This document shows positions 1-64,000 of a stretch of 64,000 nt of DNA, piece after piece. Both the position numbers and the translations under genes were made by a program. The stretch is from a virus. The notes under the pieces were generated by a model. It saw nothing but the letters and a program-made list of their open reading frames with translations, was not told where the DNA came from and made no database searches. Where the stretch lies: positions 38,727 to 102,726 of the IMG/VR virus record IMGVR_UViG_3300033233_000017, one strand, 5' to 3'. Each line of letters starts with the position of its first letter. Position 1 is the first letter of the stretch.

Positions 1-186
1 GATATCGGTTCCCTCATGAAAGAGGTTCCAGCAGACATCGAGAAGGAATGCGCCGACGAGATCAAAGAAAAGCTGTACGCCTGGGCTTGGCCGCACATCC
101 GGCGTAAGGTAGTTTCTGGCCTTCCTGAGTGGTACAAAGGCGAGCTTCTTAACTCCCAATTCACAATCCCGGAGCCAACCAAATGA
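1..186 (+). CDS. Unknown protein, C-terminal fragment
   Basis: This is the last 61 codons of a gene that starts before the window. The frame is open from base 1 to a TGA at 184-186, which overlaps the next start as ATGA, so the two genes are probably translationally coupled. The fragment has charged helices and a tryptophan-rich stretch (YAWAWPHIRR). I do not recognise a family. It is the first visible member of the plus-strand cluster that runs to 4828. Confidence 0.65.
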   Translation, partial: DIGSLMKEVPADIEKECADEIKEKLYAWAWPHIRRKVVSGLPEWYKGELLNSQFTIPEPTK

Positions 187-1535
187 ACCCAATCTCATCA
201 CAAACATACGTTGAAGCAGCGGACTATTTCCGCAATTCGCAGCGACCGGAACAAGCGGAATTCTTCTATCGCCAAGGGCTGGTGCTCGATCCTGAATATG
301 AGCCCGCGCTGAAGGGGCTAACTACGCTCCTGCCTATGCGGGGTCGCTATGCCGAAGCCGAACGCATGGCGAAGACTCTCCTGGAACTCTACCCCCAGAG
401 CGCCTGGGCTCATGCCACGCTCTGCCAAATCGACTTTCATCGAGGCAAGATCTACGACGCCTACGGGCACATCGAGCAGGCGTTGTTCCTGGACCAGAAA
501 GAACCGTCGTTCTGCCGCCGCAAGGCGCACCTACTCCAGATCCTCGGGGACTTTTCCGCCAGCCTGGAGTGGTGGTCGAAGGCGATTGAACTCTTCCCGC
601 TAGACCCGTCGCTCCGCACCATGCGGGCTATGGCGAATCTGACGCTCGGAAACTGGGAGGAAGGACTTCCGGAATATGAGTTCCGATTGGCGCATACGCC
701 TGTCATCCCGGCCAAAGGGGTCCCGAGATGGGCGGGAGATTCTCCGTTACGGGGGAAGAGGTTATTGCTGGTTCTCGAACAGGGAATCGGAGACTGCATC
801 CAGTTCGTGCGCTTCACTGAGATTCTGTGTTGGGCTGGCGCGACCGTCAGCCTGTCCCTTCCCGAAACTCACGCGAAAGCGCTGACTCCGCTGTTCGATT
901 GGGCGCTGCCTTTTGGCAGTATTGCTTCTCCCGACGACACCGATTTCGACTACTGGGTCCCGGCCATGTCTCTCCCGCTCCTGTGGAAATGGCGTTCACC
1001 TTCGCCGCAGTTGGCGTATGTGCGCATACCCAAAGATCCGGTTCCGCTTCCAGGGGATGCTCCGCACGTGGGCTTCTGCTGGGCTGGAAATCCGGAGCAT
1101 CCGAATGACCGCTACCGCTCGATCCACCGATCCGAAGATGCGCTGGCACTCACCTCGGTCGAGGGCATCGACGGATACTCGCTGCAATGGCTCGGAGATG
1201 GGGCCAACGCCGCGCCGATTCTGAATGGCAACCTGAACTCCGGGATCGCGCTGACCTCGTGGGTGGACACGGCTAGGTCAATCGAGCAACTGGATCTGGT
1301 CGTCACGGTCGATACCGCTATCGCGCACCTCGCCGGCGCGATGGGCAAGCCCGTGTGGTTGTTGGTCGCATCGAACCCGGACTGGCGCTGGGGTTTGCGC
1401 GGAGAGAAGACCAACTGGTATCCGACTATGAAGATCTTCCGGTCTAGCGGGCTGGACAATTGGCAACCGGTGATTGAGCGCGTGCGCGCCGACCTCGCGG
1501 CGCTGGTGGAGGAAAGGAGCGAAGCGCGTGCCTGA
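183..1535 (+). CDS. TPR-glycosyltransferase family 9-like protein
   Basis: The 450-residue protein has tetratricopeptide-like helical repeats over about residues 1-170, then a heptosyltransferase-type (GT9) fold. Seen directly are EQGIGDCIQFVRF near residue 198, the usual first loop of the glycosyltransferase half, and VDTAIAHLAGAMGKPVWLL near residue 375, the conserved GT-B nucleotide-sugar-binding stretch. Such TPR-GT9 fusions are common in bacteria, where they add sugars to proteins or glycans, and are less usual in phages. The start overlaps the preceding stop (ATGA). A GT4 enzyme and a methyltransferase lie in the same operon, so the cluster probably builds or modifies a glycan; the acceptor cannot be told. 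One copy of the dispersed palindrome lies at 1016-1029. Confidence 0.8.
   Translation: MNPISSQTYVEAADYFRNSQRPEQAEFFYRQGLVLDPEYEPALKGLTTLLPMRGRYAEAERMAKTLLELYPQSAWAHATLCQIDFHRGKIYDAYGHIEQALFLDQKEPSFCRRKAHLLQILGDFSASLEWWSKAIELFPLDPSLRTMRAMANLTLGNWEEGLPEYEFRLAHTPVIPAKGVPRWAGDSPLRGKRLLLVLEQGIGDCIQFVRFTEILCWAGATVSLSLPETHAKALTPLFDWALPFGSIASPDDTDFDYWVPAMSLPLLWKWRSPSPQLAYVRIPKDPVPLPGDAPHVGFCWAGNPEHPNDRYRSIHRSEDALALTSVEGIDGYSLQWLGDGANAAPILNGNLNSGIALTSWVDTARSIEQLDLVVTVDTAIAHLAGAMGKPVWLLVASNPDWRWGLRGEKTNWYPTMKIFRSSGLDNWQPVIERVRADLAALVEERSEARA
1016..1029. repeat. Dispersed palindrome copy (GTATGTGCGCATAC)
   Basis: Exact match to the window-wide 14-bp near-palindrome GTATGYGCGCRTAC. Here it lies inside the TPR-glycosyltransferase gene and is read as YVRI. 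Confidence 0.8.
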
Positions 1536-1893
1536 GCAAGAACAGAAGGTCCTAATTTCGGAATGGATTTCCGCATGGGCGGTGAACGATAAGCCCACTC
1601 AAGAACGGGCTAATCAGGGCTTGAATGCCACGGGTCTGTGGGCGTACGAGGCCGGTTCTGGGTTGCCAATAATCAGCCATTGGTATAACGGCCAGATTAA
1701 GCCAGGAATGCGTTTTATTTGGAATCCTGGGGGTACGGAACAAAAATGCCGAGTCACCCGTGTGACAACCGGAGGCGATGAGCCACTGGTGTGGTGCGTA
1801 GATGTGGCGGGCGGACCGGAGTTCTATAACGAGGAAAGCCATTTCCGGGCTATGGTAGCCCCAGTTGGTGAAGGGGGGCAATCGCGTGCCTAA
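1528..1893 (+). CDS. Hypothetical protein, 121 aa
   Basis: I place the start at GTG 1528, because GGAAAGGAGC lies 7 bases upstream and the gene then overlaps the glycosyltransferase stop by only 8 bases. An upstream ATG at 1474 would be buried in that gene. The protein has several tryptophans and a compact beta-rich look (GMRFIWNPGG, PLVWCVDVAGG) and no signal peptide or membrane span. No family recognised. It lies in the plus-strand glycan-modification operon. Confidence 0.65.
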   Translation: MPEQEQKVLISEWISAWAVNDKPTQERANQGLNATGLWAYEAGSGLPIISHWYNGQIKPGMRFIWNPGGTEQKCRVTRVTTGGDEPLVWCVDVAGGPEFYNEESHFRAMVAPVGEGGQSRA

Positions 1894-1905
1894 AGGTGGA
1901 AGACT

Positions 1906-2373
1906 ATGCCGCGTAAATCCCCACCGCTGTTAACCGTCTGCCGTAAGGGGCTGCATCCCTTTACAGAGGACAACTGCACATACTACAACGGCCACCGCCG
2001 CTGTCGAGCCTGCATCCGCTTATCCAAGCGGCGGCAGGTGCTTCGCAATCGTAAGACGCAAGACCTTGATCCAGAAGTAGAGTTAGTCCGGCCCGCTGAA
2101 ATTCCGCATGGGTTTTCGGTGCGCCCGGTTAAGGGGTTCTGGCCGAGCGTCATGCGCAGGCTATCACTGGTGCCCAAAGGACACGCGCTCAAGATCGACT
2201 TCGGAGCGGACTACTTACCCAATTTGCCTTATCTCTACGAAACGGCGCGGGCGGAAGGCGTCAAATTCCGCGCGATTTGCCGTAACCAGATCACCTACCT
2301 AATTCGCACAGGATCATACGCTCATGCTCAAGGAACTGTGGATCGGTCTGCTGCATTGGCTCGGGTTTCATGA
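1906..2373 (+). CDS. Zinc-finger (treble-clef-like) phage protein
   Basis: The N-terminus carries a likely zinc site, Cys-x4-His then Cys-x2-Cys within a Gly/Arg-rich loop (CRKGLHPF and HRRCRACIR, residues about 12-38). This matches small phage proteins of HNH-like or treble-clef type with a C-GH-N-G-C-x2-C pattern. The rest (residues 50-155) is basic and unrecognised, with no nuclease active site visible. AAAGGTGGA precedes ATG 1906. The last 50 bases overlap the next gene, so the C-terminal tail may be a read-through extension. Likely nucleic-acid or protein binding. Confidence 0.65.
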   Translation: MPRKSPPLLTVCRKGLHPFTEDNCTYYNGHRRCRACIRLSKRRQVLRNRKTQDLDPEVELVRPAEIPHGFSVRPVKGFWPSVMRRLSLVPKGHALKIDFGADYLPNLPYLYETARAEGVKFRAICRNQITYLIRTGSYAHAQGTVDRSAALARVS

Positions 2374-2563
2374 CTGGCAGGAATGCGGGTTTAGCTACGT
2401 CTCCCCGCTGACCACCACGACGCTGCAAGGAGAACCGGATAGTTTCATGCCGGTTCTGCACGGAGCGTCTCACCTCTACTTCCGCTGCTCTCGTTGCCCA
2501 GATGCAGTGAAGGAAGTTATCGTCTCCGGAAATTTTCGGGCAACGTCACGGAGGGCGGAGTGA
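2324..2563 (+). CDS. Small zinc-ribbon-like protein, 79 aa
   Basis: The protein starts with an amphipathic helix (MLKELWIGLLHWLGFHDW), followed by a single Cys and a CSRCP knuckle near residue 54, so a metal site is likely though not complete in a standard pattern. It overlaps the preceding zinc-finger gene by 50 bases in another frame and its TGA overlaps the next GTG start as GTGA. The tight coupling with the glycosyltransferase that follows is the main support. Function unknown. Confidence 0.55.
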   Translation: MLKELWIGLLHWLGFHDWQECGFSYVSPLTTTTLQGEPDSFMPVLHGASHLYFRCSRCPDAVKEVIVSGNFRATSRRAE

Positions 2564-3657
2564 TACACGTTGCTATGCCTACGGGCGATTTCCATGGATG
2601 GGGCGTCTGCGGGACGCAACTGCTGAAACACATCCCCGGCGCAACCCCTATCGAGGATTTCGAATTCCCACTCATAGTGGGCAATCCGGTGCTCCAGGCC
2701 ATCCAGGGTGTCAATCTACTGCCGCTGCGACCGAATATCTCAAGTTCGGTCGCCAACATCGGTTACGCCTTCATCGAAGACGACGAACTGGTCAAGCGGT
2801 ACGTGCCCAACGGGGAACGCTACTTCGACCACATCGTCGGCGGCAGCAGGTGGTGTGCGCAGATTCTCCGCAACGCGGGGCTCAAGAACGTGTCGGACAT
2901 CCCGCAGGGCGTGGACTATGAGCAGTTCAGCGCATTCACCCCCGCGAATCGAACCCGCTATCGGGATGACTTCGTGATCTACAGCGGCGGCAAGATCGAG
3001 TACCGCAAGGGCACGGATCTAGTCATCGAAGCGGTGCGCGTCATGATGCAGCGGCACGACAATGTTCGGCTCCTGCCCATGTGGTACAACCCATGGCCGG
3101 AGACCATGAAGACGCTGGCACAGTCACGGCTCGAACTGAACCTGTCACTATGCACAAACAGCCCCTACGCCTGCGTCAACTTCATCCACGACACCCTGCA
3201 TCGCAACGGCATCCCACTTGACCGGGTGATCCCGATCCGGCAAGTGCCCAACGGGGCGGCGGTAGCCGAGTACATCCACAACTGCGACGTGGGCCTGTTC
3301 GCCAGCCGCTGCGAAGGCGGCACGAATCTAGGGCTCATGGAGACGCTGGCTTGCGGGATACCCTGCATCGCCAGTAATAACACCGGGCACGAGGACGTAA
3401 TTGACGAGGGGGTGTTGCCGCTGTACAAGCAGACTCCCGTGCTCACATCCGGAGTCCATACGTGGTACGAGTCCGACGTGGAAGAGATGATTGAGGCGCT
3501 GGAGTGGTGCTACAGACACCGGGGCGACGCCGAGTACCGCGAGATGGGGGATCTGGCACGCCAGTGGATGCGGCTCAACTTCACTTGGGACGGCGCAGCG
3601 AAGCAGTTTATGGACATTGCGCGCGTATGCGCGCGTACGTCAGAGGAAGGAAAGTGA
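2560..3657 (+). CDS. GT-B glycosyltransferase (family 4-like)
   Basis: I choose GTG 2560, which forms a GTGA overlap with the previous stop and follows GGAGGGC; ATG 2575 is the alternative. The 365-residue protein shows a GT4 retaining-glycosyltransferase layout: an N-terminal half with GWGVCGTQL, the interdomain YSGGKIEYRKGTDL near residue 141, and the sugar-nucleotide-binding EGGTNLGLMETLACGIP near residue 252, whose ExxxxxxLxxLE-like acidic pair is typical. It transfers a sugar from an activated donor; the acceptor is unknown. The last residues (VCARTSEEGK) are encoded by a copy of the dispersed palindrome. Confidence 0.85.
   Translation: MIHVAMPTGDFHGWGVCGTQLLKHIPGATPIEDFEFPLIVGNPVLQAIQGVNLLPLRPNISSSVANIGYAFIEDDELVKRYVPNGERYFDHIVGGSRWCAQILRNAGLKNVSDIPQGVDYEQFSAFTPANRTRYRDDFVIYSGGKIEYRKGTDLVIEAVRVMMQRHDNVRLLPMWYNPWPETMKTLAQSRLELNLSLCTNSPYACVNFIHDTLHRNGIPLDRVIPIRQVPNGAAVAEYIHNCDVGLFASRCEGGTNLGLMETLACGIPCIASNNTGHEDVIDEGVLPLYKQTPVLTSGVHTWYESDVEEMIEALEWCYRHRGDAEYREMGDLARQWMRLNFTWDGAAKQFMDIARVCARTSEEGK
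3625..3638. repeat. Dispersed palindrome copy (GTATGCGCGCGTAC)
   Basis: Exact consensus copy at the very 3' end of the GT4 gene, just before the coupled 28-residue ORF. Confidence 0.8.
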
Positions 3658-3740
3658 ACGCACAAGAGTTGTACCTAAACGACGGCGGGACCCGGCAAGA
3701 AAATGGGCAGGTAATGGTTCGGGTGAGGAACCATGACTGA
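3654..3740 (+). CDS. Possible 28-residue coupling peptide
   Basis: A short frame starts at GTG 3654, overlaps the GT4 stop as GTGA, follows GAGGAAGGAA, and ends 8 bases into the methyltransferase gene. The peptide is polar (NAQELYLNDGG). It may be translated mainly to couple the glycosyltransferase to the methyltransferase. Too short to assign; it could also be untranslated. Confidence 0.35.
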   Translation: MNAQELYLNDGGTRQENGQVMVRVRNHD

Positions 3741-4353
3741 CGAACTCGCGCTGTTTCTGAAGCACTGCCGGGAAGATATCTACCCAGAGCCGGACAACGA
3801 AGGCTCCCGGCAACTGATTCAGCGGCAGTGGCGTGAATTTTTGAATCAGTGCCGCGACCTGCCGCTCCCGGCCAACATCCTCGATCTCGGATGCGGGAAT
3901 GGAGAATCCTTGCGCTTGATGCGGGCGGCGGGCCATTTCCCGACCGGGCTGACAGCGAACCCGGTTGAGTTTGAGAGCCTGATCGGGGAAGGGTTTGCTA
4001 TCTCCTGCGTGGACATGCACGAGGCCGAATTCGAGCCTGGGTACTTCCACGCGATCTGGGCTCGGCATATACTGGAACACAGCCCGATCCCATATTTCAT
4101 GCTGGCTAAGATCAATCGGGCGTTGTGCATCGGAGGGTATCTCTACGTGGAGGTTCCTTGCCCTGCTACCGACAGCCGCCACGAGCAGAACCGCCAGCAC
4201 TTCTCGGTGCTCGGGTGGGAAATGTGGCACGCCCTGTTCTGCCGCAGCGGTTTTAGGAGCCTCTCATCACGCAGCATTCCAATTTGCACGGAAGGCGGAT
4301 GGAATGACCGGTACTGGGAGTTCTGCTTGCAGAAGGTAACTGAGCGAGGATAG
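3733..4353 (+). CDS. Class I SAM-dependent methyltransferase
   Basis: The 206-residue protein has the Rossmann-fold SAM motif I ILDLGCGNGESL near residues 49-60, an acidic motif II/III region, ARHILEHS (a typical motif IV of small-molecule or sugar O-methyltransferases) near residue 112, and LYVEVP near residue 137 for the following strand. It transfers a methyl group from S-adenosylmethionine. With two glycosyltransferases upstream, methylation of a sugar or sugar-bearing substrate is the most natural guess, but DNA or protein substrates are not excluded. No target-recognition domain is visible. Confidence 0.8.
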   Translation: MTDELALFLKHCREDIYPEPDNEGSRQLIQRQWREFLNQCRDLPLPANILDLGCGNGESLRLMRAAGHFPTGLTANPVEFESLIGEGFAISCVDMHEAEFEPGYFHAIWARHILEHSPIPYFMLAKINRALCIGGYLYVEVPCPATDSRHEQNRQHFSVLGWEMWHALFCRSGFRSLSSRSIPICTEGGWNDRYWEFCLQKVTERG

Positions 4354-4378
4354 TTTGGGAACATTCAAGGGAGGCGGC

Positions 4379-4828
4379 ATGAGCGAAGGAGAAGCGCGAC
4401 AGGCGCGGGGCTTGGGACCATGGAACCAGGAACAGGTGGGCCGCACTATCGGCCAGATCATCGGGGAGATCGACGCGGAACGTCTCGCGGCGAACAGCAC
4501 TTCGGGGCAAGAACTCAACGCGGCCATGGAGCAGGGACGCAACCGGGCACGAGAAGAAACTCGCAATGCCCCTGTGCCGGAAATCCCAGGGCAACTCGTA
4601 ACGCTGAGCCAATCTTCGGTTTGGCTTGACGCTTTGCGTCGGAGATCCCCGTTCGGAGTGACTTTAGCGGCTGACGCCTTTTTTATCCGAACGGCTTCCG
4701 CTTCCGAATCCGGAGAAATTGGTGGACGCATCCAGTACTCTGCGTCGAGCGTACTGGAACCGCCGAAGTCTCCAGAACCGGAGATCCCTCCGCTGCGTCC
4801 CGTGCGCCGGATCAATTTGGACGATTGA
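4379..4828 (+). CDS. Hypothetical protein, 149 aa
   Basis: ATG 4379 is preceded by AAGGGAGG at 4367-4374 and is preferred over a TTG at 4355. The N-terminal half is helical and charged (QEQVGRTIGQIIGEIDAER), and the C-terminus is proline-rich. No domain recognised. It is the last plus-strand gene; the polyvalent gene on the other strand ends 6 bases downstream, with no obvious hairpin between them. Confidence 0.6.
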   Translation: MSEGEARQARGLGPWNQEQVGRTIGQIIGEIDAERLAANSTSGQELNAAMEQGRNRAREETRNAPVPEIPGQLVTLSQSSVWLDALRRRSPFGVTLAADAFFIRTASASESGEIGGRIQYSASSVLEPPKSPEPEIPPLRPVRRINLDD

Positions 4829-4833
4829 GGATC

Positions 4834-7800
4834 TTATTTGCGCGGAGGTTCAACTACTTTTTTGAACCGTACATCTGGCGCATTTCCTCCGCGAAGGATT
4901 TTGGCCCTTTCTCTTGAAAGACTTCGGCTAGGTGGTTGACCCGAGCCTGCTTTGCGAACTGCTCCTTCGCCTGCGCCTTGGCTCGGTTCACTGCCTCCTT
5001 CGGCCACGTTATGCTGTCTTGCGAGGATTCCGGATCGGACTCTTGGGCTGGCATACCTGTAGAAATCATAGACCCTCTCTCCGTGGTGTTCAAAGACTTT
5101 CTGCAACATATCGGACATCAGGGAAATGTCTTCCTCCAACGTCAACCCCAGACGGGCATAGCCACCAGACATCCCATCCGCCATCACTTCTCGGACCAGC
5201 GTGTCCGGGTCTTGCTCGTACTCGTAGCGTTCTACCAACCGCTGCGATGCGCGGCGGTAGAGCGGGTGGATTTCCATGGACTCGTAATTAAACATCTTCC
5301 CGATGGCCGCTTGATGGCGGTGCTGTATCTCATGCCGGAAAGCGCCCTTGACGCTTGCCAGCGTTTGCCCTTCCGTTGTGACCATGACAAACCCGTGCTC
5401 GTCGTTGGTATTGATGGCGTGGTCGATAGCATCGGCCAACCGGATGAGCGCGCTCCGGGACTCGCTGGTCATGTTCGGGTACGGATCTTCCCGCAGCAGA
5501 CCAGAGAGAGACGTGGCATCTTCGGCAGTGATGTGGACACCGCCAAAGCTCGGAACCGGTGTCTCATTGATGTGGGAGAACGCGGCGCGCAGCACCCGCA
5601 TGGCAGCGTCATTAATGAAGAGATGCGCAGGCTTCGCTCCTGCCCTATCGCGGTAGCGGAAGTCGGCTTTCCCAAAGATGTCCATGGGCTTGTCGGTCGG
5701 AAGGACCGGGTTGTCGTTAAGGCCGGACGGAGCGCGCAGCGCCTTCGGAGGCTCCGCGACGGCGGTATTGCCGGCCTTCTGGAACTGCGGTTGCCCCTCG
5801 TAGAGCACGGACTTGCGCATCTCAGGAGTGATGTCGAGGGAGTGGAGTTCGTGGTATCTTGCGGGAACTCCTTTCATCCCCACTACGTCTTCTCCAGGGA
5901 CGCGCACGGTCCCGACTTTCGCTCCCCACTTCTTAGCGTACTTGTTGGCGTAGGCGGGGAGGATCTTATCGTAGAAACTAGCCATCCCGGAGCCACCAAC
6001 CTTCAGGTCTAGGCCAGAGTATTCCAATGCTTCACCTGTTGGTTTTGTTTGCGCGTCAGTGACGATCTTTTCTGCCAAGTCCTTCGGTTCGAATGTGCCG
6101 GGAACGATGTCATAGTCGCCTGACCCCTTGGGAGTGTAGGAAAGCGTAAATTTTCCATCACTCTGCTTCCGCGCCAGTACGGAGTCAATCTGTTTCGACA
6201 AGTCGTATCGTTCTGCCTGCTCGTAGTGCCGCACCGCTTCCGCGTGCTGGTCCCATATCTGCTGCACCTCTGCTGCGGGTGCTCCGTTGCGCTGTCGCCA
6301 TTGGGCTTCGCGCTCCAACCTCCGCGCTTCTTCCGCCCACTCGGGTCCAGTCTTCCCGCCCGCTGGCGAGTGTGTGATCTCCTTGACTTCGACCGCGTTC
6401 TGCTTCAAGTAGTCGAGCACTTCGGCCTTGGAGACCTTCTGGCCTTTCTTGCTCTCCAGCCAGTCGTCCAGCCCGGTCCACTTCGCTTCATCGGCTTTTC
6501 CGAATTGACGCACGATGTTTGTGACCTGCTCCGCAGACGCAGCAGCAGGCATCTTCGCCTCCAGAGCTTTGGCGGTCGGAGAGAACCACATGGGCGCGAG
6601 TTGCGGCGGTTCTTCCACCGCTTCGGTAGTCTTCTGGAAACTTGGACCGCGAACGGGAGGCTTCGGTGTCTCTTGTATGCGCGCAGACGTGGGCGATTTC
6701 ATCACCTCGTTAGTTACGTCAACCGCGTACGGTCCTTCCGCATCATGCTCAATCCTGAGTACGCGAGCAATGTTGGATGCGGGGATGGGTGTTTTGGATG
6801 AAAACTCGCCAGCACCTTCATGCACCAACGAAGCGGTTTTTTTTACCTCAAGCAGATAACCGGGCTTAGCGATGTAACTGGTCGCGATGCTTGGCCTATC
6901 ACTAAAAAACGTAAGCCCCGCGTGCTGCGTCTTCTTTAGCCTCGCTGCTGTTTCACCACTGGATTCGATTTTCCCGGATGACAGGATCTTTTGAAGTTCC
7001 GCCTCTCCTTCAGATCCGCGATACACGTATCCGTCTTGTAGGCGAGAATGCCCATAGAACGCAATCTCCGCCGTGTTCGTGTCGGGCTCCTTGGCTGATG
7101 GGCGCGCATACGCCTTCCCGCCTAGCGGGATCTCGACCTTGTTGCCGTCCTTTCCCGAGAACTTAACCCGGTCGATGGTGACGTTCTTTCCGTCCAGCGC
7201 GGCGCTTCCGGCGTACTGCTCTCCGCGCCCCGGCTTCACGTAGGCCACGGTCACGTGCGGCTTGTAGGTGGGGTGCGTGTCGGTGACTTCGAGCGCTCCG
7301 GAGATCTTCTTGTTGAGACGGCGCAGGTCCGGCGAGTCCACGTCGATCTTCACCACGTCGGCGTCGTCGTTCTGGGACAGCGAGGTCTTCCCGAGTTTTA
7401 CCGTGACGGGTGGCTCGTTCGCGAGTAGCGCCCGCACTTTGGCCGGATCGCTCGTGTGCAATCCATACTTCACCGTAACGTGCGGCTCAGTCTCCCGACC
7501 ATTGGCTGCGAGGTCCCTTCCGGGAATCTTGGCTGCTTCCGCCTTGACCTTGGACGCAAGGGACGCGGGCAGGTTCACCTGCGTCGATGAGAACTCGTGC
7601 CGCCACGGCTCGCTCTCCATCTCTTTGGACGGTGGTTCGCCAGTCCGCTGGAAGCGCGGTGGCGTTCTGGTGCGACGGTGCCACATGCTCTGCGAATCCC
7701 GAAACTTGGTGCCAAGTTTGATCCCGGCGTCGGAGAGCATGTCACCGTACTTCTGCTGTTCCGACTGCGGGAAGCCTGCGATCACTTTGCCGTTCTTGGC

Positions 7801-10800
7801 GGTATGGATCGGCACCCCGGTGATCTCCGCCACTTTTTCAGCGTCGTTCCCGAAGAACTCGATGTAGTCTCCGTAGATGGAGCCGGTCAACGTCTGCTGC
7901 TTACGCCCGGTCGATTCGAACTTTCCGCCGCTCGCCTCCGATGCCAGATACTCCCTCAATGCGTCCTGCTCGTCCACGCCGTAATACGCGCCGACGTCCA
8001 TCTTTTTCGACTCGCCCTGTACGATGCTGGACAGGGTTTTCATCTTCTCGGAGAAGACTTTGGCATTCCATCGGTCGATGGGGGTGTCTGCAAACAGGTA
8101 AAAGACGCGGCCCTTGGACTCGGTAGTCATGCGCCAGATGCGGCCCAGTAATTGCACATTGGACATCGCATCGAACTCAGGCGTCATCACGACCACCGTG
8201 CGCGGGTGTTTCCCGGTAGTGTCGTCCAGATTGATACCGGTGCCACCCGATTTCGCGGTAGCGATCACGATGTCGGCTTCGTTGTCCTGGAAACGGCGCA
8301 TAGCCTCTGCGCCCTTCTCTTCCGCGCCTCCGTGGAGTTCCGCGATCCGGCTCGGGTCGATCCCGGCCTTGATGAGTTCCGCCTTGAGCGTCTTCGCGGT
8401 GCCTTCGGAGGAGTAGATCACTTCTTCCCACTCGTCCACGACCTCGCCATACTGGTTGCGGAGCTTGTGCTTGTTCTTAACGTCAGAGCGATTCACCCGG
8501 CTCGTGAAGATGATGACCTTGCGACCTTCGGCTAGTTCCTTCTGCGCCAGTTTGATGGTGCTCGCCACTTTGAACGGTTCCTGCTGGCGGCGCAGGTGCA
8601 TCAGGCGCACAGCCGGATTTGGCGTCATCATCGCTTTGTCGATGAAGTCCAGGTCCGCCTTGCCCTCTGCGGGGAGTACCATGTTCAGAGCGTGGATGTC
8701 GAGACCGTCAAGGGAAATCTCCTCTTTGCGCATCTTGCCCTGCTCGATCATGCGACCGAACAGCGCGGTGAAGTTCTTGCGGACTTGCGCCGGGGTGAAC
8801 CCTTTTCGAATCTCCCAACGGGTAAATGTCTGTCCCTTGGAGTTCTCGTGTTCCACCAACTCCATGCCCAGTTTGGCGATGGCGGCAGCTTCCGACTGGC
8901 CTTCCAGGATGCCGATGCGCTTCAGATAACCGATGTGATAGGGTTTGTCGGCAGGCGTGGCGGTGAGGAATAGGACGCCGTGGGCATCGTCGGCCAACCG
9001 GGTGATGATCCCAGAGCGGGCAGACGATCCGATGTTCTTGGCCGCGTGTGACTCTTCGCTAATAAACACCGTGTTCTTGTCCACGGGAGCGGTGCCGCAC
9101 TTCTCGTACGTGGAGATGTAGAACTTTCCCGGCTCAAACTTAGTGATGCCCTCGTGGTAGCGGATCGGGGCGATGCCGTACTCTTTGAGCCAGAATTCGT
9201 AGGAGCCCGTGGGCCAATCCGAGTTCGGTTTGGGGAACTTGAATACCTCTGCCGGACCGGCCAGAAAGACGGCTTTTCCTTGATCGAGGAAATACTTGGC
9301 GACGGCGGCGGAGGCCGGCGTCTTGCCGGAACCCGTGCCGCCCGCGTTCAACATCCCTCCGCCAGTCTCGATCTCCTTGGCGGCGGCGGCGGCGGCTTGT
9401 TCTTGATGCGGAGCCAGCGTTGCGGTCTTTGGCTTCGGAACGCTGGAAGCGCCCAGAGTCGGAGGGTTCCCGACCGTGATTATTTGCTTGGATATTTTTC
9501 CAGTTGGAAGTTCTTGTGAGCGTCCGGATGCTGCTTCATTATTTGCAGCATGTCCATCAGCGCCAGATCCTCCATGGAGGGGCCTTCCGAGTCCCAGATC
9601 TGCTCCGGCGTTGGGTTGCGGATGACCCGGACCTGCTCCTGTGGCTGGCTTGGCGGTTCCGAGCGTGGGCGGTGCGACCGGGGCGGATTGGGCATTTTCA
9701 GCATATTTGGCCTTCAGGTCTGGAAACGCTGCGAGGTGGCGCTGGAGGCGCTCATCCCCGAGCGAAACCTGCTTACTTTCGATGATACTCTCGATCTGTT
9801 GCTTGTACCATCCCTTAAAGAAGTCCTGAAACTCCTCGATGTCGGACTTCGACATCGAGGCAGGGAATTCAAACGGAGGCGGTTCACCCCCCCCGTTCTG
9901 CTGGAAGTTGCCTACTTTTTTTTTAGCCTTCGCCGCTTGGAACTGTTCCAGCGCCTTCGCCATGACTTCATCCGGGGTCATGTCGAGGATGGTCTTGGGG
10001 GCATCGTTGCCCGAGCGGGGAGCCTCTTTCTTAGGCGGTTCTGCGGGTTGGATCACCTCCTTCGAGGCTGGCCCGCTCGGGACTTTCTGGGACGCCTTCG
10101 GCGGCGCTGCTACCGCAGGCGCAAGGGCTTTGAGAATAGCTGAGACGTGGGCATCAGCGATGCGTTCCGCATTTTTCGCACCTTCTTCGGTGAATGACGC
10201 TACTCCCGCACGCTCCATCTCCGCTCGGACCAACTGGCGCTGGTCATAGCGCGGGTTGCCAAAATGCTTCGCGGTCTTCTCCGTGGGCCACTTATCTACG
10301 GGGATGGTGATAGTCGGATAGGTCTTTCCCGCTAACCTAAGACTTCCCGTGATGACACCATTCGCAACCTTGATTGTGACTGGGAAATCGCGAACAGACT
10401 TGTCTGTGACCTTAACTGGTACTGCCTTCGCAGGCTTGGGTGGTCCCGCTACCGATGGCTTGGCATTCTCAGGCGCGGGTGGCTCTTTCGAGTAGATCGG
10501 CTTTACCACCAACTCCCCGCTCAGTTCGGGACTCTTCGCCTCAATCGGATTGTCGATGGCGAATGCGGACGCTTCTGTTCTCGCTCGGAGAACCTCCGTT
10601 CCGCTCTGTTGGTTGCTCGCTTCAAACCGCACAACCCGGTCCATAGATGGGTGAATCAGTACCGCGCCGTTCTCCGTTTCGGCACGCAGCCATCCGGTTG
10701 GTTTGCCGTGAATATCCAGAGATGAGGTCGCGCGATCCCGAAGAATCTCGATGGGGTCAACATATCGACCCAGAACTTCCTTGGCAGTCCCGTCCTTCCG

Positions 10801-13800
10801 CCCTGATTTGACGCTGGGAGGCTCGATTGATTTCGGGGATGGATTCGGCGTCTCGGTTGGTGAGAGATCCAGCGCTTGCTGCGGTTGTTCGTCGATGGGC
10901 TTACCGGAGAAGAGGGCGCTGCCCTCCATGTCCGGAGCGGCCACTCCCTGCTTGGCGTTTAACTCTGCTTCGAGTTGGGCTTTTTGGATGGAGGCTGATC
11001 GGGACTCATTGGCGCGTGCGTTTTCTGTGGCGACAGCTTCGGGGTTCCTTCCGAAGAGATCTCCCACCCCGGAGCCAGTCCCAGTTTCACTGCTCGGACT
11101 ATCGACGCCAGCACTTGTTCCTTTTCCTCCGCTGAGAGTTTCTTGTAGGGCCTCTCGGACGCGCTCATAAGTCCGGGCGCGGACTTCGGCTGGTTTTCCG
11201 CCTTCGGCAAGTTCACGTGCTCCCTCCTGCAATGCTTCGTTGATGGGGCCGGCGCTGTAGGCTAGTCTACCGTATAGCTCCTGCGCTTGCCGCGCCGATT
11301 GCGCGACTTCGGCGTTCTTGTCGGTTTGGATGACGTTACCGGATTCGCTCAACCGCTTCGCAGACGCTTCCGAGGAGACCGCGCCGAACAGTTTCTTCTC
11401 CTGCAAGATGCGCTGCTTGACGTAATCTGATAATCCAGCCATCTCGGGAAGGAGATTCACCGTGGCCTCTTCCGTCCCGAACAAGGTCTCTTCCGACTTC
11501 GTTTTCTTGGGCGCACCTTTGGCGAGTTTGATCAGCTCGACCAATCCCCGATTGGTGACGTCGGGACGCTCGGACAGTAGCTTTACCAACGCTTCCTGCG
11601 CCGGATGGTTGTCTCCCAACATGTTCCCGATGATGACGCCGCGCGCCACTGTGATCTCTTCGTCCACGATCTGACGGAATATGGGGTCGGTCAACTTCGA
11701 GAGCGCCATGCCCTCGCCTGCTTTGGACTCGCGCAGGGTTAGACCGCGCTGCGCTAGGTCCGCTGGCGTCAGGTTCGAGTCGCGGAACAGTTTCGCGGCG
11801 TCTATGGCGCTTCCGCGCCCTTCTCCGATATTCATGAGCGCCCCGGCGACACGCGCCGCTTGCGGCGTCTTCGCGTCGTCGAGGTACTGCGCCCGCATGT
11901 TCTCTACTCCGAGGCGCTTGGCAAGTTGCAACCGATGATGCCCGTTTACCACGAAGGTCTTCTTCGCTACCGGGTCCCACCATAGCCAGATTGTGCCAGC
12001 TTGCTTGGGGTCCCAGACCGAGACGTCCCGCAGTAGGTCCGTGGTGCCGCCTTGCCCGATGGCGTCCATCTTGTACTGAAAGCGATTCGGATCGGCTTCG
12101 ATGTCCGCCGTGGGCACGATCACCGAGTCCTGATCGGATGGATATGCCGGACGTCCGTTCGGAAGCTTGGAAGTAGGCGTTGCGGTAGGCGCTACAACCG
12201 GCGCTACAACCGGCGCTACAACCGGGGCTACAACCGGGGCCGCTGGAGCGGGAGGAATAGTTTGGGCAACAGGAGCGGCGGCGGGGGGAACGCCGATGCC
12301 GCTGGAGGCGGGAGCGGCGATGCTAGTGCTGCCCAAGGCCGGGGGTTCGGAGGCTGCGCGGATCTGGAGTTCCCGTTGAGGTGGCTCGGCCCCCTGCGGG
12401 GACATCACCACGCGACGTTGATCTTGCCGCAGTTGTTCGAGTTGCAGATTAAGAGTATCCGGAGTCTCCGGAGTGGTGGAAAGCGCGGCGCTCTTGGGAG
12501 CAGCAGCGGGCGGTTCCGCAACCGGAATTCCCATGTCCGTCAGGACCGCCTTGTAAGCGCTCTGCGCTCCCAAGCTTTCCGCGCCGTGCAGGGCGACTTC
12601 GTAGCGATAGCGCAGGCCCAACGGTAGACCGTCGATAGTGGCCTGAATCTGCTGCTGGATCGCGTCGTGCTGTTGCCGCAGTTCTGGCAGGTTGGTCACG
12701 GCACCACGCCGCAATGTTCCTTCGCGGATCTGCTCAGACAGCGGTTGCGCCTGGGCTTCCAGCGCCGCGATCTTCGCCTGGACTTCCTGTACCTGCGGAT
12801 CAGCCTTGGCGTTTGGCGTAGCCTGCGGTTCCGGTTGCTTGCTCACCACCTCAAACGATTTCACTTCCGGCGCTCGTGGCGTGGAGATCGGCGGCATCGG
12901 GATCGCCGGTCGCGCTGCTTCCGCAGTGGCGGGAGCGGCAGGCGGCGGAGATACCACCTCGAATGGCTTTACCACGGGACGGTGAGCTACCAGGAGCGGA
13001 GTTCCTGCCGCTCCTGGTAGAAGCGGTGTCCCTGCGGGCGCGGACGGCATGGCGGGCTCCGGAGTCGCCGTCTGCGGCTCTCCTGCCGGTGGGAGCATGT
13101 TGAGGTTTTCCGGACGCCGCGCGGTGGGCCTTCCTATTCCCCGCGTGGGCACCCCTTCCATCACCACGCCAGCGGCAATCGAGGCTGGCAGTAGCAGGTT
13201 CAGCGCCGTCTCGATGTCTTTCTGGTACGACTCCAGTTCCTTTCCTTGGCCCTTCAGCGCCTTGGACTGCCGGCGCGCTTCGATCCCGCCTTCGAGTCCC
13301 ATGGCGGTGAAAGCCACCTGGGGACCGCGCCTCAGAGCTTCGTAGATGGCGTCCCGCACAATGGGGACACGGTTCAGGGTTGCAGCAACACGTGGAGCTT
13401 GTACCAGTTTCCCCAGTGCGCCAACTACGCCGGTCGCGGCAAGCATGGAGGCAAGGCCGTCCGCTGATACGAACCCGAGCGCCGTGCCGAGGAACGCGTT
13501 GCGCCACGCTTCCGGCTTCGTCTTGGGCGCGGGAAGGTATCCACCATAGCCACTCCACGCGCCTTCCATGACTTTCTGCGCTTCGGGAGATCCGAGGTCA
13601 GCCTTTCCCCACTCCGCGCCGGAGAGCGCCACACCTTTCTCGCGGGCGGGCATTTGCGCGAAACCTTCGACCGACTGCTGGATACGCTGCTGTACGCCAG
13701 GGTCGAGCATGGCGTCCTGCGGCGGCGCGGGCACCTTGGGCGGGTTCGCCGCGATCTGACGCGCGCCTTCCGAAATCTGCGTGTCCGCGTTGGCGTATGC

Positions 13801-14181
13801 CTGCGCCAAGGGGATCGGAGGTTGCGCGCCGGGAACTCCAGGAGCCTTCGGAACACCGAAACTACCGGAAGTGAGACGCCCGATCTCGTCGCTGGCCTGC
13901 TTCTTCGAGAGCTTCGGCGGCGCGGGTGGCGCGGGTGGCTCCATGCTCACCGCGACCGGAGCAGTTGGCGCGGGAGTATGCGCGCGTACGTTGAGTTCCT
14001 GCTGTGCTTCGGGAAACTTACTGAACCAGAGTTGCCGTTTGGCCTCTTGGGGAAGATCAATGGCGTCGAACGAGTCGATGAATTGTCGGCGGTCCTGCGC
14101 TCCGTAGAACGCTTTCCAGGCTTGGTCCTTGACCTCCATCGGAACCGCTGTACTGTCCAGGATCGACTTGATATCGGGCAT
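4834..14181 (-). CDS. Giant polyvalent virion/ejection protein (ParB-like, SF2 helicase, 2H phosphoesterase, ART-like, zincin)
   Basis: The 3,115-residue protein is a chain of domains joined by Pro/Ala/Gly linkers. In order: an N-terminal helical segment; a hydrophobic stretch near 225-262; a ParB/sulfiredoxin-like domain at about 686-800 with VVNGHHRLQLAKRLG; an SF2 helicase at about 1590-2050 with Walker A GGTGSGKT (1614), an EESH box, TATP (1740) and QLLGRIWR (2010); a 2H phosphoesterase with two PHVTV motifs (2232, 2308); an ADP-ribosyltransferase-like segment (VYRGS, GLTFFSD) near 2375; a polyvalent-protein-associated region with SGMASFYDKILPAYANKY near 2731; and a zincin with HEIQH at 2950. 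Polyvalent proteins are thought to be ejected with the phage DNA to protect it early. It is last in the late operon, beside the ejection proteins. Catalytic activity of each domain is inferred. Confidence 0.9.
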   Translation of the reverse strand: MPDIKSILDSTAVPMEVKDQAWKAFYGAQDRRQFIDSFDAIDLPQEAKRQLWFSKFPEAQQELNVRAHTPAPTAPVAVSMEPPAPPAPPKLSKKQASDEIGRLTSGSFGVPKAPGVPGAQPPIPLAQAYANADTQISEGARQIAANPPKVPAPPQDAMLDPGVQQRIQQSVEGFAQMPAREKGVALSGAEWGKADLGSPEAQKVMEGAWSGYGGYLPAPKTKPEAWRNAFLGTALGFVSADGLASMLAATGVVGALGKLVQAPRVAATLNRVPIVRDAIYEALRRGPQVAFTAMGLEGGIEARRQSKALKGQGKELESYQKDIETALNLLLPASIAAGVVMEGVPTRGIGRPTARRPENLNMLPPAGEPQTATPEPAMPSAPAGTPLLPGAAGTPLLVAHRPVVKPFEVVSPPPAAPATAEAARPAIPMPPISTPRAPEVKSFEVVSKQPEPQATPNAKADPQVQEVQAKIAALEAQAQPLSEQIREGTLRRGAVTNLPELRQQHDAIQQQIQATIDGLPLGLRYRYEVALHGAESLGAQSAYKAVLTDMGIPVAEPPAAAPKSAALSTTPETPDTLNLQLEQLRQDQRRVVMSPQGAEPPQRELQIRAASEPPALGSTSIAAPASSGIGVPPAAAPVAQTIPPAPAAPVVAPVVAPVVAPVVAPTATPTSKLPNGRPAYPSDQDSVIVPTADIEADPNRFQYKMDAIGQGGTTDLLRDVSVWDPKQAGTIWLWWDPVAKKTFVVNGHHRLQLAKRLGVENMRAQYLDDAKTPQAARVAGALMNIGEGRGSAIDAAKLFRDSNLTPADLAQRGLTLRESKAGEGMALSKLTDPIFRQIVDEEITVARGVIIGNMLGDNHPAQEALVKLLSERPDVTNRGLVELIKLAKGAPKKTKSEETLFGTEEATVNLLPEMAGLSDYVKQRILQEKKLFGAVSSEASAKRLSESGNVIQTDKNAEVAQSARQAQELYGRLAYSAGPINEALQEGARELAEGGKPAEVRARTYERVREALQETLSGGKGTSAGVDSPSSETGTGSGVGDLFGRNPEAVATENARANESRSASIQKAQLEAELNAKQGVAAPDMEGSALFSGKPIDEQPQQALDLSPTETPNPSPKSIEPPSVKSGRKDGTAKEVLGRYVDPIEILRDRATSSLDIHGKPTGWLRAETENGAVLIHPSMDRVVRFEASNQQSGTEVLRARTEASAFAIDNPIEAKSPELSGELVVKPIYSKEPPAPENAKPSVAGPPKPAKAVPVKVTDKSVRDFPVTIKVANGVITGSLRLAGKTYPTITIPVDKWPTEKTAKHFGNPRYDQRQLVRAEMERAGVASFTEEGAKNAERIADAHVSAILKALAPAVAAPPKASQKVPSGPASKEVIQPAEPPKKEAPRSGNDAPKTILDMTPDEVMAKALEQFQAAKAKKKVGNFQQNGGGEPPPFEFPASMSKSDIEEFQDFFKGWYKQQIESIIESKQVSLGDERLQRHLAAFPDLKAKYAENAQSAPVAPPTLGTAKPATGAGPGHPQPNAGADLGLGRPLHGGSGADGHAANNEAASGRSQELPTGKISKQIITVGNPPTLGASSVPKPKTATLAPHQEQAAAAAAKEIETGGGMLNAGGTGSGKTPASAAVAKYFLDQGKAVFLAGPAEVFKFPKPNSDWPTGSYEFWLKEYGIAPIRYHEGITKFEPGKFYISTYEKCGTAPVDKNTVFISEESHAAKNIGSSARSGIITRLADDAHGVLFLTATPADKPYHIGYLKRIGILEGQSEAAAIAKLGMELVEHENSKGQTFTRWEIRKGFTPAQVRKNFTALFGRMIEQGKMRKEEISLDGLDIHALNMVLPAEGKADLDFIDKAMMTPNPAVRLMHLRRQQEPFKVASTIKLAQKELAEGRKVIIFTSRVNRSDVKNKHKLRNQYGEVVDEWEEVIYSSEGTAKTLKAELIKAGIDPSRIAELHGGAEEKGAEAMRRFQDNEADIVIATAKSGGTGINLDDTTGKHPRTVVVMTPEFDAMSNVQLLGRIWRMTTESKGRVFYLFADTPIDRWNAKVFSEKMKTLSSIVQGESKKMDVGAYYGVDEQDALREYLASEASGGKFESTGRKQQTLTGSIYGDYIEFFGNDAEKVAEITGVPIHTAKNGKVIAGFPQSEQQKYGDMLSDAGIKLGTKFRDSQSMWHRRTRTPPRFQRTGEPPSKEMESEPWRHEFSSTQVNLPASLASKVKAEAAKIPGRDLAANGRETEPHVTVKYGLHTSDPAKVRALLANEPPVTVKLGKTSLSQNDDADVVKIDVDSPDLRRLNKKISGALEVTDTHPTYKPHVTVAYVKPGRGEQYAGSAALDGKNVTIDRVKFSGKDGNKVEIPLGGKAYARPSAKEPDTNTAEIAFYGHSRLQDGYVYRGSEGEAELQKILSSGKIESSGETAARLKKTQHAGLTFFSDRPSIATSYIAKPGYLLEVKKTASLVHEGAGEFSSKTPIPASNIARVLRIEHDAEGPYAVDVTNEVMKSPTSARIQETPKPPVRGPSFQKTTEAVEEPPQLAPMWFSPTAKALEAKMPAAASAEQVTNIVRQFGKADEAKWTGLDDWLESKKGQKVSKAEVLDYLKQNAVEVKEITHSPAGGKTGPEWAEEARRLEREAQWRQRNGAPAAEVQQIWDQHAEAVRHYEQAERYDLSKQIDSVLARKQSDGKFTLSYTPKGSGDYDIVPGTFEPKDLAEKIVTDAQTKPTGEALEYSGLDLKVGGSGMASFYDKILPAYANKYAKKWGAKVGTVRVPGEDVVGMKGVPARYHELHSLDITPEMRKSVLYEGQPQFQKAGNTAVAEPPKALRAPSGLNDNPVLPTDKPMDIFGKADFRYRDRAGAKPAHLFINDAAMRVLRAAFSHINETPVPSFGGVHITAEDATSLSGLLREDPYPNMTSESRSALIRLADAIDHAINTNDEHGFVMVTTEGQTLASVKGAFRHEIQHRHQAAIGKMFNYESMEIHPLYRRASQRLVERYEYEQDPDTLVREVMADGMSGGYARLGLTLEEDISLMSDMLQKVFEHHGERVYDFYRYASPRVRSGILARQHNVAEGGSEPSQGAGEGAVRKAGSGQPPSRSLSRERAKILRGGNAPDVRFKKVVEPPRK
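4854..5069 (-). CDS. Nested small ORF in +1 frame at 3' end of the polyvalent gene
   Basis: This 71-residue frame lies inside the last 236 bases of the giant gene, same strand, +1 frame. ATG 5069 follows a purine-rich GGAGAGAGGG at ribosome-binding distance. The product is helical and charged (EAVNRAKAQAKEQFAKQARV), unlike the Arg/Gly/Ser-rich tail that the giant frame encodes here. Translation is plausible but unproven; function unknown. A TTG at 5093 would lengthen it by 8 residues. Confidence 0.45.
   Translation of the reverse strand: MISTGMPAQESDPESSQDSITWPKEAVNRAKAQAKEQFAKQARVNHLAEVFQEKGPKSFAEEMRQMYGSKK
6675..6688. repeat. Dispersed palindrome copy, one mismatch
   Basis: GTATGCGCGCAGAC, one base off the consensus in the right arm, inside the polyvalent gene (read as TSARI). 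A right half-site (GCGCGCATAC) follows about 430 bases further on, near 7102-7111. Confidence 0.5.
9480..9704 (-). CDS. Nested small ORF in +1 frame within the polyvalent gene
   Basis: This 74-residue frame overlaps a Gly/Ala/Pro-rich linker of the giant protein just before the helicase. ATG 9704 is preceded by GAAGG at 6 bases. The product looks like an ordinary protein (NPTPEQIWDSEG, MEDLALMDMLQIMKQ). In the giant frame most codons here begin with G or C, as expected if that position serves as the GC-rich third position of the nested frame. That supports real coding in the +1 frame. Function unknown. Confidence 0.45.
   Translation of the reverse strand: MLKMPNPPRSHRPRSEPPSQPQEQVRVIRNPTPEQIWDSEGPSMEDLALMDMLQIMKQHPDAHKNFQLEKYPSK
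10959..11216 (-). CDS. Nested small ORF in +1 frame with strong Shine-Dalgarno
   Basis: This 85-residue frame starts at GTG 11216 after AGGAGGG with a 5-base spacer, the best ribosome-binding site inside the giant gene. The product has a convincing helical core (KKLSAEEKEQVLASIVRAVK) and GC-rich third codon positions; the overlapping giant frame reads a Ser/Gly/Thr-rich linker after the ParB-like region. The combination makes an independently translated nested gene likely. No family recognised. Confidence 0.5.
   Translation of the reverse strand: MNLPKAENQPKSAPGLMSASERPYKKLSAEEKEQVLASIVRAVKLGLAPGWEISSEGTPKLSPQKTHAPMSPDQPPSKKPNSKQS
12188..12235 (-). repeat. 12-bp tandem repeat (four units) in polyvalent linker
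   Basis: Four head-to-tail copies of GGCGCTACAACC (last unit GGGGCTACAACC) encode repeated Val-Val-Ala-Pro in the linker before the ParB-like domain. Probably slippage-prone linker DNA. Confidence 0.85.
13976..13989. repeat. Dispersed palindrome copy (GTATGCGCGCGTAC)
   Basis: Exact consensus copy near the 5' end of the polyvalent gene; read as VRAHT. Confidence 0.8.
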
Positions 14182-14184
14182 GGC

Positions 14185-16365
14185 CTATTGCGCTCCAAAG
14201 GGATCAGGATTGGAATATCGGTCGGTCTGTACGGCTCCTCCGCGCGTCGGCGGCATAGAGACTCCGAAGGCAGGAGGACCGCCCTGCTCAGGCGGAAGTG
14301 CCGCGCCAGATTGGTCCTTCGCCTGAGAGTAACCCTGTTGCGCTTTCTTGTTCGCGTCAGCGGTGCGCAGAGCGGTGGCAATCATCGGTTGCGAGAGTAG
14401 CTTCTGCCCCCACTTGTTGATGAACTGTTTGGACTCCGCCATCCTGCCCTTCTCCGCCAACTGGAGGCCATTGAGAAGTAAGTCGTTTATGACTCTGTTC
14501 TTGGCGCTGTACGCGATGAGCCCAGGGATAAGACCGAACGCCAACCATGCTGGATTGTGGGTAGCGATGGAGGTTCCGGCCATCCCGCCTGAGAATAGGT
14601 TCCCCACGGAGGAGAGCATACTGTACATAGTCTGCGTGCGCGGAGATCCTCCAACTCCCACCCTGCTCAGTGCGTCGGCCAGATCCGAGAGACGCTGCAA
14701 CTCGTTCTGCCCTCCAGGACCGAAGAGGGCCTGGAGCGTGGGCATCCCGACGTCTTCCATGCGTTTCTTCATCCCGATCAGGTAATCCATGGACTGGTTC
14801 GGAGTAGCCTTTGGAACTGAAACTCCGCCTAGAATTTGATCGCGTACGTATTGGTCCTTGAAAATTCCCCACCGCCGTTGAGCCACGGCTTTTTCTGCCG
14901 TAGATCCGTAGCGCATTGGGTACTCGTACAGGGCTTCCCGGACCGCAAATGCTTGGCTCGGGTTGGAGCCCACCATCCCGAGGATGCTTTCGGGGATCTC
15001 CGCCGTCGCCATGCGACTGACGTTACTGCGGCCAAAGATGCCCATGCCCTCCTGGTAGAAGCGGTTGGCGTCCTGCCATTTCCTCAAGGCGTCTTGCGCC
15101 AGCGCGTTCCCGCGTCCGGCTTCCGCCTGAATCGCGTCCGTGATGGCCCCGGTGAATTTCTTCGCCAACCCTTCGGCTTGGTTGGCATCGACGGCGTTGA
15201 GTTCCGGGGTGTACTTCATCAGGCGCGACCGGATCTCTTTCAACTTGTCCAGTTTGACGAAGGGGAGTTGTTCGCCTTCCCCGAGATTCGCCATATCCTC
15301 CAAAAGCTGCTTTGTGTTTGGGCTCAGTGAGAACGACTTAGCGGACCCCTGCGTAGTTTCGGCCAGCCTTTCTTCTGCGGTCAGCATCGCTCTGGCGGTA
15401 TCTCGTAGGTCCCGAACCGGAATCGTCACGTTCGGCGCAATCTCGTCGAATGCCTGATATGCCCGGTCTGCCTGTTTCCGGAATACCTGTTCTCCGACCT
15501 TAATCCCGCGCTGTCCCTGCCGTGCAGCAAGAGCCACCTTCCCCGTAGACCAGGGAGTGATATTCTGCAACTCCTGTTGGACAGCGTTCTCCCCCGCTAC
15601 CATGGATTTAGAGCGGCGTAGATTCGCAATACTTCCTCCCACGAGAGATGTTTCTCCGATATATTGCATCGGTTGGCCGATCTCTCCCGCAATGCTGCCG
15701 GTCGCCAAGGCTGGAGCCGGAACGTTGAGGCTGTACTGATCGCTCATGGCCTTCGCCCCGACGTTCTCAGGACGTTCCGCGCCCGCCCTGAAGATCCCGG
15801 TCGCGCCTTTATGGAGCAACCCTGCCGCCGCGCCGAAACCTGCCTGTTTCGTGCCTTCCCAAGTCGCGGTCTTGATGGCGTCCCACCAACTCTGTGGAGC
15901 ACGCGGACCGCCTAGCGCATACTGCGCGACCTGGTCTATCGCGCTACCAACCGCGCCAAGCGCCACGTCCTTGGCAACTCCCAGTGGGGTGCCTTTGAGA
16001 ATACGTCCCGCGATGGGGATCTTGTTAATGCCAAAACTCCCGATAGTAGTCGCAATATCGGGAGCCGCCGATGCAAAGCCGAGTACTGCGCCGCGCACGT
16101 CAATGGGTTTAGCTTTTTGGTATCCCAGGGACTCGTTCCGCGCCTCCTGGTTCAAAGAAGGAGGTCCTCCGAAGCCACCTGGAGATCCGGGAGCTCCGAT
16201 CAATTGATAGCGGTCTGGGTGGTCCTGAACGAGACGGCCCACCAGTTGGTCATCGGGAAGTTGCGAGACGGGATCGGATTGTCCGGCGCGCTCGCGGTAA
16301 ATCCGCGCCGCGTCCTGGACCGTCCACTTGGTCCCATCCATCTTCTGGAGATAGGGCTCGGCCAT
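14185..16365 (-). CDS. Internal virion/ejection protein, 726 aa
   Basis: The protein opens with a small globular segment (MDGTKWTVQDAARIYRERAG), has Gly/Ala-rich, amphipathic and mildly hydrophobic stretches near residues 90-160 (RGAVLGFASAAPDIATTIG) and near 610-630, a long helical middle (residues 290-470), and a Pro/Gly-rich tail. This composition, with its place between the nozzle/GNAT genes and the giant polyvalent gene, fits podovirus DNA-ejection proteins stored in the capsid and inserted into the host envelope on infection. No enzymatic motif seen. The stop lies 4 bases before the polyvalent ATG, so the two are cotranscribed. Confidence 0.65.
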   Translation of the reverse strand: MAEPYLQKMDGTKWTVQDAARIYRERAGQSDPVSQLPDDQLVGRLVQDHPDRYQLIGAPGSPGGFGGPPSLNQEARNESLGYQKAKPIDVRGAVLGFASAAPDIATTIGSFGINKIPIAGRILKGTPLGVAKDVALGAVGSAIDQVAQYALGGPRAPQSWWDAIKTATWEGTKQAGFGAAAGLLHKGATGIFRAGAERPENVGAKAMSDQYSLNVPAPALATGSIAGEIGQPMQYIGETSLVGGSIANLRRSKSMVAGENAVQQELQNITPWSTGKVALAARQGQRGIKVGEQVFRKQADRAYQAFDEIAPNVTIPVRDLRDTARAMLTAEERLAETTQGSAKSFSLSPNTKQLLEDMANLGEGEQLPFVKLDKLKEIRSRLMKYTPELNAVDANQAEGLAKKFTGAITDAIQAEAGRGNALAQDALRKWQDANRFYQEGMGIFGRSNVSRMATAEIPESILGMVGSNPSQAFAVREALYEYPMRYGSTAEKAVAQRRWGIFKDQYVRDQILGGVSVPKATPNQSMDYLIGMKKRMEDVGMPTLQALFGPGGQNELQRLSDLADALSRVGVGGSPRTQTMYSMLSSVGNLFSGGMAGTSIATHNPAWLAFGLIPGLIAYSAKNRVINDLLLNGLQLAEKGRMAESKQFINKWGQKLLSQPMIATALRTADANKKAQQGYSQAKDQSGAALPPEQGGPPAFGVSMPPTRGGAVQTDRYSNPDPFGAQ

Positions 16366-16374
16366 GGCTTCTCC

Positions 16375-18825
16375 TTACAGTACGGGCTGTGCCCTGCTTC
16401 CCGCTGCTGGTCGCTCCGGAGCCCGCTTCGCTCCGGGAGCCAGGAAGAGTTCAGGGTGCTGCTTGTACACCTCGTTCAGCGCTCCCGCCTTGCGCAACTG
16501 CTCGTAGTACCCTCCGAGGACTTCCTGCATGGTGAGTGGCACGTTCGGATGCGCGGCCTTGAACCGCTGTACCTGCTCGGGACGCCAATTGTTCATCTGC
16601 GCGCGCACGGTCAGCACATCGTCCTGCGCAAACAGCGCCACACGTTCATAGGCCAAGCCTTGCGATTGTCCCGGCTCAGGGAACAACCGCTGGACACGCA
16701 CCTCGTCCTGATTGGTGATGCGGTAGTTGTCGTTTCCGATGACCTTGGCGGGTGTGTTCAGTTTTCCTTTCAACCTCTCGAATGGGGCTTCCGCATCGGG
16801 GTTCACTGCGAGCGAAAGCGGCCCAAGGAACTTCTGCACCAGCCCGGACTTAGATGGGTTAAACCGATTCAGGAACTCCATCATGTCCGGGAGCAGGTAA
16901 CCATTCGCCTCCACCGCTGCGAGTTTGTCGCGCTGCGTCTTGGTGAGCCTACGGAGGTTCTGCGCACGCATGGCTGCGTCGATGGCGGCATAGTCGCCCT
17001 TCTCCGCACCCTCCACTTTGTCACCTTGAATCATCTGACCAGTGGCGTACTGATCGGTCAATTCTCCAATCCGCGCGTCGTCGTACTGGCGCGGAGCAGC
17101 TTTGGACATGCGCGCGCCGGCGGGAATGCCGGGAGGCGCAGCCATGGCTCCTGCCGTCCCTTGCGTCGGTACAGCGTACGGAGAAGGCGGAATCCCTCCA
17201 GGGGTCGCTAGTGCCACGTTCGCAGGAGCCCGCGATGCCCGCGCAGGCGGCTTGGGTGGATTCGGAACACCTGGGGCATTGGGAGATTCCGTCGTTACAG
17301 GCGCAGCCCCGGAGCGGCGCTGCGTCGGCGGGAATCCGAAGTACTGATACTGCTCTCCGCCAGGACCAGTGTAAGTCATGAGTTGCGCGCCAGGAAGCGA
17401 GTCGGAATAGAGGTAGTCGCCCTTCGTGTCCTTCAGATACTCAGGCGGTTGTCCGGGCACGATGCGCGCCAGAACCCGCTGTCCGCCTCCGGGAATCTGG
17501 ACGGACTGAACGGATGGACGCGCTGGAACCGCCAAACCCGCCTTAATTGCTCCGGGGATGAGCGTCTTCGTCTTTGCGTCATAGACGCCGACCGGCCTGC
17601 CCATAGCGTCAGCAATGGGAAGTCCCGAAAAAGTGGTTCCGTCTGGCGCTTGATAGTTATCCTGCTGCGCTCCAAACATGGCTTGGGAGAGGTAGATCTG
17701 CGCGGGAGTGACGCTTCCGGCAGGCGTCGGACCAGAACGCGATTCGCTGGCTTGTCGCACCCCGGTTTCCTGCGCTGGAGTTCCCGCTGTCGCGCCAGCT
17801 TGCGGAGCGGCTAGATTCGCGGGCATGGAACTCCACACCTGCCCTGCGGGAGACTGCGGACCTTGCGGAGTCTCCGTAGGCTGCGTGCCGGAGGCGGAAG
17901 ATAGTGATTGCCCCGGTTTGCGCATTACGCCAAGTTCCTGCATCGCCTGTTTCGCGTAGAACACCTTCATCCCTTCCATCGTGTTGATGTTGGGAATATA
18001 GGGTCCTAGCGCCATCTGGAGTTGCGGGGGAATCTCGCCCGTGGGGTGATGCTCAAAGATAGGCGACATCACCTCTGCGAACTCAGGATCAGAAAGGATC
18101 GAGGCTTGATCCACCAGCGGTCCGTATTTGGCGGCGATTTCGGGAATCCTCTTAACTGCCGCATTGATCCTCGCCTGATCCCTGAATGCGAACGATTTCT
18201 CGGGCTTGGAGATGTCGGCCAAGGCGTTCTTCATGACCCGATCCGCGTTTTGCTGCGGCGTTAATCGCTTCGTCGTGCCCGCAGTCGTCCCCATCGGGTT
18301 TTGCAGATCCGCGCCGATGCCCAACGATCCTGTCGAGGGCGCTCCTTCCTGCACTTCGGTTGGAGTACCGGAATTTGAGCGGCCACCGCCGAGCGCTGCA
18401 TCCACAATCGGTCCGGCCTTCTGCGTGATGAAGTTCCACACATGCGCGGCTGGTCCGGCATCGGGTCCGAGCGGTTTATAGGGTTTCCCCTTTTCGTCGT
18501 GTGTCAGAAATGCCAGTTGTGCAGCTTGCAGGTCGGCAGTATGCTGACGGATAAATTCCGGATCAAGGCCGGACTTTGCCAAAGTCTGCTGCATCCCCTG
18601 GAGCGCCTGCAATTGCTGATGCTTCTCCAATTCAGATTGCGCGAACTGGCGGGCACGCGCCTGGGAGAAGCCCTGCATGAAACTGGAGACAAGGTTGGCG
18701 ACCTGCCCGCCTTTGCCTTCCCACCCGGATGCCTGCTGCGGACGCGGGTTGTAGTATGGCTGCGTGAGGTACTGGCTGAACGGTCCGTAGTCGAGATTGT
18801 CGATCTCACCCTGCCCTTGCGGCAT
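16375..18825 (-). CDS. Internal virion protein, Pro/Gln-rich, 816 aa
   Basis: Residues 30-100 are Gln/Ala-rich and helical (SFMQGFSQARARQFAQSELE), followed by long Pro/Ala/Gly/Thr-rich segments and a more ordered C-terminal third (residues about 600-780, with NDNYRITNQDEVRVQRLFPE). There are no Cys clusters or catalytic motifs. It is the second of three consecutive probable internal virion proteins. Assignment rests on composition and position; a tail-associated structural role is the alternative. Confidence 0.6.
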   Translation of the reverse strand: MPQGQGEIDNLDYGPFSQYLTQPYYNPRPQQASGWEGKGGQVANLVSSFMQGFSQARARQFAQSELEKHQQLQALQGMQQTLAKSGLDPEFIRQHTADLQAAQLAFLTHDEKGKPYKPLGPDAGPAAHVWNFITQKAGPIVDAALGGGRSNSGTPTEVQEGAPSTGSLGIGADLQNPMGTTAGTTKRLTPQQNADRVMKNALADISKPEKSFAFRDQARINAAVKRIPEIAAKYGPLVDQASILSDPEFAEVMSPIFEHHPTGEIPPQLQMALGPYIPNINTMEGMKVFYAKQAMQELGVMRKPGQSLSSASGTQPTETPQGPQSPAGQVWSSMPANLAAPQAGATAGTPAQETGVRQASESRSGPTPAGSVTPAQIYLSQAMFGAQQDNYQAPDGTTFSGLPIADAMGRPVGVYDAKTKTLIPGAIKAGLAVPARPSVQSVQIPGGGQRVLARIVPGQPPEYLKDTKGDYLYSDSLPGAQLMTYTGPGGEQYQYFGFPPTQRRSGAAPVTTESPNAPGVPNPPKPPARASRAPANVALATPGGIPPSPYAVPTQGTAGAMAAPPGIPAGARMSKAAPRQYDDARIGELTDQYATGQMIQGDKVEGAEKGDYAAIDAAMRAQNLRRLTKTQRDKLAAVEANGYLLPDMMEFLNRFNPSKSGLVQKFLGPLSLAVNPDAEAPFERLKGKLNTPAKVIGNDNYRITNQDEVRVQRLFPEPGQSQGLAYERVALFAQDDVLTVRAQMNNWRPEQVQRFKAAHPNVPLTMQEVLGGYYEQLRKAGALNEVYKQHPELFLAPGAKRAPERPAAGSRAQPVL

Positions 18826-18834
18826 GTCCCCTCC

Positions 18835-19398
18835 TTATGGCTTTTTAAACGCTCCGCCACCCACTGCTGTCCCCGCGGCTCCGGCTAACTGCCCGAAGAA
18901 CCCCATCGTCGTGGCCTTGCCTTGGGCGTCTTGCTGCATGACGTTGCCGATCATGGACGCCGCGCCTTCGTTCCCGCGCAGTCCCGCGCCGGTCTGCTGC
19001 AACGCCACCTGTGCGTTCTCTTTGCCCAAGTTCGCCAGCCCGCCGAAAGCGTTCATCCACGTGTCATTTAGGTACTTCGAGACGGCATCGCCTTTGGCTG
19101 TCTGGGCGCTGGCAAGGGCGTAGTCCCGCCCCGCGCCTGCCGGAGTCTGTTCGAGGATGTTCTCTTTGGCCTGCTGATATTGCTTGGAGATGTTACTGAC
19201 AGCGGGCGCGGTGGCTTGTGCGGACAGATCCCGGCTCCCGCCGATGATCTTCTGGAACAGGTCGGCAATGGGTTGTTCGTACTTGGTCTGCTTGTCGAAG
19301 CCCTGTTGCGCAAGGGCAGCCATCTTGTCCGCGACATCGGACTGCTTGCGTGCGGTCTCGCGCTCAAACGACTTGTCTTCCTGTTTAGGTCCCGACAC
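18835..19398 (-). CDS. Internal virion protein, small, 187 aa
   Basis: A helical, Gln/Ala-rich protein with heptad-like spacing in the first half (RETARKQSDVADKMAALAQQ), ending in a Gly/Ala-rich, weakly hydrophobic tail (GFFGQLAGAAGTAVGGGAF). This is like the small membrane-active internal core protein of T7-type phages, but no direct motif match is claimed. It overlaps the upstream GNAT-like gene by 14 bases and is followed within 10 bases by the 816-residue protein. Confidence 0.6.
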   Translation of the reverse strand: MSGPKQEDKSFERETARKQSDVADKMAALAQQGFDKQTKYEQPIADLFQKIIGGSRDLSAQATAPAVSNISKQYQQAKENILEQTPAGAGRDYALASAQTAKGDAVSKYLNDTWMNAFGGLANLGKENAQVALQQTGAGLRGNEGAASMIGNVMQQDAQGKATTMGFFGQLAGAAGTAVGGGAFKKP

Positions 19399-19984
19399 TT
19401 ACCACCTCCGTCTCTACCCACTCGCTACGCCATGCGTCCCGCTCCGCCATCGAAATCGCCACACTGCACAGGTTGTTCTTCCACGTCGTAAAGTTGGGGA
19501 TCTGCGCTTCAATCTTCATGCCGATCAACTGCGCGTACCGGATCGCCAGCGCGTTCGGAAGCGGCGTCGTGCCGTAGCAGACGTTGACGTTCACCCGCTC
19601 AAATGCCCATTCGAGCATCATCTGACCGAAGCGCACTTTCGCCAAAGGAGAGTATCCATCGAAGAATGCAAAGCCCACTTCCGCCTTGCGGTGATCGCGC
19701 CCAATTTGAGTCACGGTGTTGATCCAGCCCATCCCGATAAACTCCGGGTCCCGGCCATCGGCGTATGTGCGCATACACGCGAGGAAGTTGTTCTTTGGAT
19801 TGTCGGTCCAGTCCAGCCACCAGCGCAGATCGGGGACACCTTCGTAGAAGAGGATAGGGAGCGTGCCGTCCTGTGCCCACCGCAGATAGGCTACGGCCAG
19901 CATGGAGGCGTCCCGGCAGGGCGTCACCAGCAGGTCGCCACAGCGATAGGCGAGTTCTTCTTTGACTAGGCGCAAGCGTTCCAC
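19385..19984 (-). CDS. GNAT-like internal virion protein, 199 aa
   Basis: The protein has the layout of phage virion proteins with an N-acetyltransferase-like fold: a core of alternating strands and helices with AEVGFAFFDGYSPLAKVRF and the helix ALAIRYAQLIGMKIEAQIPN, where GNAT proteins bind CoA. The canonical Q/RxxGxG/A loop is not intact, so it may be structural only. First gene of the ejection-protein group. The start at 19984 is followed upstream by a 200-base intergenic region shared with the divergent signal-peptide gene. Confidence 0.65.
   Translation of the reverse strand: MERLRLVKEELAYRCGDLLVTPCRDASMLAVAYLRWAQDGTLPILFYEGVPDLRWWLDWTDNPKNNFLACMRTYADGRDPEFIGMGWINTVTQIGRDHRKAEVGFAFFDGYSPLAKVRFGQMMLEWAFERVNVNVCYGTTPLPNALAIRYAQLIGMKIEAQIPNFTTWKNNLCSVAISMAERDAWRSEWVETEVVSVGT
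19763..19776. repeat. Dispersed palindrome copy (GTATGTGCGCATAC)
   Basis: Exact consensus copy inside the GNAT-like gene, read on the minus strand as MRTYA. Confidence 0.8.
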
Positions 19985-20048
19985 TACAATTCCAATTCTA
20001 TAGGCGAATCAACTGGTTAGCCAGAAAAAGTTAAAGCTGAAGATGTGT

Positions 20049-20054
20049 TGTCAA
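20049..20054 (-). promoter_or_regulatory. Possible -35 element in the 19985-20184 intergenic region
   Basis: TTGACA on the minus strand, upstream of the GNAT-like gene, but with only TAACTT at 15 bases as a -10 partner, so this is weak. The 200-base region also holds a half copy of the dispersed palindrome (CGCGCATACG at 20088-20097) and the candidate promoter of the divergent gene. Nothing else coding is seen. Confidence 0.25.
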
Positions 20055-20125
20055 GCCTAAGTTGTTGCAGGTAACGATATTTGTCATCGCGCATACGTTT
20101 TCAAGAATCCGACACTCAACTCTTT

Positions 20126-20153
20126 TTGTAATCGTTTCAGTTACTTGCATACT
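20126..20153 (+). promoter_or_regulatory. Candidate promoter of the signal-peptide gene
   Basis: TTGTAA at 20126-20131 and CATACT at 20148-20153, 16 bases apart, would give a leader of about 25 bases to ATG 20185. The region is markedly AT-richer than the flanking genes. A second reading with TTGCAT at 20145 is possible. Confidence 0.4.
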
Positions 20154-20184
20154 TGTATACGAATACCGTAGTACACTGGGAAGC

Positions 20185-20625
20185 ATGAAAGCCATCGTGT
20201 TGCTGTTGTTCGCTGTACTCTCTTCCGCCGCGACCATCGACCGAGAGATCGAATCCGCGCAGATTACGCCGATCAATCACAGAGCATGTTTACTATTCGT
20301 TAGCCTCGGGATCGAGAAAATCGAGAACTGCCGTCCCCACATCGCGGTGACTTGGACTTATACCGCGAAGCCGCTGAAACGCGGAGAACTCTTTCGCATT
20401 GAACTCACCTATGCGGATGCAACCGGAATGTGGCGCACCCTTACGCAATATCCCGAACGCGCGCAGAGTCGATTCCCTGTCCGCTTCACCCAACTATGCG
20501 CCTTCGATGTGGAGGAATTTTCAAGGCCCCGTGTCGTCATCACGCGCATGGTGATGACAGAGCAGGTCGAGGCCGCTACTGACGGAAGTGCTCCGATAGA
20601 ATCGGACACCGCTCCGGGGATGTGA
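20185..20625 (+). CDS. Secreted protein with signal peptide (candidate moron)
   Basis: ATG 20185 begins a typical Sec signal peptide (MKAIVLLLFAVLSSAATIDR), with cleavage likely after about residue 17. An ATG 123 bases upstream in frame would bury it and is rejected. The mature part (about 128 residues) has two to three cysteines and beta-strand-like stretches (HIAVTWTYTAKPLKRGELFR), no known domain. It is the only plus-strand gene between 4.8 and 57.9 kb, with its own AT-rich upstream region and a hairpin after it. That is the arrangement of an independently expressed accessory gene. It probably acts in the periplasm or outside the cell. Confidence 0.65.
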   Translation: MKAIVLLLFAVLSSAATIDREIESAQITPINHRACLLFVSLGIEKIENCRPHIAVTWTYTAKPLKRGELFRIELTYADATGMWRTLTQYPERAQSRFPVRFTQLCAFDVEEFSRPRVVITRMVMTEQVEAATDGSAPIESDTAPGM

Positions 20626-20631
20626 TCCCCG
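20615..20631. terminator. Hairpin between convergent genes
   Basis: CGGGGAT-GTG-ATCCCCG forms a 7-bp stem across the stop codon of the plus-strand secreted protein and ends next to the stop of the minus-strand 79-residue gene. It lacks a clear T-run, so termination is only likely, in either direction. Confidence 0.45.
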
Positions 20632-20871
20632 CTATTCGTGAGTATGCGCCGGCGCGACGGAGCGTAGCCCCATCCCAGGCATGGGGTCTTTCGGTTCTTC
20701 GGGAGGCTCCAGCCCGTACATATTCTCCTGCAACCGGAACCCTTCCATGCTGTGCTGCGTGGCGATCACCTGAAGCGCCACGTCAAGGGACCGCTTCGCC
20801 ATGAGTAAGTCCTGGTTCAGTCGCAGAACCATCTCTCGCTCTGCCACCGTAAAGGTGTAGCTTGTTTTCAT
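20632..20871 (-). CDS. Small helical protein, 79 aa
   Basis: The protein has a continuous amphipathic helix (AEREMVLRLNQDLLMAKRSL) and a proline-rich C-terminus. It lies directly downstream of the tail-fibre gene (23 bases after it) and faces the secreted protein gene tail to tail. Its last codons contain a degenerate copy of the dispersed palindrome (GTATGCGCC at 20642). Function unknown; a small tail-associated or regulatory protein is possible. Confidence 0.6.
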   Translation of the reverse strand: MKTSYTFTVAEREMVLRLNQDLLMAKRSLDVALQVIATQHSMEGFRLQENMYGLEPPEEPKDPMPGMGLRSVAPAHTHE

Positions 20872-20893
20872 CTTTACGCCTCTATTCTGAGTA

Positions 20894-23800
20894 TCAACCC
20901 CACCATGTTACCAGCGTACGGAAGCAGTTCGGAAGAGATTTAACCACGACGTAGAAGGCATTCCCGTCCCACTGCAATGCAAACTCCTGATCGTTGAGCG
21001 CCGCCCTTACCTGCGCATCCGTATAGGCGCTATTGAAGTACCGCAGTTTCGCCCACGTGAGATCCGTTCCTGCGTGCTGGTGCGACAGGGGCGCGTACCC
21101 GGAGTGGGTATGTGTCGCCGCCGCCTTGTTGCTAAGATCGGTGACTAGATTCGTGACCAGACTTTGAGGCATGGACACAGATCCCGATTCCGCAAAAATC
21201 GTTGTTCCTCTGATGCGAAGAGAGTATAAGTCCGCAAATCTCCCAAGCACCGAACTAGCCCGAATGTGGTGCGTAAGGACGTTGTAGTCGTCATACAGTT
21301 CCAACCTCGCCCATGCCCCTGCCCCACCACTCTTTAATTCAAAATACATTGCCCCTGATGCTAATCCGGTCGCATAGGAGGTTGACGCCAGCGAAAATCC
21401 GGAAGCATAATACCTGCTGTCATACCCATTACTGTCAACGGTTTGAGTTTGAGATAAGACCAGCCACCCACTGTCCAGTTGTCCTGTCTGTACGCTAGAT
21501 CCGACTGCACTGTATACTGACTTAAAACCAGTGGACGCGTCCACTGTGGTTGTGGTGTGGTACAACGTTGAGGAGAGAGCTATCTTGCACTGGCGCGTGG
21601 AGTTGTTGCCCATAATCACGTCGCCGTTGTTGTCGATGTAGAACGGCGCGTCGGCGGGACTGGTTCCGCCTGCCCAGAAGTTCGACGCCCATAGCCCCTC
21701 GTAGTTCCCGTTAACCCCGGCCCACATGACCATCTTCTCGGTGCCGTTGGGATAGTGCCCGTATACCGCAATCTGTCCGGGACGCGGCGTTCCGCCTGGG
21801 AAGTAGTATCCGACGCGCAAGGTCCCCGTCAACATCTTGTCGGCGGAGATCGAGTTCATCATGAACTTCCCGGTAGCGGGGTCGAGTTTGAATTCGTCTG
21901 TACTGAAACTGCCCAGGTCCGCCCGTCGCAGATCCAGCCCGCCGACCTGCGTGGTGGGCACGATGTCGTAGTGATCCGTGCCGCCCGCGAAAGCGTCCGT
22001 AACCTTGGTTTCGACACGCTTCTGGCTCATTGCATAGAGAGTCAACCGGTAAGTCCAGGTGCTCTTGCAGATCCAATCCATGGCGACCACCCAGGTCTTC
22101 CCTGCGCCATCCTGGTCCGTCCAGACGCGGTTCTCGCCCAATACTCCGGCGACCGGCTGCATCGTGATCCGGTCGAGCACCTGCACCCGGAGAGAGTTGT
22201 ACCACCAGTTCGGATCGGTGCTGGTGTTTACCCCGGTGACTTTCGCGGTCACGTACCAGATCCCGTCGTCGTTCTTGTAATAACTCAGCGCTCCCACTGT
22301 GATGCTGGAGCCAGTGCCCGAGCCCGCCGCGCTTCCAAGTTTCGTGACGGTGAGCGTGACCTTGTTCGAGTTGTCGGTCGCCACGTCGCTGGACAAGCCT
22401 TTGCCGTAGAGCGTCGAACGCGGAGCCAGCACGATTTCCCAGGACTCGTTTGCGGTCAGTGGGCGAGTCTTGTAAATGGTTGCGTTCTCGTTCTGTCCGA
22501 CCGCATTGAGGGCGAGGAACAGACCGCAATCGACGTATTCCCCGGTGCCCCGGCGCAACCAGACGTCCACGCCGTTGATGTCCGCCGCTGGCCTAGTCCA
22601 CGTGATCGAGATCCCTATGACCTGTTCGCCTGTGACGTCGTTGTGACTGGGAATCTGCGTAGGCGTCCCGACGATGGCAGGGAACAGGCGCTCCTGATAC
22701 TTAGTGACAGAGATTCCGCTGATGATCGAGCCCGTCGCCCCCTCATCCGGCTTGGTGGTGTACCCGTCCTTGCCGCGCGTCGTCAGCGCGATCTTCCAGG
22801 TCGAGTTCGCCATGGGACGGTCATCCCAGAAGGCATCACTGATAATCTGGTCGGCTGGCAGCGTAGCGGTGTAGGGATAGTAGAACTTGAACTGGTATCC
22901 GAACCCGTCGTTCTTGTCCAGGTATACGTCCACTCCGGCGAGGTTGGCGTCGTTCGGAGGCGTGTATTCAAAGGCCATCCCGACAAACTGCTTCGGGTTA
23001 ACCTTGACCTGCGGGTCGTAGGTGTAGTTGGGGTTCGACTGCCATCCCGTAGGCCACTGGCTACGCTCCGGCTCGGTGCCTGCGAGCAGGTGCGCGCCCG
23101 TCACCGCAGCCACGGGGACTGCCGTGCTTCCGGGGTCTTGCGGTAGCGTCACTTGCAACGGACAAAGCACGTCCGCAGCCGCCCGTTCCCCGCGATGGTT
23201 GACCGAGTAGTAGTAGAAATGTATGTGCGCAGACGCGGCCTTGGGAAGCTGGAACGTCCCCGTCTTCCACGCGCCGTTGCCGCTGGAGTCCGCCTTTACC
23301 GGGCAGTAGTAGACCTCGTAATCCTGCTCCACCCCGCCGTAGACGTACTTGCCGATGACGCGCATTTCCATGAAGTACGGGAAATTAGCGTCTGCTATGT
23401 TCACGTGGAAACTTCCACTGAGGGTATAGTCGGAGCCGGAAGTTTCGAGCGTGATATATGGTGAGGTTCCAGTCGGCACGGACACGGGCGGGATGCCCTC
23501 CGCGCCGGTCGCGGCCTGCTTGTGGACCGTGCATTCAAAGTAGGTGGTGGATCGGGCACTCTGCTGGCCGTTCGAATTCACCGAACGCAGATACAACCGC
23601 CACACCTCGTCCTCCGCCATGGGGCGCGCGTACCATTGCGTGACGAACTTGGCGTTCCCGCGCCCGACTTCGGATTCAGTACCGGCCTCCACCCCTTCGA
23701 CGATCTTGATCCCCATGACCGCCACGTACGCTCGGTCGGCCACGTAGATATCGTTCTCCGGGAAAACCCAGGAGCCCTGGAATTTATAGGAAGTGGCGTC

Positions 23801-24124
23801 CTCGATCACCATCATCCGGTCTGGATTCGTATCGGTCGCATCCAGCACTGGCTCAGGCGGAGGCGGGATTGACGGCGGCGTGACGGCGGTGGACGGCAAG
23901 GGCTGAACCGGTTGGTTCTGCCAGCGGCGCTTGGTCAGTGCGTTGCGCAGCGCGTCCGGACCGTAGAGCGCGGTGGCCTGTTCTTCGGTGAGATATCCCT
24001 GCCCTACCTGCGAGGACACCTTCTCCAATTCCTCATAGATGGTGTGAAGATGGCGGTTCAGCCAAAACGGTTCTGCCATGTCCGCCTTGGTGAGACCCTT
24101 GAACGCGCCCTCGTTGTCCGCCAC
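20894..24124 (-). CDS. Tail fibre/tip protein with fibronectin-like repeats, 1076 aa
   Basis: The N-terminal 100 residues probably attach to the tail. Residues about 100-640 contain repeated beta-sandwich modules with regular Tyr/Trp spacing (VGMAFEYTPPNDANLAGVDV, IGISITWTRPAADINGVDVW), read as FNIII-like repeats. The segment near 735-760 (FMMNSISADKMLTGTLRVG) resembles the region after the FNIII modules in tail-tip host-specificity proteins. The C-terminus has a short His/Thr fibre turn (AATHTHSGYAPLSHQHAG) and a terminal receptor-binding-like head. It lies next to the nozzle-like gene. It likely contacts the cell surface. One palindrome copy sits at 23221. Confidence 0.75.
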   Translation of the reverse strand: MADNEGAFKGLTKADMAEPFWLNRHLHTIYEELEKVSSQVGQGYLTEEQATALYGPDALRNALTKRRWQNQPVQPLPSTAVTPPSIPPPPEPVLDATDTNPDRMMVIEDATSYKFQGSWVFPENDIYVADRAYVAVMGIKIVEGVEAGTESEVGRGNAKFVTQWYARPMAEDEVWRLYLRSVNSNGQQSARSTTYFECTVHKQAATGAEGIPPVSVPTGTSPYITLETSGSDYTLSGSFHVNIADANFPYFMEMRVIGKYVYGGVEQDYEVYYCPVKADSSGNGAWKTGTFQLPKAASAHIHFYYYSVNHRGERAAADVLCPLQVTLPQDPGSTAVPVAAVTGAHLLAGTEPERSQWPTGWQSNPNYTYDPQVKVNPKQFVGMAFEYTPPNDANLAGVDVYLDKNDGFGYQFKFYYPYTATLPADQIISDAFWDDRPMANSTWKIALTTRGKDGYTTKPDEGATGSIISGISVTKYQERLFPAIVGTPTQIPSHNDVTGEQVIGISITWTRPAADINGVDVWLRRGTGEYVDCGLFLALNAVGQNENATIYKTRPLTANESWEIVLAPRSTLYGKGLSSDVATDNSNKVTLTVTKLGSAAGSGTGSSITVGALSYYKNDDGIWYVTAKVTGVNTSTDPNWWYNSLRVQVLDRITMQPVAGVLGENRVWTDQDGAGKTWVVAMDWICKSTWTYRLTLYAMSQKRVETKVTDAFAGGTDHYDIVPTTQVGGLDLRRADLGSFSTDEFKLDPATGKFMMNSISADKMLTGTLRVGYYFPGGTPRPGQIAVYGHYPNGTEKMVMWAGVNGNYEGLWASNFWAGGTSPADAPFYIDNNGDVIMGNNSTRQCKIALSSTLYHTTTTVDASTGFKSVYSAVGSSVQTGQLDSGWLVLSQTQTVDSNGYDSRYYASGFSLASTSYATGLASGAMYFELKSGGAGAWARLELYDDYNVLTHHIRASSVLGRFADLYSLRIRGTTIFAESGSVSMPQSLVTNLVTDLSNKAAATHTHSGYAPLSHQHAGTDLTWAKLRYFNSAYTDAQVRAALNDQEFALQWDGNAFYVVVKSLPNCFRTLVTWWG
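23221..23234. repeat. Dispersed palindrome copy, one mismatch
   Basis: GTATGTGCGCAGAC, the same right-arm change as the copy at 6675, inside the tail-fibre gene (read as SAHIH). Confidence 0.5.
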
Positions 24125-24136
24125 GGTCCGCTCTCC

Positions 24137-27100
24137 TTACGACTGCACCTGCATCGCTTCCCAGAGTAAGTTCTGGTTGTAGCCCTGCCGCTGATCGCCG
24201 CTCAATTGTTTCGATTCGACGCGCGAGCCGTCGCCGTAGACTTTGAAGATGTGCTTGGTGCTGTACTCGTCGGCCACCGATTCGACCTCAAACTTATAGC
24301 GGATGCTCTTATTCAAGATCGAGCCCGCGCGCAGCGGGATCAGGAAGTGCTCCACGTCGCGGTAGGTGTGTGGCGGAAGGCGCTTGGTGTAAAGCAGTTG
24401 CCCGCCATCGCGGTAGATCCGGAAGTCCACGGACCCGGCGCTGATATAGTGCAGCCACACCTGCTTCAGAAACTTGTAGCCTTCGTAACCGAGCACAATC
24501 TCGCCGGAGCACCAGTACGTCAGTGGTGCGGGCTCGCGGGCGAAGTTCCAGATCGGAGGATTGGTGAAGAGTTGGAATTTTCCTCCCGCTCCCGGAGTGG
24601 GCACGATGCGAAAGAGCTTGCCGACGATGTTCGGCTGAACCGTCAGGATGCGCGCCCGGTCCAACGTGCCGGAGTTCACTGAGAAGTTCTGATAGGTGAC
24701 GCCATCGGCCTGGAATGCTACGTTTGCAGCCACCCCGCTCGTATCCACTCCGAGCGTGAAACTGCGCATGACTTTCTCGAAGGGATACCCGCAAGCGTCC
24801 CATTCGGTCGCGGCGATGGTATCGGGCGGATAGTTGTCCTTGTCGATGGTGTACTTCCACTCCCGGAAGTCAGTCGGCAACAGCGGAGCGGCCTTCGGAT
24901 AGATCCGCACCATCTTGACCACTTTCCCGTCCGGGATCAGGAAGGTTTCCAACCTGCGCCCACCCGTCACTAGATTGAACTCCATGATTTGGGAAACGGT
25001 TTGCGCGCCGGTCAGACCAAATAGACCGTCCATGACCATGGTGGCCGGAGTCGTGACTTCGTATTCGATGATGATCTGCTTGAGCTTCTTGTCATAGGGA
25101 TATCCGAGCGAATCCCAGTCGAAGCTGTGCATCACCGGACCTTTATCGGCAGGCGCGACGATGAAGTCCGGCTTGGAGAACATCTGGAACTTGCCGTTGG
25201 TCCCCGGAGTGACGCGGATACGGGCTTTCTTTCCCGAAATCCCTTGGTGCAACGTAAGGTTCTGCCGACGCGTAGCGAACGTGGTGCTGACGCTCAACGT
25301 CTGCACGTCCACCCCATCCACTTCGACCACGACGCTCGCAGCCACCCCGCCTGTATCCACATCCAGGACGATCTGCTGGAAGTATTTCAGGTACGGCGTT
25401 CCGCAATCGTCCGGCTCGGTGAACAGGGTGATGTCAGCCGGATACTTCTCGTACGTGACGTTCCAGTCGAAGATCTCAAAATCGGACGTCGGCGTAGAAG
25501 GACGCAGGCGCACCGCCTTCGCCACCACTTCGCGCCCGCCTGCCGCCAGTTTGATCGGAAGCGTGGCGACGGCGCGGTTATTCCCGGTCAGCGTGAACGT
25601 CGCCACCGCGTTGGTCTGGGTGTTTCCGGCGATCCCGGAGAGTATGTCCAGATTCAGCGGGATGGACTGGTTGTGCGCGTTGTACACGATTACCAACTGG
25701 TCCAGGCGCTTGTCGTGCGGATATTCGAGCGCGTTCCAGTCGTAAGCTTTGCCGCGCTGCGTTTGCGCCAATTCGATGACGTTGAGGGTGATCGAATAGA
25801 GGGACAGCGCCGCCTTGGTCGCTCCCTCAAAGCGCAACTGCATGGCGAAGCACTGCTTCCCCTCGGTGAGCCCATTGCCGTCCAACTTCACTGGGACGGA
25901 GTAGCGATGCCGTCCGCCCGTGGGCGAAGCCGGGATGGTGATGGTTTCGTCCACTGAGGTGGAGAAGTTGTAATAGGTCTTCAACGAGACCGCATCGACG
26001 TTCTCCAGTTCGATCACGAAATCGCTGATCTGGTTGTTCAGACTGCGGGTATTGAACCAGCCCGTCTGAAGCGCGTAATCGACCGTGCTGCTGTTATCCC
26101 CGAGAGTATTGCTGTCCTCCTGGTAGATGTAGGCGCTCACCGTGGAGCCGGTGTTGTAGTTCCGGGCGCACAGCAGATTCCCGGTGTCCACGTCGGAGTA
26201 GAACGCAGTGTACGTCGCCGCCACGTTCCCGGCTTCCATGGCTGGCCGGAGAATGTGCCACTTACCTTCCGGAGCAGCCGGGTCGCTGAGATCGCAGTAC
26301 AGCGTGATGGAATTGCCCATCGTGTCGAAACAGGCGACTCGGATGGCGTTCTTGTGAAATTCAAACCGGATCTTCTCCCGGTAGGCATCGCTCAAGTCGA
26401 TGGGAGCGAGACCGTTGACGGTCTTGCCCTTGAACATCCAGTCGATCTGCCGAGAGCGCAGGATGGCTTCTCCGCCGCTCCAGGAGTAGATGCCGTCATA
26501 CGACAGGAACCAGATCTCTCCGTTGGTCTTGCACCATGCGCCTGCGGCAATCAGCCCACGCTTAGAAGGCGTCTCCGTGGGAGCCCGCATGACGCCCAAG
26601 TAGAGTTGCACGACATAGATCGAGTTCAGGTTCAGGCACAGAATGATGTCCGAGAAATCGGTGATTGCCACAATCGGGTTCGACGGAGAACCAACGTTGA
26701 CCGTGTGCGCCACCCCGGTGGTCAGATTCACAATCGGGAAACTCTCCGGACGCGCTTTCTTGGACTTGTAGAGTACATGCGGGTTGTTCGGGTCTCCCGC
26801 CAGGAACAGAGATTCGTAGGCTTGGCAGGACAGACGGCACGGAGAGCCCACCACGGAATCGCAGGAGACGCGCTCTCCAGTGCTGTGCGCCCGTTGCAGC
26901 CAGACGCTCATGGAATTCGAACCGAGTGCCTGGATGGTGCAGGACTCCGCGTTCGCGCCGCTTCCGATGTACACCGTTGACCCGATGGTCAGCGCGGCGG
27001 TGCTCACGCCTACGCCGATGGAGGATTGTCCCGCTGCGTAATTGGCTTGCAGGCTCCCGACGAATTGCACTGGCAAGGTGCTGCGCACGGGAGGATCGTT

Positions 27101-28510
27101 GTCGTATTCGAGTAGCGACGATTGCGCCAGATCCGCGTCTTCGGCATTGTCGGTAAACACCACGGAGGAAGCGTATCCGCCCGGATTGGTGGCATAACCG
27201 ACCAAGCGGTAGTCTCCGTAGATGCCGCCTGTGCGGTAGATGGCGATGGAGCCCGCGCCCGTGATCTGTGGATCATCGGTGCCGTAGACCGTCACAGCAA
27301 CCGGTTGGCGATTCGCGCTGACTGCGTACTCGTCGAACATCTCCTCGGAAGGGTTGCCTTCATTACCGGTGACCGGGTTCCGGAAGGTGTAGCGGTACTT
27401 GTATTTGGTCCGACCACCCGATTCACTGTTCGGCCCACTGCCGCCCGCCAGTTCGACCTTCGTGAAGGTGATTGTGCCCACTCCCCCGGATTTGGCAACC
27501 AGTCGCACCGCCTTGATGTTTGCCCAGGTCTTGCCGGAGCCGCCCGCGCCGGAGATTTTGAGGAAGTCCTGCTTGCGCAGGTACAGATCCTCGCTCGAAG
27601 ACGCACTCATGGGCGGGATCTCTTCCGGAGCCACATAGCGGGAGTAGTCTTCCGGGAGCCCGTAGTTATCGTAGAAGCCCCGGTCGGCCTTCAGGATGCG
27701 GTCTTCGAGAGCTTGGCTGGCCGTCTGCTGCTGCGCCACGTAACTAGACAACGAACTGGGCACAATCGCCTTCTCGTAATAATCCACCCAGTCCCCGGCG
27801 CTGGCCGAGACGTCGAATTGAAGCCGGATGTCCGTGAAGATCGTCGGATCACTCAGAGTCACGACGACGTGAATCGGATCTTCGGAATCGTACCCGTCCT
27901 GCGATTTTCCGCCGCGCGAGAGATCGCTCGCCTGCACGATGGAGGCGTTCTTGTAGGTATTTAGATCACCGCTTGCGAAAGTGACCGTAAGCGTACTGGC
28001 ATTCAGGCAGTCAACCGCCGTCACGGTCTGCGCTGCCGCCCCAGGCGGACGCAAGGCCGGAAGAATTCCCCACCGCTGAAGCGTACTCAGGGTCCCGGTG
28101 TCCTTGAGCATCTGCGAAGCCGAGATGAAGAAATAGGGCGTTCCGCTCGACCCCGCGTGGTATTCCTGAGCGGTCCAGAACTTCCCCCAGTCCGGAAGCG
28201 CGCTCTGTACTTTGGTAAAGCCGGCTGAAAAGTCCGCTGGCCCGCGCCAGATGTCCTGCCCTTCTCCGAAGTACAGCTTTTGGTTTACCAGCCCTGCCGC
28301 CAACCGGAACTTCTTGATGGTGTGGATCAGGCTACCCGGAGAACTTGCCAGCATCCGGGTCGCGCCGGGACGCAGGCTCAGAGCGCCATCTTGAATCGAG
28401 ACGAGGTTTTTAATCTCGACGTACTCACCCTCGCCCAATAGCGACGGATCGCGCCGCTGGACGATGCCTTTGTTCGTGAACGGAATCGTGATGGGTTTGG
28501 GGTCAGGCAT
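24137..28510 (-). CDS. Tail nozzle-like/large tail structural protein, 1457 aa
   Basis: The N-terminus (FTNKGIVQRRDPSLLGEGEY, then NLVSIQDGALSLRPGATRML) resembles the start of podovirus tail nozzle or tubular proteins, in which a beta-propeller is built from repeats that open with such a 'genes-to-ground' loop. Residues 380-900 are beta-rich with Gly/Asp turns. The C-terminal third contains three related modules with CGTPYLKYFQQIVLDVDTGG, LGYPYDKKLKQIIIEYEV and CGYPFEKVMRSFTLGVDTSG, so an internal triplication is visible. Order among adaptors and fibres supports a short-tail tube/nozzle role. No enzyme motif. Confidence 0.7.
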   Translation of the reverse strand: MPDPKPITIPFTNKGIVQRRDPSLLGEGEYVEIKNLVSIQDGALSLRPGATRMLASSPGSLIHTIKKFRLAAGLVNQKLYFGEGQDIWRGPADFSAGFTKVQSALPDWGKFWTAQEYHAGSSGTPYFFISASQMLKDTGTLSTLQRWGILPALRPPGAAAQTVTAVDCLNASTLTVTFASGDLNTYKNASIVQASDLSRGGKSQDGYDSEDPIHVVVTLSDPTIFTDIRLQFDVSASAGDWVDYYEKAIVPSSLSSYVAQQQTASQALEDRILKADRGFYDNYGLPEDYSRYVAPEEIPPMSASSSEDLYLRKQDFLKISGAGGSGKTWANIKAVRLVAKSGGVGTITFTKVELAGGSGPNSESGGRTKYKYRYTFRNPVTGNEGNPSEEMFDEYAVSANRQPVAVTVYGTDDPQITGAGSIAIYRTGGIYGDYRLVGYATNPGGYASSVVFTDNAEDADLAQSSLLEYDNDPPVRSTLPVQFVGSLQANYAAGQSSIGVGVSTAALTIGSTVYIGSGANAESCTIQALGSNSMSVWLQRAHSTGERVSCDSVVGSPCRLSCQAYESLFLAGDPNNPHVLYKSKKARPESFPIVNLTTGVAHTVNVGSPSNPIVAITDFSDIILCLNLNSIYVVQLYLGVMRAPTETPSKRGLIAAGAWCKTNGEIWFLSYDGIYSWSGGEAILRSRQIDWMFKGKTVNGLAPIDLSDAYREKIRFEFHKNAIRVACFDTMGNSITLYCDLSDPAAPEGKWHILRPAMEAGNVAATYTAFYSDVDTGNLLCARNYNTGSTVSAYIYQEDSNTLGDNSSTVDYALQTGWFNTRSLNNQISDFVIELENVDAVSLKTYYNFSTSVDETITIPASPTGGRHRYSVPVKLDGNGLTEGKQCFAMQLRFEGATKAALSLYSITLNVIELAQTQRGKAYDWNALEYPHDKRLDQLVIVYNAHNQSIPLNLDILSGIAGNTQTNAVATFTLTGNNRAVATLPIKLAAGGREVVAKAVRLRPSTPTSDFEIFDWNVTYEKYPADITLFTEPDDCGTPYLKYFQQIVLDVDTGGVAASVVVEVDGVDVQTLSVSTTFATRRQNLTLHQGISGKKARIRVTPGTNGKFQMFSKPDFIVAPADKGPVMHSFDWDSLGYPYDKKLKQIIIEYEVTTPATMVMDGLFGLTGAQTVSQIMEFNLVTGGRRLETFLIPDGKVVKMVRIYPKAAPLLPTDFREWKYTIDKDNYPPDTIAATEWDACGYPFEKVMRSFTLGVDTSGVAANVAFQADGVTYQNFSVNSGTLDRARILTVQPNIVGKLFRIVPTPGAGGKFQLFTNPPIWNFAREPAPLTYWCSGEIVLGYEGYKFLKQVWLHYISAGSVDFRIYRDGGQLLYTKRLPPHTYRDVEHFLIPLRAGSILNKSIRYKFEVESVADEYSTKHIFKVYGDGSRVESKQLSGDQRQGYNQNLLWEAMQVQS

Positions 28511-28513
28511 GGC

Positions 28514-29179
28514 TCAACTCTCGACAATTTCGCCCATGATGGTTTGGGCCAGGGAGACGCATTCCTCGTAACGAGCCCCGCAATAACGCGCTCGCAAAGC
28601 GTCCTTATGCTCCGCGTTACTGGTGAAGATCTTCCACAGAATGCGATATTTAAGGCCATAAGTCAGCGAATCCGGGATGCCTTCAACCACGGTATCGAGC
28701 GTCAAGGCGCTCACGGAAGGACGGATGCTGGACAGCGCCATGAGGTTCATCGCGGCGTCACTGAGTACCGGGTTGTCGGGAATCTCTGCTCCGGTCTGCG
28801 AGGGCATGGGGACCACCTCGAAGGTATGCGGAGGCAGGCGGTCCCGATGCCACTTCTCCGGCCATGAACTCTCGCTCTGCCAGTCCCGGTAGCCTTCGTT
28901 CTCAATCGAGAACGCATCCGTGGGCACGAGGTACTCCTGGTCGTAGAATAAGCACTCGAACTCCATGGCGATGTCCGGCAAGGTGTACACTCCCGTGTAG
29001 GCCAACGCTTGCAGGTACAGCCATTGCTTGTAGATCCCGGTGCGCTGTGTGAAGTCGATCAGCGCGTCGGAAGCGTAACTCAGGATGTCGTCGGAAGTGA
29101 CCAAGCCCAACTGCAACCCGCCCGGTTCCAGCAGTATGTCGCAGATGTCGAGATAGATGTCATTGAGAGTCGTGCTCAT
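28514..29179 (-). CDS. Head-tail adaptor / tail tubular protein A-like, 221 aa
   Basis: Helical N-terminus (LNDIYLDICDILLEPGG, then DDILSYASDALIDFTQRTG), a beta-rich middle (VYTLPDIAMEF) and a C-terminal helix bundle (YRILWKIFTSNAEHKDALR). This order matches the gp11/gp4-type gatekeepers that bind below the portal. It overlaps the next similar gene (29176) as ATGA and ends 4 bases before the nozzle-like gene. Function is inferred from layout and gene order. Confidence 0.65.
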   Translation of the reverse strand: MSTTLNDIYLDICDILLEPGGLQLGLVTSDDILSYASDALIDFTQRTGIYKQWLYLQALAYTGVYTLPDIAMEFECLFYDQEYLVPTDAFSIENEGYRDWQSESSWPEKWHRDRLPPHTFEVVPMPSQTGAEIPDNPVLSDAAMNLMALSSIRPSVSALTLDTVVEGIPDSLTYGLKYRILWKIFTSNAEHKDALRARYCGARYEECVSLAQTIMGEIVES

Positions 29180-29820
29180 TTACTGGTCCGTTCGATCTCA
29201 AAATAGGGCATCTTCATCTTTTGCCAGCGCATCCGCGACTTCATCTTCTTCTGGAAACTGAGGTAACTCTCCGCCGCGTCCGCGAAAGTTTTACCCGCCT
29301 CCATCAGCGGAAGCGTGCTGGACGCGTACTCCACGATGATTTCGTGGAACTCGTCTTCGATGTCGATCACGTCCGTATCGAGCACCAGTTTGACCGGCTC
29401 CAGCACCCCGTAGACGCGCAGGTCCCGCCCCCCGATGGCGTCAGCGGGGTGGATAGCAAACTGGGTGAGCCCGAGCGGAATCCAATCCGCCACGGGAGCA
29501 TCTTCGGTCGCAGTAGTCTCTTTGAGCCAGCGCGGAAGCAGTCCGGAGAGTGTGGTCAATTCGCATTTATTGAGAAGCTTTCCCTCGAACCAGATCGACA
29601 GCGGAAACAGCACCGTTGCGGGCATGGCGTACACCGCTTGATTCGCCACCGTATAACTGGGAACGGAGACGTAGCCCACCGTGAACCCGGTGAAGTTGTT
29701 CAATACCCGAATGCCTTCGTTGATGGCGCACACGCAGGTCGCGCGCTCATAGAACGCGGTGTTGTTCTCCAGTCGCGCATAGACCGAATCGAGCAGATCC
29801 GCCAAAGAAGTGTCGGGCAT
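29176..29820 (-). CDS. Head-tail adaptor-like protein, 214 aa (paralogue layout)
   Basis: The protein has the same architecture as its neighbour: N-terminal helices (SLADLLDSVYARLENNTAFY, INEGIRVLNNFTGF), a central beta segment (AVYAMPATVLFPLSIWFEGK) and a C-terminal helical region (ADAAESYLSFQKKMKSRMRW). Sequence similarity to the downstream gene is low, so homology is inferred from layout. It follows the 76-residue membrane protein by 7 bases. Likely part of the connector stack between portal and nozzle. Confidence 0.6.
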   Translation of the reverse strand: MPDTSLADLLDSVYARLENNTAFYERATCVCAINEGIRVLNNFTGFTVGYVSVPSYTVANQAVYAMPATVLFPLSIWFEGKLLNKCELTTLSGLLPRWLKETTATEDAPVADWIPLGLTQFAIHPADAIGGRDLRVYGVLEPVKLVLDTDVIDIEDEFHEIIVEYASSTLPLMEAGKTFADAAESYLSFQKKMKSRMRWQKMKMPYFEIERTSK

Positions 29821-29826
29821 GGGCGC

Positions 29827-30057
29827 TTATCGTTTCTCCGGGGTATAAGCGGTCTCCTGCGGAGTTCCGTCAATGTTCCAGTGCTGCGCGTAGATCGCCA
29901 GAAACGCCTTCAGCGCACCGATCCCGAGTGCAATCCAGGCGCATACCTTCGGTGGCACCATAGTGCCCAACTGGGTCAGATCGACCGCCATCAGCGCCCA
30001 CAGGATCGTTTGCAGCAGCGCCAGTGTTCGTTGCGAGATAGGGACCTGAATCTGCAT
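29827..30057 (-). CDS. Small two-span membrane protein (holin candidate)
   Basis: The 76-residue protein has two hydrophobic segments, LALLQTILWALMAVDL at about 12-28 and VCAWIALGIGALKAFLAIYA at about 38-58, with a charged C-terminal tail. The size and topology fit a class II holin, but holins share little sequence and no endolysin lies beside it, so the call is tentative. It could equally be an ejection or assembly factor in the structural operon. Confidence 0.4.
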   Translation of the reverse strand: MQIQVPISQRTLALLQTILWALMAVDLTQLGTMVPPKVCAWIALGIGALKAFLAIYAQHWNIDGTPQETAYTPEKR

Positions 30058-30062
30058 GGGCT

Positions 30063-30302
30063 TTACCCCTTTTTCGAGAAATCGAAAACACTGCCACCCG
30101 GAACATCAAACCGCTCGGCTTCGCGCTGCTTGTCCCAAAATGCCTCCGGGAAGGTCGGATATTTGTCTCCGGATTTCATGTTGAGTACCGCCTCGTCGTG
30201 CGCCGCCTGCATCCGTTCGGCCTCCATGCCTGCGCTCAGAAAGGTCCCGCCACTTCCCGCCGTGGCGGAATCGGGACTCAAGAAATCGTCTTGGTGCTTC
30301 AT
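30063..30302 (-). CDS. Hypothetical protein, 79 aa
   Basis: A polar, partly disordered protein with a helical centre (GMEAERMQAAHDEAVLNMK) and a basic end (FDFSKKG). It lies 5 bases upstream of the small membrane protein and 11 bases after the 381-residue structural gene. No family recognised; a small virion component or chaperone is possible. Confidence 0.6.
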   Translation of the reverse strand: MKHQDDFLSPDSATAGSGGTFLSAGMEAERMQAAHDEAVLNMKSGDKYPTFPEAFWDKQREAERFDVPGGSVFDFSKKG

Positions 30303-30313
30303 CGCTACTCTCC

Positions 30314-31459
30314 TTAATTGAAGTCAAAGTCGGCGTGCGAACGGTGATAGTCCGGCCCTCCGCCCAGATTGCGACCGTGCCCGTAATCGTAGGTGAACGC
30401 TTGCGCCAGTTTCGAGTCGTCCGCTTTCGCCGCTTCCTGCCACTCCTGCTGGAACATCAGTTCGTAGTAATCCGCCGTCTTGGGGTCGTACCACACGTCC
30501 TGCATGTTCACCTTAGTGCGCAGCGCCTTCGACAGTGCGCCCCAGATCCACACATTGGGGTTGATGAAGTGCGGAGGTCGGTCATCCGGGCTGCGCAGGT
30601 CCGGCCACTGCCGGAAGTAAAGATAGGGCAGTTGCCGCGCCGTGTAACTGGATGGGTAGATCTCGTACTGCATGTTCCCGTTCTCATTCGCTCCCAAATC
30701 AATCAGGGCTCGTGGTGGTCCCACCTGCGACCGTTGCGGATCTTCGACCAGCAACCGCGCCAACGGCACGTGCAGTTCCAGTTCATGCGGTTGTACCGGG
30801 TCCCACACGTTCATGAGTTCTTTGACGTCCGGCGCAAGGCAGGTGTAGATTTTGCGGATCGAATAGGCCGCGCCCACCGAATCGGTGTAGGACCACGGCA
30901 TGTCGATCACCAGGGACGTGGCGCTGGTCACCGCGCGCACCGTAAAGGTAGGGTCGAACAGCCCCAGGCGCAATTGCAGACCGGACAGACTACTCGCATA
31001 GACCGGCGCGTTCTGCGGATGGTTATAGGCGAATTTGGCGATGAAACCGGTAGGCCGGATATCCACCACGGGGACGATCTCCTGCTCTGCCGCGCCTGCG
31101 TCGATCAGCAGCACGCTGTCCGAGGTGATGTTCACCATGGACGCCGGAGTCACCACCGCATAACCGGGACGCTGAAGCGCCTGCGTCAGCGTGGTGTTCA
31201 CCCAATCATTGAGCGGCCACGCCGTTCCGTTGCCCGTGACCGTAGTGGAGCCGCGCGTCATTGTGGCGGTGCCGGCGATGTACGGGTCCGGCAGCGCGAG
31301 TACGCCTCTGGTCACCAGCCCCGACCAGTAGGGACGCCGATCCATGACACTGCGAATGGCTTGATTGATCCAGGCGCGACACATCTCTGGAGACACGTTG
31401 GGCTTGGTGCCCTTGATGACTCCGATCATGCTGGCAAGCGTCTCCGAATACTGCGACAC
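30314..31459 (-). CDS. Structural protein, adaptor-like, 381 aa
   Basis: GTG 31459 is preceded by CCGGAGG. The N-terminal helix segment (PEMCRAWINQAIRSVMDRRP) followed by a long beta-rich domain (residues 55-200, with ATMTRGSTTVTGNGTAW) and a helical end with YFRQWPD and FQQEWQEAAKADD looks like a larger relative of the head-tail adaptor genes downstream. It is the first gene after a strong terminator and a palindrome copy, so it may be the first cistron of a separate transcript. A neck or tail structural role is likely. Confidence 0.6.
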   Translation of the reverse strand: MSQYSETLASMIGVIKGTKPNVSPEMCRAWINQAIRSVMDRRPYWSGLVTRGVLALPDPYIAGTATMTRGSTTVTGNGTAWPLNDWVNTTLTQALQRPGYAVVTPASMVNITSDSVLLIDAGAAEQEIVPVVDIRPTGFIAKFAYNHPQNAPVYASSLSGLQLRLGLFDPTFTVRAVTSATSLVIDMPWSYTDSVGAAYSIRKIYTCLAPDVKELMNVWDPVQPHELELHVPLARLLVEDPQRSQVGPPRALIDLGANENGNMQYEIYPSSYTARQLPYLYFRQWPDLRSPDDRPPHFINPNVWIWGALSKALRTKVNMQDVWYDPKTADYYELMFQQEWQEAAKADDSKLAQAFTYDYGHGRNLGGGPDYHRSHADFDFN

Positions 31460-31474
31460 GGATCAACCTCCGGC

Positions 31475-31488
31475 GTATGCGCACATAC
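31475..31488. repeat. Dispersed palindrome copy between terminator and start codon
   Basis: GTATGCGCACATAC, the reverse complement of the commonest form. It lies 16 bases upstream of GTG 31459 and just after the 31501-31540 terminator, in a 115-base intergenic region. Confidence 0.8.
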
Positions 31489-31500
31489 GCTCTAAGCAAA

Positions 31501-31540
31501 AGACGGGATTGGCCTCGTTTGCGGAGAGCCAACCCCGTCT
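31501..31540 (-). terminator. Intrinsic terminator after the structural gene at 31575
   Basis: A 13-bp stem with one imperfect pair, AGACGGGGTTGGC/GCCAATCCCGTCT on the minus strand, is followed by TTTTGCTT. It lies 35 bases after the 146-residue gene, between the capsid group and the tail group, so it should lower expression of the tail genes relative to capsid. Confidence 0.8.
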
Positions 31541-31574
31541 CGTTAACACGGGACTCTACCGCCCCGTCGCTGGT

Positions 31575-32015
31575 TTAGAAGCTGTACCAGACCGTCCCGG
31601 TCGGCATCAGTGTCGCCGCCGCGTTCGCTGCGAGCGTCTTGGCGGCAGCGCCGTCAATCTGCCCTCCCGTGGCGGTGATGGTCAGTGAAGCCGCATTCGC
31701 CCGAATCCGGACGGGGAAGCCAGCCGGGAAGAGGCTCGTTGCGGCCAGCACCAGGGCACCCGCGTCTTGCACGCTCAGGAACGGCACATAGGCCGAGAGC
31801 GTGCCGCCAGCGGCGATGGTGGTCAAACCGGTACTGCCGAGTGGCGGCAGCGGAATCCAGGTTCCGGGCCAGCCTTCCACGGAGCAGATCCAGCCCATGG
31901 GAGCCCCCGCTACGGGGCTCTGTTGGAAAACGATCTCACCTGCTTGGTGGAAGATCGCCGTGTCGGTCGGGGCAGCGGTGCCCCACTGGGGTTGCAGAAG
32001 CGCGATGTCAGACAT
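31575..32015 (-). CDS. Small structural (capsid-decoration-like) protein, 146 aa
   Basis: The protein has a Thr/Ala/Gly-rich beta composition (LTTIAAGGTLSAYVPFL, SLTITATGGQIDGAAAKTLA) with a short tryptophan-rich N-terminal part (MGWICSVEGWPGTWIPLPP). It follows the major capsid gene by 43 bases and precedes a strong terminator, so it should be made in capsid-like amounts. Both points suggest a decoration or minor head protein, but a short fibre is possible. No catalytic motif. Confidence 0.55.
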   Translation of the reverse strand: MSDIALLQPQWGTAAPTDTAIFHQAGEIVFQQSPVAGAPMGWICSVEGWPGTWIPLPPLGSTGLTTIAAGGTLSAYVPFLSVQDAGALVLAATSLFPAGFPVRIRANAASLTITATGGQIDGAAAKTLAANAAATLMPTGTVWYSF

Positions 32016-32058
32016 GTCATCTCTCCTTATCAGTCGTTACTCACGTGCGCTCTGCGGC

Positions 32059-33135
32059 TTAGAGCAGCGCGGTGCCCACCAGCTTGAAGCAGGTGCGCGG
32101 ATTCGGAACCAGCATGTTGCCAGCGAACAAGAACTGGCCTGCCAGATCGGGGTCATTCCGGCTGTCTTTGAAGCCAGTGAAGCCGAACTGCCACTTCGGG
32201 TTGTCGGTGATGTGAAGCTGAATGTAGTTGGTATTCAGCCCGAGCATCATGCCGTTGGTGCCGTCCTGCGGCATGTACTTGTCCACCACCACGTCGGCCA
32301 CGCCGTTGAACCGGAAACTCTTGAAACCGACTTTGGCAACATCGACTTCACCCGGTCCGTAGTAGCGCTGGTTGGGCTGGAGCGCCTGCCACGTCTTGTT
32401 CCAGCCGGTCTGCGTGCCCACCATCATGTCGGGATAGTCGTTGCCGTACCACGCGGCACCGAAGGCGTCCTGAATGGTGTTCAGCGAGAACGTTCCGTAA
32501 GCGCGATTGACGAACGCATTCAAGCCCTGCAACGCGCTGTTGGGGGTCGTGGTCGTGGAGAACGTCAGTGCGCTCGGGAACAGATCGGCGCGAGTGATGC
32601 CGCCGACCGCCGCGAACGCCTTGTCCTGGTTTGCGCTGGTGGTGTAACTGCCGTTGCTCGAACCGTCGTCGATCCAGGCCAGTAGGCCGTCCAGATGCTT
32701 CGTGGTGGACAGCACCGTGCCCATGGCGGCGGTCTGCCCATCCCGGTAGATGGCCTGCGAGAGCAGTTTCGCCATCTTCATAGAGGCGTTCGCCATCTTG
32801 ACTTCGGCCTGAGAGAAAGCCGTGTTGCGGCCCCGGTTCAGGACGTCATCGACACCGTACAGCGTGACGTTGACGTAGTAGTACTTCATGTACACCTGAA
32901 CTGCGGTCTCGGTCTTCACGAAGGCCGTGTTGAAGGTTTCGCCTTTGGCGTATGCGTCACCGTTCAGTTCCGCATAGGTCAAGGGCTGTTGAATCAGCGT
33001 TCCGCCTGGGAACGCGATGCGGTTGCGCGCCAGCAGCCGGGTCAAAAGCGGCGACTGTTTGAAAATCACGTCAACCGTTTTTGGTTTAAGCTCCTGTTGC
33101 GTGAACGCATTGAGTTCGGTCAGAGCCAGTGACAT
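32059..33135 (-). CDS. Major capsid protein, HK97-fold
   Basis: The 358-residue protein follows a scaffold-like gene and has HK97-type features: an N-arm with LTELNAFTQQELKPKTVDVI, an E-loop region (TLIQQPLTYAELNGDAYAK), a spine helix with AFSQAEVKMANASMKMAKLL near residue 105, and an A-domain toward PDMMVGTQTGWNKTWQAL. It assembles the icosahedral shell. No protease domain or maturation cleavage site is evident. ATG 33135 is preceded by AAGGA at 8 bases. A 100-base leader with a variant of the palindrome lies upstream. Confidence 0.85.
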   Translation of the reverse strand: MSLALTELNAFTQQELKPKTVDVIFKQSPLLTRLLARNRIAFPGGTLIQQPLTYAELNGDAYAKGETFNTAFVKTETAVQVYMKYYYVNVTLYGVDDVLNRGRNTAFSQAEVKMANASMKMAKLLSQAIYRDGQTAAMGTVLSTTKHLDGLLAWIDDGSSNGSYTTSANQDKAFAAVGGITRADLFPSALTFSTTTTPNSALQGLNAFVNRAYGTFSLNTIQDAFGAAWYGNDYPDMMVGTQTGWNKTWQALQPNQRYYGPGEVDVAKVGFKSFRFNGVADVVVDKYMPQDGTNGMMLGLNTNYIQLHITDNPKWQFGFTGFKDSRNDPDLAGQFLFAGNMLVPNPRTCFKLVGTALL

Positions 33136-33235
33136 TGTTTTTTCCTTTTTCTCTTCTACGTTTCGCTTTACTTACTCGCTCGAAAGTTCCCAATGCGTTC
33201 AGCAGGCCAGTGCGCGCGTTCGCGCGTACCTCCGC

Positions 33236-34126
33236 TTAGGCGGATTCGAGCGCCTTTTGCTCCATGATGCGGGCGTACTCACGGGCGGTCTGCCCGGTCC
33301 CCAAGGGGGCCGTTTCGGAGGTCTGGGATGCGCCCTTCTCCCCGGCAGGCCGAGTCAGCCGTTCCTGGAAGTGGCCCATCTGCGGAGCTTCGGTATCGAC
33401 CGGAGAGGCTCCTTGTGGACTCGCGTTGCGCTCCATGAGCACTTTCCTGCGCTCGTCGGCACGCACATCTTCCAGTTCTTTCTGCCGCTTTTCGGTTTCC
33501 CGAGCGGTGCGTTTCTCAGCGGTTATCTCCCGGTAGTAGGCGTCCAAGTCCCAGTTTTTGGCCTTGGCCGCGCCTTCGAGTAACTCGTCCGGGTTCAGAA
33601 CTTCGCCGTACTCCTTGTAATGCTGCAAGAGCAACTGCGGAACCTTGGTCGCGGTATACGCGTAGCCCTTGATGTTGTTGTCGAGGTACGCCTGGACTTC
33701 GGCGGTTTTCTCGGTCAGTTTCTCAGCCAGCAGCGCCTCCACTTTAGGGGTGGTAGCGATGCCTTGAGCATCCACAGCCTTCGTCAGAAAGCTGTTGAAT
33801 TCATCGAAGTCCACAGTGCCTCCTGCTAGAACCTTTTTCTGCAAATCGGCCAGTTTCGCATCCTTCTCCAGTTCGCGCTTCAGCGCGCCATGGCCGTCTC
33901 CGTATGCGTCCTCGACCCAATACTCGTCGCGCCACTGATCCCACTGCTTGGAGCGTTCCACCTGGGCTCGGAGTTCGTCCTGTCGCCGGGAGTAATCCGA
34001 CTGCCGCAGGTAGCCCTTCTCTAGCTCGCGCGGTAGGTCCGGGTATTTCGCACCCAAACTCCGAAATGCCTCGCGTCCCTCGTTGTCGGGGATCACGGCC
34101 AGCAAATCGTCAAATACGTTCGCCAT
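33236..34126 (-). CDS. Scaffold protein
   Basis: Highly charged coiled-coil-like protein (RQDELRAQVERSKQWDQW, EKRTARETEKRQKELEDVR) of 296 residues directly upstream of the major capsid gene. This is the standard place and composition of a scaffolding protein that guides capsid assembly and leaves before packaging. The C-terminal 40 residues (GQTAREYARIMEQKALESA) form a basic/amphipathic end that commonly binds the coat. No protease active site is visible. Confidence 0.8.
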   Translation of the reverse strand: MANVFDDLLAVIPDNEGREAFRSLGAKYPDLPRELEKGYLRQSDYSRRQDELRAQVERSKQWDQWRDEYWVEDAYGDGHGALKRELEKDAKLADLQKKVLAGGTVDFDEFNSFLTKAVDAQGIATTPKVEALLAEKLTEKTAEVQAYLDNNIKGYAYTATKVPQLLLQHYKEYGEVLNPDELLEGAAKAKNWDLDAYYREITAEKRTARETEKRQKELEDVRADERRKVLMERNASPQGASPVDTEAPQMGHFQERLTRPAGEKGASQTSETAPLGTGQTAREYARIMEQKALESA

Positions 34127-34152
34127 TCATCATCCTCATCGCGTCGAACCAA

Positions 34153-34557
34153 CTACGTCATGGCGAGGTTGTCGGCCCCTTCCGGAGAACCCGGAGCGAG
34201 GGAACTGCCCTGCTGACCTTGTTGGTCTTGCGATTCTGCTGTCATGAGTTCGTTCATAAAGGCGGAGCCGATAGTGCCCATGCGCTGCAACAGCGGAACT
34301 AGATCGGGCCGCTGTTGCAAAGTCGCGGTGGCTACCTGCGCCAGTTTCGCCGCCACCTGGGACATCAGTTCCTTAATCAGTTCCGTCCCCGAGAACTGAC
34401 GCATTACATCCTGGTCTTGCGCCACGGGAGGAGCACTCGAACCCTGCCCCTGGTCCGGTCGGCCATAACCGCCCTGCACATAGCGCATGGCGGCGGGAGC
34501 CTGCTGCATCTGAATGGCAGGCGGAATCGGAGGCATCGAACGATCCATCATCGGCAT
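34153..34557 (-). CDS. Small virion-associated protein, 134 aa
   Basis: Proline/methionine-rich N-terminus (SMPPIPPAIQMQQAPAAM), a central helix (GTELIKELMSQVAAKLAQVA) and a Gln/Gly-rich tail. It lies 27 bases upstream of the scaffold gene and 6 bases after the repeat protein. Unknown function; the position suggests a minor head or scaffold partner. No RNA- or DNA-binding motif is seen. Confidence 0.55.
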   Translation of the reverse strand: MPMMDRSMPPIPPAIQMQQAPAAMRYVQGGYGRPDQGQGSSAPPVAQDQDVMRQFSGTELIKELMSQVAAKLAQVATATLQQRPDLVPLLQRMGTIGSAFMNELMTAESQDQQGQQGSSLAPGSPEGADNLAMT

Positions 34558-34563
34558 AGCGGA

Positions 34564-34827
34564 TCAACCCTTCTTATTCGGAGGAGTCTGCTTGAAAATC
34601 GGCGTGGAGCCGGATTCCCATCCCCGGTGCGGGGTGCGGTCGAGCGGCACTTTGCCGCCGAAGGTTTCCTGGTTGGCGGACCCGGAATAGGAGTCCATCG
34701 GGGTGACGCCCTTCAGCGGCACGTTGTCCGCGAAGGTATCAATGGGGGAGCCGCCGCTGCGGTCGCGCTCCATGTCGGCAGGCCCGTTTTTGAGCGGGGC
34801 TTTGTCAGCAAACGTGTCCATGTTCAC
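34564..34827 (-). CDS. Repeat protein with DTFADxxPLK motifs
   Basis: I start it at GTG 34827, after AAGGGG, rather than at a TTG at 34923 that lacks a ribosome-binding site and overlaps a better small frame. Three related short repeats are visible: MDTFADKAPLK, IDTFADNVPLK and QETFGGKVPLD, spaced by about 25-30 residues. No domain is recognised; repeated short linear motifs suggest a multivalent binding peptide, for instance to capsid or scaffold. It lies at the head of the scaffold/capsid group. Confidence 0.5.
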   Translation of the reverse strand: MNMDTFADKAPLKNGPADMERDRSGGSPIDTFADNVPLKGVTPMDSYSGSANQETFGGKVPLDRTPHRGWESGSTPIFKQTPPNKKG

Positions 34828-34829
34828 GG

Positions 34830-34898
34830 TCAGCACCCCTTCTTTCCCGGCTTTCCGGGCTTGGCCAGAGGAAACGGCTTTGCGGGAGGTTTCTTCAC
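34830..34898 (-). CDS. Very short basic Lys/Pro-rich peptide, 22 aa
   Basis: GTG 34898 follows AAGGAG with a 7-base spacer. The 22-residue product (KKPPAKPFPLAKPGKPGKKG) is strongly basic. It is the first frame after the promoter at 34983-34955 and ends next to the GTG of the repeat protein. Similar tiny basic proteins are known in other phages, but I cannot name a family. The TTG frame at 34923 on the same bases is the alternative. Confidence 0.45.
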   Translation of the reverse strand: MKKPPAKPFPLAKPGKPGKKGC

Positions 34899-34954
34899 CT
34901 TTTTTCTCCTTTGCTCGCAACAAGTTGCAGCAAATAATTCATCCTACACTCCCA

Positions 34955-34983
34955 GTAATACGTGCAAGCCGATGAAATGTCAA
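34955..34983 (-). promoter_or_regulatory. Sigma70-like promoter for scaffold/capsid group
   Basis: TTGACA (34983-34978) and TATTAC (34960-34955), 17 bases apart on the minus strand. A palindrome copy lies 45 bases upstream, at 35028-35041. Transcription would enter the short basic peptide, repeat protein, scaffold and capsid genes. Confidence 0.75.
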
Positions 34984-35027
34984 GAGAAAATCGCTACTTA
35001 GAAGAGGCTTACGGGGTTAGGCGCTAG

Positions 35028-35041
35028 GTATGTGCGCATAC
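35028..35041. repeat. Dispersed palindrome copy (GTATGTGCGCATAC)
   Basis: Exact copy in the intergenic region between tRNA-Pro and the promoter at 34983. Confidence 0.85.
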
Positions 35042-35064
35042 GCGGAGGTGGGAAAACGTTGAAA

Positions 35065-35142
35065 TGGTCGGGGCGAGAGGATTCGAACCTCTGGCCCCCT
35101 GCTCCCAAAGCAGGTGCGCTAACCGGACTGCGCTACGCCCCG
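35065..35142 (-). tRNA. tRNA-Pro (anticodon UGG), CCA encoded
   Basis: The full cloverleaf is readable on the minus strand: 7-bp acceptor CGGGGCG/CGCCCCG, D-arm GCGC/GCGC, anticodon stem CCTGC/GCAGG with loop TTTGGGA (anticodon UGG), T-arm AGAGG/CCTCT with TTCGAAT, discriminator A and encoded CCA. It lies between portal and scaffold genes. It may help proline-rich late proteins such as the internal virion and polyvalent proteins. Confidence 0.97.
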
Positions 35143-35155
35143 ACGTGGTTTACCA

Positions 35156-35437
35156 TCAATCCTCCCAGTCCGGTAACTCAACGGTCTGCCCCGCCAGAGA
35201 ATGCCAGCAATCTGGAAGAAATTGAATCTTCCCGTCAGTTACGAAGGAGTGACAACGAGAAGCCGGATCATCCTGATTACATAGGAGCGATGGGCTGAAA
35301 GTAGGTTTGTCGAATGATCCGTTCCACGACCATCGCGGGACCTCAAACGGGTGACCGAACTCACAGCCTGGACAGTGGAAGACATAGTTTCTCCCACCGT
35401 TGGCGCTTTGCCCCATGTCGTGGATCTTATCAGCCAC
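35156..35437 (-). CDS. DUF6527-like phage zinc protein, 93 aa
   Basis: I start at GTG 35437, which begins 3 bases after the portal stop and follows GGACAGGTG; a longer frame reaching 35539 overlaps the portal gene and has shadow-like composition. The protein shows FHCPGCEFGHPFE, then W-WNGSFDKPTFSPSLL, then C-H-FVTDG and CWHSLAGQTVELP. This order of Cys/His pairs and PTFSPS is typical of small phage proteins of the DUF6527 type, whose function is unknown; metal binding is likely. Confidence 0.75.
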   Translation of the reverse strand: MADKIHDMGQSANGGRNYVFHCPGCEFGHPFEVPRWSWNGSFDKPTFSPSLLCNQDDPASRCHSFVTDGKIQFLPDCWHSLAGQTVELPDWED

Positions 35438-35439
35438 AT

Positions 35440-37326
35440 CTACACCTGTCCGTTCCGCTGCTCGCGCCCGAGTCGAGGATTGCGACCGCCCGCCAGCGCG
35501 ATGCCATCCTGATTCTGCTGCTTTAGCGCATCCAGCCATTTCTGCGCCTGCGGGATCTCCAGCACTTGATACAGGTACTCCAGCGGGATCAGCCCACGTG
35601 ACGCGAGCCCGATGGCGATCTGCTTCTCCCGGTCGCGTGCCCCGGAGTGCAGCGAACCCGGCGCGACGATCAGCGCGAAGTTCTTCCAGAATTCCCGCTT
35701 CGTCTCGTTGTTCGAACCTTCATAGGAACTGGGCCACAGTTTGTCCGGGTTGAAGTCGAAATCACTGTCAGCCACCCCGTTCTTTCCGAACAGTTTCATG
35801 CGCTGCGAGCGGGTGTAGAACTGGATTACGTTCGACATCGCTTGCACGCCCGTGTCCCGCAGGAAAGTCTCGATATAGCGGCCTTCCAACTTGCGTGAGG
35901 TCTGCATGGCATCGCGCATCTGTTCCAGCACGTCTCCACCCGGAACCTGCGCTTTCTTTCCCAACGCGGCCACGTCCAGATTCCCGGCCTGTTTCTCGTA
36001 TTCCGGGATGAGGAACTGAGCCAACATCTGGAACACGTAGGCGGGCAGTTGCGGCGGTTCCATGTACCGGATGTCCGCTTGCGGGTTGGCGTTCAAGCCT
36101 TCCAACCGCAGTTTTTGCCCCGGCGCGTCTTGCAGGAAGTTCTTCCAGGCAGGCAGTGGAACCGAACTGGCGCGACTGATAGCAGTGGGATTCAGCGCCC
36201 GCTTGACCATATCGAGCGTGCCGGCCACGATCTCGTTGATGGCGAGGTTCATGGGAATCAGATCGCGATACTTACTCAGCCCCCAGACGGAGTAGAAGAC
36301 CGGATTCAACCGAAGCATGGCGAATGGGTATTGCCCATGCCAGAAGGGATTAGGACCGTCGTACATCAGCCGTTTCCCGGCGAAGGCCAGCAACCGCTTG
36401 TAGGGATACAGGCGCTCTCCGGGAGCGACCGTATACCACCAGTCATGCTCGCTCGGAGAGAGGTACTGGTCGCGGACGACGACGCGGTGAGTGGACTCGT
36501 TGATGGATGGGTCGTCTACATAGAACTCCTGCCATTCGAGATTGCGGAACAAACCGGTTCCACCCATGGACATCTCCGGGGAAGCGTTCTGCTGTGCGAT
36601 CAACCGCTTCAGTCCGGGGTTCATACCGTTCCAGGTCAGTTCAGGGATGTGCCCAGGACGGACGTAGCGATTAGTGTCCGCCAGCGCCTCCATGCCAGAG
36701 ACGCATTCGCGTTCCAGACCGCGCGCCCGCATCCCGTATTTATTGATCGCCCAGGATAGCGGCTTCCAGGCGAGATAGCGCACCCCTGTGGATTCCTGGA
36801 TGTGGAACCCCGGCTGAATTAGCATGACCTGATCGGGGCCGCAGGGCAGCAGTTTCATGACGCCAGGACGCGCAGCGCCAATCTTCCAGAACGCGGTGCC
36901 CCACGCCATCGAGATGTCTCCGGTGGTGACCAGCGACAGGTCCGCATCGCTGCGTGCCCAGGAATCGTGAATGGCGAGATGAATGATCTTGGCGATGTCG
37001 TCGTACCCGGTCCCCGGTTGCGCGGTCACGTCAATCACGGGGCGCGTGTCCGTCAGCATAGAAAGCGTATCGAAGCGCGATTTGCCGATCTTGTTCTGGA
37101 AGAACCTGGATTTGTAGCGCGGGCGGTCCGCTCGATGGTAGTTTCCCTGGATATACTGGATGTACTGCTGGACGGAATTGATCTCGCTATTGAGGCGCGC
37201 GGTGCGCTGCGACTCCTCTATCGCGCCTTCCATCCAGATGCCCATTCTCCGGTGATAATCCTGCTCCAGATCCGGTTCTTGTGAGGCGTCTTCGGTATAC
37301 AGCGGTCCGCGCGGTAGGTAGTCCAT
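35440..37326 (-). CDS. Portal protein
   Basis: The 628-residue protein lies between terminase and scaffold genes and has portal-like order: an N-terminal helical region (QQYIQYIQGNYHRADRPRYK), stem/clip segments with YPFAMLRLNPVFYSVWGLSK and NLAINEIVAGTLDMVKRAL near 350-390, and a C-terminal helix-rich crown (LEQMRDAMQTSRKLEGRYIE). The portal forms the twelve-subunit ring through which DNA enters and leaves. Position and size fit podovirus-type portals. The C-terminus is polar and the stop falls just before the DUF6527-like start. Confidence 0.85.
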   Translation of the reverse strand: MDYLPRGPLYTEDASQEPDLEQDYHRRMGIWMEGAIEESQRTARLNSEINSVQQYIQYIQGNYHRADRPRYKSRFFQNKIGKSRFDTLSMLTDTRPVIDVTAQPGTGYDDIAKIIHLAIHDSWARSDADLSLVTTGDISMAWGTAFWKIGAARPGVMKLLPCGPDQVMLIQPGFHIQESTGVRYLAWKPLSWAINKYGMRARGLERECVSGMEALADTNRYVRPGHIPELTWNGMNPGLKRLIAQQNASPEMSMGGTGLFRNLEWQEFYVDDPSINESTHRVVVRDQYLSPSEHDWWYTVAPGERLYPYKRLLAFAGKRLMYDGPNPFWHGQYPFAMLRLNPVFYSVWGLSKYRDLIPMNLAINEIVAGTLDMVKRALNPTAISRASSVPLPAWKNFLQDAPGQKLRLEGLNANPQADIRYMEPPQLPAYVFQMLAQFLIPEYEKQAGNLDVAALGKKAQVPGGDVLEQMRDAMQTSRKLEGRYIETFLRDTGVQAMSNVIQFYTRSQRMKLFGKNGVADSDFDFNPDKLWPSSYEGSNNETKREFWKNFALIVAPGSLHSGARDREKQIAIGLASRGLIPLEYLYQVLEIPQAQKWLDALKQQNQDGIALAGGRNPRLGREQRNGQV

Positions 37327-37335
37327 TTCGATCTC

Positions 37336-37578
37336 CTAAGCTGGCAGCACTTTCAGCACACTCAATTGGTTGCAAATGACCCCGCAGCGCGGGTCCGGTA
37401 AGAAGACATCGACGGCGCGTTGTGCCAGCGCCGCGTCATGGAAGTCAAACAGGAAGTTCTCTACGTCATCCACCCATTCCCGTACGCAGTCGCTTCCGGC
37501 CATCCGTTCGGCTTCTAACTGTGGGAGTGTCTCCGTCATCACGATCACGCAATAGAGAGCCACCCCCGCTTCTGGCAT
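37336..37578 (-). CDS. Hypothetical protein, 80 aa
   Basis: A compact acidic protein with an amphipathic helix (CVREWVDDVENFLFDFHDAA) and two cysteines. It sits 9 bases before the portal gene in transcription order and 3 bases after the FmdB-like zinc-ribbon gene. The first residues (MPEAGVALYCVIVM) are mildly hydrophobic but short for a membrane span. No family recognised. Confidence 0.55.
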   Translation of the reverse strand: MPEAGVALYCVIVMTETLPQLEAERMAGSDCVREWVDDVENFLFDFHDAALAQRAVDVFLPDPRCGVICNQLSVLKVLPA

Positions 37579-37581
37579 GGC

Positions 37582-38001
37582 TCAGACCCAACACCCCGGC
37601 AGAGACGCGCCATTCACGCTCTGGCCGTCCTGGGAGATTTCGAGGTTGCCCACCTCGTCGGGCATGGCGAGCCCTTCGGCGCGGCAATACTCCTGCTGAT
37701 CTTTCCGGGTACGCAGGATGCAGCGTTCCGGTTTCCCGTCTGCCATACGACTGGAGTTGCGGCGATAGGCCACCAGCCCGCCCATCTTCTGCTGTGCCCA
37801 GTAGCCTTCCTTGGACGGGTCGGCATAGGCGCAGAGCGGTTTGTCCCAGATGATCTGCGGGCGGGAGATGAGCAGCGCCGTGGGTTGGCCGCAGGCATCG
37901 CACGCGGCCAGCGGCGAATCGAAGTGCGGATAGTAGTGCTCGGCTGGGTGGTTCCGCTCTGAACACTCCGGATTGCGGCAGATGCTCTCGTAAAGCGGCA
38001 T
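37582..38001 (-). CDS. FmdB-like zinc-ribbon protein, 139 aa
   Basis: The N-terminus MPLYESICRNPECSERNH with CDACGQPTALLISRP around residue 34 is the pattern of FmdB-type zinc ribbons (MPLYEYxC with a paired Cys-x2-Cys knuckle). The rest (residues 50-139) is polar with RKDQQEYCRAEGL and unknown. Phages often carry such a gene near portal and terminase; the role is unknown, perhaps regulation or assembly. Confidence 0.65.
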   Translation of the reverse strand: MPLYESICRNPECSERNHPAEHYYPHFDSPLAACDACGQPTALLISRPQIIWDKPLCAYADPSKEGYWAQQKMGGLVAYRRNSSRMADGKPERCILRTRKDQQEYCRAEGLAMPDEVGNLEISQDGQSVNGASLPGCWV

Positions 38002-38003
38002 CG

Positions 38004-38141
38004 TTACTTGCCTTTCTTGACGGTGCGCCGCGCCGTGTCGAGCGCGATGGCGACCGCCTGTTTCTGTGGCTTCCCCGCCGCGACTTCGGTGCGGATGTTC
38101 TGGCTGATGGTTTTCTGGGAACTGCCCTTTTTCAGTGGCAT
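38004..38141 (-). CDS. Small basic phage protein, 45 aa
   Basis: ATG 38141 follows TTAGGAGG with a 6-base spacer. The product has the well-known phage pattern of a short Lys/Gly start then GSSQKTISQNIRTEVAAGKP and KQAVAIALDTARR, seen in many phages near portal and terminase genes (DUF6496-like). The function of the family is unknown; it is basic and helical, so nucleic-acid or protein binding is plausible. Its size puts it below usual gene-calling limits. Confidence 0.8.
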   Translation of the reverse strand: MPLKKGSSQKTISQNIRTEVAAGKPQKQAVAIALDTARRTVKKGK

Positions 38142-38151
38142 CGGAATCCTC

Positions 38152-38340
38152 CTAATTTTTACCGTGGCCGAATGCTTGGTCCACCGCCCGTTCCGTGATC
38201 TCCCGACCGTCGTAGGAGTTGTGGATCACCACCGTGCCCCCGCCTTCGACCGGCTTTTCCAGCACGGGGCGGCAGGCGCAGAACCGGGATTCTTCGTGCT
38301 CTTTGAGATCATTGACGGGCATCACGTGAACGTCGTCCAT
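38152..38340 (-). CDS. Hypothetical protein, 62 aa
   Basis: A small acidic protein (MDDVHVMPVNDLKEHEESRF) with CACRP and a His-rich C-terminus (AFGHGKN), spaced 10 bases on either side from its neighbours. The Cys-x-Cys pair and several His residues could bind metal. It resembles 'HDVMPVxDLxxHxxxxxCxCxP' small phage proteins of unknown role found near terminase genes. No confident family. Confidence 0.6.
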   Translation of the reverse strand: MDDVHVMPVNDLKEHEESRFCACRPVLEKPVEGGGTVVIHNSYDGREITERAVDQAFGHGKN

Positions 38341-38350
38341 GCCATACTCC

Positions 38351-38899
38351 TTAAACCGCGACGGCTTCCGTCGCGGACCGCTTACGCAGCATCGCCAGAA
38401 CGTCCTTCGAGTTGAAGGTCTGTTTCCCCAAAAGACGCACGAACTCGCGCCGGTCGGTGGCGTCCATGGGGATGTTGCCGCCCTCGGGGTAAAGCTCGAA
38501 GGCCCACCCGTTTTGCAGGACGCAGTTGGCGACCTCGGTGAGCACTTCCTTAACCGTCAGCCCCATCTCCTTGGCGTGCCCTTCCAGCGGCACATGCAGC
38601 GACGGGTCGATCTCGAAGCGAATCACGAAAGCGCCGTCGTGAAAGCCCAGAGCTTTCTCTACCAATCGGACGATCTGCGCGGCCTCGGTGAAGGGCGCAT
38701 CTCCGTTCGCCTTCTGGAGCGCCTCCATGTGCCGGGGTTGCAACATCAGCCCGCCCGTGGCGTATTGCTCCAGGAACCATTCGGCCCAGGTGCGAATCGT
38801 GGTCGCCGGGTCCGACTTCGACTCTGCCGCCAACTTCTGATAGGTTTCCGCCTTCAAAGTCAACAGCGCAGGTACGGAAATGGGTTCTACTTTCGCCAT
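38351..38899 (-). CDS. Hypothetical protein between terminase and portal, 182 aa
   Basis: ATG 38899 (MAKVEPISVPALLTL) is preferred to a start at 38950, which would overlap the promoter. The protein has several short helices (ETYQKLAAESKSDPATTIR, AAQIVRLVEKALGFHD) and a compact beta part (FVIRFEIDPSLHVPLEG). No known motif. It is the first gene after the promoter at 38950-38922, so it may be regulatory or a portal-assembly partner; a ribbon-helix-helix role is possible at the N-terminus but not shown. Confidence 0.6.
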   Translation of the reverse strand: MAKVEPISVPALLTLKAETYQKLAAESKSDPATTIRTWAEWFLEQYATGGLMLQPRHMEALQKANGDAPFTEAAQIVRLVEKALGFHDGAFVIRFEIDPSLHVPLEGHAKEMGLTVKEVLTEVANCVLQNGWAFELYPEGGNIPMDATDRREFVRLLGKQTFNSKDVLAMLRKRSATEAVAV

Positions 38900-38921
38900 A
38901 AAAGCTCGGTCCTCACTTGGA

Positions 38922-38950
38922 AGTATAGGTCGAAAAATTAATTGGTACAA
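38922..38950 (-). promoter_or_regulatory. Sigma70-like promoter downstream of the terminase gene
   Basis: TTGTAC (38950-38945) and TATACT (38927-38922), 17 bases apart, in a 131-base AT-rich gap. Transcription would start about 16 bases before ATG 38899. A perfect palindrome copy lies 66 bases upstream of the -35. Confidence 0.75.
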
Positions 38951-39015
38951 TACTTTCTGGTCTTTTTCTTACGCAACACATCAAGATGTGCCACGTAAGC
39001 ACAACCGCAGGAAGA

Positions 39016-39029
39016 CGTATGCGCATACG
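39016..39029. repeat. Dispersed palindrome copy, perfect 14-bp palindrome
   Basis: CGTATGCGCATACG is its own reverse complement. It is the consensus with the central two bases missing and lies one base after the large terminase stop codon. Confidence 0.8.
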
Positions 39030-39030
39030 C

Positions 39031-41283
39031 TCAGTACGCATCGTAGTCTGCCACCAAGTCAACGGAGTCTTCCAGCATCCCGCGCCATAGTTCCATGTCG
39101 GGATCTTCCGGACCGAGATTCTGGGTGGTGTCGGTCTCCGGATCGGCCTCTGCGTTCAAGTTGCGGTAACCGGTCAGCAGTAGAGAACCGCAGTGCGGGC
39201 AGTTTCCGACTTCGGCCACCGCCTTGGCCGGGAATTTGTAGTCGCAGGCGCAACACTGCATGATCCAGGGCGAGGTGTCCAAGTTCAGCACCCGGCGCAG
39301 CGGAACATATCCCAAGTTTGGGTCGAAATCGCTAAATCGCGCCGCCAGCAGCGCGATCATGCCTGCGGTGATCTCATCGTCCTTGAATCCCTTAGCGGCT
39401 TCCGGATGGCGGTCGTATTCGTCCTCCATGCGGTAGGTCTTCATCTCCTCGACTGCGTTCCTGGAATGGATTATCCACATGCCTGCCGTCAGCCAGCGGA
39501 TGGCGTGCTCCCGCAGTTTCGGCCGCGTGTTGACGGTCGAGAGCCAATGCACCGAGTTCAACTGCGGGCTGATCGAATCGGCGTTGATGCGCCGGTACAG
39601 GTTTTTGTACTGGCAGACCACGTGAGCGGTGTCACCACAGGATTGGTGATTGTTGTACTCGATTGCCAGCAGCGCCTCGTTGTACCAGCGCGCCAGCGCC
39701 ACGGCTTTATACCCCTGCTCGATGGCTCCCAGTTCATTGGAGCGGAACTTGGCGACCTGCTCATCCGCTCCGCCCCTGCGGTTTACCTTGTTCACCCACA
39801 TGCAGCAGTAATCCGACGCTCCACCGCCGCCGCCAGCCGGATCGACCCCGACTGCGTATTCGAAGTCCTCATTCGGAAGTTCCCAGATCTCCAGAGGTTT
39901 CACCTCGAATTCGTGCCGTCGATCACAGTCCTCCTGAATGCAGCGTTCCGTTCGTGGGTTGAAGGCGTGGAAGCGGCCCTGCTTGTCCAAGTCCCCGCGC
40001 ATGATCGGATCACGAATCGTTTGCGTCACGTGACGCATAATGGACTCGTTAAATAGTTGAATTCCAGAGACTTGGAACGCCTCTTCTGCGGAGACGCACT
40101 GTTCCTGGTGCAGCTTCTTCAGGGCCTCTTCGTCGTGCGCGTTGACCCGGCGCAGTTCCATCCAGCGCAGGAATCCGTCCGGCAGAACGTAAGAGCGCAG
40201 AGTGCCGTTGTTGCAGGTCGGGCAATTCAGTTCGGAGCGGTCCAGCCCGCCGATACGACGCTGGTGGAACTGCTGGCAATTGCTGTTATCGCAGCGCACC
40301 CACTCGCGCTCGACTCGCTCCCGCATCCCGGATTCTTCCTCTTTTACGGTCCAGCCATCGGGCGGTGCGGTGAAGTGGCTGCGGTCGAAGAACGACGGCA
40401 GGAATAGCGGCTTCCAGTCGGCGCGGCCATCTGCTTCGAGTTCCATATTATTGCGCCACAGCAGATGCGCGTAGCGCCCCGCGCCCTTGCCTGTGCTCTC
40501 CAGGAACCCGAATGCTTCCGGGTTGTCTGGGATGGCGTTGCGGATATCCTCCTCGATGATAGTACGGGCTTTCTTGTCTTCCCAGTCACAATGTTCGGAG
40601 CCATGGAAGGCCATATAGGTCTTCCCCTGAATCCCGGTGATCTTGTTCGCGCCATAGGCTTCTACCTGCGAATTCAATCCTGGGTCGCTGTAGCGGTCTT
40701 TCTGGTCGGTGTCGAAGATCAGCCCCTTTTTGAACTCTCGGCTCGCGCACTGCGGTTTCATCCACCACGGCATCCGGTCGTAGATGTGCTGCATGATGCC
40801 GAACAAGTAGGCAGCGTGGCCCGGATCGTAACTCACCACCACCGCGTTGACGTTCTTGAAGTACATCGTGCGCCACGCGATCATGCCTTCGATCAACGTG
40901 CTGCATCCGAGCGCCCGCGATTTAATGATCTGTACCTTTTGAGCGGCGTTGGGATACAGTGCCTTCAACCGAAGGTTGTATTCGAGGATGAGTTCCTGGC
41001 TCTCCCATAGGCTGAACAGCACGTCGCCGCGATCCTTCGTGGTGATCCAGAAATAGTTTTTGGCTGCGTAGTAGAAGTTGGCGCGGCAGAGTTCCAGTTG
41101 CTCGAAGATCTTGTCGCGTTCGGCTTTGACCAATTTGTCCCAGGAGTTGTGATCCGGTTCGTCGTAGTAGTCGATCATCGTGGAGATTCCGGGATCACGC
41201 ACCCATCGACGCGGAGCGCGCGGAGGGATGATCGCGGGCGGACGACTAATCCGAGAAGGTCCCGCCCAGTTCGGGCTACTCAT
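39031..41283 (-). CDS. Terminase large subunit
   Basis: The 750-residue protein has a deviant Walker A KSRALGCST at 121-129 (the lysine at the front, as in many phage terminases), a Walker B-like MAFHGSEHCDW near 224-234, and an RNase H-like nuclease start AVGVDPAGG near 476 with later acidic residues. It also carries two zinc ribbons: CDNSNC with CPTC near 345-375, and CCACDYKFPAK with CPHCG near the C-terminus. It drives DNA into the procapsid and cuts it. The C-terminal 50 residues are acidic. The start overlaps the small-terminase candidate by 8 bases. Confidence 0.9.
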   Translation of the reverse strand: MSSPNWAGPSRISRPPAIIPPRAPRRWVRDPGISTMIDYYDEPDHNSWDKLVKAERDKIFEQLELCRANFYYAAKNYFWITTKDRGDVLFSLWESQELILEYNLRLKALYPNAAQKVQIIKSRALGCSTLIEGMIAWRTMYFKNVNAVVVSYDPGHAAYLFGIMQHIYDRMPWWMKPQCASREFKKGLIFDTDQKDRYSDPGLNSQVEAYGANKITGIQGKTYMAFHGSEHCDWEDKKARTIIEEDIRNAIPDNPEAFGFLESTGKGAGRYAHLLWRNNMELEADGRADWKPLFLPSFFDRSHFTAPPDGWTVKEEESGMRERVEREWVRCDNSNCQQFHQRRIGGLDRSELNCPTCNNGTLRSYVLPDGFLRWMELRRVNAHDEEALKKLHQEQCVSAEEAFQVSGIQLFNESIMRHVTQTIRDPIMRGDLDKQGRFHAFNPRTERCIQEDCDRRHEFEVKPLEIWELPNEDFEYAVGVDPAGGGGGASDYCCMWVNKVNRRGGADEQVAKFRSNELGAIEQGYKAVALARWYNEALLAIEYNNHQSCGDTAHVVCQYKNLYRRINADSISPQLNSVHWLSTVNTRPKLREHAIRWLTAGMWIIHSRNAVEEMKTYRMEDEYDRHPEAAKGFKDDEITAGMIALLAARFSDFDPNLGYVPLRRVLNLDTSPWIMQCCACDYKFPAKAVAEVGNCPHCGSLLLTGYRNLNAEADPETDTTQNLGPEDPDMELWRGMLEDSVDLVADYDAY

Positions 41284-41677
41284 CGTTGTTGTCCTGGTCT
41301 TCGGCCTGCACGTCGATCACGCGCTCCTCGGAAGCTTTCCGCTCCATCTCCTCGATCATGGATTCGAAGGAGCGCCTGCGCGTGTCTCCGTTGACCTGTG
41401 ACTGCATGATGTTGGTAGTCACCGAGACCCCGTTAGGGCCTTTGTCGTAGCCCAGAATCCGGCTCATGATCTCGCGGACTTTATTGTTGTCTGCCTTCAG
41501 CCCGCGTTTCATCGACTCCCAGTATTCGTCGGTCACTTCCGTCGCAATACTCATGAGCTTGCGTTCGACCGTTTTGCGGAAGGCGCGCTTGGTCATGACG
41601 CGAGCGGGACGTCGCGCAGGCGGTTGCGACTCCTGAGTGGTGGCAACTGCCGTGGTGATGTTCGGTTCTTCAGGCAA
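41276..41677 (-). CDS. Terminase small subunit candidate, 133 aa
   Basis: I start at TTG 41677, after AAGGAGAAG at 6 bases; the longer frame to 41782 overlaps the pectate-lyase gene and looks like shadow. The product is charged and helical (RKTVERKLMSIATEVTDEYW, DNNKVREIMSRILGYDKG) with an acidic C-terminus. It overlaps the large subunit by 8 bases, the usual arrangement of TerS and TerL. I see no clear helix-turn-helix, so the call rests mainly on position. Confidence 0.55.
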   Translation of the reverse strand: MPEEPNITTAVATTQESQPPARRPARVMTKRAFRKTVERKLMSIATEVTDEYWESMKRGLKADNNKVREIMSRILGYDKGPNGVSVTTNIMQSQVNGDTRRRSFESMIEEMERKASEERVIDVQAEDQDNNDE

Positions 41678-41690
41678 AAGGAACTTCTCC

Positions 41691-43313
41691 TTACTGATTT
41701 GGCATCCCCGCACTGGTCGCATGTGCGGTCGTTCCGTCGAAAATGAAACTCTGCATACTGCACTTGTTGATCGTGGTTCCAACCGTCATGCCGCCAAGCA
41801 CCGTCGTCGGCCATACGAAGGTCTTAGCTGCCGCTCCTTGGCAGAGCACGAAGTCGAGTTGTTGCCCCGCGACCGCATTCACGAGCGTTGAAGAGGTCAC
41901 GTTTGACGTCAACGACATCCAGAACTTCCCGCCCATGGATGCGTAGAACACAGGCGTGGCGCTCGATGCGACGTAAGCCGGATGCGTGCTTGCTCGCGAC
42001 ATCGAGAATGGGTTCGTCGCGCCTGACAACACGGGGTCCTCGACCGTCCATTTAGTCACGCCAAGACCCGTACCGTCCAGATAGTAGAAGTAATCGTCAA
42101 GGTGGGTCGGGGTGTACGTGTCCCGGATCACTGGTCGAACGAACTTCACGTTCCCGATCTTCTCTCCGCCGCCGCTTGCCCTATAAATCACCACCGCTGT
42201 CTTCACCGTGGCGTTAATATTTGGGTTGCTGTTGACGACATGGAGATCCTGGAAGGTCACCACCGGACAGGACTGATACCACCGATCCCAATAGACGGAG
42301 AACATGGAGTTGCTGACCAGCGGGCGGTCGAACAGGATCACTCCCCCCACGCCACTTGTTCCCGTGGACCATGCGCAGTTGCTCATGATCCCGGAGACGG
42401 GCTCGCTATCCGCGTGCAGGTTGCGAATGGCTATGTCCACGGGGGGACTGGTGTTATCGAGATGGAAGAGACTCACGCTGAATCCACACCCAGAGTTGTT
42501 GTAGGTGTGAATTCCATCGAAAAGGATACGCTTCAGGCTCTCCGCTGTAAGGTTTGGCTCGATGTCCACACCGCATTGCGGATCAGCGCCGGTCGTATTC
42601 GAGAAGAAGGAGTCCCGAATCGTCACGTCGATCCCGCTGATGAGCGAGAGCCCCTGCCTGCGGTTGTTGTTCGCGCTCACGCTTTGCAAGACCACCCGGA
42701 GCGGAACCGACGACCCCGTCCCGATGTAGAACCCGTCCCCTCCTGAGTCGTTCGCAGCGACCCCCTCGATCCGGATGTCGCTACCTCCACGAATGGCGAT
42801 GGCGTGATTGGCTGAACCAGAATACTCGGCCTTCGGCATTTGAAAGATCGACCCATAACCGATGATGGTGACGTTCGGCACGTCCGTGATCGCTATCAGG
42901 TTTTGTTGTGCCGTGAATCCCGCTTTCGCCATAAACACAGTCCCCGGATCAATGTGAATCGTAGAGTTTCCAGGGATTGCGGTTGGCCCAATCAAGTAGC
43001 GCACCGTGGGCTTGGGAATGTGCAAGGTTTTCCCGACCGCCGCCGCCAACGCGCTGGCGAACGCCGCGCTGTCGTCCGTCGTGCCGTCTCCGACCATGCC
43101 GTAGCTTCGAGCGTTAGTGTTGATCGCAAGACCGCCATAGGCGTCCGTCGCCGGGATACAGTCGGTCATCGCGATGGCGGAGCAGGCTGGCTTGCCGTTT
43201 AGGTGTTGGGCGCTGATTGGCCCAAACATGCCGACGCCGCTCTGCGCATGGCAGGACAGCGCACAGAGGGAAGTGAAAATGCTTCGCAGGATCTTGTAAC
43301 TTATTCTCGACAT
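41691..43313 (-). CDS. Secreted pectate-lyase-fold protein (tailspike-like)
   Basis: ATG 43313 after GGAGACGGAG begins a signal peptide (MSRISYKILRSIFTSLCALS); an upstream frame to 43373 is rejected. The mature protein shows the pectate-lyase superfamily start near residue 66 (RSYGMVGDGTTDDSAAFASA) and right-handed beta-helix turns (DIRIEGVAANDSGGDGFYIG, GIDVTIRDSF). The last 120 residues are a separate beta domain. Such folds degrade capsule or other polysaccharide in tailspikes, but a Sec signal peptide is unusual for a virion protein. Its start resembles the signal-peptide gene at 55533-56033. Confidence 0.75.
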   Translation of the reverse strand: MSRISYKILRSIFTSLCALSCHAQSGVGMFGPISAQHLNGKPACSAIAMTDCIPATDAYGGLAINTNARSYGMVGDGTTDDSAAFASALAAAVGKTLHIPKPTVRYLIGPTAIPGNSTIHIDPGTVFMAKAGFTAQQNLIAITDVPNVTIIGYGSIFQMPKAEYSGSANHAIAIRGGSDIRIEGVAANDSGGDGFYIGTGSSVPLRVVLQSVSANNNRRQGLSLISGIDVTIRDSFFSNTTGADPQCGVDIEPNLTAESLKRILFDGIHTYNNSGCGFSVSLFHLDNTSPPVDIAIRNLHADSEPVSGIMSNCAWSTGTSGVGGVILFDRPLVSNSMFSVYWDRWYQSCPVVTFQDLHVVNSNPNINATVKTAVVIYRASGGGEKIGNVKFVRPVIRDTYTPTHLDDYFYYLDGTGLGVTKWTVEDPVLSGATNPFSMSRASTHPAYVASSATPVFYASMGGKFWMSLTSNVTSSTLVNAVAGQQLDFVLCQGAAAKTFVWPTTVLGGMTVGTTINKCSMQSFIFDGTTAHATSAGMPNQ

Positions 43314-43324
43314 CTCCGTCTCCC

Positions 43325-43338
43325 ATATGCGCACGTAC
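43325..43338. repeat. Dispersed palindrome copy (ATATGCGCACGTAC)
   Basis: Variant with A at position 1, in the 31-base gap immediately upstream of the pectate-lyase-fold gene, between the preceding stop and the ribosome-binding site. Confidence 0.65.
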
Positions 43339-43344
43339 GCGCAG

Positions 43345-43566
43345 TTAGGCTCCCGGTGGTAGCGGTTCGACAACGCCGATACTGGCCCAGAATTTGCGCC
43401 AGTCGTCGTAGATGCGCAGCATCCTCTTGTCCCACTCCAACCGCATCGACGGGTCCATGGTCTCTCGTACAGTCGCGGCGTAGTTAAATGCCGCGACTAC
43501 GATTCCCTCTCCAGGGAGGGAACCCTTGAACTCCACCGCAATCGTCTTTACTACTGGATCGGCCAT
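43345..43566 (-). CDS. Hypothetical protein, 73 aa
   Basis: ATG 43566 follows AAGGAGACC. The product (VKTIAVEFKGSLPGEGIVVA; then helix RLEWDKRMLRIYDDWRKFWA) is compact, with a beta hairpin and a C-terminal amphipathic helix. The upstream in-frame extension to 43683 overlaps the membrane-protein gene and is rejected. Unknown function; it lies between a membrane/coiled-coil gene and the secreted lyase-fold gene, all spaced by about 10-30 bases. Confidence 0.6.
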   Translation of the reverse strand: MADPVVKTIAVEFKGSLPGEGIVVAAFNYAATVRETMDPSMRLEWDKRMLRIYDDWRKFWASIGVVEPLPPGA

Positions 43567-43576
43567 GCCGGTCTCC

Positions 43577-44056
43577 TTAGCGCCGTGGATGGCGCGGATG
43601 TAACTCTTCCTCTGGTTCCGGTTCAGGTTCCCGTTCACGGAACGCTGAGATCGGTTTTCTGCTCCGAATCCACTGTCCGGCAAATTGGCTCAATAAGCCC
43701 AAGGCGATTCCGCTCAATAGGTACATCTGCAACTGCGAATTCGACTCCAAGCGCGATAACCGCTGTTCAATCACAATGGCGCTGACCTCGCTGGCGCGAG
43801 TCTCCAGGGAGCGCAGACGCGCCGAATGGTCCGCCAACTTCTCCACAAACGGTTGATGGCCGGAGGGGTCCGTCTCTGTGGGTCCGTAGGGATTAGCGAT
43901 CTGTGCCACCAGCGCTAAGCACAACCCGACCGCCAAAGTGACCAGTGCTGCCATGCGCAATCCAACTAAAGCGTAGGCCAGTATTGGGATGCGACGGATC
44001 ACGTACCAGATCAGTCTCAGCGTCGAATGCATCCAAACTCCATGCAGTTTTTTCAC
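43577..44056 (-). CDS. Membrane protein with two spans and a coiled coil, 159 aa
   Basis: GTG 44056 is preceded by AGGAGA; the longer frame to 44221 overlaps the secreted fibronectin-like gene. Hydrophobic segments lie near residues 22-46 (LVGLRMAALVTLAVGLCLAL) and 104-124 (LYLLSGIALGLL-like), flanking a charged coiled coil (EKLADHSARLRSLETRASEV), and a Pro/Glu-rich tail follows. This could be a holin/spanin-type or an envelope-anchoring protein; no lytic enzyme is adjacent. Topology is inferred from hydrophobicity only. Confidence 0.6.
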   Translation of the reverse strand: MKKLHGVWMHSTLRLIWYVIRRIPILAYALVGLRMAALVTLAVGLCLALVAQIANPYGPTETDPSGHQPFVEKLADHSARLRSLETRASEVSAIVIEQRLSRLESNSQLQMYLLSGIALGLLSQFAGQWIRSRKPISAFREREPEPEPEEELHPRHPRR

Positions 44057-44076
44057 GTACGTCTCCTGGGTGAGTA

Positions 44077-47000
44077 TCAGGGTATCGCGGCAATCTGCGT
44101 TTCCCCGGTGGTGATGACGATGCCGTTGACATCGGTGAATTTGAGACGGTAGTACAGAATCCGTTGCGGAAGCGCCGGAATCTTCAGCGTGCATCCCGTT
44201 CCGCAGGACAGTGGGCTCCAAGTTTCGCTAGCCCAGTAAAACGGATTGGTGGTTTGGTCAATCGTCGCGCTATTGGCGATACACGCTTCGGCGCGACTGG
44301 CGCAGGCGAAGGTCGGGGTATACCCGAACTCCGCGTAGACTCCGGTGATAACAGCGGGCAACTGCCCGATCTGAACCGTGTGCGGTTGGAACGTGGAACG
44401 GTTGGTGCTGTCGAACGCGGGCCATCCAGGGTTCTTGAACAGGAACAGCATATTGCGTTCCATCTCCGCGTTCAGATTCAGGCTGTACAGCCAGTTGGCG
44501 TTGGGTAGGCTCTTGGCGGTCCACCCGGACTGCAAACGCGGCCATGTGAAGACTTTCGAGATGGTCCGCGCACGCCGCCCGCTTCGATCCGCGTTCTCCA
44601 CGCCGATCTGGGAGACGTTTGCGAGGTAGGGGCGCGCATCGCCCACGCACAGATCGTTGCGTTCGGTATCTAGAAGCGCCACGCAACTGATATCAGTCAC
44701 ATGCGGAGAACTGACATACAGGGCACCCGGCGTCGAACCCGAGACGCACTCGTTGGCAAGCAGCGCCACGCAGTAGGTGTAGGGCTTAGTGTCGTCGATC
44801 ACCGATCCCGGTCCGCTGATATCAAGCAACGGATGGCGTCCGGAAGCAGCGAAAGTGGGGAACAACTTTCGGTTCATGCCTGCACCCAACACGAGGCGGT
44901 ATACCGTCGTCATTCCCGGAACCAGGGTGGCCGACGTTCCGAAGTTAGTTGGAGAGTCTTCCCCGAACGGGCGCGCATCCAGAGCCCACCGTTTCTCCCG
45001 CTCCGGCGCGGAGAGTTGCGTGATCCCGACATGCGAGAGACTGGCGGTCGTCATGTCGGTCGCAGGCACAGCGAAGGGAGCGTTCGACGACACCGCGTAC
45101 ATCGGGTTGCTGGTGGGAAAGAGATCCGCAGGGGTGCTTCCTTTCCGCACCCGGTAGACCCCGCCCTCCTTCGGATCTGCCGTAAGCGCCCATCCACCGT
45201 TCACCGCTCGCGTCCCGGTGACGGCGCGCGAATCCACGATCACTGTGTTCCCGCTGGTGTTCACGCCATGCGGGTCAGCCGCGTAATTCCAGTACCATTG
45301 GCCGCTGTGGTTCCCGGCGCTGTTGCTGTCGTTCACGTTGGCCGCATCCGGCATCGCCAGTAGATAGTCGCCTGCCAGATGCGTCAACATGGGGTGGTCG
45401 GTCGCGGTTCCGAGTTTGCGCTCCACGGTCCAACTCAGCCCTGCGCGGGCCAGCAGGCGCATAAACTCCCACTGCCCTGCTGTGGAATTGTAAGCCTGGA
45501 AAGTATCTCCGGGCTGTGCGTCCTGGAGGTAGAACGCCGTAGTGGAGTCTCCGCATTTCCCGGAGTTCCGGGTGGTCTCCTGTGCGCTTGGATCTAAATC
45601 GCAGGGCTCGCCATCGACTCCGATGGTGCTGCATTTTCGCAAGTCAGTGGGCCAGTTGTACACATAGGTCAGATTCGAGGGCGGTCCGGGGCATACATCG
45701 CAGCTTGAGCCAATCGTGCAGAGCGCCACGTCGGTGAGCAGTTTGGCCTTGTAGGGTCCGCAACCGGTGTTGGTATTAGCCGCACCAAGCACCCCTCCAC
45801 AGCCAGCGCCCGTGAAATCCTCTCCGCCTCCGCCGACCCAGGTGCCTGCCGAGTTCAGATCGGAGGAATGTGAAGTGCCCCACCGTTTCGGCCACTTCCC
45901 TGTCCAAGTATCCGTGGCCGCAATCACCTGATGTGCCGCGTAATCGTAGACGAACAGCCAGCCTAAACGGTCCTGCGAATTGGCGTAGCTTCCGGCTTGG
46001 CAGGAGAGCAGGAGGTGGCTGGAGTAAGTGCCCCGGCCCACCCCGCAGTTGGTGAAGAAGGCTGGATCGAAGGTCTTGCCGTCGAGCGCGGCGAAGGCGA
46101 TCAACTGCTGCGTCACGTCCACGCCTTCATCGGTGTAAGCGATCAGCGCCGGGTCCGCTCCGGTGGTTCCATCCCAGTTCTGCTGCGAATTTGCTGGATG
46201 TGGCGTGCCGCCGATGTAACTGCCCTTGACTACCCGTACGTGATTCGCGGTGTTCTTGTCCACCGCCAAGCAGTACCACGCGTTCGCGTCCACCGTGCTC
46301 CAGATCGCTGGACCCGCGCCTTGATGCCAGGAGCCGCAATCGGTGAGGTTGTAATTGGCCGTCGACGGAACGCTCATCCGGGAGAGCAATCGGGCTTCCC
46401 CGGTGAGTGCGTTGACCCAGTAGAGCACTCCCGAGATCGCGCAGTGATAGCCGCCGTCAGAGGTCTGGACGCGAGAACAATCCTCCGAGTTCCCCGAGGT
46501 GTCCCAGTAGTAGATCGAGGTTTCCCTCGGAGCGAGACGTATGTAGGTGATGGCGAGGGTGTGCGTAGAACTGGTTTTCTTTCGCACCAGCACCTTGGTC
46601 TGAAGCTTCAGGGTGTACGCGCCATCGGCGGGACCGGATTGCAGGATCAGCGCCGTGGGGTTTACCACCCGCGAGACGCGGTATTGGGTTCCTCCGATCA
46701 GCACTTTGGTCCCGTTGACCCAGGACGGATTAAAATAATTCCCCGACGTGCGGGTCGCCGTAGTGCCGCTGATGGTGACGCTAGTGGAGCGGGTAGCCAG
46801 ATCGTAGTAATCCAGCGTCCGCACCCGCCCGGTCACCGTCCAATCGCCCATCCCTCCGTTGCGCGTGGCTGGAGCCAGCGTGTACGTGGAGTTGGAGGGC
46901 ACCGAAGCCACAGGGACTACCAATTCCACCAACTTCGAACCGCAACCGCCTGTCCTCAGAACGTCCAGGCATATCTCTACCGTGCGGTCGTTTGTGGACG

Positions 47001-47886
47001 CGGTAGCGCAGTTTCCGCTGGTGCAGGCGGACTGCATCTGAATCTCCAGATTGTCGAGACCGTGCGCCGAAGCGCCGGCTCCGGCGAGCGTAGGGTTCTT
47101 GCTAGTCTCGTAGTTCACTTCGAGCCAGTTTTCGCCGCCCGCCTGCCCGCTGCCGGTGTAAGTGGCCGAATTCGCGTCGGAGGTGAGGATGTAGGACGGG
47201 TTATTCCACAGGCCCGGACCGCCCATGTCGGTAGCTGACACCGGAACGACGGGCGTGTACGTGTTCGAGGACTCAGGCGGAGTTGCCGGAATCGCTAACA
47301 GCCCCGTGTTTGGGTCGATGATGCGCTGCGTCGGGACGTTTCCAGCATGTGTCCAGCGCGGCGTGACATCCAGCGTCGGCCACAGTGCCTCTCCGGGGAA
47401 CGCGGCATCTCCGGGGAATGGATCGTTGACCGTGTAGCCTATCGGAACGTTCGTAGTGGTGAACTGCCCCGTGGTGGTGTCCACCCCGCAGGTGATCTGG
47501 AAATAGTGCTGCGTGTTGGCCTGAAGCGCACGACTGTACTTTGCCACACCGTCCGAACTCCACTCTGCCACCCGCTTCCCGACCACCACCATGCGCCGTA
47601 CGCCAGAGTTTACGCTGCTCGTGCGGGCATCGCTATTCGCTCCGGTGAACAGCGCCGCGTTGACGTCATGTATGGGCGCATACGTTCCGCTGAAATCATT
47701 CACCTGCGACACCTTGAGAGTACAGGCGTCGGTGCTTGGCGCGGTGTAGACGATGACGGCTTGCGTAGCTGTCGTTCCGGTCACAGTCAACCCGGTTATC
47801 GCGGCCTGCGCGGTGACCGAGACCGCAAGTAGAGCGGCTTTCCAAATCCAGTACGATGCGTGACTCATGGCGTTATTTTTGCTCAC
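44077..47886 (-). CDS. Secreted fibronectin-like surface protein, 1269 aa
   Basis: The start region has a signal-peptide-like segment (ASYWIWKAALLAVSVTAQAA) followed by a fibronectin-type beta module (ITGLTVTGTTATQAVIVYTA). The long beta-rich remainder has many cysteines in pairs (CGVGRGTYSSHLLLSC), consistent with disulfides in an exported protein. Six-bladed or sandwich-like repeats are possible. It overlaps the upstream lyase gene as ATGA. Its style is that of large acidobacterial secreted proteins. A role as a secreted or cell-attached adhesin/fibre is inferred; no catalytic motif is visible. Confidence 0.65.
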   Translation of the reverse strand: MSKNNAMSHASYWIWKAALLAVSVTAQAAITGLTVTGTTATQAVIVYTAPSTDACTLKVSQVNDFSGTYAPIHDVNAALFTGANSDARTSSVNSGVRRMVVVGKRVAEWSSDGVAKYSRALQANTQHYFQITCGVDTTTGQFTTTNVPIGYTVNDPFPGDAAFPGEALWPTLDVTPRWTHAGNVPTQRIIDPNTGLLAIPATPPESSNTYTPVVPVSATDMGGPGLWNNPSYILTSDANSATYTGSGQAGGENWLEVNYETSKNPTLAGAGASAHGLDNLEIQMQSACTSGNCATASTNDRTVEICLDVLRTGGCGSKLVELVVPVASVPSNSTYTLAPATRNGGMGDWTVTGRVRTLDYYDLATRSTSVTISGTTATRTSGNYFNPSWVNGTKVLIGGTQYRVSRVVNPTALILQSGPADGAYTLKLQTKVLVRKKTSSTHTLAITYIRLAPRETSIYYWDTSGNSEDCSRVQTSDGGYHCAISGVLYWVNALTGEARLLSRMSVPSTANYNLTDCGSWHQGAGPAIWSTVDANAWYCLAVDKNTANHVRVVKGSYIGGTPHPANSQQNWDGTTGADPALIAYTDEGVDVTQQLIAFAALDGKTFDPAFFTNCGVGRGTYSSHLLLSCQAGSYANSQDRLGWLFVYDYAAHQVIAATDTWTGKWPKRWGTSHSSDLNSAGTWVGGGGEDFTGAGCGGVLGAANTNTGCGPYKAKLLTDVALCTIGSSCDVCPGPPSNLTYVYNWPTDLRKCSTIGVDGEPCDLDPSAQETTRNSGKCGDSTTAFYLQDAQPGDTFQAYNSTAGQWEFMRLLARAGLSWTVERKLGTATDHPMLTHLAGDYLLAMPDAANVNDSNSAGNHSGQWYWNYAADPHGVNTSGNTVIVDSRAVTGTRAVNGGWALTADPKEGGVYRVRKGSTPADLFPTSNPMYAVSSNAPFAVPATDMTTASLSHVGITQLSAPEREKRWALDARPFGEDSPTNFGTSATLVPGMTTVYRLVLGAGMNRKLFPTFAASGRHPLLDISGPGSVIDDTKPYTYCVALLANECVSGSTPGALYVSSPHVTDISCVALLDTERNDLCVGDARPYLANVSQIGVENADRSGRRARTISKVFTWPRLQSGWTAKSLPNANWLYSLNLNAEMERNMLFLFKNPGWPAFDSTNRSTFQPHTVQIGQLPAVITGVYAEFGYTPTFACASRAEACIANSATIDQTTNPFYWASETWSPLSCGTGCTLKIPALPQRILYYRLKFTDVNGIVITTGETQIAAIP
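47670..47683. repeat. Dispersed palindrome copy, one mismatch (GTATGGGCGCATAC)
   Basis: Inside the 5' part of the fibronectin-like gene, read as YAPIHD. G replaces Y at position 6. Confidence 0.6.
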
Positions 47887-50846
47887 TGTAACCTCGCCCC
47901 ACTCAGGTTGAATCCACTGATCCGCGCCGCAGGCTGCGGGGGCAACGCCGCGAGAGCGATCCCGATGGTCTGCGGAGAATTAACTACGCCTGTTGTTGTG
48001 GAGGCAACCGATACGGTATCCGTGTAGTTTCCCGCCGTGAGGCCGGTGCAGTCTGCCGTGGCGGTCAGTGAGGTGGCCGCTGAACCAGACGTCGGACTGA
48101 TCGTCAGCCACGCCGCATTTTTGGTCACCGTGAAGTTGTCCAGTGCCCCGCCCGTAGAGGACAGGGAAACACTCTGCGAGGCGGTCGCGCCGCTCCCCGC
48201 TTGGCAGGAAAAGCTCAGGATCGGAGGCGAGAGATTCAGCGAGATCGACAGCGGGGTAACTCCCGAATTATCGAACTCCAGAATCCCCGCGTTGGTCGCG
48301 GTCAGTGTTGCAGATCCGGTGGTGTCAATGGTGACTGTTCCGCCCGCGATAGTCACCCCATAGCTCGCATTTGGGGCCAATCCTGCAATGTAGTGGTGCG
48401 GGGTCCCGGTGTAGGTGTACGTCATCGGGAGAACGGGCGTCTCTGCTTTGGCAAAGGCCACCACACCGAGCCCTGCGACCTGGGCCGCGTCGATATTCGA
48501 CGTCGTGGACGGAGTTACCGCAGCGACCAGTTCTGGGGTTGCCGACGTGTCGATCACCGCCAGATAGTTATCCGCCGTGTGGTCAAAAGCGTTCGGTCGC
48601 ACCTGCACCTGATACAAGGGCAGGTTTGTAGTATTGCACAAGGAATCGTAATTCGACCCGATCTTCTGCGCAATCGCCGCCAAGTGGTTAACTGGCAACA
48701 CCGTGGTCAGAGCACCCTTGAACACGCCTCCGTCAGCGATGTCCAAGCGATGCAGCCCGGTTGCTGGAGGTGTCACCTCGGTAGGGGTTTTTCCGAATTG
48801 CCACATCATCTGGCGATAGTCGTCAGCGTAATAAGTGTTCGTGATGTCATGGACGACGATCACCTTCGGACGCAGGAACATCACCTGCCGAGTCCATTTA
48901 TTTACGTGTACCTTGCTGTCCACTGTGCTTGCTATATAGGACTTCTCCAGGGACACGGCTCGGTAATAAGCATATGCGGAAACTGACTCTTCTGCTCGAT
49001 CTATCTTAGTCGGATGCGTAGTCACATCTGCAAAGTGACCAGGATCACGAGTCGCGCCGTATCCTTGTACCTTCAACCCTCCAGGACGATCCGCGAAAAA
49101 TACAGATTCCTTGGAATTTGTGTAGTTTAGCCTCTCGTTGTGCAGTGAGCTGTGACAACCGCTACCAATGACTGAGTAATTTCTCGCGGACTCACCAAGC
49201 CCATGCACGAGTATATGCGTGTCCCCCCTCTGCACGGTGATGGAGCCGCCATCGAATTGCGTCTTTCCGTTCGCTCCTTGCCCAATCATCGGCCCGCTCC
49301 AGAACGTCACGTAAGTAGCGTCCGAGTCCCAACTTGATCGTGCCACTGCGTAGTTCCCGCCAAGCGTACCGGTCCCACCAAAAAGACGAGAGGCCAACGG
49401 ACCAGTGGTATAGGCGGACGTGGAAGCATCGGGGTTGTAGTAAAGAAAATCCATCGCCACTTCTGGCTTTGATCCCGTATAGGGGTCATCCCATATAGGT
49501 GTTTTCCCTGAAGTGGCCCAAGCCAGCAACCCGGTTTTCGCGGAGTCGTAAAGATTCGCCAGTTTGGACGACTTGGGGTGGCTCAACCTTTCTGCCACGT
49601 AACGGGCGAAAACGAGGTTCCCAAGATAGAAAAATTCAGGTTCGTCGTACCCCCTTGTCACATACTGAAAATCCGGGAATGCAATCCCGTTTGGAGTGAT
49701 CGACCGAAGGTACGCTTCGACCGCATCCCCTATGGGATCAAGCCCGGAGGTTCTCCAGTCCACGCCCCGCAAAAAGAAGGCGTATTGAGATTGCATCAGC
49801 GCGTAAAGTGCATTCGATCCATATGCGTTCCAAGCCTCTCCGCTTCCTCCGGCCACATTCCAGCAGTTTCGATAATCCCGTAGTTTGTTCACGCCAAACA
49901 CGCGGGCATTGATTACTCCGAGCCACTCCGAAGACCTGGAATTCTCATCTGTCGTGGAAAGGTATGTGCTCACGAACGCGTTGAGTTCTCCCGCAAAGTA
50001 ATTGGAGTCTGGGTGCTGGTGATTCGATATAGCCAGATTCCAATGTCGGATATCTTCATCCAGCCACCGATTTAGAACCGCTATCATTGCCGTCCGTTCG
50101 TCCGCCGTCCACTCGTCATAGAACCAGTCATACAAGATCGACATGGACTTAGGATAAAAGCGTTCCGCGAAACAGTCGTCGTTCTGGATGTTGAGGTTAT
50201 AATTAACGCAGTCAGCGTTATAGGTGGGCGCTTCAGCGGCGGTGATGTATCCCACTGACTGGCTATAAGCCGCAACGGTCCATGTACCATTGATCGACGT
50301 ACACCCCCTCGCCCCGGTGACCACCATCGTGTCCCCAACAATAACGTCTGCGTATTGGGTCCAGAGCTTCATGACGTTGCCCGTCGTGCCCCAGTTCTTC
50401 GCGCCATTGGACGGCACGGCGGCATACACATTCCCCCTCACCGTCACCCAGACAGGGGGATCGTCCATAGCTAGACGGATGAATTTAGCCTTCTCGAAAT
50501 ACGTGTGAGCGGTCGCAGGATCGGTCGGATGCAAGACCTGATAGCAGGTCGCCAGTTGCCTCACGCTCTTTTCGAACCATCCCCCCGCATAATCCGGGAT
50601 AATTGGGCTCGAATTGTCTGCGCCGGAGCCCGGAACCATTGTCCCGCTGGTGTCACCAACGGGGTTCGGGAACCGCACAGCTTTACCCAAGTTCGCATCG
50701 CACGCCGCCTTGAGCGCCACCCAATCTGCGGTGTTCGAAGTGGCTTTCGCGCGCAACGCCGCGAGTTGCGTCGAATCTATCAAAAACTGCGGATGCGCGG
50801 CCCACAGGGGAAGCGCAAGGATGACGAAGCAGATCAGTTTTCGCAT
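47883..50846 (-). CDS. Secreted heparinase-like polysaccharide lyase with BACON-like domain
   Basis: The 987-residue protein starts with a signal peptide (MRKLICFVILALPLWAAHPQ). Residues 20-420 form a helical alpha/alpha-toroid-like part with aromatic and His clusters (RHWNLAISNHQHPDSNYFAG), as in heparinase II/III-type lyases. A beta-sandwich part follows (FDGGSITVQRGDTHILVHGL). The last 100 residues (FSCQAGSGATASQSVSLSST, then NAAWLTISPTSGSAATSL) are a BACON-like domain, common in Acidobacteriota and Bacteroidota secreted proteins. It probably cleaves an acidic or capsular polysaccharide outside the cell. Confidence 0.75.
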   Translation of the reverse strand: MRKLICFVILALPLWAAHPQFLIDSTQLAALRAKATSNTADWVALKAACDANLGKAVRFPNPVGDTSGTMVPGSGADNSSPIIPDYAGGWFEKSVRQLATCYQVLHPTDPATAHTYFEKAKFIRLAMDDPPVWVTVRGNVYAAVPSNGAKNWGTTGNVMKLWTQYADVIVGDTMVVTGARGCTSINGTWTVAAYSQSVGYITAAEAPTYNADCVNYNLNIQNDDCFAERFYPKSMSILYDWFYDEWTADERTAMIAVLNRWLDEDIRHWNLAISNHQHPDSNYFAGELNAFVSTYLSTTDENSRSSEWLGVINARVFGVNKLRDYRNCWNVAGGSGEAWNAYGSNALYALMQSQYAFFLRGVDWRTSGLDPIGDAVEAYLRSITPNGIAFPDFQYVTRGYDEPEFFYLGNLVFARYVAERLSHPKSSKLANLYDSAKTGLLAWATSGKTPIWDDPYTGSKPEVAMDFLYYNPDASTSAYTTGPLASRLFGGTGTLGGNYAVARSSWDSDATYVTFWSGPMIGQGANGKTQFDGGSITVQRGDTHILVHGLGESARNYSVIGSGCHSSLHNERLNYTNSKESVFFADRPGGLKVQGYGATRDPGHFADVTTHPTKIDRAEESVSAYAYYRAVSLEKSYIASTVDSKVHVNKWTRQVMFLRPKVIVVHDITNTYYADDYRQMMWQFGKTPTEVTPPATGLHRLDIADGGVFKGALTTVLPVNHLAAIAQKIGSNYDSLCNTTNLPLYQVQVRPNAFDHTADNYLAVIDTSATPELVAAVTPSTTSNIDAAQVAGLGVVAFAKAETPVLPMTYTYTGTPHHYIAGLAPNASYGVTIAGGTVTIDTTGSATLTATNAGILEFDNSGVTPLSISLNLSPPILSFSCQAGSGATASQSVSLSSTGGALDNFTVTKNAAWLTISPTSGSAATSLTATADCTGLTAGNYTDTVSVASTTTGVVNSPQTIGIALAALPPQPAARISGFNLSGARLQ

Positions 50847-50849
50847 GGT

Positions 50850-53800
50850 CTATCTATCAGCCTCCGCATACAGGAAGGAGATGTGCAGGTTCTTCGCGAC
50901 CGCTTCCAGGGTCCGCGTCACAGCCAGAAGGTACATATTCACATCCGCCTTTGGGCGCGTTGTGAGCCCTGAGCAGACCTGAGAGCCATTGATCCAGAAG
51001 GTTGTCGTTCCCGCCGTATCGTTGTTGATGATCTCAAACTGCGTAGGGACCGCCGCAACCGCCACCCCGCTATCTGCTCCCGCTTGCGCAGCAGGCGCGG
51101 AAGTCTTCGCGGCGATGCACTGCCAGTTCGTATCGACTCCCGCTGTGTAGCGGAAACCCATGTAATCCTGTCCTGTTGGTAGATCGTAGGCGGTCTGAGC
51201 CGCGTTGGACCCGGTCGTGAACCCGATAAACGTGCGAGCCGTCCCTGTAAGCTCTACGGGGTTCGCAAGCGCTTGCCCTCTGAGATTTCGACCAGTTCGA
51301 TAGAGGGCCGCTGTCACCAGTACCGATGCAGAATCCGTAGTAGCTGCGCTTAGGATGTTCGCAGTTGGCCCGTTCGTGGCGTCTACAGCGACCGCCGATA
51401 CGGTCCCGGTAGCTGGGCTGCCTGTCCCGCTCCCAACCTGCGTCCAGGTAGTGCCAGACCCGAAGTACATAATATAGGACCATCGCGCGGTTAGCAGTCG
51501 CGGAATCCCGGAGCCAGAACCTCCGCTATCCGCCGTACACGTCACAGTTGAGTCCTCGCCGATGGTGCTAACATGCTGGCCCGCGCCGCAGGTCTTCGCC
51601 TGCACCTTCCCGCCGGCGCTCACGGTCGGATTAGGGAGGTCGGTGGAGGCAATCGCGCCACCTGGAGCGTAGTAGTCTGTCCCGGCTGATGCCGCAGCGG
51701 TCGTGTTCGCGGCGGTGCGTTTGACGATGCCATTCGCGCCGGGGTCAATCAGCCCCTCGATATCCGTCTTGGCAGTCGCGGTGACCTTTTTGAGAACTCC
51801 CGCTTCGTAGCAGAGCGCCGCATCGTAGCCCGTGTCGGGCGCAGCGGGACAGGTTCCCTGAATGAGTTGAAAATTCAAAGGGCCACCTAGCCCCGCTTCT
51901 ATGGAGGTGGCCTTGAGTTTGTGTGTCCCGAGGTCTACATCCGTCGTTGCTCCCGTGTACGGAACCCCTGTAGCTGCTGGCAGGTAACTGGCGGAGATCA
52001 GGCCGTCCGTTTCCAACGGCGCGTAACCCGAGGGCTGGCCTTTGTTGACCGTCGCCTCCGCGCCGATCTGCGAGGGGGTGAGCGCATCGGATTGCGCTGT
52101 GGCATGTGAGGCGGCGTGGGCGGTAGGAGTGCGAGGGTTGGTCATGCGCGAGTCATCACCAGCGGCGACCGTCCCCGCGATGGTGCCGACGTTGAGCAGT
52201 GCCGCGCCTCCGAGCCCCGTTACTTTGGAGTTCGCAATTGCCGTAAGCCAGGAAGGGTTACTATAACTTCCCCCACTACGCAAGATGGTGGCGTCCACAG
52301 GCTCCGCTCCAATCGCAGCCGGGGTGAGCGGATCACTCCCGCCCGTCGCGTGCTGTGGGGCGTGCAGGCCCACGGGAGCCGCAATCGTGTCCGATCCATC
52401 CGCGTTCTTGGTAATGGTGACGTTGGTGCCTGCGATCAGCGTCTTGGTCGATCCGCTGACGTATGTGCGCGTACATGGGTCCACCCAGTTGTCGGCGCTC
52501 ACGCTGCATTGCGCGACCGGGATGGTATCGAACGGATATCCGGTTACGGAACCGTCTGTGGCGATATTCTCCAGCGTCCCGGCGCTGGTCACCCCGCTGC
52601 CCAAGCCCGCCGTTAGCCCTCCTGTGAGCGTCAAGTAGAAGTACACCGTACCGGTTCCGGCAGGACTCGTGGCGGTGCCCACCTGGGTGCTCATGGTGGC
52701 TGTGTGTCCAAAGCGGTACGATCCGCTGGAGATCGAAAGCACGTCGGTGCCGGTGTTTACGGTGGCAGTGAAGTCGGTGCTTCCTCCGCCCGCTCCCGCT
52801 ACGGTGATATTGACCTGATCGTTTCCAGCGTCATCGACAATGGTGCCTGCCGAAAAGTTCAGACGCTTGCGGGTTCCGATGAGCGTTCCGGCGAGCGCGA
52901 TTTCAACTTTCTGCGTGGTGGTGTTGGCCGCAACCGTCAGCGTTCTATTCGCGCTGAGATCGCCACCCCCTGTCAATCCGGTTCCGGCGATGATCTGGCG
53001 CGTCGTGCCCACTTTCCCGTTGAACAGGCTCCAGTCCGTGGAACTGAGTGCGCCGCGCGTCGTCGCGCTGGCGTTAGGCAGGTTGAAGGTGTGCGTGTTC
53101 ACCGAGGAGACGATGTTGAAATCCGCGCCCGTGGTTCCGGTAGCGAAACCTTGCGTCGGGCCGGTCTGCCCTCCTAATGTCGAGATACCGCCGCTCGCTC
53201 CCGTGAAGTCAATATTGATGCGGTCATTCGTAGGATCGTCGGACACCGACGCGCCCGCGCCGAAGTTCACCTGAGAACGCGTGCCCATGAGTGTTCCGTT
53301 CAGCAGCACGTTGACTTTCTGGCGCGTCGTGTTCGTCACCACACTCAAAGTTCGGTCCAGGCTGAGATCGCCTCCGCCTGTGAGTGTAGAATCGGTGAAG
53401 ATCGACCGCGTGGCCGGGACTTTGCTGTTGAACGTTGTCCAGTCCGTGGAAGTCAGCAGACCGCGCGCATCTGCCGCCGCACTCGGGAAATTAAACGTAT
53501 GCAGTGCTCCGGAAGACACGATACTGGGAGCCTGTCCTGTGGTGCCAAGGGAAAACGTCTGCGTAGCCGTCGTCAGTCCGTTGATACTGGAGACTCCTCC
53601 ACCGACCGTTCCGGAGCCGCTGAGACTTCCGACGTAGAAGTCCTTGGTCGCGGAATAATTGATGACCGGAACGCCCGTGACGGTGAACTTCACGTAGGCG
53701 TGGTAACCGAACCCGGAGCCAACGCATGAGGCCGAATTGTTATCGACGTAGGCGGTGCTTCCGAAATCCGTCCAAGGTCCGGCGCTCGATTCCGACCAGG

Positions 53801-54011
53801 ACATCTGAGCGGTCCAGGAGCCTGTACCCACGGCGCAGAACGAGTGATAGTTGTTCTGCCGGAGAAGCGCACTGCGGTTGTCGATCAGCGTCGTTCCCAC
53901 GTTGTACAGGCGCGTGACGCGCAACGGCTGTGGCACGGTTTGACCGTTCGCGGTGGTGGTTAAGAGCAGGCCCACGATCAGGGCGCAGATCCACGAGAGG
54001 ATACGCTGCAT
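50850..54011 (-). CDS. Tail-fibre-like protein with signal peptide and repeats, 1053 aa
   Basis: I start at ATG 54011, since GGAGG lies 9 bases upstream; a TTG at 54017 is too close to it. The N-terminus is signal-peptide-like (ILSWICALIVGLLLTTTANG). Two related repeats are seen near residues 139-270 and 276-400: SSINGLTTATQTFSLGTTG with LLTSTDWTTFNSKV and LTGGGDLSLDRTLSV, and their second versions STLGGQTGPTQGFATGTTG and LSSTDWSLFNGKV. These T-S-T-D-W and LTGGGDLS turns are typical of trimeric phage fibres. The C-terminal 190 residues form a separate lectin-like head. Receptor binding is likely. Confidence 0.75.
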   Translation of the reverse strand: MQRILSWICALIVGLLLTTTANGQTVPQPLRVTRLYNVGTTLIDNRSALLRQNNYHSFCAVGTGSWTAQMSWSESSAGPWTDFGSTAYVDNNSASCVGSGFGYHAYVKFTVTGVPVINYSATKDFYVGSLSGSGTVGGGVSSINGLTTATQTFSLGTTGQAPSIVSSGALHTFNFPSAAADARGLLTSTDWTTFNSKVPATRSIFTDSTLTGGGDLSLDRTLSVVTNTTRQKVNVLLNGTLMGTRSQVNFGAGASVSDDPTNDRINIDFTGASGGISTLGGQTGPTQGFATGTTGADFNIVSSVNTHTFNLPNASATTRGALSSTDWSLFNGKVGTTRQIIAGTGLTGGGDLSANRTLTVAANTTTQKVEIALAGTLIGTRKRLNFSAGTIVDDAGNDQVNITVAGAGGGSTDFTATVNTGTDVLSISSGSYRFGHTATMSTQVGTATSPAGTGTVYFYLTLTGGLTAGLGSGVTSAGTLENIATDGSVTGYPFDTIPVAQCSVSADNWVDPCTRTYVSGSTKTLIAGTNVTITKNADGSDTIAAPVGLHAPQHATGGSDPLTPAAIGAEPVDATILRSGGSYSNPSWLTAIANSKVTGLGGAALLNVGTIAGTVAAGDDSRMTNPRTPTAHAASHATAQSDALTPSQIGAEATVNKGQPSGYAPLETDGLISASYLPAATGVPYTGATTDVDLGTHKLKATSIEAGLGGPLNFQLIQGTCPAAPDTGYDAALCYEAGVLKKVTATAKTDIEGLIDPGANGIVKRTAANTTAAASAGTDYYAPGGAIASTDLPNPTVSAGGKVQAKTCGAGQHVSTIGEDSTVTCTADSGGSGSGIPRLLTARWSYIMYFGSGTTWTQVGSGTGSPATGTVSAVAVDATNGPTANILSAATTDSASVLVTAALYRTGRNLRGQALANPVELTGTARTFIGFTTGSNAAQTAYDLPTGQDYMGFRYTAGVDTNWQCIAAKTSAPAAQAGADSGVAVAAVPTQFEIINNDTAGTTTFWINGSQVCSGLTTRPKADVNMYLLAVTRTLEAVAKNLHISFLYAEADR
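52461..52474. repeat. Dispersed palindrome copy (GTATGTGCGCGTAC)
   Basis: Exact consensus match inside the fibre gene, read as TRTYV. Confidence 0.8.
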
Positions 54012-54023
54012 CGACAAAGACCT

Positions 54024-54044
54024 CCAGGACGTCCCGCGTCCTGG
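54024..54044 (-). promoter_or_regulatory. 5' leader stem-loop next to the Shine-Dalgarno of the fibre gene
   Basis: CCAGGACG-CGGGA-CGTCCTGG is an 8-bp stem with a 5-base loop. It starts about 5 bases after the -10 of the promoter at 54077-54049 and is directly followed by AGG of the ribosome-binding site. It may protect the mRNA 5' end or tune translation. Confidence 0.55.
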
Positions 54045-54048
54045 TTCA

Positions 54049-54077
54049 ATTTTAAGGTCTTATCCCAATGCTTACAA
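54049..54077 (-). promoter_or_regulatory. Sigma70-like promoter for the fibre gene
   Basis: TTGTAA (54077-54072) and TAAAAT (54054-54049), 17 bases apart, in a 122-base AT-rich gap. A palindrome copy lies 35 bases upstream. Confidence 0.75.
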
Positions 54078-54111
54078 TGATTTATGTGATTAACTTAATG
54101 TAATACTTTAA

Positions 54112-54125
54112 GTTTGCGCGCATAC
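54112..54125. repeat. Dispersed palindrome copy, one mismatch (GTTTGCGCGCATAC)
   Basis: Intergenic, 8 bases after the stop of the glycine-repeat fibre gene and upstream of the promoter at 54077. Confidence 0.6.
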
Positions 54126-54133
54126 GAATCGGA

Positions 54134-55132
54134 TCACGTATTCCATGTATTCCAAACCCATCGCTTCCAATTATGTTTCGCGGAGGGAGGGTTCGCGCCT
54201 GCCGCACCGCCGCTCTGAGCGCCGCCCGATCCCAAGTAGGAGTAGGTTGCCACTTGCCCCACGAAACTCGTGATCGCCGCACCTCCGTTTTGCGCTCCAC
54301 CGCTGGCGTAAACTGCGTGCGTGACGTTGCGAGTAGCGGAGCCTCCGCTTTGCGCTCCGCCCGATCCGGACACCGTTTTGGTCGCCGCGAGAGGAGCGCT
54401 CCCGCCTGCCTGGGCTCCGCCCGTGCCGGCGTACGTAAAGATCTGGGAGTTGGTGACCAATTGCGTCGTTGCGCTCCCGCCCGCCTGGGCTCCGCCCGAC
54501 GCGATGCAGGCGAATAAATGCAGCACCATCGCCGCTGCCGCGCCCGCTGCAACCGCGCCTCCGGAGCCGGAGTAGGTATAGGTGTTGAGAGCGGGGCTGT
54601 ACGTGATGACAATTGAGACTTCATCATCGTAGATGCTAACCGCATTCGAGGTGCTGCTGCTACTCGTTGCCAGAGCGTTGGCAAGGCGCAACTTGACCGA
54701 TGTATTGCTGGCCTGCATTGCGGAGGGGACCGACTGGTCCGCAAGCGCGGACACATCAACCCACCCGCTGTCGGTTGCGGTAACGGTGCGGCCTGCCCAC
54801 AGGGAGGCTTGCTGCGTTCCTCCAGAATCTCGCAGCGTATAGGGTCCGATACTGGAAGAGGCTCCGCCAGTGTACTCCATGCAGCGGGTAGAGGCCGCGT
54901 TGACTCGGATCGCGGTTACGGTTGCTCCCGCTGGGACCCCAAGCGCTTCCCAGGTTCCGGTCCACTCCCAATAATTGGAGTTGCTCTTGGTTTTTCCGAG
55001 AATGCGCGACTTCAGGGAGCCGAGCGGATTCCCGGCAGCCCCATTCCAAGCCAGGGTAGACGCTGCTCCAGCGGAACCGCTGAAACTCTCGGCCCCCGCC
55101 AGGAACGAGAATGTCTTGGTGATAGTAGCCAC
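54134..55132 (-). CDS. Structural protein with Gly-Gly-Ala-Gln repeats, 332 aa
   Basis: The first 185 residues are a beta-sandwich-like head (STLAWNGAAGNPLGSLKSRI, VSIYDDEVSIVITYSP). Residues about 187-314 contain six glycine-rich repeats of the form SGGAQAGGSA, and a basic, Trp-rich end follows (KHNWKRWVWNTWNT). It follows a short tail-protein gene. It is probably a fibre or tail accessory protein; the repeats could form a polyglycine-type bundle. Confidence 0.6.
   Translation of the reverse strand: MATITKTFSFLAGAESFSGSAGAASTLAWNGAAGNPLGSLKSRILGKTKSNSNYWEWTGTWEALGVPAGATVTAIRVNAASTRCMEYTGGASSSIGPYTLRDSGGTQQASLWAGRTVTATDSGWVDVSALADQSVPSAMQASNTSVKLRLANALATSSSSTSNAVSIYDDEVSIVITYSPALNTYTYSGSGGAVAAGAAAAMVLHLFACIASGGAQAGGSATTQLVTNSQIFTYAGTGGAQAGGSAPLAATKTVSGSGGAQSGGSATRNVTHAVYASGGAQNGGAAITSFVGQVATYSYLGSGGAQSGGAAGANPPSAKHNWKRWVWNTWNT
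54191..54574 (-). repeat. Six degenerate SGGAQxGGSA-coding repeats
   Basis: GC-rich units coding for S/T-GGAQ-A/S/N-GG-S/A-A recur six times with spacers of varied length. Protein-level repetition; not evenly spaced and not a CRISPR. Confidence 0.85.
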
Positions 55133-55136
55133 TGCC

Positions 55137-55526
55137 TCAACTTTGCGTGAACTGCGGCGTCACTTTGATCTGATCTCCATTCTGCTGCACGTTGTATGGG
55201 CCGTTGCTGAACCGTTCTGCGAACATCAACTTGCCGTCCGTGTCGCGAGTCACGTAATAACCGTACACGTTCCCGAGCGCCCCGGTGAACCCAAACGTTT
55301 GCTGTGCATAGGCCGCAGAGGTTGGCGTTCCTGGAGTGATGGTCCATGACCCTCCCGTCAGAGTCTTGGTCGCGTACCCATTCCCGGTCGCTTCCGTGAG
55401 ATTCGCCTCGGTGCTTGCCTTGACGGGTGTGTAATCGTTTGTGAAGAGTCGCAAGGTCATGGAGCCCGCAAAGAACCCCGTGAGTATCTGGACTTCGCCC
55501 TGGTTACATAATACGAGGGACATCAC
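55137..55526 (-). CDS. Small phage tail/fibre protein, 129 aa
   Basis: The product has the pattern of a common phage structural family: MTLRLFTNDYTPVKASTEAN, then TEATGNGYATKTLTGGSWTI, then FGFTGALGNVYGYYVTRD. It is a single beta-sandwich-like domain with no signal peptide. It sits 4 bases upstream of the glycine-repeat gene and 6 bases after the signal-peptide gene at 55533. Likely part of the tail-fibre complex; the start (MMSLVL) could also be the second Met. Confidence 0.65.
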   Translation of the reverse strand: MMSLVLCNQGEVQILTGFFAGSMTLRLFTNDYTPVKASTEANLTEATGNGYATKTLTGGSWTITPGTPTSAAYAQQTFGFTGALGNVYGYYVTRDTDGKLMFAERFSNGPYNVQQNGDQIKVTPQFTQS

Positions 55527-55532
55527 TTACTC

Positions 55533-56033
55533 CTATGGCAGAGTTGAAGTTTGGAGATAAACATTCACTGACCCTGCGGTTAAGGCGGAGGCGTTTGCCC
55601 CGGTCGTCTTAATCTCGACAACCAGAGCTATCGTCGCGTCCGTGCGTGCGGCGCGGTTTAGGCCACCGTTAAGGTACGGTAGCGCGGTGATGGCTTGATG
55701 CACATCATAATCGGTTGCTACGGAAGTAGAGGCTCCCGAAGTGCCAACGCTCGCGGTCACTGCGTTGATCGCCGTCCCCGCAAAGGGGACGGTATGTTCG
55801 ACGACGACGCCGTGCATCACCGTCTTAGCCGGAAGCGTCACGAGAGCCACTTGCTGAGTAGTGGCGTTCGCCTTCGCATCCCCGGAGACCCCGTTCACGG
55901 TCCAATTACTACCGCTCATCGAGATCGTGTACTTCGCCCACGTCGCTACAGACGGACCTCCATAGACGCCAAATCCTGTCTGCCCCTGGCAAGAGAGAGA
56001 ACACGCGAGGAAGACCAGGAGGATCTTTCGCAT
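55533..56033 (-). CDS. Secreted small beta protein, 166 aa
   Basis: ATG 56033 begins a signal peptide (MRKILLVFLACSLSCQGQTG); the in-frame extension to 56108 would bury it. The mature part (VYGGPSVATWAKYTISMSGS onward) is a beta-sandwich-like domain with T/V/A-rich strands (TAINAVTASVGTSGASTSVA). The cleavage region is like that of the pectate-lyase-fold protein (SCHAQSGVGMFGPIS), so the two starts may be related. The ribosome-binding site is weak. Function unknown; exported fibre or adhesin component possible. Confidence 0.6.
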   Translation of the reverse strand: MRKILLVFLACSLSCQGQTGFGVYGGPSVATWAKYTISMSGSNWTVNGVSGDAKANATTQQVALVTLPAKTVMHGVVVEHTVPFAGTAINAVTASVGTSGASTSVATDYDVHQAITALPYLNGGLNRAARTDATIALVVEIKTTGANASALTAGSVNVYLQTSTLP

Positions 56034-56043
56034 GGAGGTCACT

Positions 56044-56415
56044 CTATCCCCTGGCCGCGATAAATCCAGTGACAGCCGCGCCATCCGAAGCCACCCAGGA
56101 GACGCCATTTGGACAGAACCTTCCGCCCTCTTCCCGAGGGAAGACGCGCAGATGATCGGAATTGGCGGCGATGCTCACGGTCGGAACCACTTCGCGAGAG
56201 GGGCTCTGCTTGTCGGTAATCGTCACAGTGACCGTCGCGGCGGATTTGTTGGATAGGTGGATCAGCGTCAGGAACACATCGTTGGTGAATACATCTTCGG
56301 CAGATGCCGGAACCAACTTCGGGTTGATATAGAGCGGCGCTCCGAACTCTGCGGAGCCGTTTTTTACGGTAACAGCCACGAGATCCTCCGAGGCGCAGAT
56401 GCGCCCTTCCTGCAC
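56044..56415 (-). CDS. Hypothetical protein, 123 aa
   Basis: The start is a GTG at 56415, without a convincing ribosome-binding site. The protein is beta-rich (AVTVKNGSAEFGAPLYINPK, TVTVTITDKQSPSREVV) and resembles immunoglobulin-like or jelly-roll small domains. It is the first gene after the terminator at 56543-56510, so its transcript must read through that hairpin or start near the palindrome copy at 56490. No function assigned. Confidence 0.55.
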   Translation of the reverse strand: MQEGRICASEDLVAVTVKNGSAEFGAPLYINPKLVPASAEDVFTNDVFLTLIHLSNKSAATVTVTITDKQSPSREVVPTVSIAANSDHLRVFPREEGGRFCPNGVSWVASDGAAVTGFIAARG

Positions 56416-56489
56416 TTATTCTACGCCGAAAGACCCTGTTTCCAATCCGAAATAGGCGAATAGTTGAAGTGATAGTTCAGGAGCGCGAC

Positions 56490-56503
56490 ATATGCGCGCG
56501 TAC
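56490..56503. repeat. Dispersed palindrome copy (ATATGCGCGCGTAC)
   Basis: Intergenic, directly after the terminator hairpin and 75 bases before GTG 56415. Confidence 0.7.
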
Positions 56504-56509
56504 ATGATA

Positions 56510-56543
56510 AACCCCGTAGCAGGCTGCATCCCGCTACGGGGTT
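56510..56543 (-). terminator. Intrinsic terminator
   Basis: A perfect 11-bp stem AACCCCGTAGC/GCTACGGGGTT with a 12-base loop, followed by TTTATC on the minus strand. It sits only about 30 bases downstream of the promoter at 56602-56574, so the promoter feeds straight into it. The rest of the 255-base gap holds no gene. Confidence 0.8.
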
Positions 56544-56573
56544 GTCGCGGCGTATACCTACCAGCTCCGCAAG

Positions 56574-56602
56574 AGTATACCACTTGAAATTAGCTACGTC
56601 AA
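56574..56602 (-). promoter_or_regulatory. Sigma70-like promoter immediately before a terminator
   Basis: TTGACG (56602-56597) and TATACT (56579-56574), 17 bases apart. The expected start is near 56567, giving a leader of about 24 bases before the 11-bp hairpin. Confidence 0.75.
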
Positions 56603-56670
56603 CTTCTTCTGGCTATTTAGGTGAATTCAAACTTGCCGCGAAGACGCAGTGCTTGTGGTTCTCCATCCCA

Positions 56671-57408
56671 CTACTCCTTCGCATACCTTCCCCACTGCCC
56701 CCGATCCGTGATAATCTTGACGCTCGGGTCGATCAGGCTCGCCTCCACCGTCTCATCGTGCGGCAGGTAGTCCATGCTGGCTCCGGCCTCTTCCATGCTC
56801 ATGCCCGGTTGCGCTCTTGGCTCGACCGTGCGCCGCTGCGCCGTGTACATGGCGTCAGCCTGCGTCATGATGTCGCGCAGTGCGCCCTGAACGTCGATCC
56901 CGGACGAGCGCACGGAGAAGGTCATCGTCGGCCCGTCTTCCTGACCTTCGGCGCGGTAGCACAACCGCACGAAGCCCATCTCTGGCGGAGAGGACACCAG
57001 CGATCTAAGCAAGATTACAGAGGTTCCACCCATCGCAGTCGGCTTCACCTCTAGGCTCAGTGGCAGGTGTTTGCTCAGAATGGCGACGATATCCGACATC
57101 TCCATCTGTGGCACGTCCTCTTCGACGGCGGACCGGAGCCCAAGCACATGGCTCGGAGGCGCTGGCGCGGCATGGATGATCTTTGATTCGGTCGCAGGCT
57201 TTCTGAGGACATCCAGCGTTCCGGAGCGCAGGCTGTTCACAAGGAGCGGTTGTGCGTTCTGCGGCGTTCCCAGATCCCCGGCGATCTCCTTGGCGACGGC
57301 TACCCGGTCCCGGATAAGCGACAGCAGTTCTTCCGGACTCCGACCAGCGTTGCGCGTCAGTACGCCCAAAATGACGTTCTGGTACTGTTCGATCTCGTTC
57401 ATGTCCAT
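56671..57408 (-). CDS. Hypothetical protein, 245 aa
   Basis: ATG 57408 overlaps the stop of the preceding gene as TGATG. A longer frame to 57903 is rejected, since its upstream part overlaps the coiled-coil gene in another frame. The protein has a helical start (NEIEQYQNVILGVLTRNAGR, SPEELLSLIRDRVAVAKEIA), a beta-rich middle (LSLEVKPTAMGGTSVILLRS) and an acidic end. I do not recognise a family. It ends 69 bases before the promoter/terminator region. Confidence 0.6.
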   Translation of the reverse strand: MDMNEIEQYQNVILGVLTRNAGRSPEELLSLIRDRVAVAKEIAGDLGTPQNAQPLLVNSLRSGTLDVLRKPATESKIIHAAPAPPSHVLGLRSAVEEDVPQMEMSDIVAILSKHLPLSLEVKPTAMGGTSVILLRSLVSSPPEMGFVRLCYRAEGQEDGPTMTFSVRSSGIDVQGALRDIMTQADAMYTAQRRTVEPRAQPGMSMEEAGASMDYLPHDETVEASLIDPSVKIITDRGQWGRYAKE

Positions 57409-57881
57409 CACCCCAATGTCAGATCGTTCATTCCGCTCGATCCCTGGATCAGCGTCTCGGCCTCTTCCTGCGCCGCCGCTTCCGCCTCGTCTTTCCCCAT
57501 CCCTTGCAGCATCTTTTTCGTGGTCTCGAAGATGATCGAACGATCCGTGTCCGACTGGTCGATCAGCGCATCCGAGGTCCGCTCCTTCTGCCCGCTGAAG
57601 AGGTCCTGGTGCAGTTTCTCCACGTCCAGGGAGAAGGCACTGATCGCTTCTCGCTGCCCTTCCCAGGCGCTCGCCATCGCCTTCAACGCCTCGGGGAGCT
57701 TGCTTATCTGCGCGGTCGCGGCGCTGAATGCCTGCACCTGCGCGGTAAGCGCATCCAGCTTTCCCAGAAGTTCCTTCTGGTTCTGCCGCTTCAACCAAAG
57801 CAACCAGCCTGCGCCAAAAAGAAGGACGAAGAAGACGAAACAGCACACCACCGCCAGTACCACCGCCGTAACCATACTCAT
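57408..57881 (-). CDS. Single-span membrane protein with coiled coil, 157 aa
   Basis: ATG 57881 follows AGGAGGG at 7 bases. Residues 5-28 form one strong transmembrane segment (VVLAVVCCFVFFVLLFGAGW) with a basic inner boundary (LKRQNQK), and the remainder is charged and helical (LLGKLDALTAQVQAFSAA) with acidic C-terminal helices. The topology suggests a membrane-anchored coiled-coil protein, perhaps a spanin-like, superinfection-exclusion or assembly factor. It is the first gene of the block below the divergent ribbon-helix-helix-like gene. Confidence 0.65.
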   Translation of the reverse strand: MSMVTAVVLAVVCCFVFFVLLFGAGWLLWLKRQNQKELLGKLDALTAQVQAFSAATAQISKLPEALKAMASAWEGQREAISAFSLDVEKLHQDLFSGQKERTSDALIDQSDTDRSIIFETTKKMLQGMGKDEAEAAAQEEAETLIQGSSGMNDLTLG

Positions 57882-57894
57882 GACCGAACCCTCC

Positions 57895-57902
57895 TGTATA
57901 CA
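57895..57902. promoter_or_regulatory. Candidate operator (TGTATACA) in a divergent intergenic region
   Basis: An 8-bp perfect palindrome in the 40-base gap between the minus-strand membrane gene and the plus-strand ribbon-helix-helix-like gene. AT-rich stretches on both sides could hold -10 elements, but I do not see a clean -35. Confidence 0.35.
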
Positions 57903-57921
57903 TTTATGCTAACCTAAGCCT

Positions 57922-58101
57922 ATGGGAACATCCACCCGCCGCAAAGTCGGGCAACCGAAACTACCGGACCATTTGAGAAGGCAACTGCTTCTCTGCCGCG
58001 TTCTTCCAAGCACGCGACAATATCTGGAGAAGATGAAACAGGAGACCGGGATGGCGAATCTGGGTCGCGTGCTCGATCTCCTGATCTCCGGACAGAGTTA
58101 G
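57922..58101 (+). CDS. Ribbon-helix-helix-like regulator, 59 aa
   Basis: A 59-residue frame on the strand opposite its neighbours. It has a basic start (RRKVGQPKLPDHLRRQLLLC) and a C-terminal helix pair ending GRVLDLLISGQ, the layout of small MetJ/Arc-type repressors in phages (a beta strand with a turn, then two helices). It is divergent to the membrane gene at 57881 and its stop overlaps the stop of the 166-residue gene by four bases. No clear ribosome-binding site precedes ATG 57922, so initiation may be leaderless. A local repressor of the late block is inferred. Confidence 0.55.
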   Translation: MGTSTRRKVGQPKLPDHLRRQLLLCRVLPSTRQYLEKMKQETGMANLGRVLDLLISGQS

Positions 58102-58598
58102 ATCCCAACCGTCTTCGCCAGCGCCTCGATGATCGCTGCGTGCCGATTCGTGAACACGGCGGGCTGCGTCGGTTCGAGCATTTTGGCTACGTTGTTGTCG
58201 CGCACGTAGGGTCCATTATCCCCCGGCCTCTGCTTGGAAATGATCTCTTCCCACGGTTGCCGCGCCCGAATCGGCGTCGGGACTTCGGGCTTGCCTAAAC
58301 TCCCTACTCCAATCTCGTTGGCATACCCCATTGGAATGTTGTACGTCCGCGCCTCTTCCAGCCGGATCGTGAGCCGTTTTACCACGGCGTTTGGTCCAAC
58401 CACTGCGACTGCCTCGGGATAGACCATGTAGTCGTCTTCGGAGGTGGCCGACTCGTCGGCCCAGTACTTTGGTGCCCGCGTCGGGTCGAACGCCGGAGCG
58501 TCCTTACCGAAGGTCCGCTTGTACTCGTCGCGGCTGAATCTGTGAAACAGCCCGAGGATGAATACCGTTGCACACCCCGGAGGGTCCATTGCTGCCAT
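58098..58598 (-). CDS. Hypothetical protein, 166 aa
   Basis: ATG 58598 follows AAGGAGA; the longer frame to 58652 lacks support. The product has a short hydrophobic N-terminus (GCATVFILGLFHRF), a charged middle (RDEYKRTFGKDAPAFDPTRA) and a C-terminal helix (RHAAIIEALAKTVGI). No known motif. It converges with the ribbon-helix-helix-like gene over four bases. Likely an early or regulatory protein; no membrane span is certain. Confidence 0.55.
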   Translation of the reverse strand: MAAMDPPGCATVFILGLFHRFSRDEYKRTFGKDAPAFDPTRAPKYWADESATSEDDYMVYPEAVAVVGPNAVVKRLTIRLEEARTYNIPMGYANEIGVGSLGKPEVPTPIRARQPWEEIISKQRPGDNGPYVRDNNVAKMLEPTQPAVFTNRHAAIIEALAKTVGI

Positions 58599-58612
58599 GA
58601 TGTTAGTCTCCT

Positions 58613-58780
58613 TTACTCCGTCTCGTTGATGGCGATGCCGGCATTCGCCCACATCACCGCCTGTTGCAGATTGGTGTACGCGAGCGCCTTGGCATCGGCA
58701 CGAATCCGCTCATACCGCGCCGCTTGGTCGCCAAAGGGCTTGTGGTACGTGAAGATGTTCTCGATTTCCTTTGTGGTCAT
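58613..58780 (-). CDS. Acb2/Tad1 hairpin-like small protein (shortened), 55 aa
   Basis: The 55-residue product (IENIFTYHKPFGDQAARYER, then NLQQAVMWANAGIAINE) closely fits the Acb2/Tad1-type hairpin family (DUF7681 pattern) of phage proteins: an aromatic FTYH start, RYExIR, an AK-LA helix, and AVMWANA-IA at the end. Characterised members bind cyclic nucleotide signals of CBASS defence. The usual stretch between the two helices (about 15-20 residues with a PxSxE pattern) is missing here. It lies directly before the ParB-like gene in the map and downstream of it in transcription. Activity is inferred from family only; a function outside CBASS is possible. Confidence 0.6.
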   Translation of the reverse strand: MTTKEIENIFTYHKPFGDQAARYERIRADAKALAYTNLQQAVMWANAGIAINETE

Positions 58781-58783
58781 AGG

Positions 58784-59827
58784 TTACTCGTCCTTCCAGG
58801 GCGCGTCGTCGCTCTCTGCTTCGGAATTACGCGCCGATGCCGGGTCGATGAAGTTAAGCGCCTCCGTGGTGGCGCAGGTTAACCGTTCCACGGTATGCTG
58901 CACCACCGTCGTCGGCACATCCACGCTCCAGCCATCCTGGTCGTTGATCTTTACCCGAACCTTCATACCCGGCTTCAGCATCGCGCCACGCTTGAACGTA
59001 TGTGCGCATACGTGGAACGCTTCTTCGACCGAGACCCCCAACACCCGTACCCCGTTTGAGATGCGGGTGTGGAGAGTCAACGGTGGCGAGATTTGGGTGC
59101 CCTGTTCGAGTACCATGATTTCCGGTAGCGGCAACGGGACCGCTGGCGCGGGTTCCGGCACGGCGGCTTCGGCGTGGACTACCATGGTCTTCGACTTCGG
59201 CTCCGGACTGCGGAACCGCTCCCGTGTTTCGCGCTTTTTGCTGGCTGCCTCCCGCACCGCCTCCGGCCCCTCTTCCACCAGCCTGCGCTGTTCGGCTTTG
59301 GGTAGGTTGACGATCTCCGCAGCCGCCGTGACCGCAACGTCCCCAGAGGCCACGGCGTCGTTCAACTGCGCATCCCCGAATTCGACCACCTGCTGCGCCG
59401 CTTCGATCATGCGCGGCGAGACGTGCATGGTTTCCGCTACCTGCTCGGAGATCTTACCCTGCGGCACTTCTCCCGCCGCCTTGCGCCCGCGCTTGGTTTC
59501 AGCCTTGAGCAGTTTGGCGATCTTGGCCCCGATGTGGGCGCGTTGCGAATCGCTCAGGTGCCGCCGCGTCAGATTCAGGCTGACGACGAAATCGGTCAGC
59601 GATCCTTGCCCGTCCCAGGTCTGATAGGGCGGCTCGACATCCAGGGCTTTACAGGCGTTGTAGCGGTTGCGCCCGTCGATGACGGAGCCGTCTGGATGCA
59701 ACCAGAGCGGTTGGCGCACGCCGTTGCGGGCGATATCGGCCTGTAAATCGGCGGAGGCGCGGCGGTCCATCAAGGGGAAGAGGGCGCAAACGGAGTGAAA
59801 CGGTCGTTCTTGCATGTTGTTTGTCAT
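58784..59827 (-). CDS. ParB/KorB-like DNA-binding protein, 347 aa
   Basis: I start at ATG 59827; an ATG at 59860 is possible. Residues about 25-60 carry the ParB N-terminal pattern (RNGVRQPLWLHP, then GSVIDGRNRYNAC), followed by LNLTRRHLSDSQRAHIGAKI. An H-T-H-like region follows (SEQVAETMHVSPRMIEAAQQ), as in KorB and phage ParB proteins. The second half is Pro/Glu-rich and then a small beta domain. Such proteins bind palindromic DNA sites, or in some phages act as nucleases. A copy of the dispersed palindrome (58998) lies in this gene. It follows several small genes in a tight array. Confidence 0.8.
   Translation of the reverse strand: MTNNMQERPFHSVCALFPLMDRRASADLQADIARNGVRQPLWLHPDGSVIDGRNRYNACKALDVEPPYQTWDGQGSLTDFVVSLNLTRRHLSDSQRAHIGAKIAKLLKAETKRGRKAAGEVPQGKISEQVAETMHVSPRMIEAAQQVVEFGDAQLNDAVASGDVAVTAAAEIVNLPKAEQRRLVEEGPEAVREAASKKRETRERFRSPEPKSKTMVVHAEAAVPEPAPAVPLPLPEIMVLEQGTQISPPLTLHTRISNGVRVLGVSVEEAFHVCAHTFKRGAMLKPGMKVRVKINDQDGWSVDVPTTVVQHTVERLTCATTEALNFIDPASARNSEAESDDAPWKDE
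58998..59011. repeat. Dispersed palindrome copy (GTATGTGCGCATAC)
   Basis: Exact copy inside the ParB/KorB-like gene, read as VCAHT. Confidence 0.8.
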
Positions 59828-59892
59828 CTTAAGTTTGCACCCAATCACGCAAGTGGTCAACGTTAAAGAGCGCAGATCTGCGCTGATTCTTC

Positions 59893-60051
59893 TTAGCGCC
59901 AGAAGTATAGAATACCCGCGATCCAGAATGCCGTCTCAATCACGGTTAAGGCTGACTCTATCGGTGTGTAGACCACTGGCTTTCCTGTCTTCGCCACGCG
60001 AATGGCGGCTCCGCCCACGAACGCTCCGATCAGCAACCATTTGAACCACAT
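59893..60051 (-). CDS. Small membrane protein, 52 aa
   Basis: The ATG shares its A with the TAA of the preceding gene (TAATG). The product has two hydrophobic stretches (LLIGAFVGGAA near residue 6 and TAFWIAGILYFW near 40) around a short polar part (RVAKTGKPVVYTP). Two spans are likely. Function unknown; tiny membrane proteins recur in this block. Confidence 0.6.
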   Translation of the reverse strand: MWFKWLLIGAFVGGAAIRVAKTGKPVVYTPIESALTVIETAFWIAGILYFWR

Positions 60052-60209
60052 TATCCTAACCTCGTTCTTTTGCGGAGCCAGCGGGCCGGATTGTTTACCA
60101 GCCGTCTGCCTAGTTTCCTATTACTGGAGTCACCCAGATAGGGTTCGGCCAAGCTGCCCAAGGTGACTAGCCTTGGCCGGGGATCGCGCCCCCACGCCGC
60201 CGCTGGCAT
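60051..60209 (-). CDS. Basic small protein, 52 aa
   Basis: ATG 60209 follows AAGGCGAG, and the stop overlaps the next start as TAATG, which argues for real translation. The C-terminus is basic (RRLVNNPARWLRKRTRLG), so nucleic-acid binding is possible. A longer frame to 60302 is rejected because its N-terminus overlaps the next gene in a low-complexity Arg/Gly region. Confidence 0.45.
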   Translation of the reverse strand: MPAAAWGRDPRPRLVTLGSLAEPYLGDSSNRKLGRRLVNNPARWLRKRTRLG

Positions 60210-60217
60210 AACTCGCC

Positions 60218-60439
60218 TTATCTGGCTGTAGCCTCGTCCGGAGCGGAATCTTCTGCCGTGGCCTGCTGGCATGTCGGCTGGCATGTCGGCTCCACCATCC
60301 AACCGTTCCAGCGTTGCGATATGTAGGACAGCACGCGAACCTGCTCGGAAAAACTGAGAGGACTCAACGCCTGTATCACGCCGGAGATGGCCTGAACCTC
60401 CGGATCGGATGCAACTACTTCTTTCTTTCGTGGCGACAT
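60218..60439 (-). CDS. Small helical protein, 73 aa
   Basis: ATG 60439 is chosen over a far-upstream frame start. The core (SGVIQALSPLSFSEQVRVLS) has the L-x3-EQ-RVL-x-Y pattern common in small phage early proteins of unknown function. The end carries a short repeat (CQPTCQ). It lies 8 bases after the basic 52-residue gene in the map. Confidence 0.6.
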   Translation of the reverse strand: MSPRKKEVVASDPEVQAISGVIQALSPLSFSEQVRVLSYISQRWNGWMVEPTCQPTCQQATAEDSAPDEATAR

Positions 60440-60462
60440 CTTTCTACTCTCCCTTTTCAGAC

Positions 60463-60720
60463 TCAACGTTTCACTAACAATTTCGGGACGCGCAGAACCG
60501 CGTCCAACTCGAAGATCCGGCGCTCCGTAACCGCCATAGCCTCTTCCCATGTCGCGCCTGCTCCGACGTTCTCGCTGCCCCTCCAGATCATACACTTCCG
60601 CGATGGGCGCACGCGCTCAGAAACTCCCATTTTAGGACCCCACCTCTCGCGGGCGATCTTCAATGCCTGCTTCCAGGTCAGCGGAGCAAACTCGTGGAAC
60701 AACTCCAGATCGTAGCTCAT
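60463..60720 (-). CDS. Hypothetical protein, 85 aa
   Basis: A charged helical protein (LTWKQALKIARERWGPKMGV, then AMAVTERRIFELDAVLR) with a central aromatic segment (CMIWRGSENVGAGATW). Start at ATG 60720 (MSYDLELF). No family recognised. It lies between two small early genes in a tightly packed array, spaced 12-24 bases from each. Confidence 0.6.
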   Translation of the reverse strand: MSYDLELFHEFAPLTWKQALKIARERWGPKMGVSERVRPSRKCMIWRGSENVGAGATWEEAMAVTERRIFELDAVLRVPKLLVKR

Positions 60721-60731
60721 AAACGTTCCAT

Positions 60732-60914
60732 TTAGACGCTGGAGGTCGCGTTCACCGCCGAAATGCGTTGCTTGGCATCGAACAGAATCCCCCGGATGGC
60801 TTGATGGCGGTTGATCTGTTTAATCCAGTAGGCGTAGCGGGCTAGGTCGCCGTCCTCGATGTCGCAGGCTGCCATCCTCGCAGCATCGGCCATCTGTGAC
60901 TCTGCGTACCTCAC
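60732..60914 (-). CDS. Hypothetical protein, 60 aa
   Basis: I start at GTG 60914, which forms a GTGA overlap with the stop of a 31-residue frame. A TTG at 60929 is less likely. The product is helical (AACDIEDGDLARYAYWIKQI) with a basic end. No family recognised. Confidence 0.55.
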   Translation of the reverse strand: MRYAESQMADAARMAACDIEDGDLARYAYWIKQINRHQAIRGILFDAKQRISAVNATSSV

Positions 60915-61006
60915 GGAGCACGAAAGCAACTCACAGTACGCGCAGCCGATAGCGCGCCACCGTAGCCGATGTATCGCCCGTCTGGGCCTTTGTTAAGGAG
61001 GGTCAT
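60911..61006 (-). CDS. Possible 31-residue protein
   Basis: ATG 61006 (MTLLNKGPDGRYIGYGG) ends with a TGA that overlaps the next GTG as GTGA. The short frame has a Gly-rich middle. Support comes only from the overlap and a moderate GGTGAG upstream. Confidence 0.3.
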   Translation of the reverse strand: MTLLNKGPDGRYIGYGGALSAARTVSCFRAP

Positions 61007-61045
61007 GGGCGGATCTCACCGCTCCGGATGCGCTCGGCTAGTGTC

Positions 61046-61621
61046 CTAGTGGTTCTCTGCAAATCCACCCTCCCACCCAGGCGTATTCGGGCCATCGTAA
61101 TCAGCAGTCTTTAGCTTCTCTTCCCCATTGGCGAAGTCCTTCAGCCATTCAATTGCGGCATCCCACCCAGAGTTGAAATCCTTTGTGTATTCCACCTCGG
61201 TTGATTCCTCTGTGATCTCTTTGAGCCGCCGTGCCGCATCCTCCAGCGCCTTCGCCGCGACCTCCCGGTCGTGCGCGGGCAGGACGGCGGAGGGGTCATG
61301 CTTGATGTTTCGACCCAACCAATAGCTGAGTGACTCCATCGCTATGCTTTTCGAATTCCCTATTTCAGTGTGTTGATGATGATAGTCATCCCATCGACGG
61401 TTTACTTCATTCACTATTCCTGACAGTGCCACTTCCAACTCTGCGCATCGGGATTTGAGAGTAGATAGGGCGGCGACGGCTCCGAGCGGCCACAGCCCAA
61501 ACTCGTGTCCGGCTGCTTCTTTGGCCTGCTTCATCGCGGCATCCCATCGGGACTGTAGAGCATCGCACGCTGCCTGCAACCGCTCTGCCTGTAACTTCCA
61601 AACCTCTTCGGTCCCCGCCAT
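61046..61621 (-). CDS. Helical early protein, 191 aa
   Basis: An alpha-helical, charged protein (LQAERLQAACDALQSRWDAA, then EVAAKALEDAARRLKEITEE) with a Trp-rich end (DAAIEWLKDFANG). No enzyme motif seen. Its size and composition fit phage early proteins of unknown function with coiled-coil parts. It is separated by 5 bases from the 150-residue gene. Confidence 0.6.
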   Translation of the reverse strand: MAGTEEVWKLQAERLQAACDALQSRWDAAMKQAKEAAGHEFGLWPLGAVAALSTLKSRCAELEVALSGIVNEVNRRWDDYHHQHTEIGNSKSIAMESLSYWLGRNIKHDPSAVLPAHDREVAAKALEDAARRLKEITEESTEVEYTKDFNSGWDAAIEWLKDFANGEEKLKTADYDGPNTPGWEGGFAENH

Positions 61622-61626
61622 GTGCT

Positions 61627-62079
61627 TTACACCTCCACCAACGGGACTTCGATCCCGCGCTTGAGCAATCCCTTGCGCACGGCATAGGGGCTCGTGCGCC
61701 CGCCGAACATCACCTCAACCCAGTGCCCCATCGCTGGAGCCACCCCGTAGTTCGGGTTCCACAGGTCGATGTCGATCTCGATCAGGTTCTCCGGGTGCGC
61801 TACCACCTGCATAGAATACCGGGCGCAACTCTCGCGCCATCCGTACCGCGCGGTCGCGCCGTGGTTCTGCACCGCGTCCCAGCGTTCAAAGGCCGGAAAG
61901 TCAGGCACGGTCTTGTGTTGTGCGTTCGACAGGTAGTGCAGGAACACGTCGTTCCAGCGGAACAGCGTCCGGTCCGGAAGCATATGCACGGGAATCAGCA
62001 GCGGAAATCCATACGCGGCAAACACCGCCCGGAAGTTCTGGAGTGATTGTTCCGCTAGAACGTCAGACCGCAAGCGCAC
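61627..62079 (-). CDS. Hypothetical protein, 150 aa
   Basis: The start overlaps the helix-turn-helix gene by 17 bases. It shows mixed alpha/beta composition with several aromatic segments (RTLFRWNDVFLHYLSNAQHK, NLIEIDIDLWNPNYGVAPAM) and a conserved-looking GHWVEVMFGGRTSPYAVR near the end. I see no known catalytic set. A small enzyme or DNA-binding partner cannot be excluded. Confidence 0.55.
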   Translation of the reverse strand: MRLRSDVLAEQSLQNFRAVFAAYGFPLLIPVHMLPDRTLFRWNDVFLHYLSNAQHKTVPDFPAFERWDAVQNHGATARYGWRESCARYSMQVVAHPENLIEIDIDLWNPNYGVAPAMGHWVEVMFGGRTSPYAVRKGLLKRGIEVPLVEV

Positions 62080-62260
62080 GCGCCCTCCTTAGTATCTCCG
62101 GCTTGGGCACCCACACGCGCCCATCCGCGTTTGTGACAACGTACTCCAACTCGCCCGCCCGAACCATCCTCGTGATCTCCGCAGGGTTCACGTGCAGCCA
62201 GTGGGCGGCGGAGTCGATGGTCAGATAAATCACTCCGTCAACTTCAAACGTTCTGCTCAC
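62063..62260 (-). CDS. Excisionase-type helix-turn-helix protein, 65 aa
   Basis: The sequence IDSAAHWLHVNPAEITRMVR followed by VWVPKPEILRRAR has the layout of helix-turn-helix/winged small DNA-binding proteins of the MerR/excisionase type. It overlaps both neighbours (ATGA at 62257-62260). Probably a regulator; no integrase is seen nearby, so excision is only one possibility. Confidence 0.6.
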   Translation of the reverse strand: MSRTFEVDGVIYLTIDSAAHWLHVNPAEITRMVRAGELEYVVTNADGRVWVPKPEILRRARALAV

Positions 62261-62457
62261 GACTCTATCCTAGCCTGACGCATATGCGCCTGCTGTTGCC
62301 GTACCCATGCGACGGAGATGTACCAGAGCCCCCCCGGTTGCTTGTACGCCGCTTCGCGGGGGATCTTTCCCTGCGCCAGCCAGCGCCGGATGGTGCGCTC
62401 GGAAATATCCAACTGCTGCGCCGCCAGAGGCGGACTCATGTATGCCGGCGCGCTCAT
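62257..62457 (-). CDS. Excisionase/MerR-type helix-turn-helix protein, 66 aa
   Basis: ATG 62457 (MSAPAYMSPPLAAQQLD) is chosen because it forms an ATGA overlap with the zinc-ribbon gene's stop; an upstream frame to 62574 is rejected. LAAQQLDISERTIRRWLAQG then IPREAAYKQPGGLWYISVAW is a clear helix-turn-helix with a wing. Together with the next gene it forms a pair of small regulators. A degenerate palindrome half-site (CATATGCGCC) lies at its 3' end. Confidence 0.7.
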   Translation of the reverse strand: MSAPAYMSPPLAAQQLDISERTIRRWLAQGKIPREAAYKQPGGLWYISVAWVRQQQAHMRQARIES

Positions 62458-62741
62458 GCTGACACCTTCACTTCCGTTTTGTGGCACCAGCACGCCTCTC
62501 TGCCCTTCCAGTCGCAGCCCACTGCGGGGCAAGTATTCAGAGGACGAACCGAGAACGAGTGTCCATTCGGGCACGCAAAGTAGAACGTCCGGCAGTTGTC
62601 GTCGTGATTATGGCCGGGAGGAGAATAATACCCAACCAGTGTGGACTTGCACCCCGGAGAGTAGCAAGACGTTCCACAGATCGGGCATTCATGCGTCAGT
62701 GTGCTGACCGAAGACCAGTTGACGTTTGGTAGTTCGATCAC
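62454..62741 (-). CDS. Zinc-ribbon protein, 95 aa
   Basis: The protein has several Cys/His knuckles: ECPICGTSCYSPGC near residue 18, CRTFYFACPNGHSF, CPAVGCDW and CWCH at the end. Two zinc sites are likely. It overlaps both neighbours (ATGA). It probably binds DNA or proteins; no known enzyme. Confidence 0.65.
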   Translation of the reverse strand: MIELPNVNWSSVSTLTHECPICGTSCYSPGCKSTLVGYYSPPGHNHDDNCRTFYFACPNGHSFSVRPLNTCPAVGCDWKGREACWCHKTEVKVSA

Positions 62742-63031
62742 AGGCCCAACTCCTTCAGTCGCGCTTCGAGTTCAGGGAAGTAAGCCTTGATCGGCTTCCA
62801 TCCACGCGCCATTTCGGTGTAACTAAAGGCGTTGAAAAGATCCCATAACTCGCTGGCAACCGGGACACCACCTGATCTCATCTTGGAGTAAGAGCACTTA
62901 CTAATCCGATCAATCAGGCAGGAACGATATTCCAGCGCGCGCTTACCCCGAGATAATTCCCGCAACGCCTCCAGCCAAGCTCCAACGATGAGCGCCGACA
63001 ACCCGATCCACACATATACTTCCCATCTCAT
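62738..63031 (-). CDS. Single-span membrane protein, 97 aa
   Basis: Residues 4-22 are hydrophobic (VYVWIGLSALIVGAW), and the rest is charged and helical (RGKRALEYRSCLIDRISKCS). ATG 63031 overlaps the previous stop as ATGA. The topology suggests a membrane-anchored small protein with an inner domain. One of three consecutive membrane proteins. Confidence 0.6.
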   Translation of the reverse strand: MRWEVYVWIGLSALIVGAWLEALRELSRGKRALEYRSCLIDRISKCSYSKMRSGGVPVASELWDLFNAFSYTEMARGWKPIKAYFPELEARLKELGL

Positions 63032-63150
63032 CGCACCGCTCCTGCATCAGTGATTGCCATAACGCTGAAGACGATCATCACGAAACACACCACAATCACC
63101 GCGATCACCGCCATTACCCAACCGATGTCTTCCGGATATTCGTCCATCAT
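63028..63150 (-). CDS. Very short membrane peptide, 40 aa
   Basis: The product (WVMAVIAVIVVCFVMIVFSV) is one transmembrane helix with a short acidic start. Starts at ATG 63150, sharing the TGATG overlap with the next gene, and its TGA overlaps the following ATG. Too small for standard gene calling, but the overlaps on both sides argue for translation. Confidence 0.6.
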   Translation of the reverse strand: MMDEYPEDIGWVMAVIAVIVVCFVMIVFSVMAITDAGAVR

Positions 63151-63260
63151 CACTTATTACATACTGCCCGGATCAGCGCCGATAAGATAATCGCCGTTCC
63201 CAGGAAGTACAATGCCCCCAAGATAGATCCTAATTGGGATTGCTGGAAGTAAATCACCAT
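63150..63260 (-). CDS. Very short membrane peptide, 36 aa
   Basis: ATG 63260 follows GGAGGGAACT, a strong ribosome-binding site. The peptide has one hydrophobic span (LGALYFLGTAIILSALIRAV). Its TGA overlaps the next ATG. It is the first cistron after the promoter at 63300-63272. Confidence 0.6.
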   Translation of the reverse strand: MVIYFQQSQLGSILGALYFLGTAIILSALIRAVCNK

Positions 63261-63271
63261 AGTTCCCTCCA

Positions 63272-63300
63272 AGTATGTGTCCGACGTGTCACCCTGTCAA
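63272..63300 (-). promoter_or_regulatory. Sigma70-like promoter with direct repeats
   Basis: TTGACA (63300-63295) and CATACT (63277-63272), 17 bases apart. The -10 lies only 11 bases from ATG 63260, so the transcript would be almost leaderless. GTGTC repeats inside the spacer (63278 and 63286 on the plus strand) could be an operator. Confidence 0.65.
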
Positions 63301-63303
63301 GAG

Positions 63304-63480
63304 TTATTTAGGCTCTTTTTGTTGCTTTTCGTCCCAGAGCGAAAATTGCTCCAAACTTACTCCCGACTTACGATGCTCCTGGTAACGTATGCGCGCGTAC
63401 CCGTGGCGCTCCAGCAGGCGCAGCATTGTCAACCGGAGTAACTCAGCGTTAGAGATAGTGAGTTCCGTCCTACCGTGCAT
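63304..63480 (-). CDS. Small charged protein, 58 aa
   Basis: ATG 63480 (MHGRTELTISNAELLRLTML) to TAA 63304. The sequence is a normal helical small protein with a basic middle (RHGYARIRYQEHRK) and a Lys/Glu-rich end. It overlaps the preceding 69-residue gene by 11 bases. A palindrome copy at 63387 falls in its basic segment. Function unknown. Confidence 0.6.
   Translation of the reverse strand: MHGRTELTISNAELLRLTMLRLLERHGYARIRYQEHRKSGVSLEQFSLWDEKQQKEPK
63387..63400. repeat. Dispersed palindrome copy (GTATGCGCGCGTAC)
   Basis: Exact consensus copy inside the 58-residue gene (read as YARIR), 87 bases upstream of the promoter at 63300. Confidence 0.8.
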
Positions 63481-63679
63481 GGTTGATTTCCCGGATGCGC
63501 TCCATGCTCTGGTCCATTTTCTGATTCAATGCGTTGGAGACACGGCACACTTCGACTTCCAGAGCATGTAACATCTCGACCAGCGGGGCATCGGTCGGAA
63601 AAGGTGCAGCCCCCGGAATCTCCATGATCCTCCAGATGCGGAAGATGACTCTACGGCACGCCTGTTCTTCGGTTGTCAT
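63470..63679 (-). CDS. Hypothetical protein, 69 aa
   Basis: A small helical protein (TTEEQACRRVIFRIWRIMEI, then LEVEVCRVSNALNQKMDQSM). ATG 63679 overlaps the previous stop as ATGA. No known motif. Confidence 0.55.
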   Translation of the reverse strand: MTTEEQACRRVIFRIWRIMEIPGAAPFPTDAPLVEMLHALEVEVCRVSNALNQKMDQSMERIREINHAR

Positions 63680-63879
63680 GGCGTGCTCCTTCCGTATTTC
63701 TCCATCAGGCTCGCCAGTTCGCGCTGATACTGAGCGTTGTTCTCGGCAGTGATGGCATCGAATCGTGACTGAACAAACACGAAGCCTGTGCAGTCACGGG
63801 GATTGGAGTGCTCTCTCGCTATGCGATCACAGGCTCCGCACCGTTGATTGTGATACGGTATGCCCAACTGGTCATCCAT
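63676..63879 (-). CDS. Small Cys/His protein, 67 aa
   Basis: The product has a possible metal site (HNQRCGACDRIAREHSNPRD with a later Cys) and a helical C-terminus (NNAQYQRELASLMEKYGRS). It overlaps its downstream neighbour as ATGA and starts 5 bases after the truncated gene. Function unknown. Confidence 0.55.
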   Translation of the reverse strand: MDDQLGIPYHNQRCGACDRIAREHSNPRDCTGFVFVQSRFDAITAENNAQYQRELASLMEKYGRSTP

Positions 63880-63883
63880 GAAT

Positions 63884-64000
63884 TCACACTTTAGTGAGGA
63901 CGTGCGGCTTCTTTGCGTCTCCTCCAGATTCGACGTATTCCTTCATCGCGGACATGGCAAAGTCGAGGACGCGGCGGGCGATCTCGTCGGGAATGTTGTC
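63884..64000 (-). CDS. Unknown protein, C-terminal fragment
   Basis: The last 38 codons of a gene that begins beyond the right end (DNIPDEIARRVLDFAMSAM at the edge), ending with TGA at 63886-63884. Helical and acidic start with a Lys-rich end. No family recognised. Confidence 0.6.
   Translation of the reverse strand, partial: DNIPDEIARRVLDFAMSAMKEYVESGGDAKKPHVLTKV

What the first reader, a model, noticed from the sequence alone, without database searches (positions are those of the whole stretch)
58613..58780. Shortened Acb2/Tad1 hairpin-like protein next to the ParB-like gene
The 55-residue product keeps both conserved ends of this family (FTYH ... RYERIR and AVMWANAGIA) but lacks the usual middle of about 15-20 residues. 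Characterised Acb2-type proteins are sponges for cyclic nucleotide signals in CBASS defence. A minimal hairpin would show which part of the fold is needed. Its length is below common gene-calling limits, so it is easily missed.
Basis: partly seen in the sequence, partly recalled or inferred. Interest (0 to 1): 0.7.

Follow-up and report, generated by a model that had tools for sequence, protein, structure and literature searches.

The report
Acb2-family gene with hairpin tip deleted
A phage gene of the Acb2/Tad1 family, whose known members soak up bacterial alarm molecules, has lost 16 codons from its middle, and the shortened protein is predicted to be one straight helix, so it is more likely a damaged or altered sponge than a working minimal one.

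Summary
The minus-strand ORF 58780-58613 encodes 55 residues that match Pfam Acb2_Tad1_hairpin above its cut-off (E=1.3e-9) and PHROG 1454. It reads as a real gene: strong in-frame codon signal, and start and stop tightly coupled to the neighbouring genes. Relative to its closest homologue exactly 16 codons are missing. The piece removes the end of helix 1, the turn and the start of helix 2, including the conserved P-x-S-R-E-K-S-L-A motif.

The spacing it breaks is nearly fixed: 43 residues in 77 of 77 scored homologues against 27 here. No second shortened form appeared in pattern scans of viral or genome contigs.

The 'minimal hairpin' reading is not supported. AlphaFold2 folds a full-length relative as a hairpin (pLDDT 91, pTM 0.78) but the short protein as one continuous helix (residues 19-54; pLDDT 78, pTM 0.48).

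Best reading: a one-off in-frame deletion allele, probably formed between the K-x-L-A codons that recur 48 bp apart, whose sponge function is probably lost or weakened. A residual CDN-only sponge is not excluded: all highly conserved residues outside the gap remain, among them the equivalents of T4 Acb2 Y8 and T68.

The parts
58613..58780 (-). 55-codon Acb2/Tad1 hairpin-family gene carrying an internal 16-codon deletion
   Evidence: ORF, Pfam PF24729 E=1.3e-9, PHROG 1454 E=3.4e-13; in-frame codon signal +0.52 bits/codon
58679..58780 (-). Retained N-terminal part (residues 1-34): short helix, FTYHKPFG loop and most of helix 1; holds Y12, equivalent of T4 Acb2 Y8
   Evidence: profile positions 1-34; for the profile mapping of T4 Vs.4
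58613..58678 (-). Retained C-terminal part (residues 35-55 and stop): second half of helix 2, YTNLQQAVMWANAGIAINE; holds T36, equivalent of T4 Acb2 T68
   Evidence: the deletion junction lies at the KALA|YTN codons, its exact base ambiguous within the K-x-L-A repeat (searches place it differently)
58784..59860 (-). Upstream ParB-like gene in the same direction (TTG start as listed; an in-frame ATG near 59825 is also possible), stop 3 bp before the acb2-like start
   Evidence: PHROG 4715 and 1033 ParB-like partition protein, E=1.8e-17 and 8.9e-7; distant ParB hits in phages
58098..58598 (-). Downstream gene of unknown family (166 aa); AAAGGAGA ribosome-binding-like site overlaps the stop region of the acb2-like gene
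   Evidence: no family; upstream sequence GAGTAAAGGAGACTAACATC before ATG

Best explanation
The gene is an in-frame internal-deletion allele of a phage Acb2/Tad1 hairpin-family gene. An ancestor encoding about 71 residues carried, like its relatives, two similar K-x-L-A codon blocks exactly 48 bp apart, at the end of helix 1 and the start of helix 2. Slippage or recombination between them removed 48 bp and left one K-A-L-A. The product keeps the FTYH segment and the TNLQQAVMWANAGIAINE segment but has lost the turn that folds the two helices back on each other and the conserved S-R-E motif. Inferred: without the turn it forms one long helix, does not build the Acb2-type hexamer normally, and its sponge function is lost or strongly weakened. 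Shown here: family membership, exact deletion, breakage of a nearly fixed spacing, coding signal, absence of another short form in the scans, and the difference in predicted fold. Inferred: the slippage route and the loss of function.
For: Pfam, PHROG and profile matches in two pieces. Exact 16-residue gap to the closest homologue. Spacing 43 in 77/77, and 157 at 43 plus 6 at 44 in the wider set. AlphaFold2: continuous helix 19-54, pTM 0.48, against a hairpin, pTM 0.78, for full-length L002. The missing piece contains columns that are 42/45 to 45/45 conserved (P42, S44, R45, E46), a motif shared in part with Tad1. The longest in-register 48-bp repeats of relatives lie at residues 31-34 / 47-50 in 14 of the top 15 cases. 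Damaged natural Acb2 alleles are reported: truncated gp24 in PaMx41 (PMC10419184, PMC12043709), and T68M or complete loss in T4-like phages (PMC12657230).
Against: All residues that are 90% or more conserved outside the gap are intact, the frame is open, and codon usage and gene coupling look normal, so there is no sign of decay beyond the deletion. AlphaFold2 was run as a monomer on an 11-sequence alignment; Acb2 is a hexamer and the turn could re-form at A34-N37 on assembly. The repeat route rests on relatives, since no full-length near relative of this phage was found.
Confidence: 0.62

Rival explanations
1. A working, shortened sponge. The chain re-folds as a short hairpin with its turn at A34-Y35-T36-N37, or pairs as a swapped dimer of long helices, and still binds cyclic dinucleotides at the pocket made by the N- and C-terminal ends, having lost only what the hairpin tip provides.
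For: Residues with measured effect in T4 Acb2 (Y8, T68; PMC12657230) map to retained Y12 and T36 (profile coordinates). [quoted passage not shown] All conserved columns outside the gap are kept. If helix pairs are 33-54, 30-58, 26-61 (inferred from the hydrophobic columns), the deletion is roughly symmetric about the turn.
Against: AlphaFold2 gives a straight helix. In a continuous helix the hydrophobic faces of the two kept halves lie about 115-160 degrees apart, which does not favour a simple swapped pair. No other phage with this form was found.
Confidence: 0.22
2. The short protein has a new role, for example as a helical partner of the neighbouring ParB-like protein or as a dominant-negative or regulatory peptide, and is no longer a sponge.
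For: Tight coupling between ParB-like gene, this gene and the downstream gene; predicted long helix.
Against: No relative of the ParB-like or downstream protein was found in viral contigs by pattern, so no conserved neighbourhood supports it. The intact sponge-family residues need no new role to explain them.
Confidence: 0.06
3. Sequencing or assembly artefact: the real gene is full length and 48 bp were dropped.
For: Single metagenomic contig, no reads at hand, no second copy found; the gene occurs once in the 102.7-kb record.
Against: An exact 48-bp in-frame loss is not a usual assembly error, and repeats of under about 10 bp are too short to collapse in a standard assembly (general knowledge).
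Confidence: 0.06

Closest known systems
PHROG 1454 / Pfam PF24729 proteins of phages (FTYH...PxSREKSLA...MWANAAIA, about 70-80 aa; e.g. Paenibacillus phage Bob BOB_74, IMG/VR L002)
   Same: Sequence outside the gap, 58% identity over 71 columns with the gap counted; conserved FTYH, RYxxIR, TNLQQAVMWANAxIAINE
   Different: 16 residues with the turn and SRE motif are missing here; relatives keep a spacing of 43-44 residues
T4 Acb2 (Vs.4), a cyclic nucleotide sponge
   Same: Same Pfam domain (Vs.4 E=7e-20); Y8 and T68 equivalents present
   Different: Vs.4 is 88 aa with a longer middle; direct sequence similarity is limited to about 22 C-terminal columns
Tad1, C-terminal hairpin
   Same: Shares the S-R-E-x-x-x-A-x-T and MW motif with the full-length relatives
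   Different: Tad1 has an additional N-terminal beta-sheet domain (PMC12043709) and keeps the SRE motif, which is deleted here
PaMx41 gp24, truncated Acb2
   Same: A natural shortened Acb2 allele in a phage
   Different: PaMx41 is truncated by a stop codon at position 37 (PMC10419184); here the frame is open and the middle is lost
Acb2 homolog 43 (PDB 9ptq)
   Same: Closest solved structure by profile, E=2.4e-5 over profile 25-66
   Different: It has the full middle, including P-E-G-R-E-K-S

Membership tests
Acb2/Tad1 hairpin domain (Pfam PF24729) | Score above the curated gathering cut-off | tested here: met
   38.6 bits against 27, E=1.3e-9, but in two stretches
Acb2/Tad1 hairpin domain (Pfam PF24729) | Two antiparallel helices joined by a turn | tested here: not met
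   Turn deleted; AlphaFold2 monomer predicts one helix 19-54, control gives a hairpin. Low-depth monomer prediction, so not final
Acb2/Tad1 hairpin domain (Pfam PF24729) | Conserved P-x-S-R-E-x-S-x-A at the start of helix 2 | tested here: not met
   Absent by deletion
Acb2 sponge | Homohexamer | not testable with these tools
   No multimer prediction available
Acb2 sponge | Binds cyclic dinucleotides and trinucleotides without degrading them | not testable with these tools
   Needs ITC, native gel shift and HPLC
Acb2 sponge | Residues equivalent to T4 Y8 and T68 | tested here: met
   Y12 and T36 by Pfam profile coordinates; functional effect in T4 from PMC12657230
Tad1 | N-terminal beta-sheet domain before the hairpin | tested here: not met
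   55-aa protein with only 18 residues before helix 1

The most novel reading that the evidence does not exclude
The smallest functional Acb2-type sponge: a 55-residue protein that still assembles and binds cyclic dinucleotides through its two ends while having dropped the hairpin tip and any function it carries, showing that the tip is dispensable for part of the activity.
Probability: 0.15. Interest if true: 0.6.

Novelty: new variant of a known kind. Interest (0 to 1): 0.3.

Why it matters
If functional, it would map the minimal sponge and separate the ends of the fold from its tip. If not functional, it is a further natural inactivation of an Acb2-family gene, beside the PaMx41 truncation and the T4-like losses, in line with the idea that phages sometimes gain by losing their sponge (for example against Panoptes, which is triggered by Acb proteins; PMC12657230). 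That selective link is not shown for this phage. The near-invariant spacing in the relatives is itself a useful constraint on the family.

Tried and rejected
Other shortened members: pattern scans of viral contigs at short spacing, intermediate spacing and of genome contigs gave only chance hits without an open frame or the family sequence; the strict pattern recovers 38 of 80 full-length loci, so it would miss about half. Smeadley gp56 (61 aa) and Eponine gp5 looked short in tblastn but keep the tip; gp56 lacks the FTYH segment, gp5 is a full-length member of 120 aa. Relatives of the ParB-like and downstream genes as phage anchors: none in viral contigs by pattern. Solved structures: the short protein has no sequence or Foldseek match; the full-length model has no significant PDB Foldseek match, while its best matches in the viral library are named Acb2/Tad1 hairpin proteins (best E=1.7e-3). 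Swapped-dimer idea: the helical-phase estimate is unfavourable, not decisive. Defence models: none for this protein. Literature on the residues for trinucleotide binding was not found in the library, so no claim is made about which pocket the SRE motif serves.

Full report
What is there. The minus-strand ORF 58780..58613 encodes MTTKEIENIFTYHKPFGDQAARYERIRADAKALAYTNLQQAVMWANAGIAINETE. It matches Pfam Acb2_Tad1_hairpin (PF24729) at E=1.3e-9, 38.6 bits against a cut-off of 27, in two stretches, and PHROG 1454 at 3.4e-13. tblastn finds relatives in 165 phage records at a loose limit, best E about 1e-8. The window lies in a 102,726-bp virus record with a major head protein, portal, terminase large subunit and tail-type proteins. 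It is the only family member in that record.

It is a real gene. Codon usage learned from the large genes of the window scores +0.52 bits per codon in this frame and below zero in the other five. Its start codon follows the stop of the upstream ParB-like gene (PHROG ParB-like partition protein, E=1.8e-17) by three bases, with GGAAGGACGAG upstream. Its stop codon overlaps AAAGGAGA, the likely ribosome-binding site of the next gene (sequence).

What is missing. The closest relatives in viral contigs are full length. L002 aligns over its entire 71 residues with a single 16-residue gap. A profile of the relatives matches the short protein as positions 1-34 and 47-71 only. In the AlphaFold2 model of L002 the helices are 20-40 and 45-67, so the deletion (about 35-50) takes the end of helix 1, the turn and the start of helix 2. 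Of 46 aligned sequences, 45 hold letters at P42 and all 45 have P; S44, R45 and E46 are kept in 43, 43 and 42 of 45. These columns are gone here.

How unusual is it? Between the Pro of F-x-Y-H-x-P and MWAN, 77 of 77 scored homologues have 43 residues. That scan was not selected for spacing, but its loci are ranked by similarity to a full-length query, which favours full-length members. The combined set is 157 at 43, 6 at 44 and one, the window, at 27; part of it was fetched with a normal-spacing pattern. A relaxed version and an intermediate spacing also gave only chance hits, as did genome contigs. The strict pattern recovers 38 of 80 known loci, so the absence is meaningful but not complete, and records very near the window may be left out of these collections.

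How it probably arose (inference). The family consensus has K-E-L-A at 31-34 and K-S-L-A at 47-50, exactly 16 codons apart; the window has a single K-A-L-A at the junction. In relatives the longest in-register matches at an offset of 48 bp fall at these codons in 14 of the top 15 cases, up to 9 bp in a GC-rich member. The excess of such matches at 48 over other offsets is small, so this supports a location, not a hot spot. Slippage or recombination between these blocks is the simplest route.

What it probably does. AlphaFold2, same method and same alignment depth, folds L002 as a hairpin (pLDDT 91.4, pTM 0.78) and the window protein as H3-9 plus one helix 19-54 (pLDDT 78.5, pTM 0.48). [quoted passage not shown] Losing the turn should disturb that assembly. 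On the other side, every column with 90% or more conservation outside the gap is kept, and the equivalents of T4 Acb2 Y8 (Y8A inactive) and T68 (T68M lowers affinity; PMC12657230) are present as Y12 and T36 by Pfam coordinates. A residual dinucleotide sponge is thus possible. The intact flanks may also only mean that the deletion is recent; with one sequence the two cannot be told apart.

Limits. The sponge function of this FTYH subfamily rests on family membership: Pfam and UniProt names, and profile similarity to Acb2 homolog 43 (PDB 9ptq, E=2.4e-5) and to Tad1 (E about 0.006). I found no binding data for PHROG 1454 members in the library searched. The hexamer could not be modelled, the reads could not be seen, and no near relative of the phage was found.

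Verdict. The reading as a minimal hairpin is weak. The best account is a one-off in-frame deletion allele with probably reduced or lost function.

Noticed in passing
   Followed up: partly
L119, L128, L188, L193, L208, L219: Six relatives carry one extra residue between FTYHxP and MWAN (spacing 44), apparently near the loop before helix 1; possibly a distinct subgroup.
   Followed up: no
NC_028860 34481-34666 (L016 1444-1629): Smeadley gp56, 61 aa, keeps the hairpin tip but lacks the FTYH N-terminal segment: the opposite kind of shortening.
   Followed up: partly
Paenibacillus phages such as KT361654, MH460826, KT361655: Members of this family are annotated as 'phosphomannomutase' in many Paenibacillus phage records, most likely a propagated misannotation.
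   Followed up: no
window 58542-59624 (+): A 360-codon open frame antisense to the ParB-like and acb2-like genes; most likely a by-product of GC-rich codon usage.
   Followed up: no
window 4834-14181 (-): A 3115-aa open frame in a phage with few recognisable neighbours; not examined.
   Followed up: no
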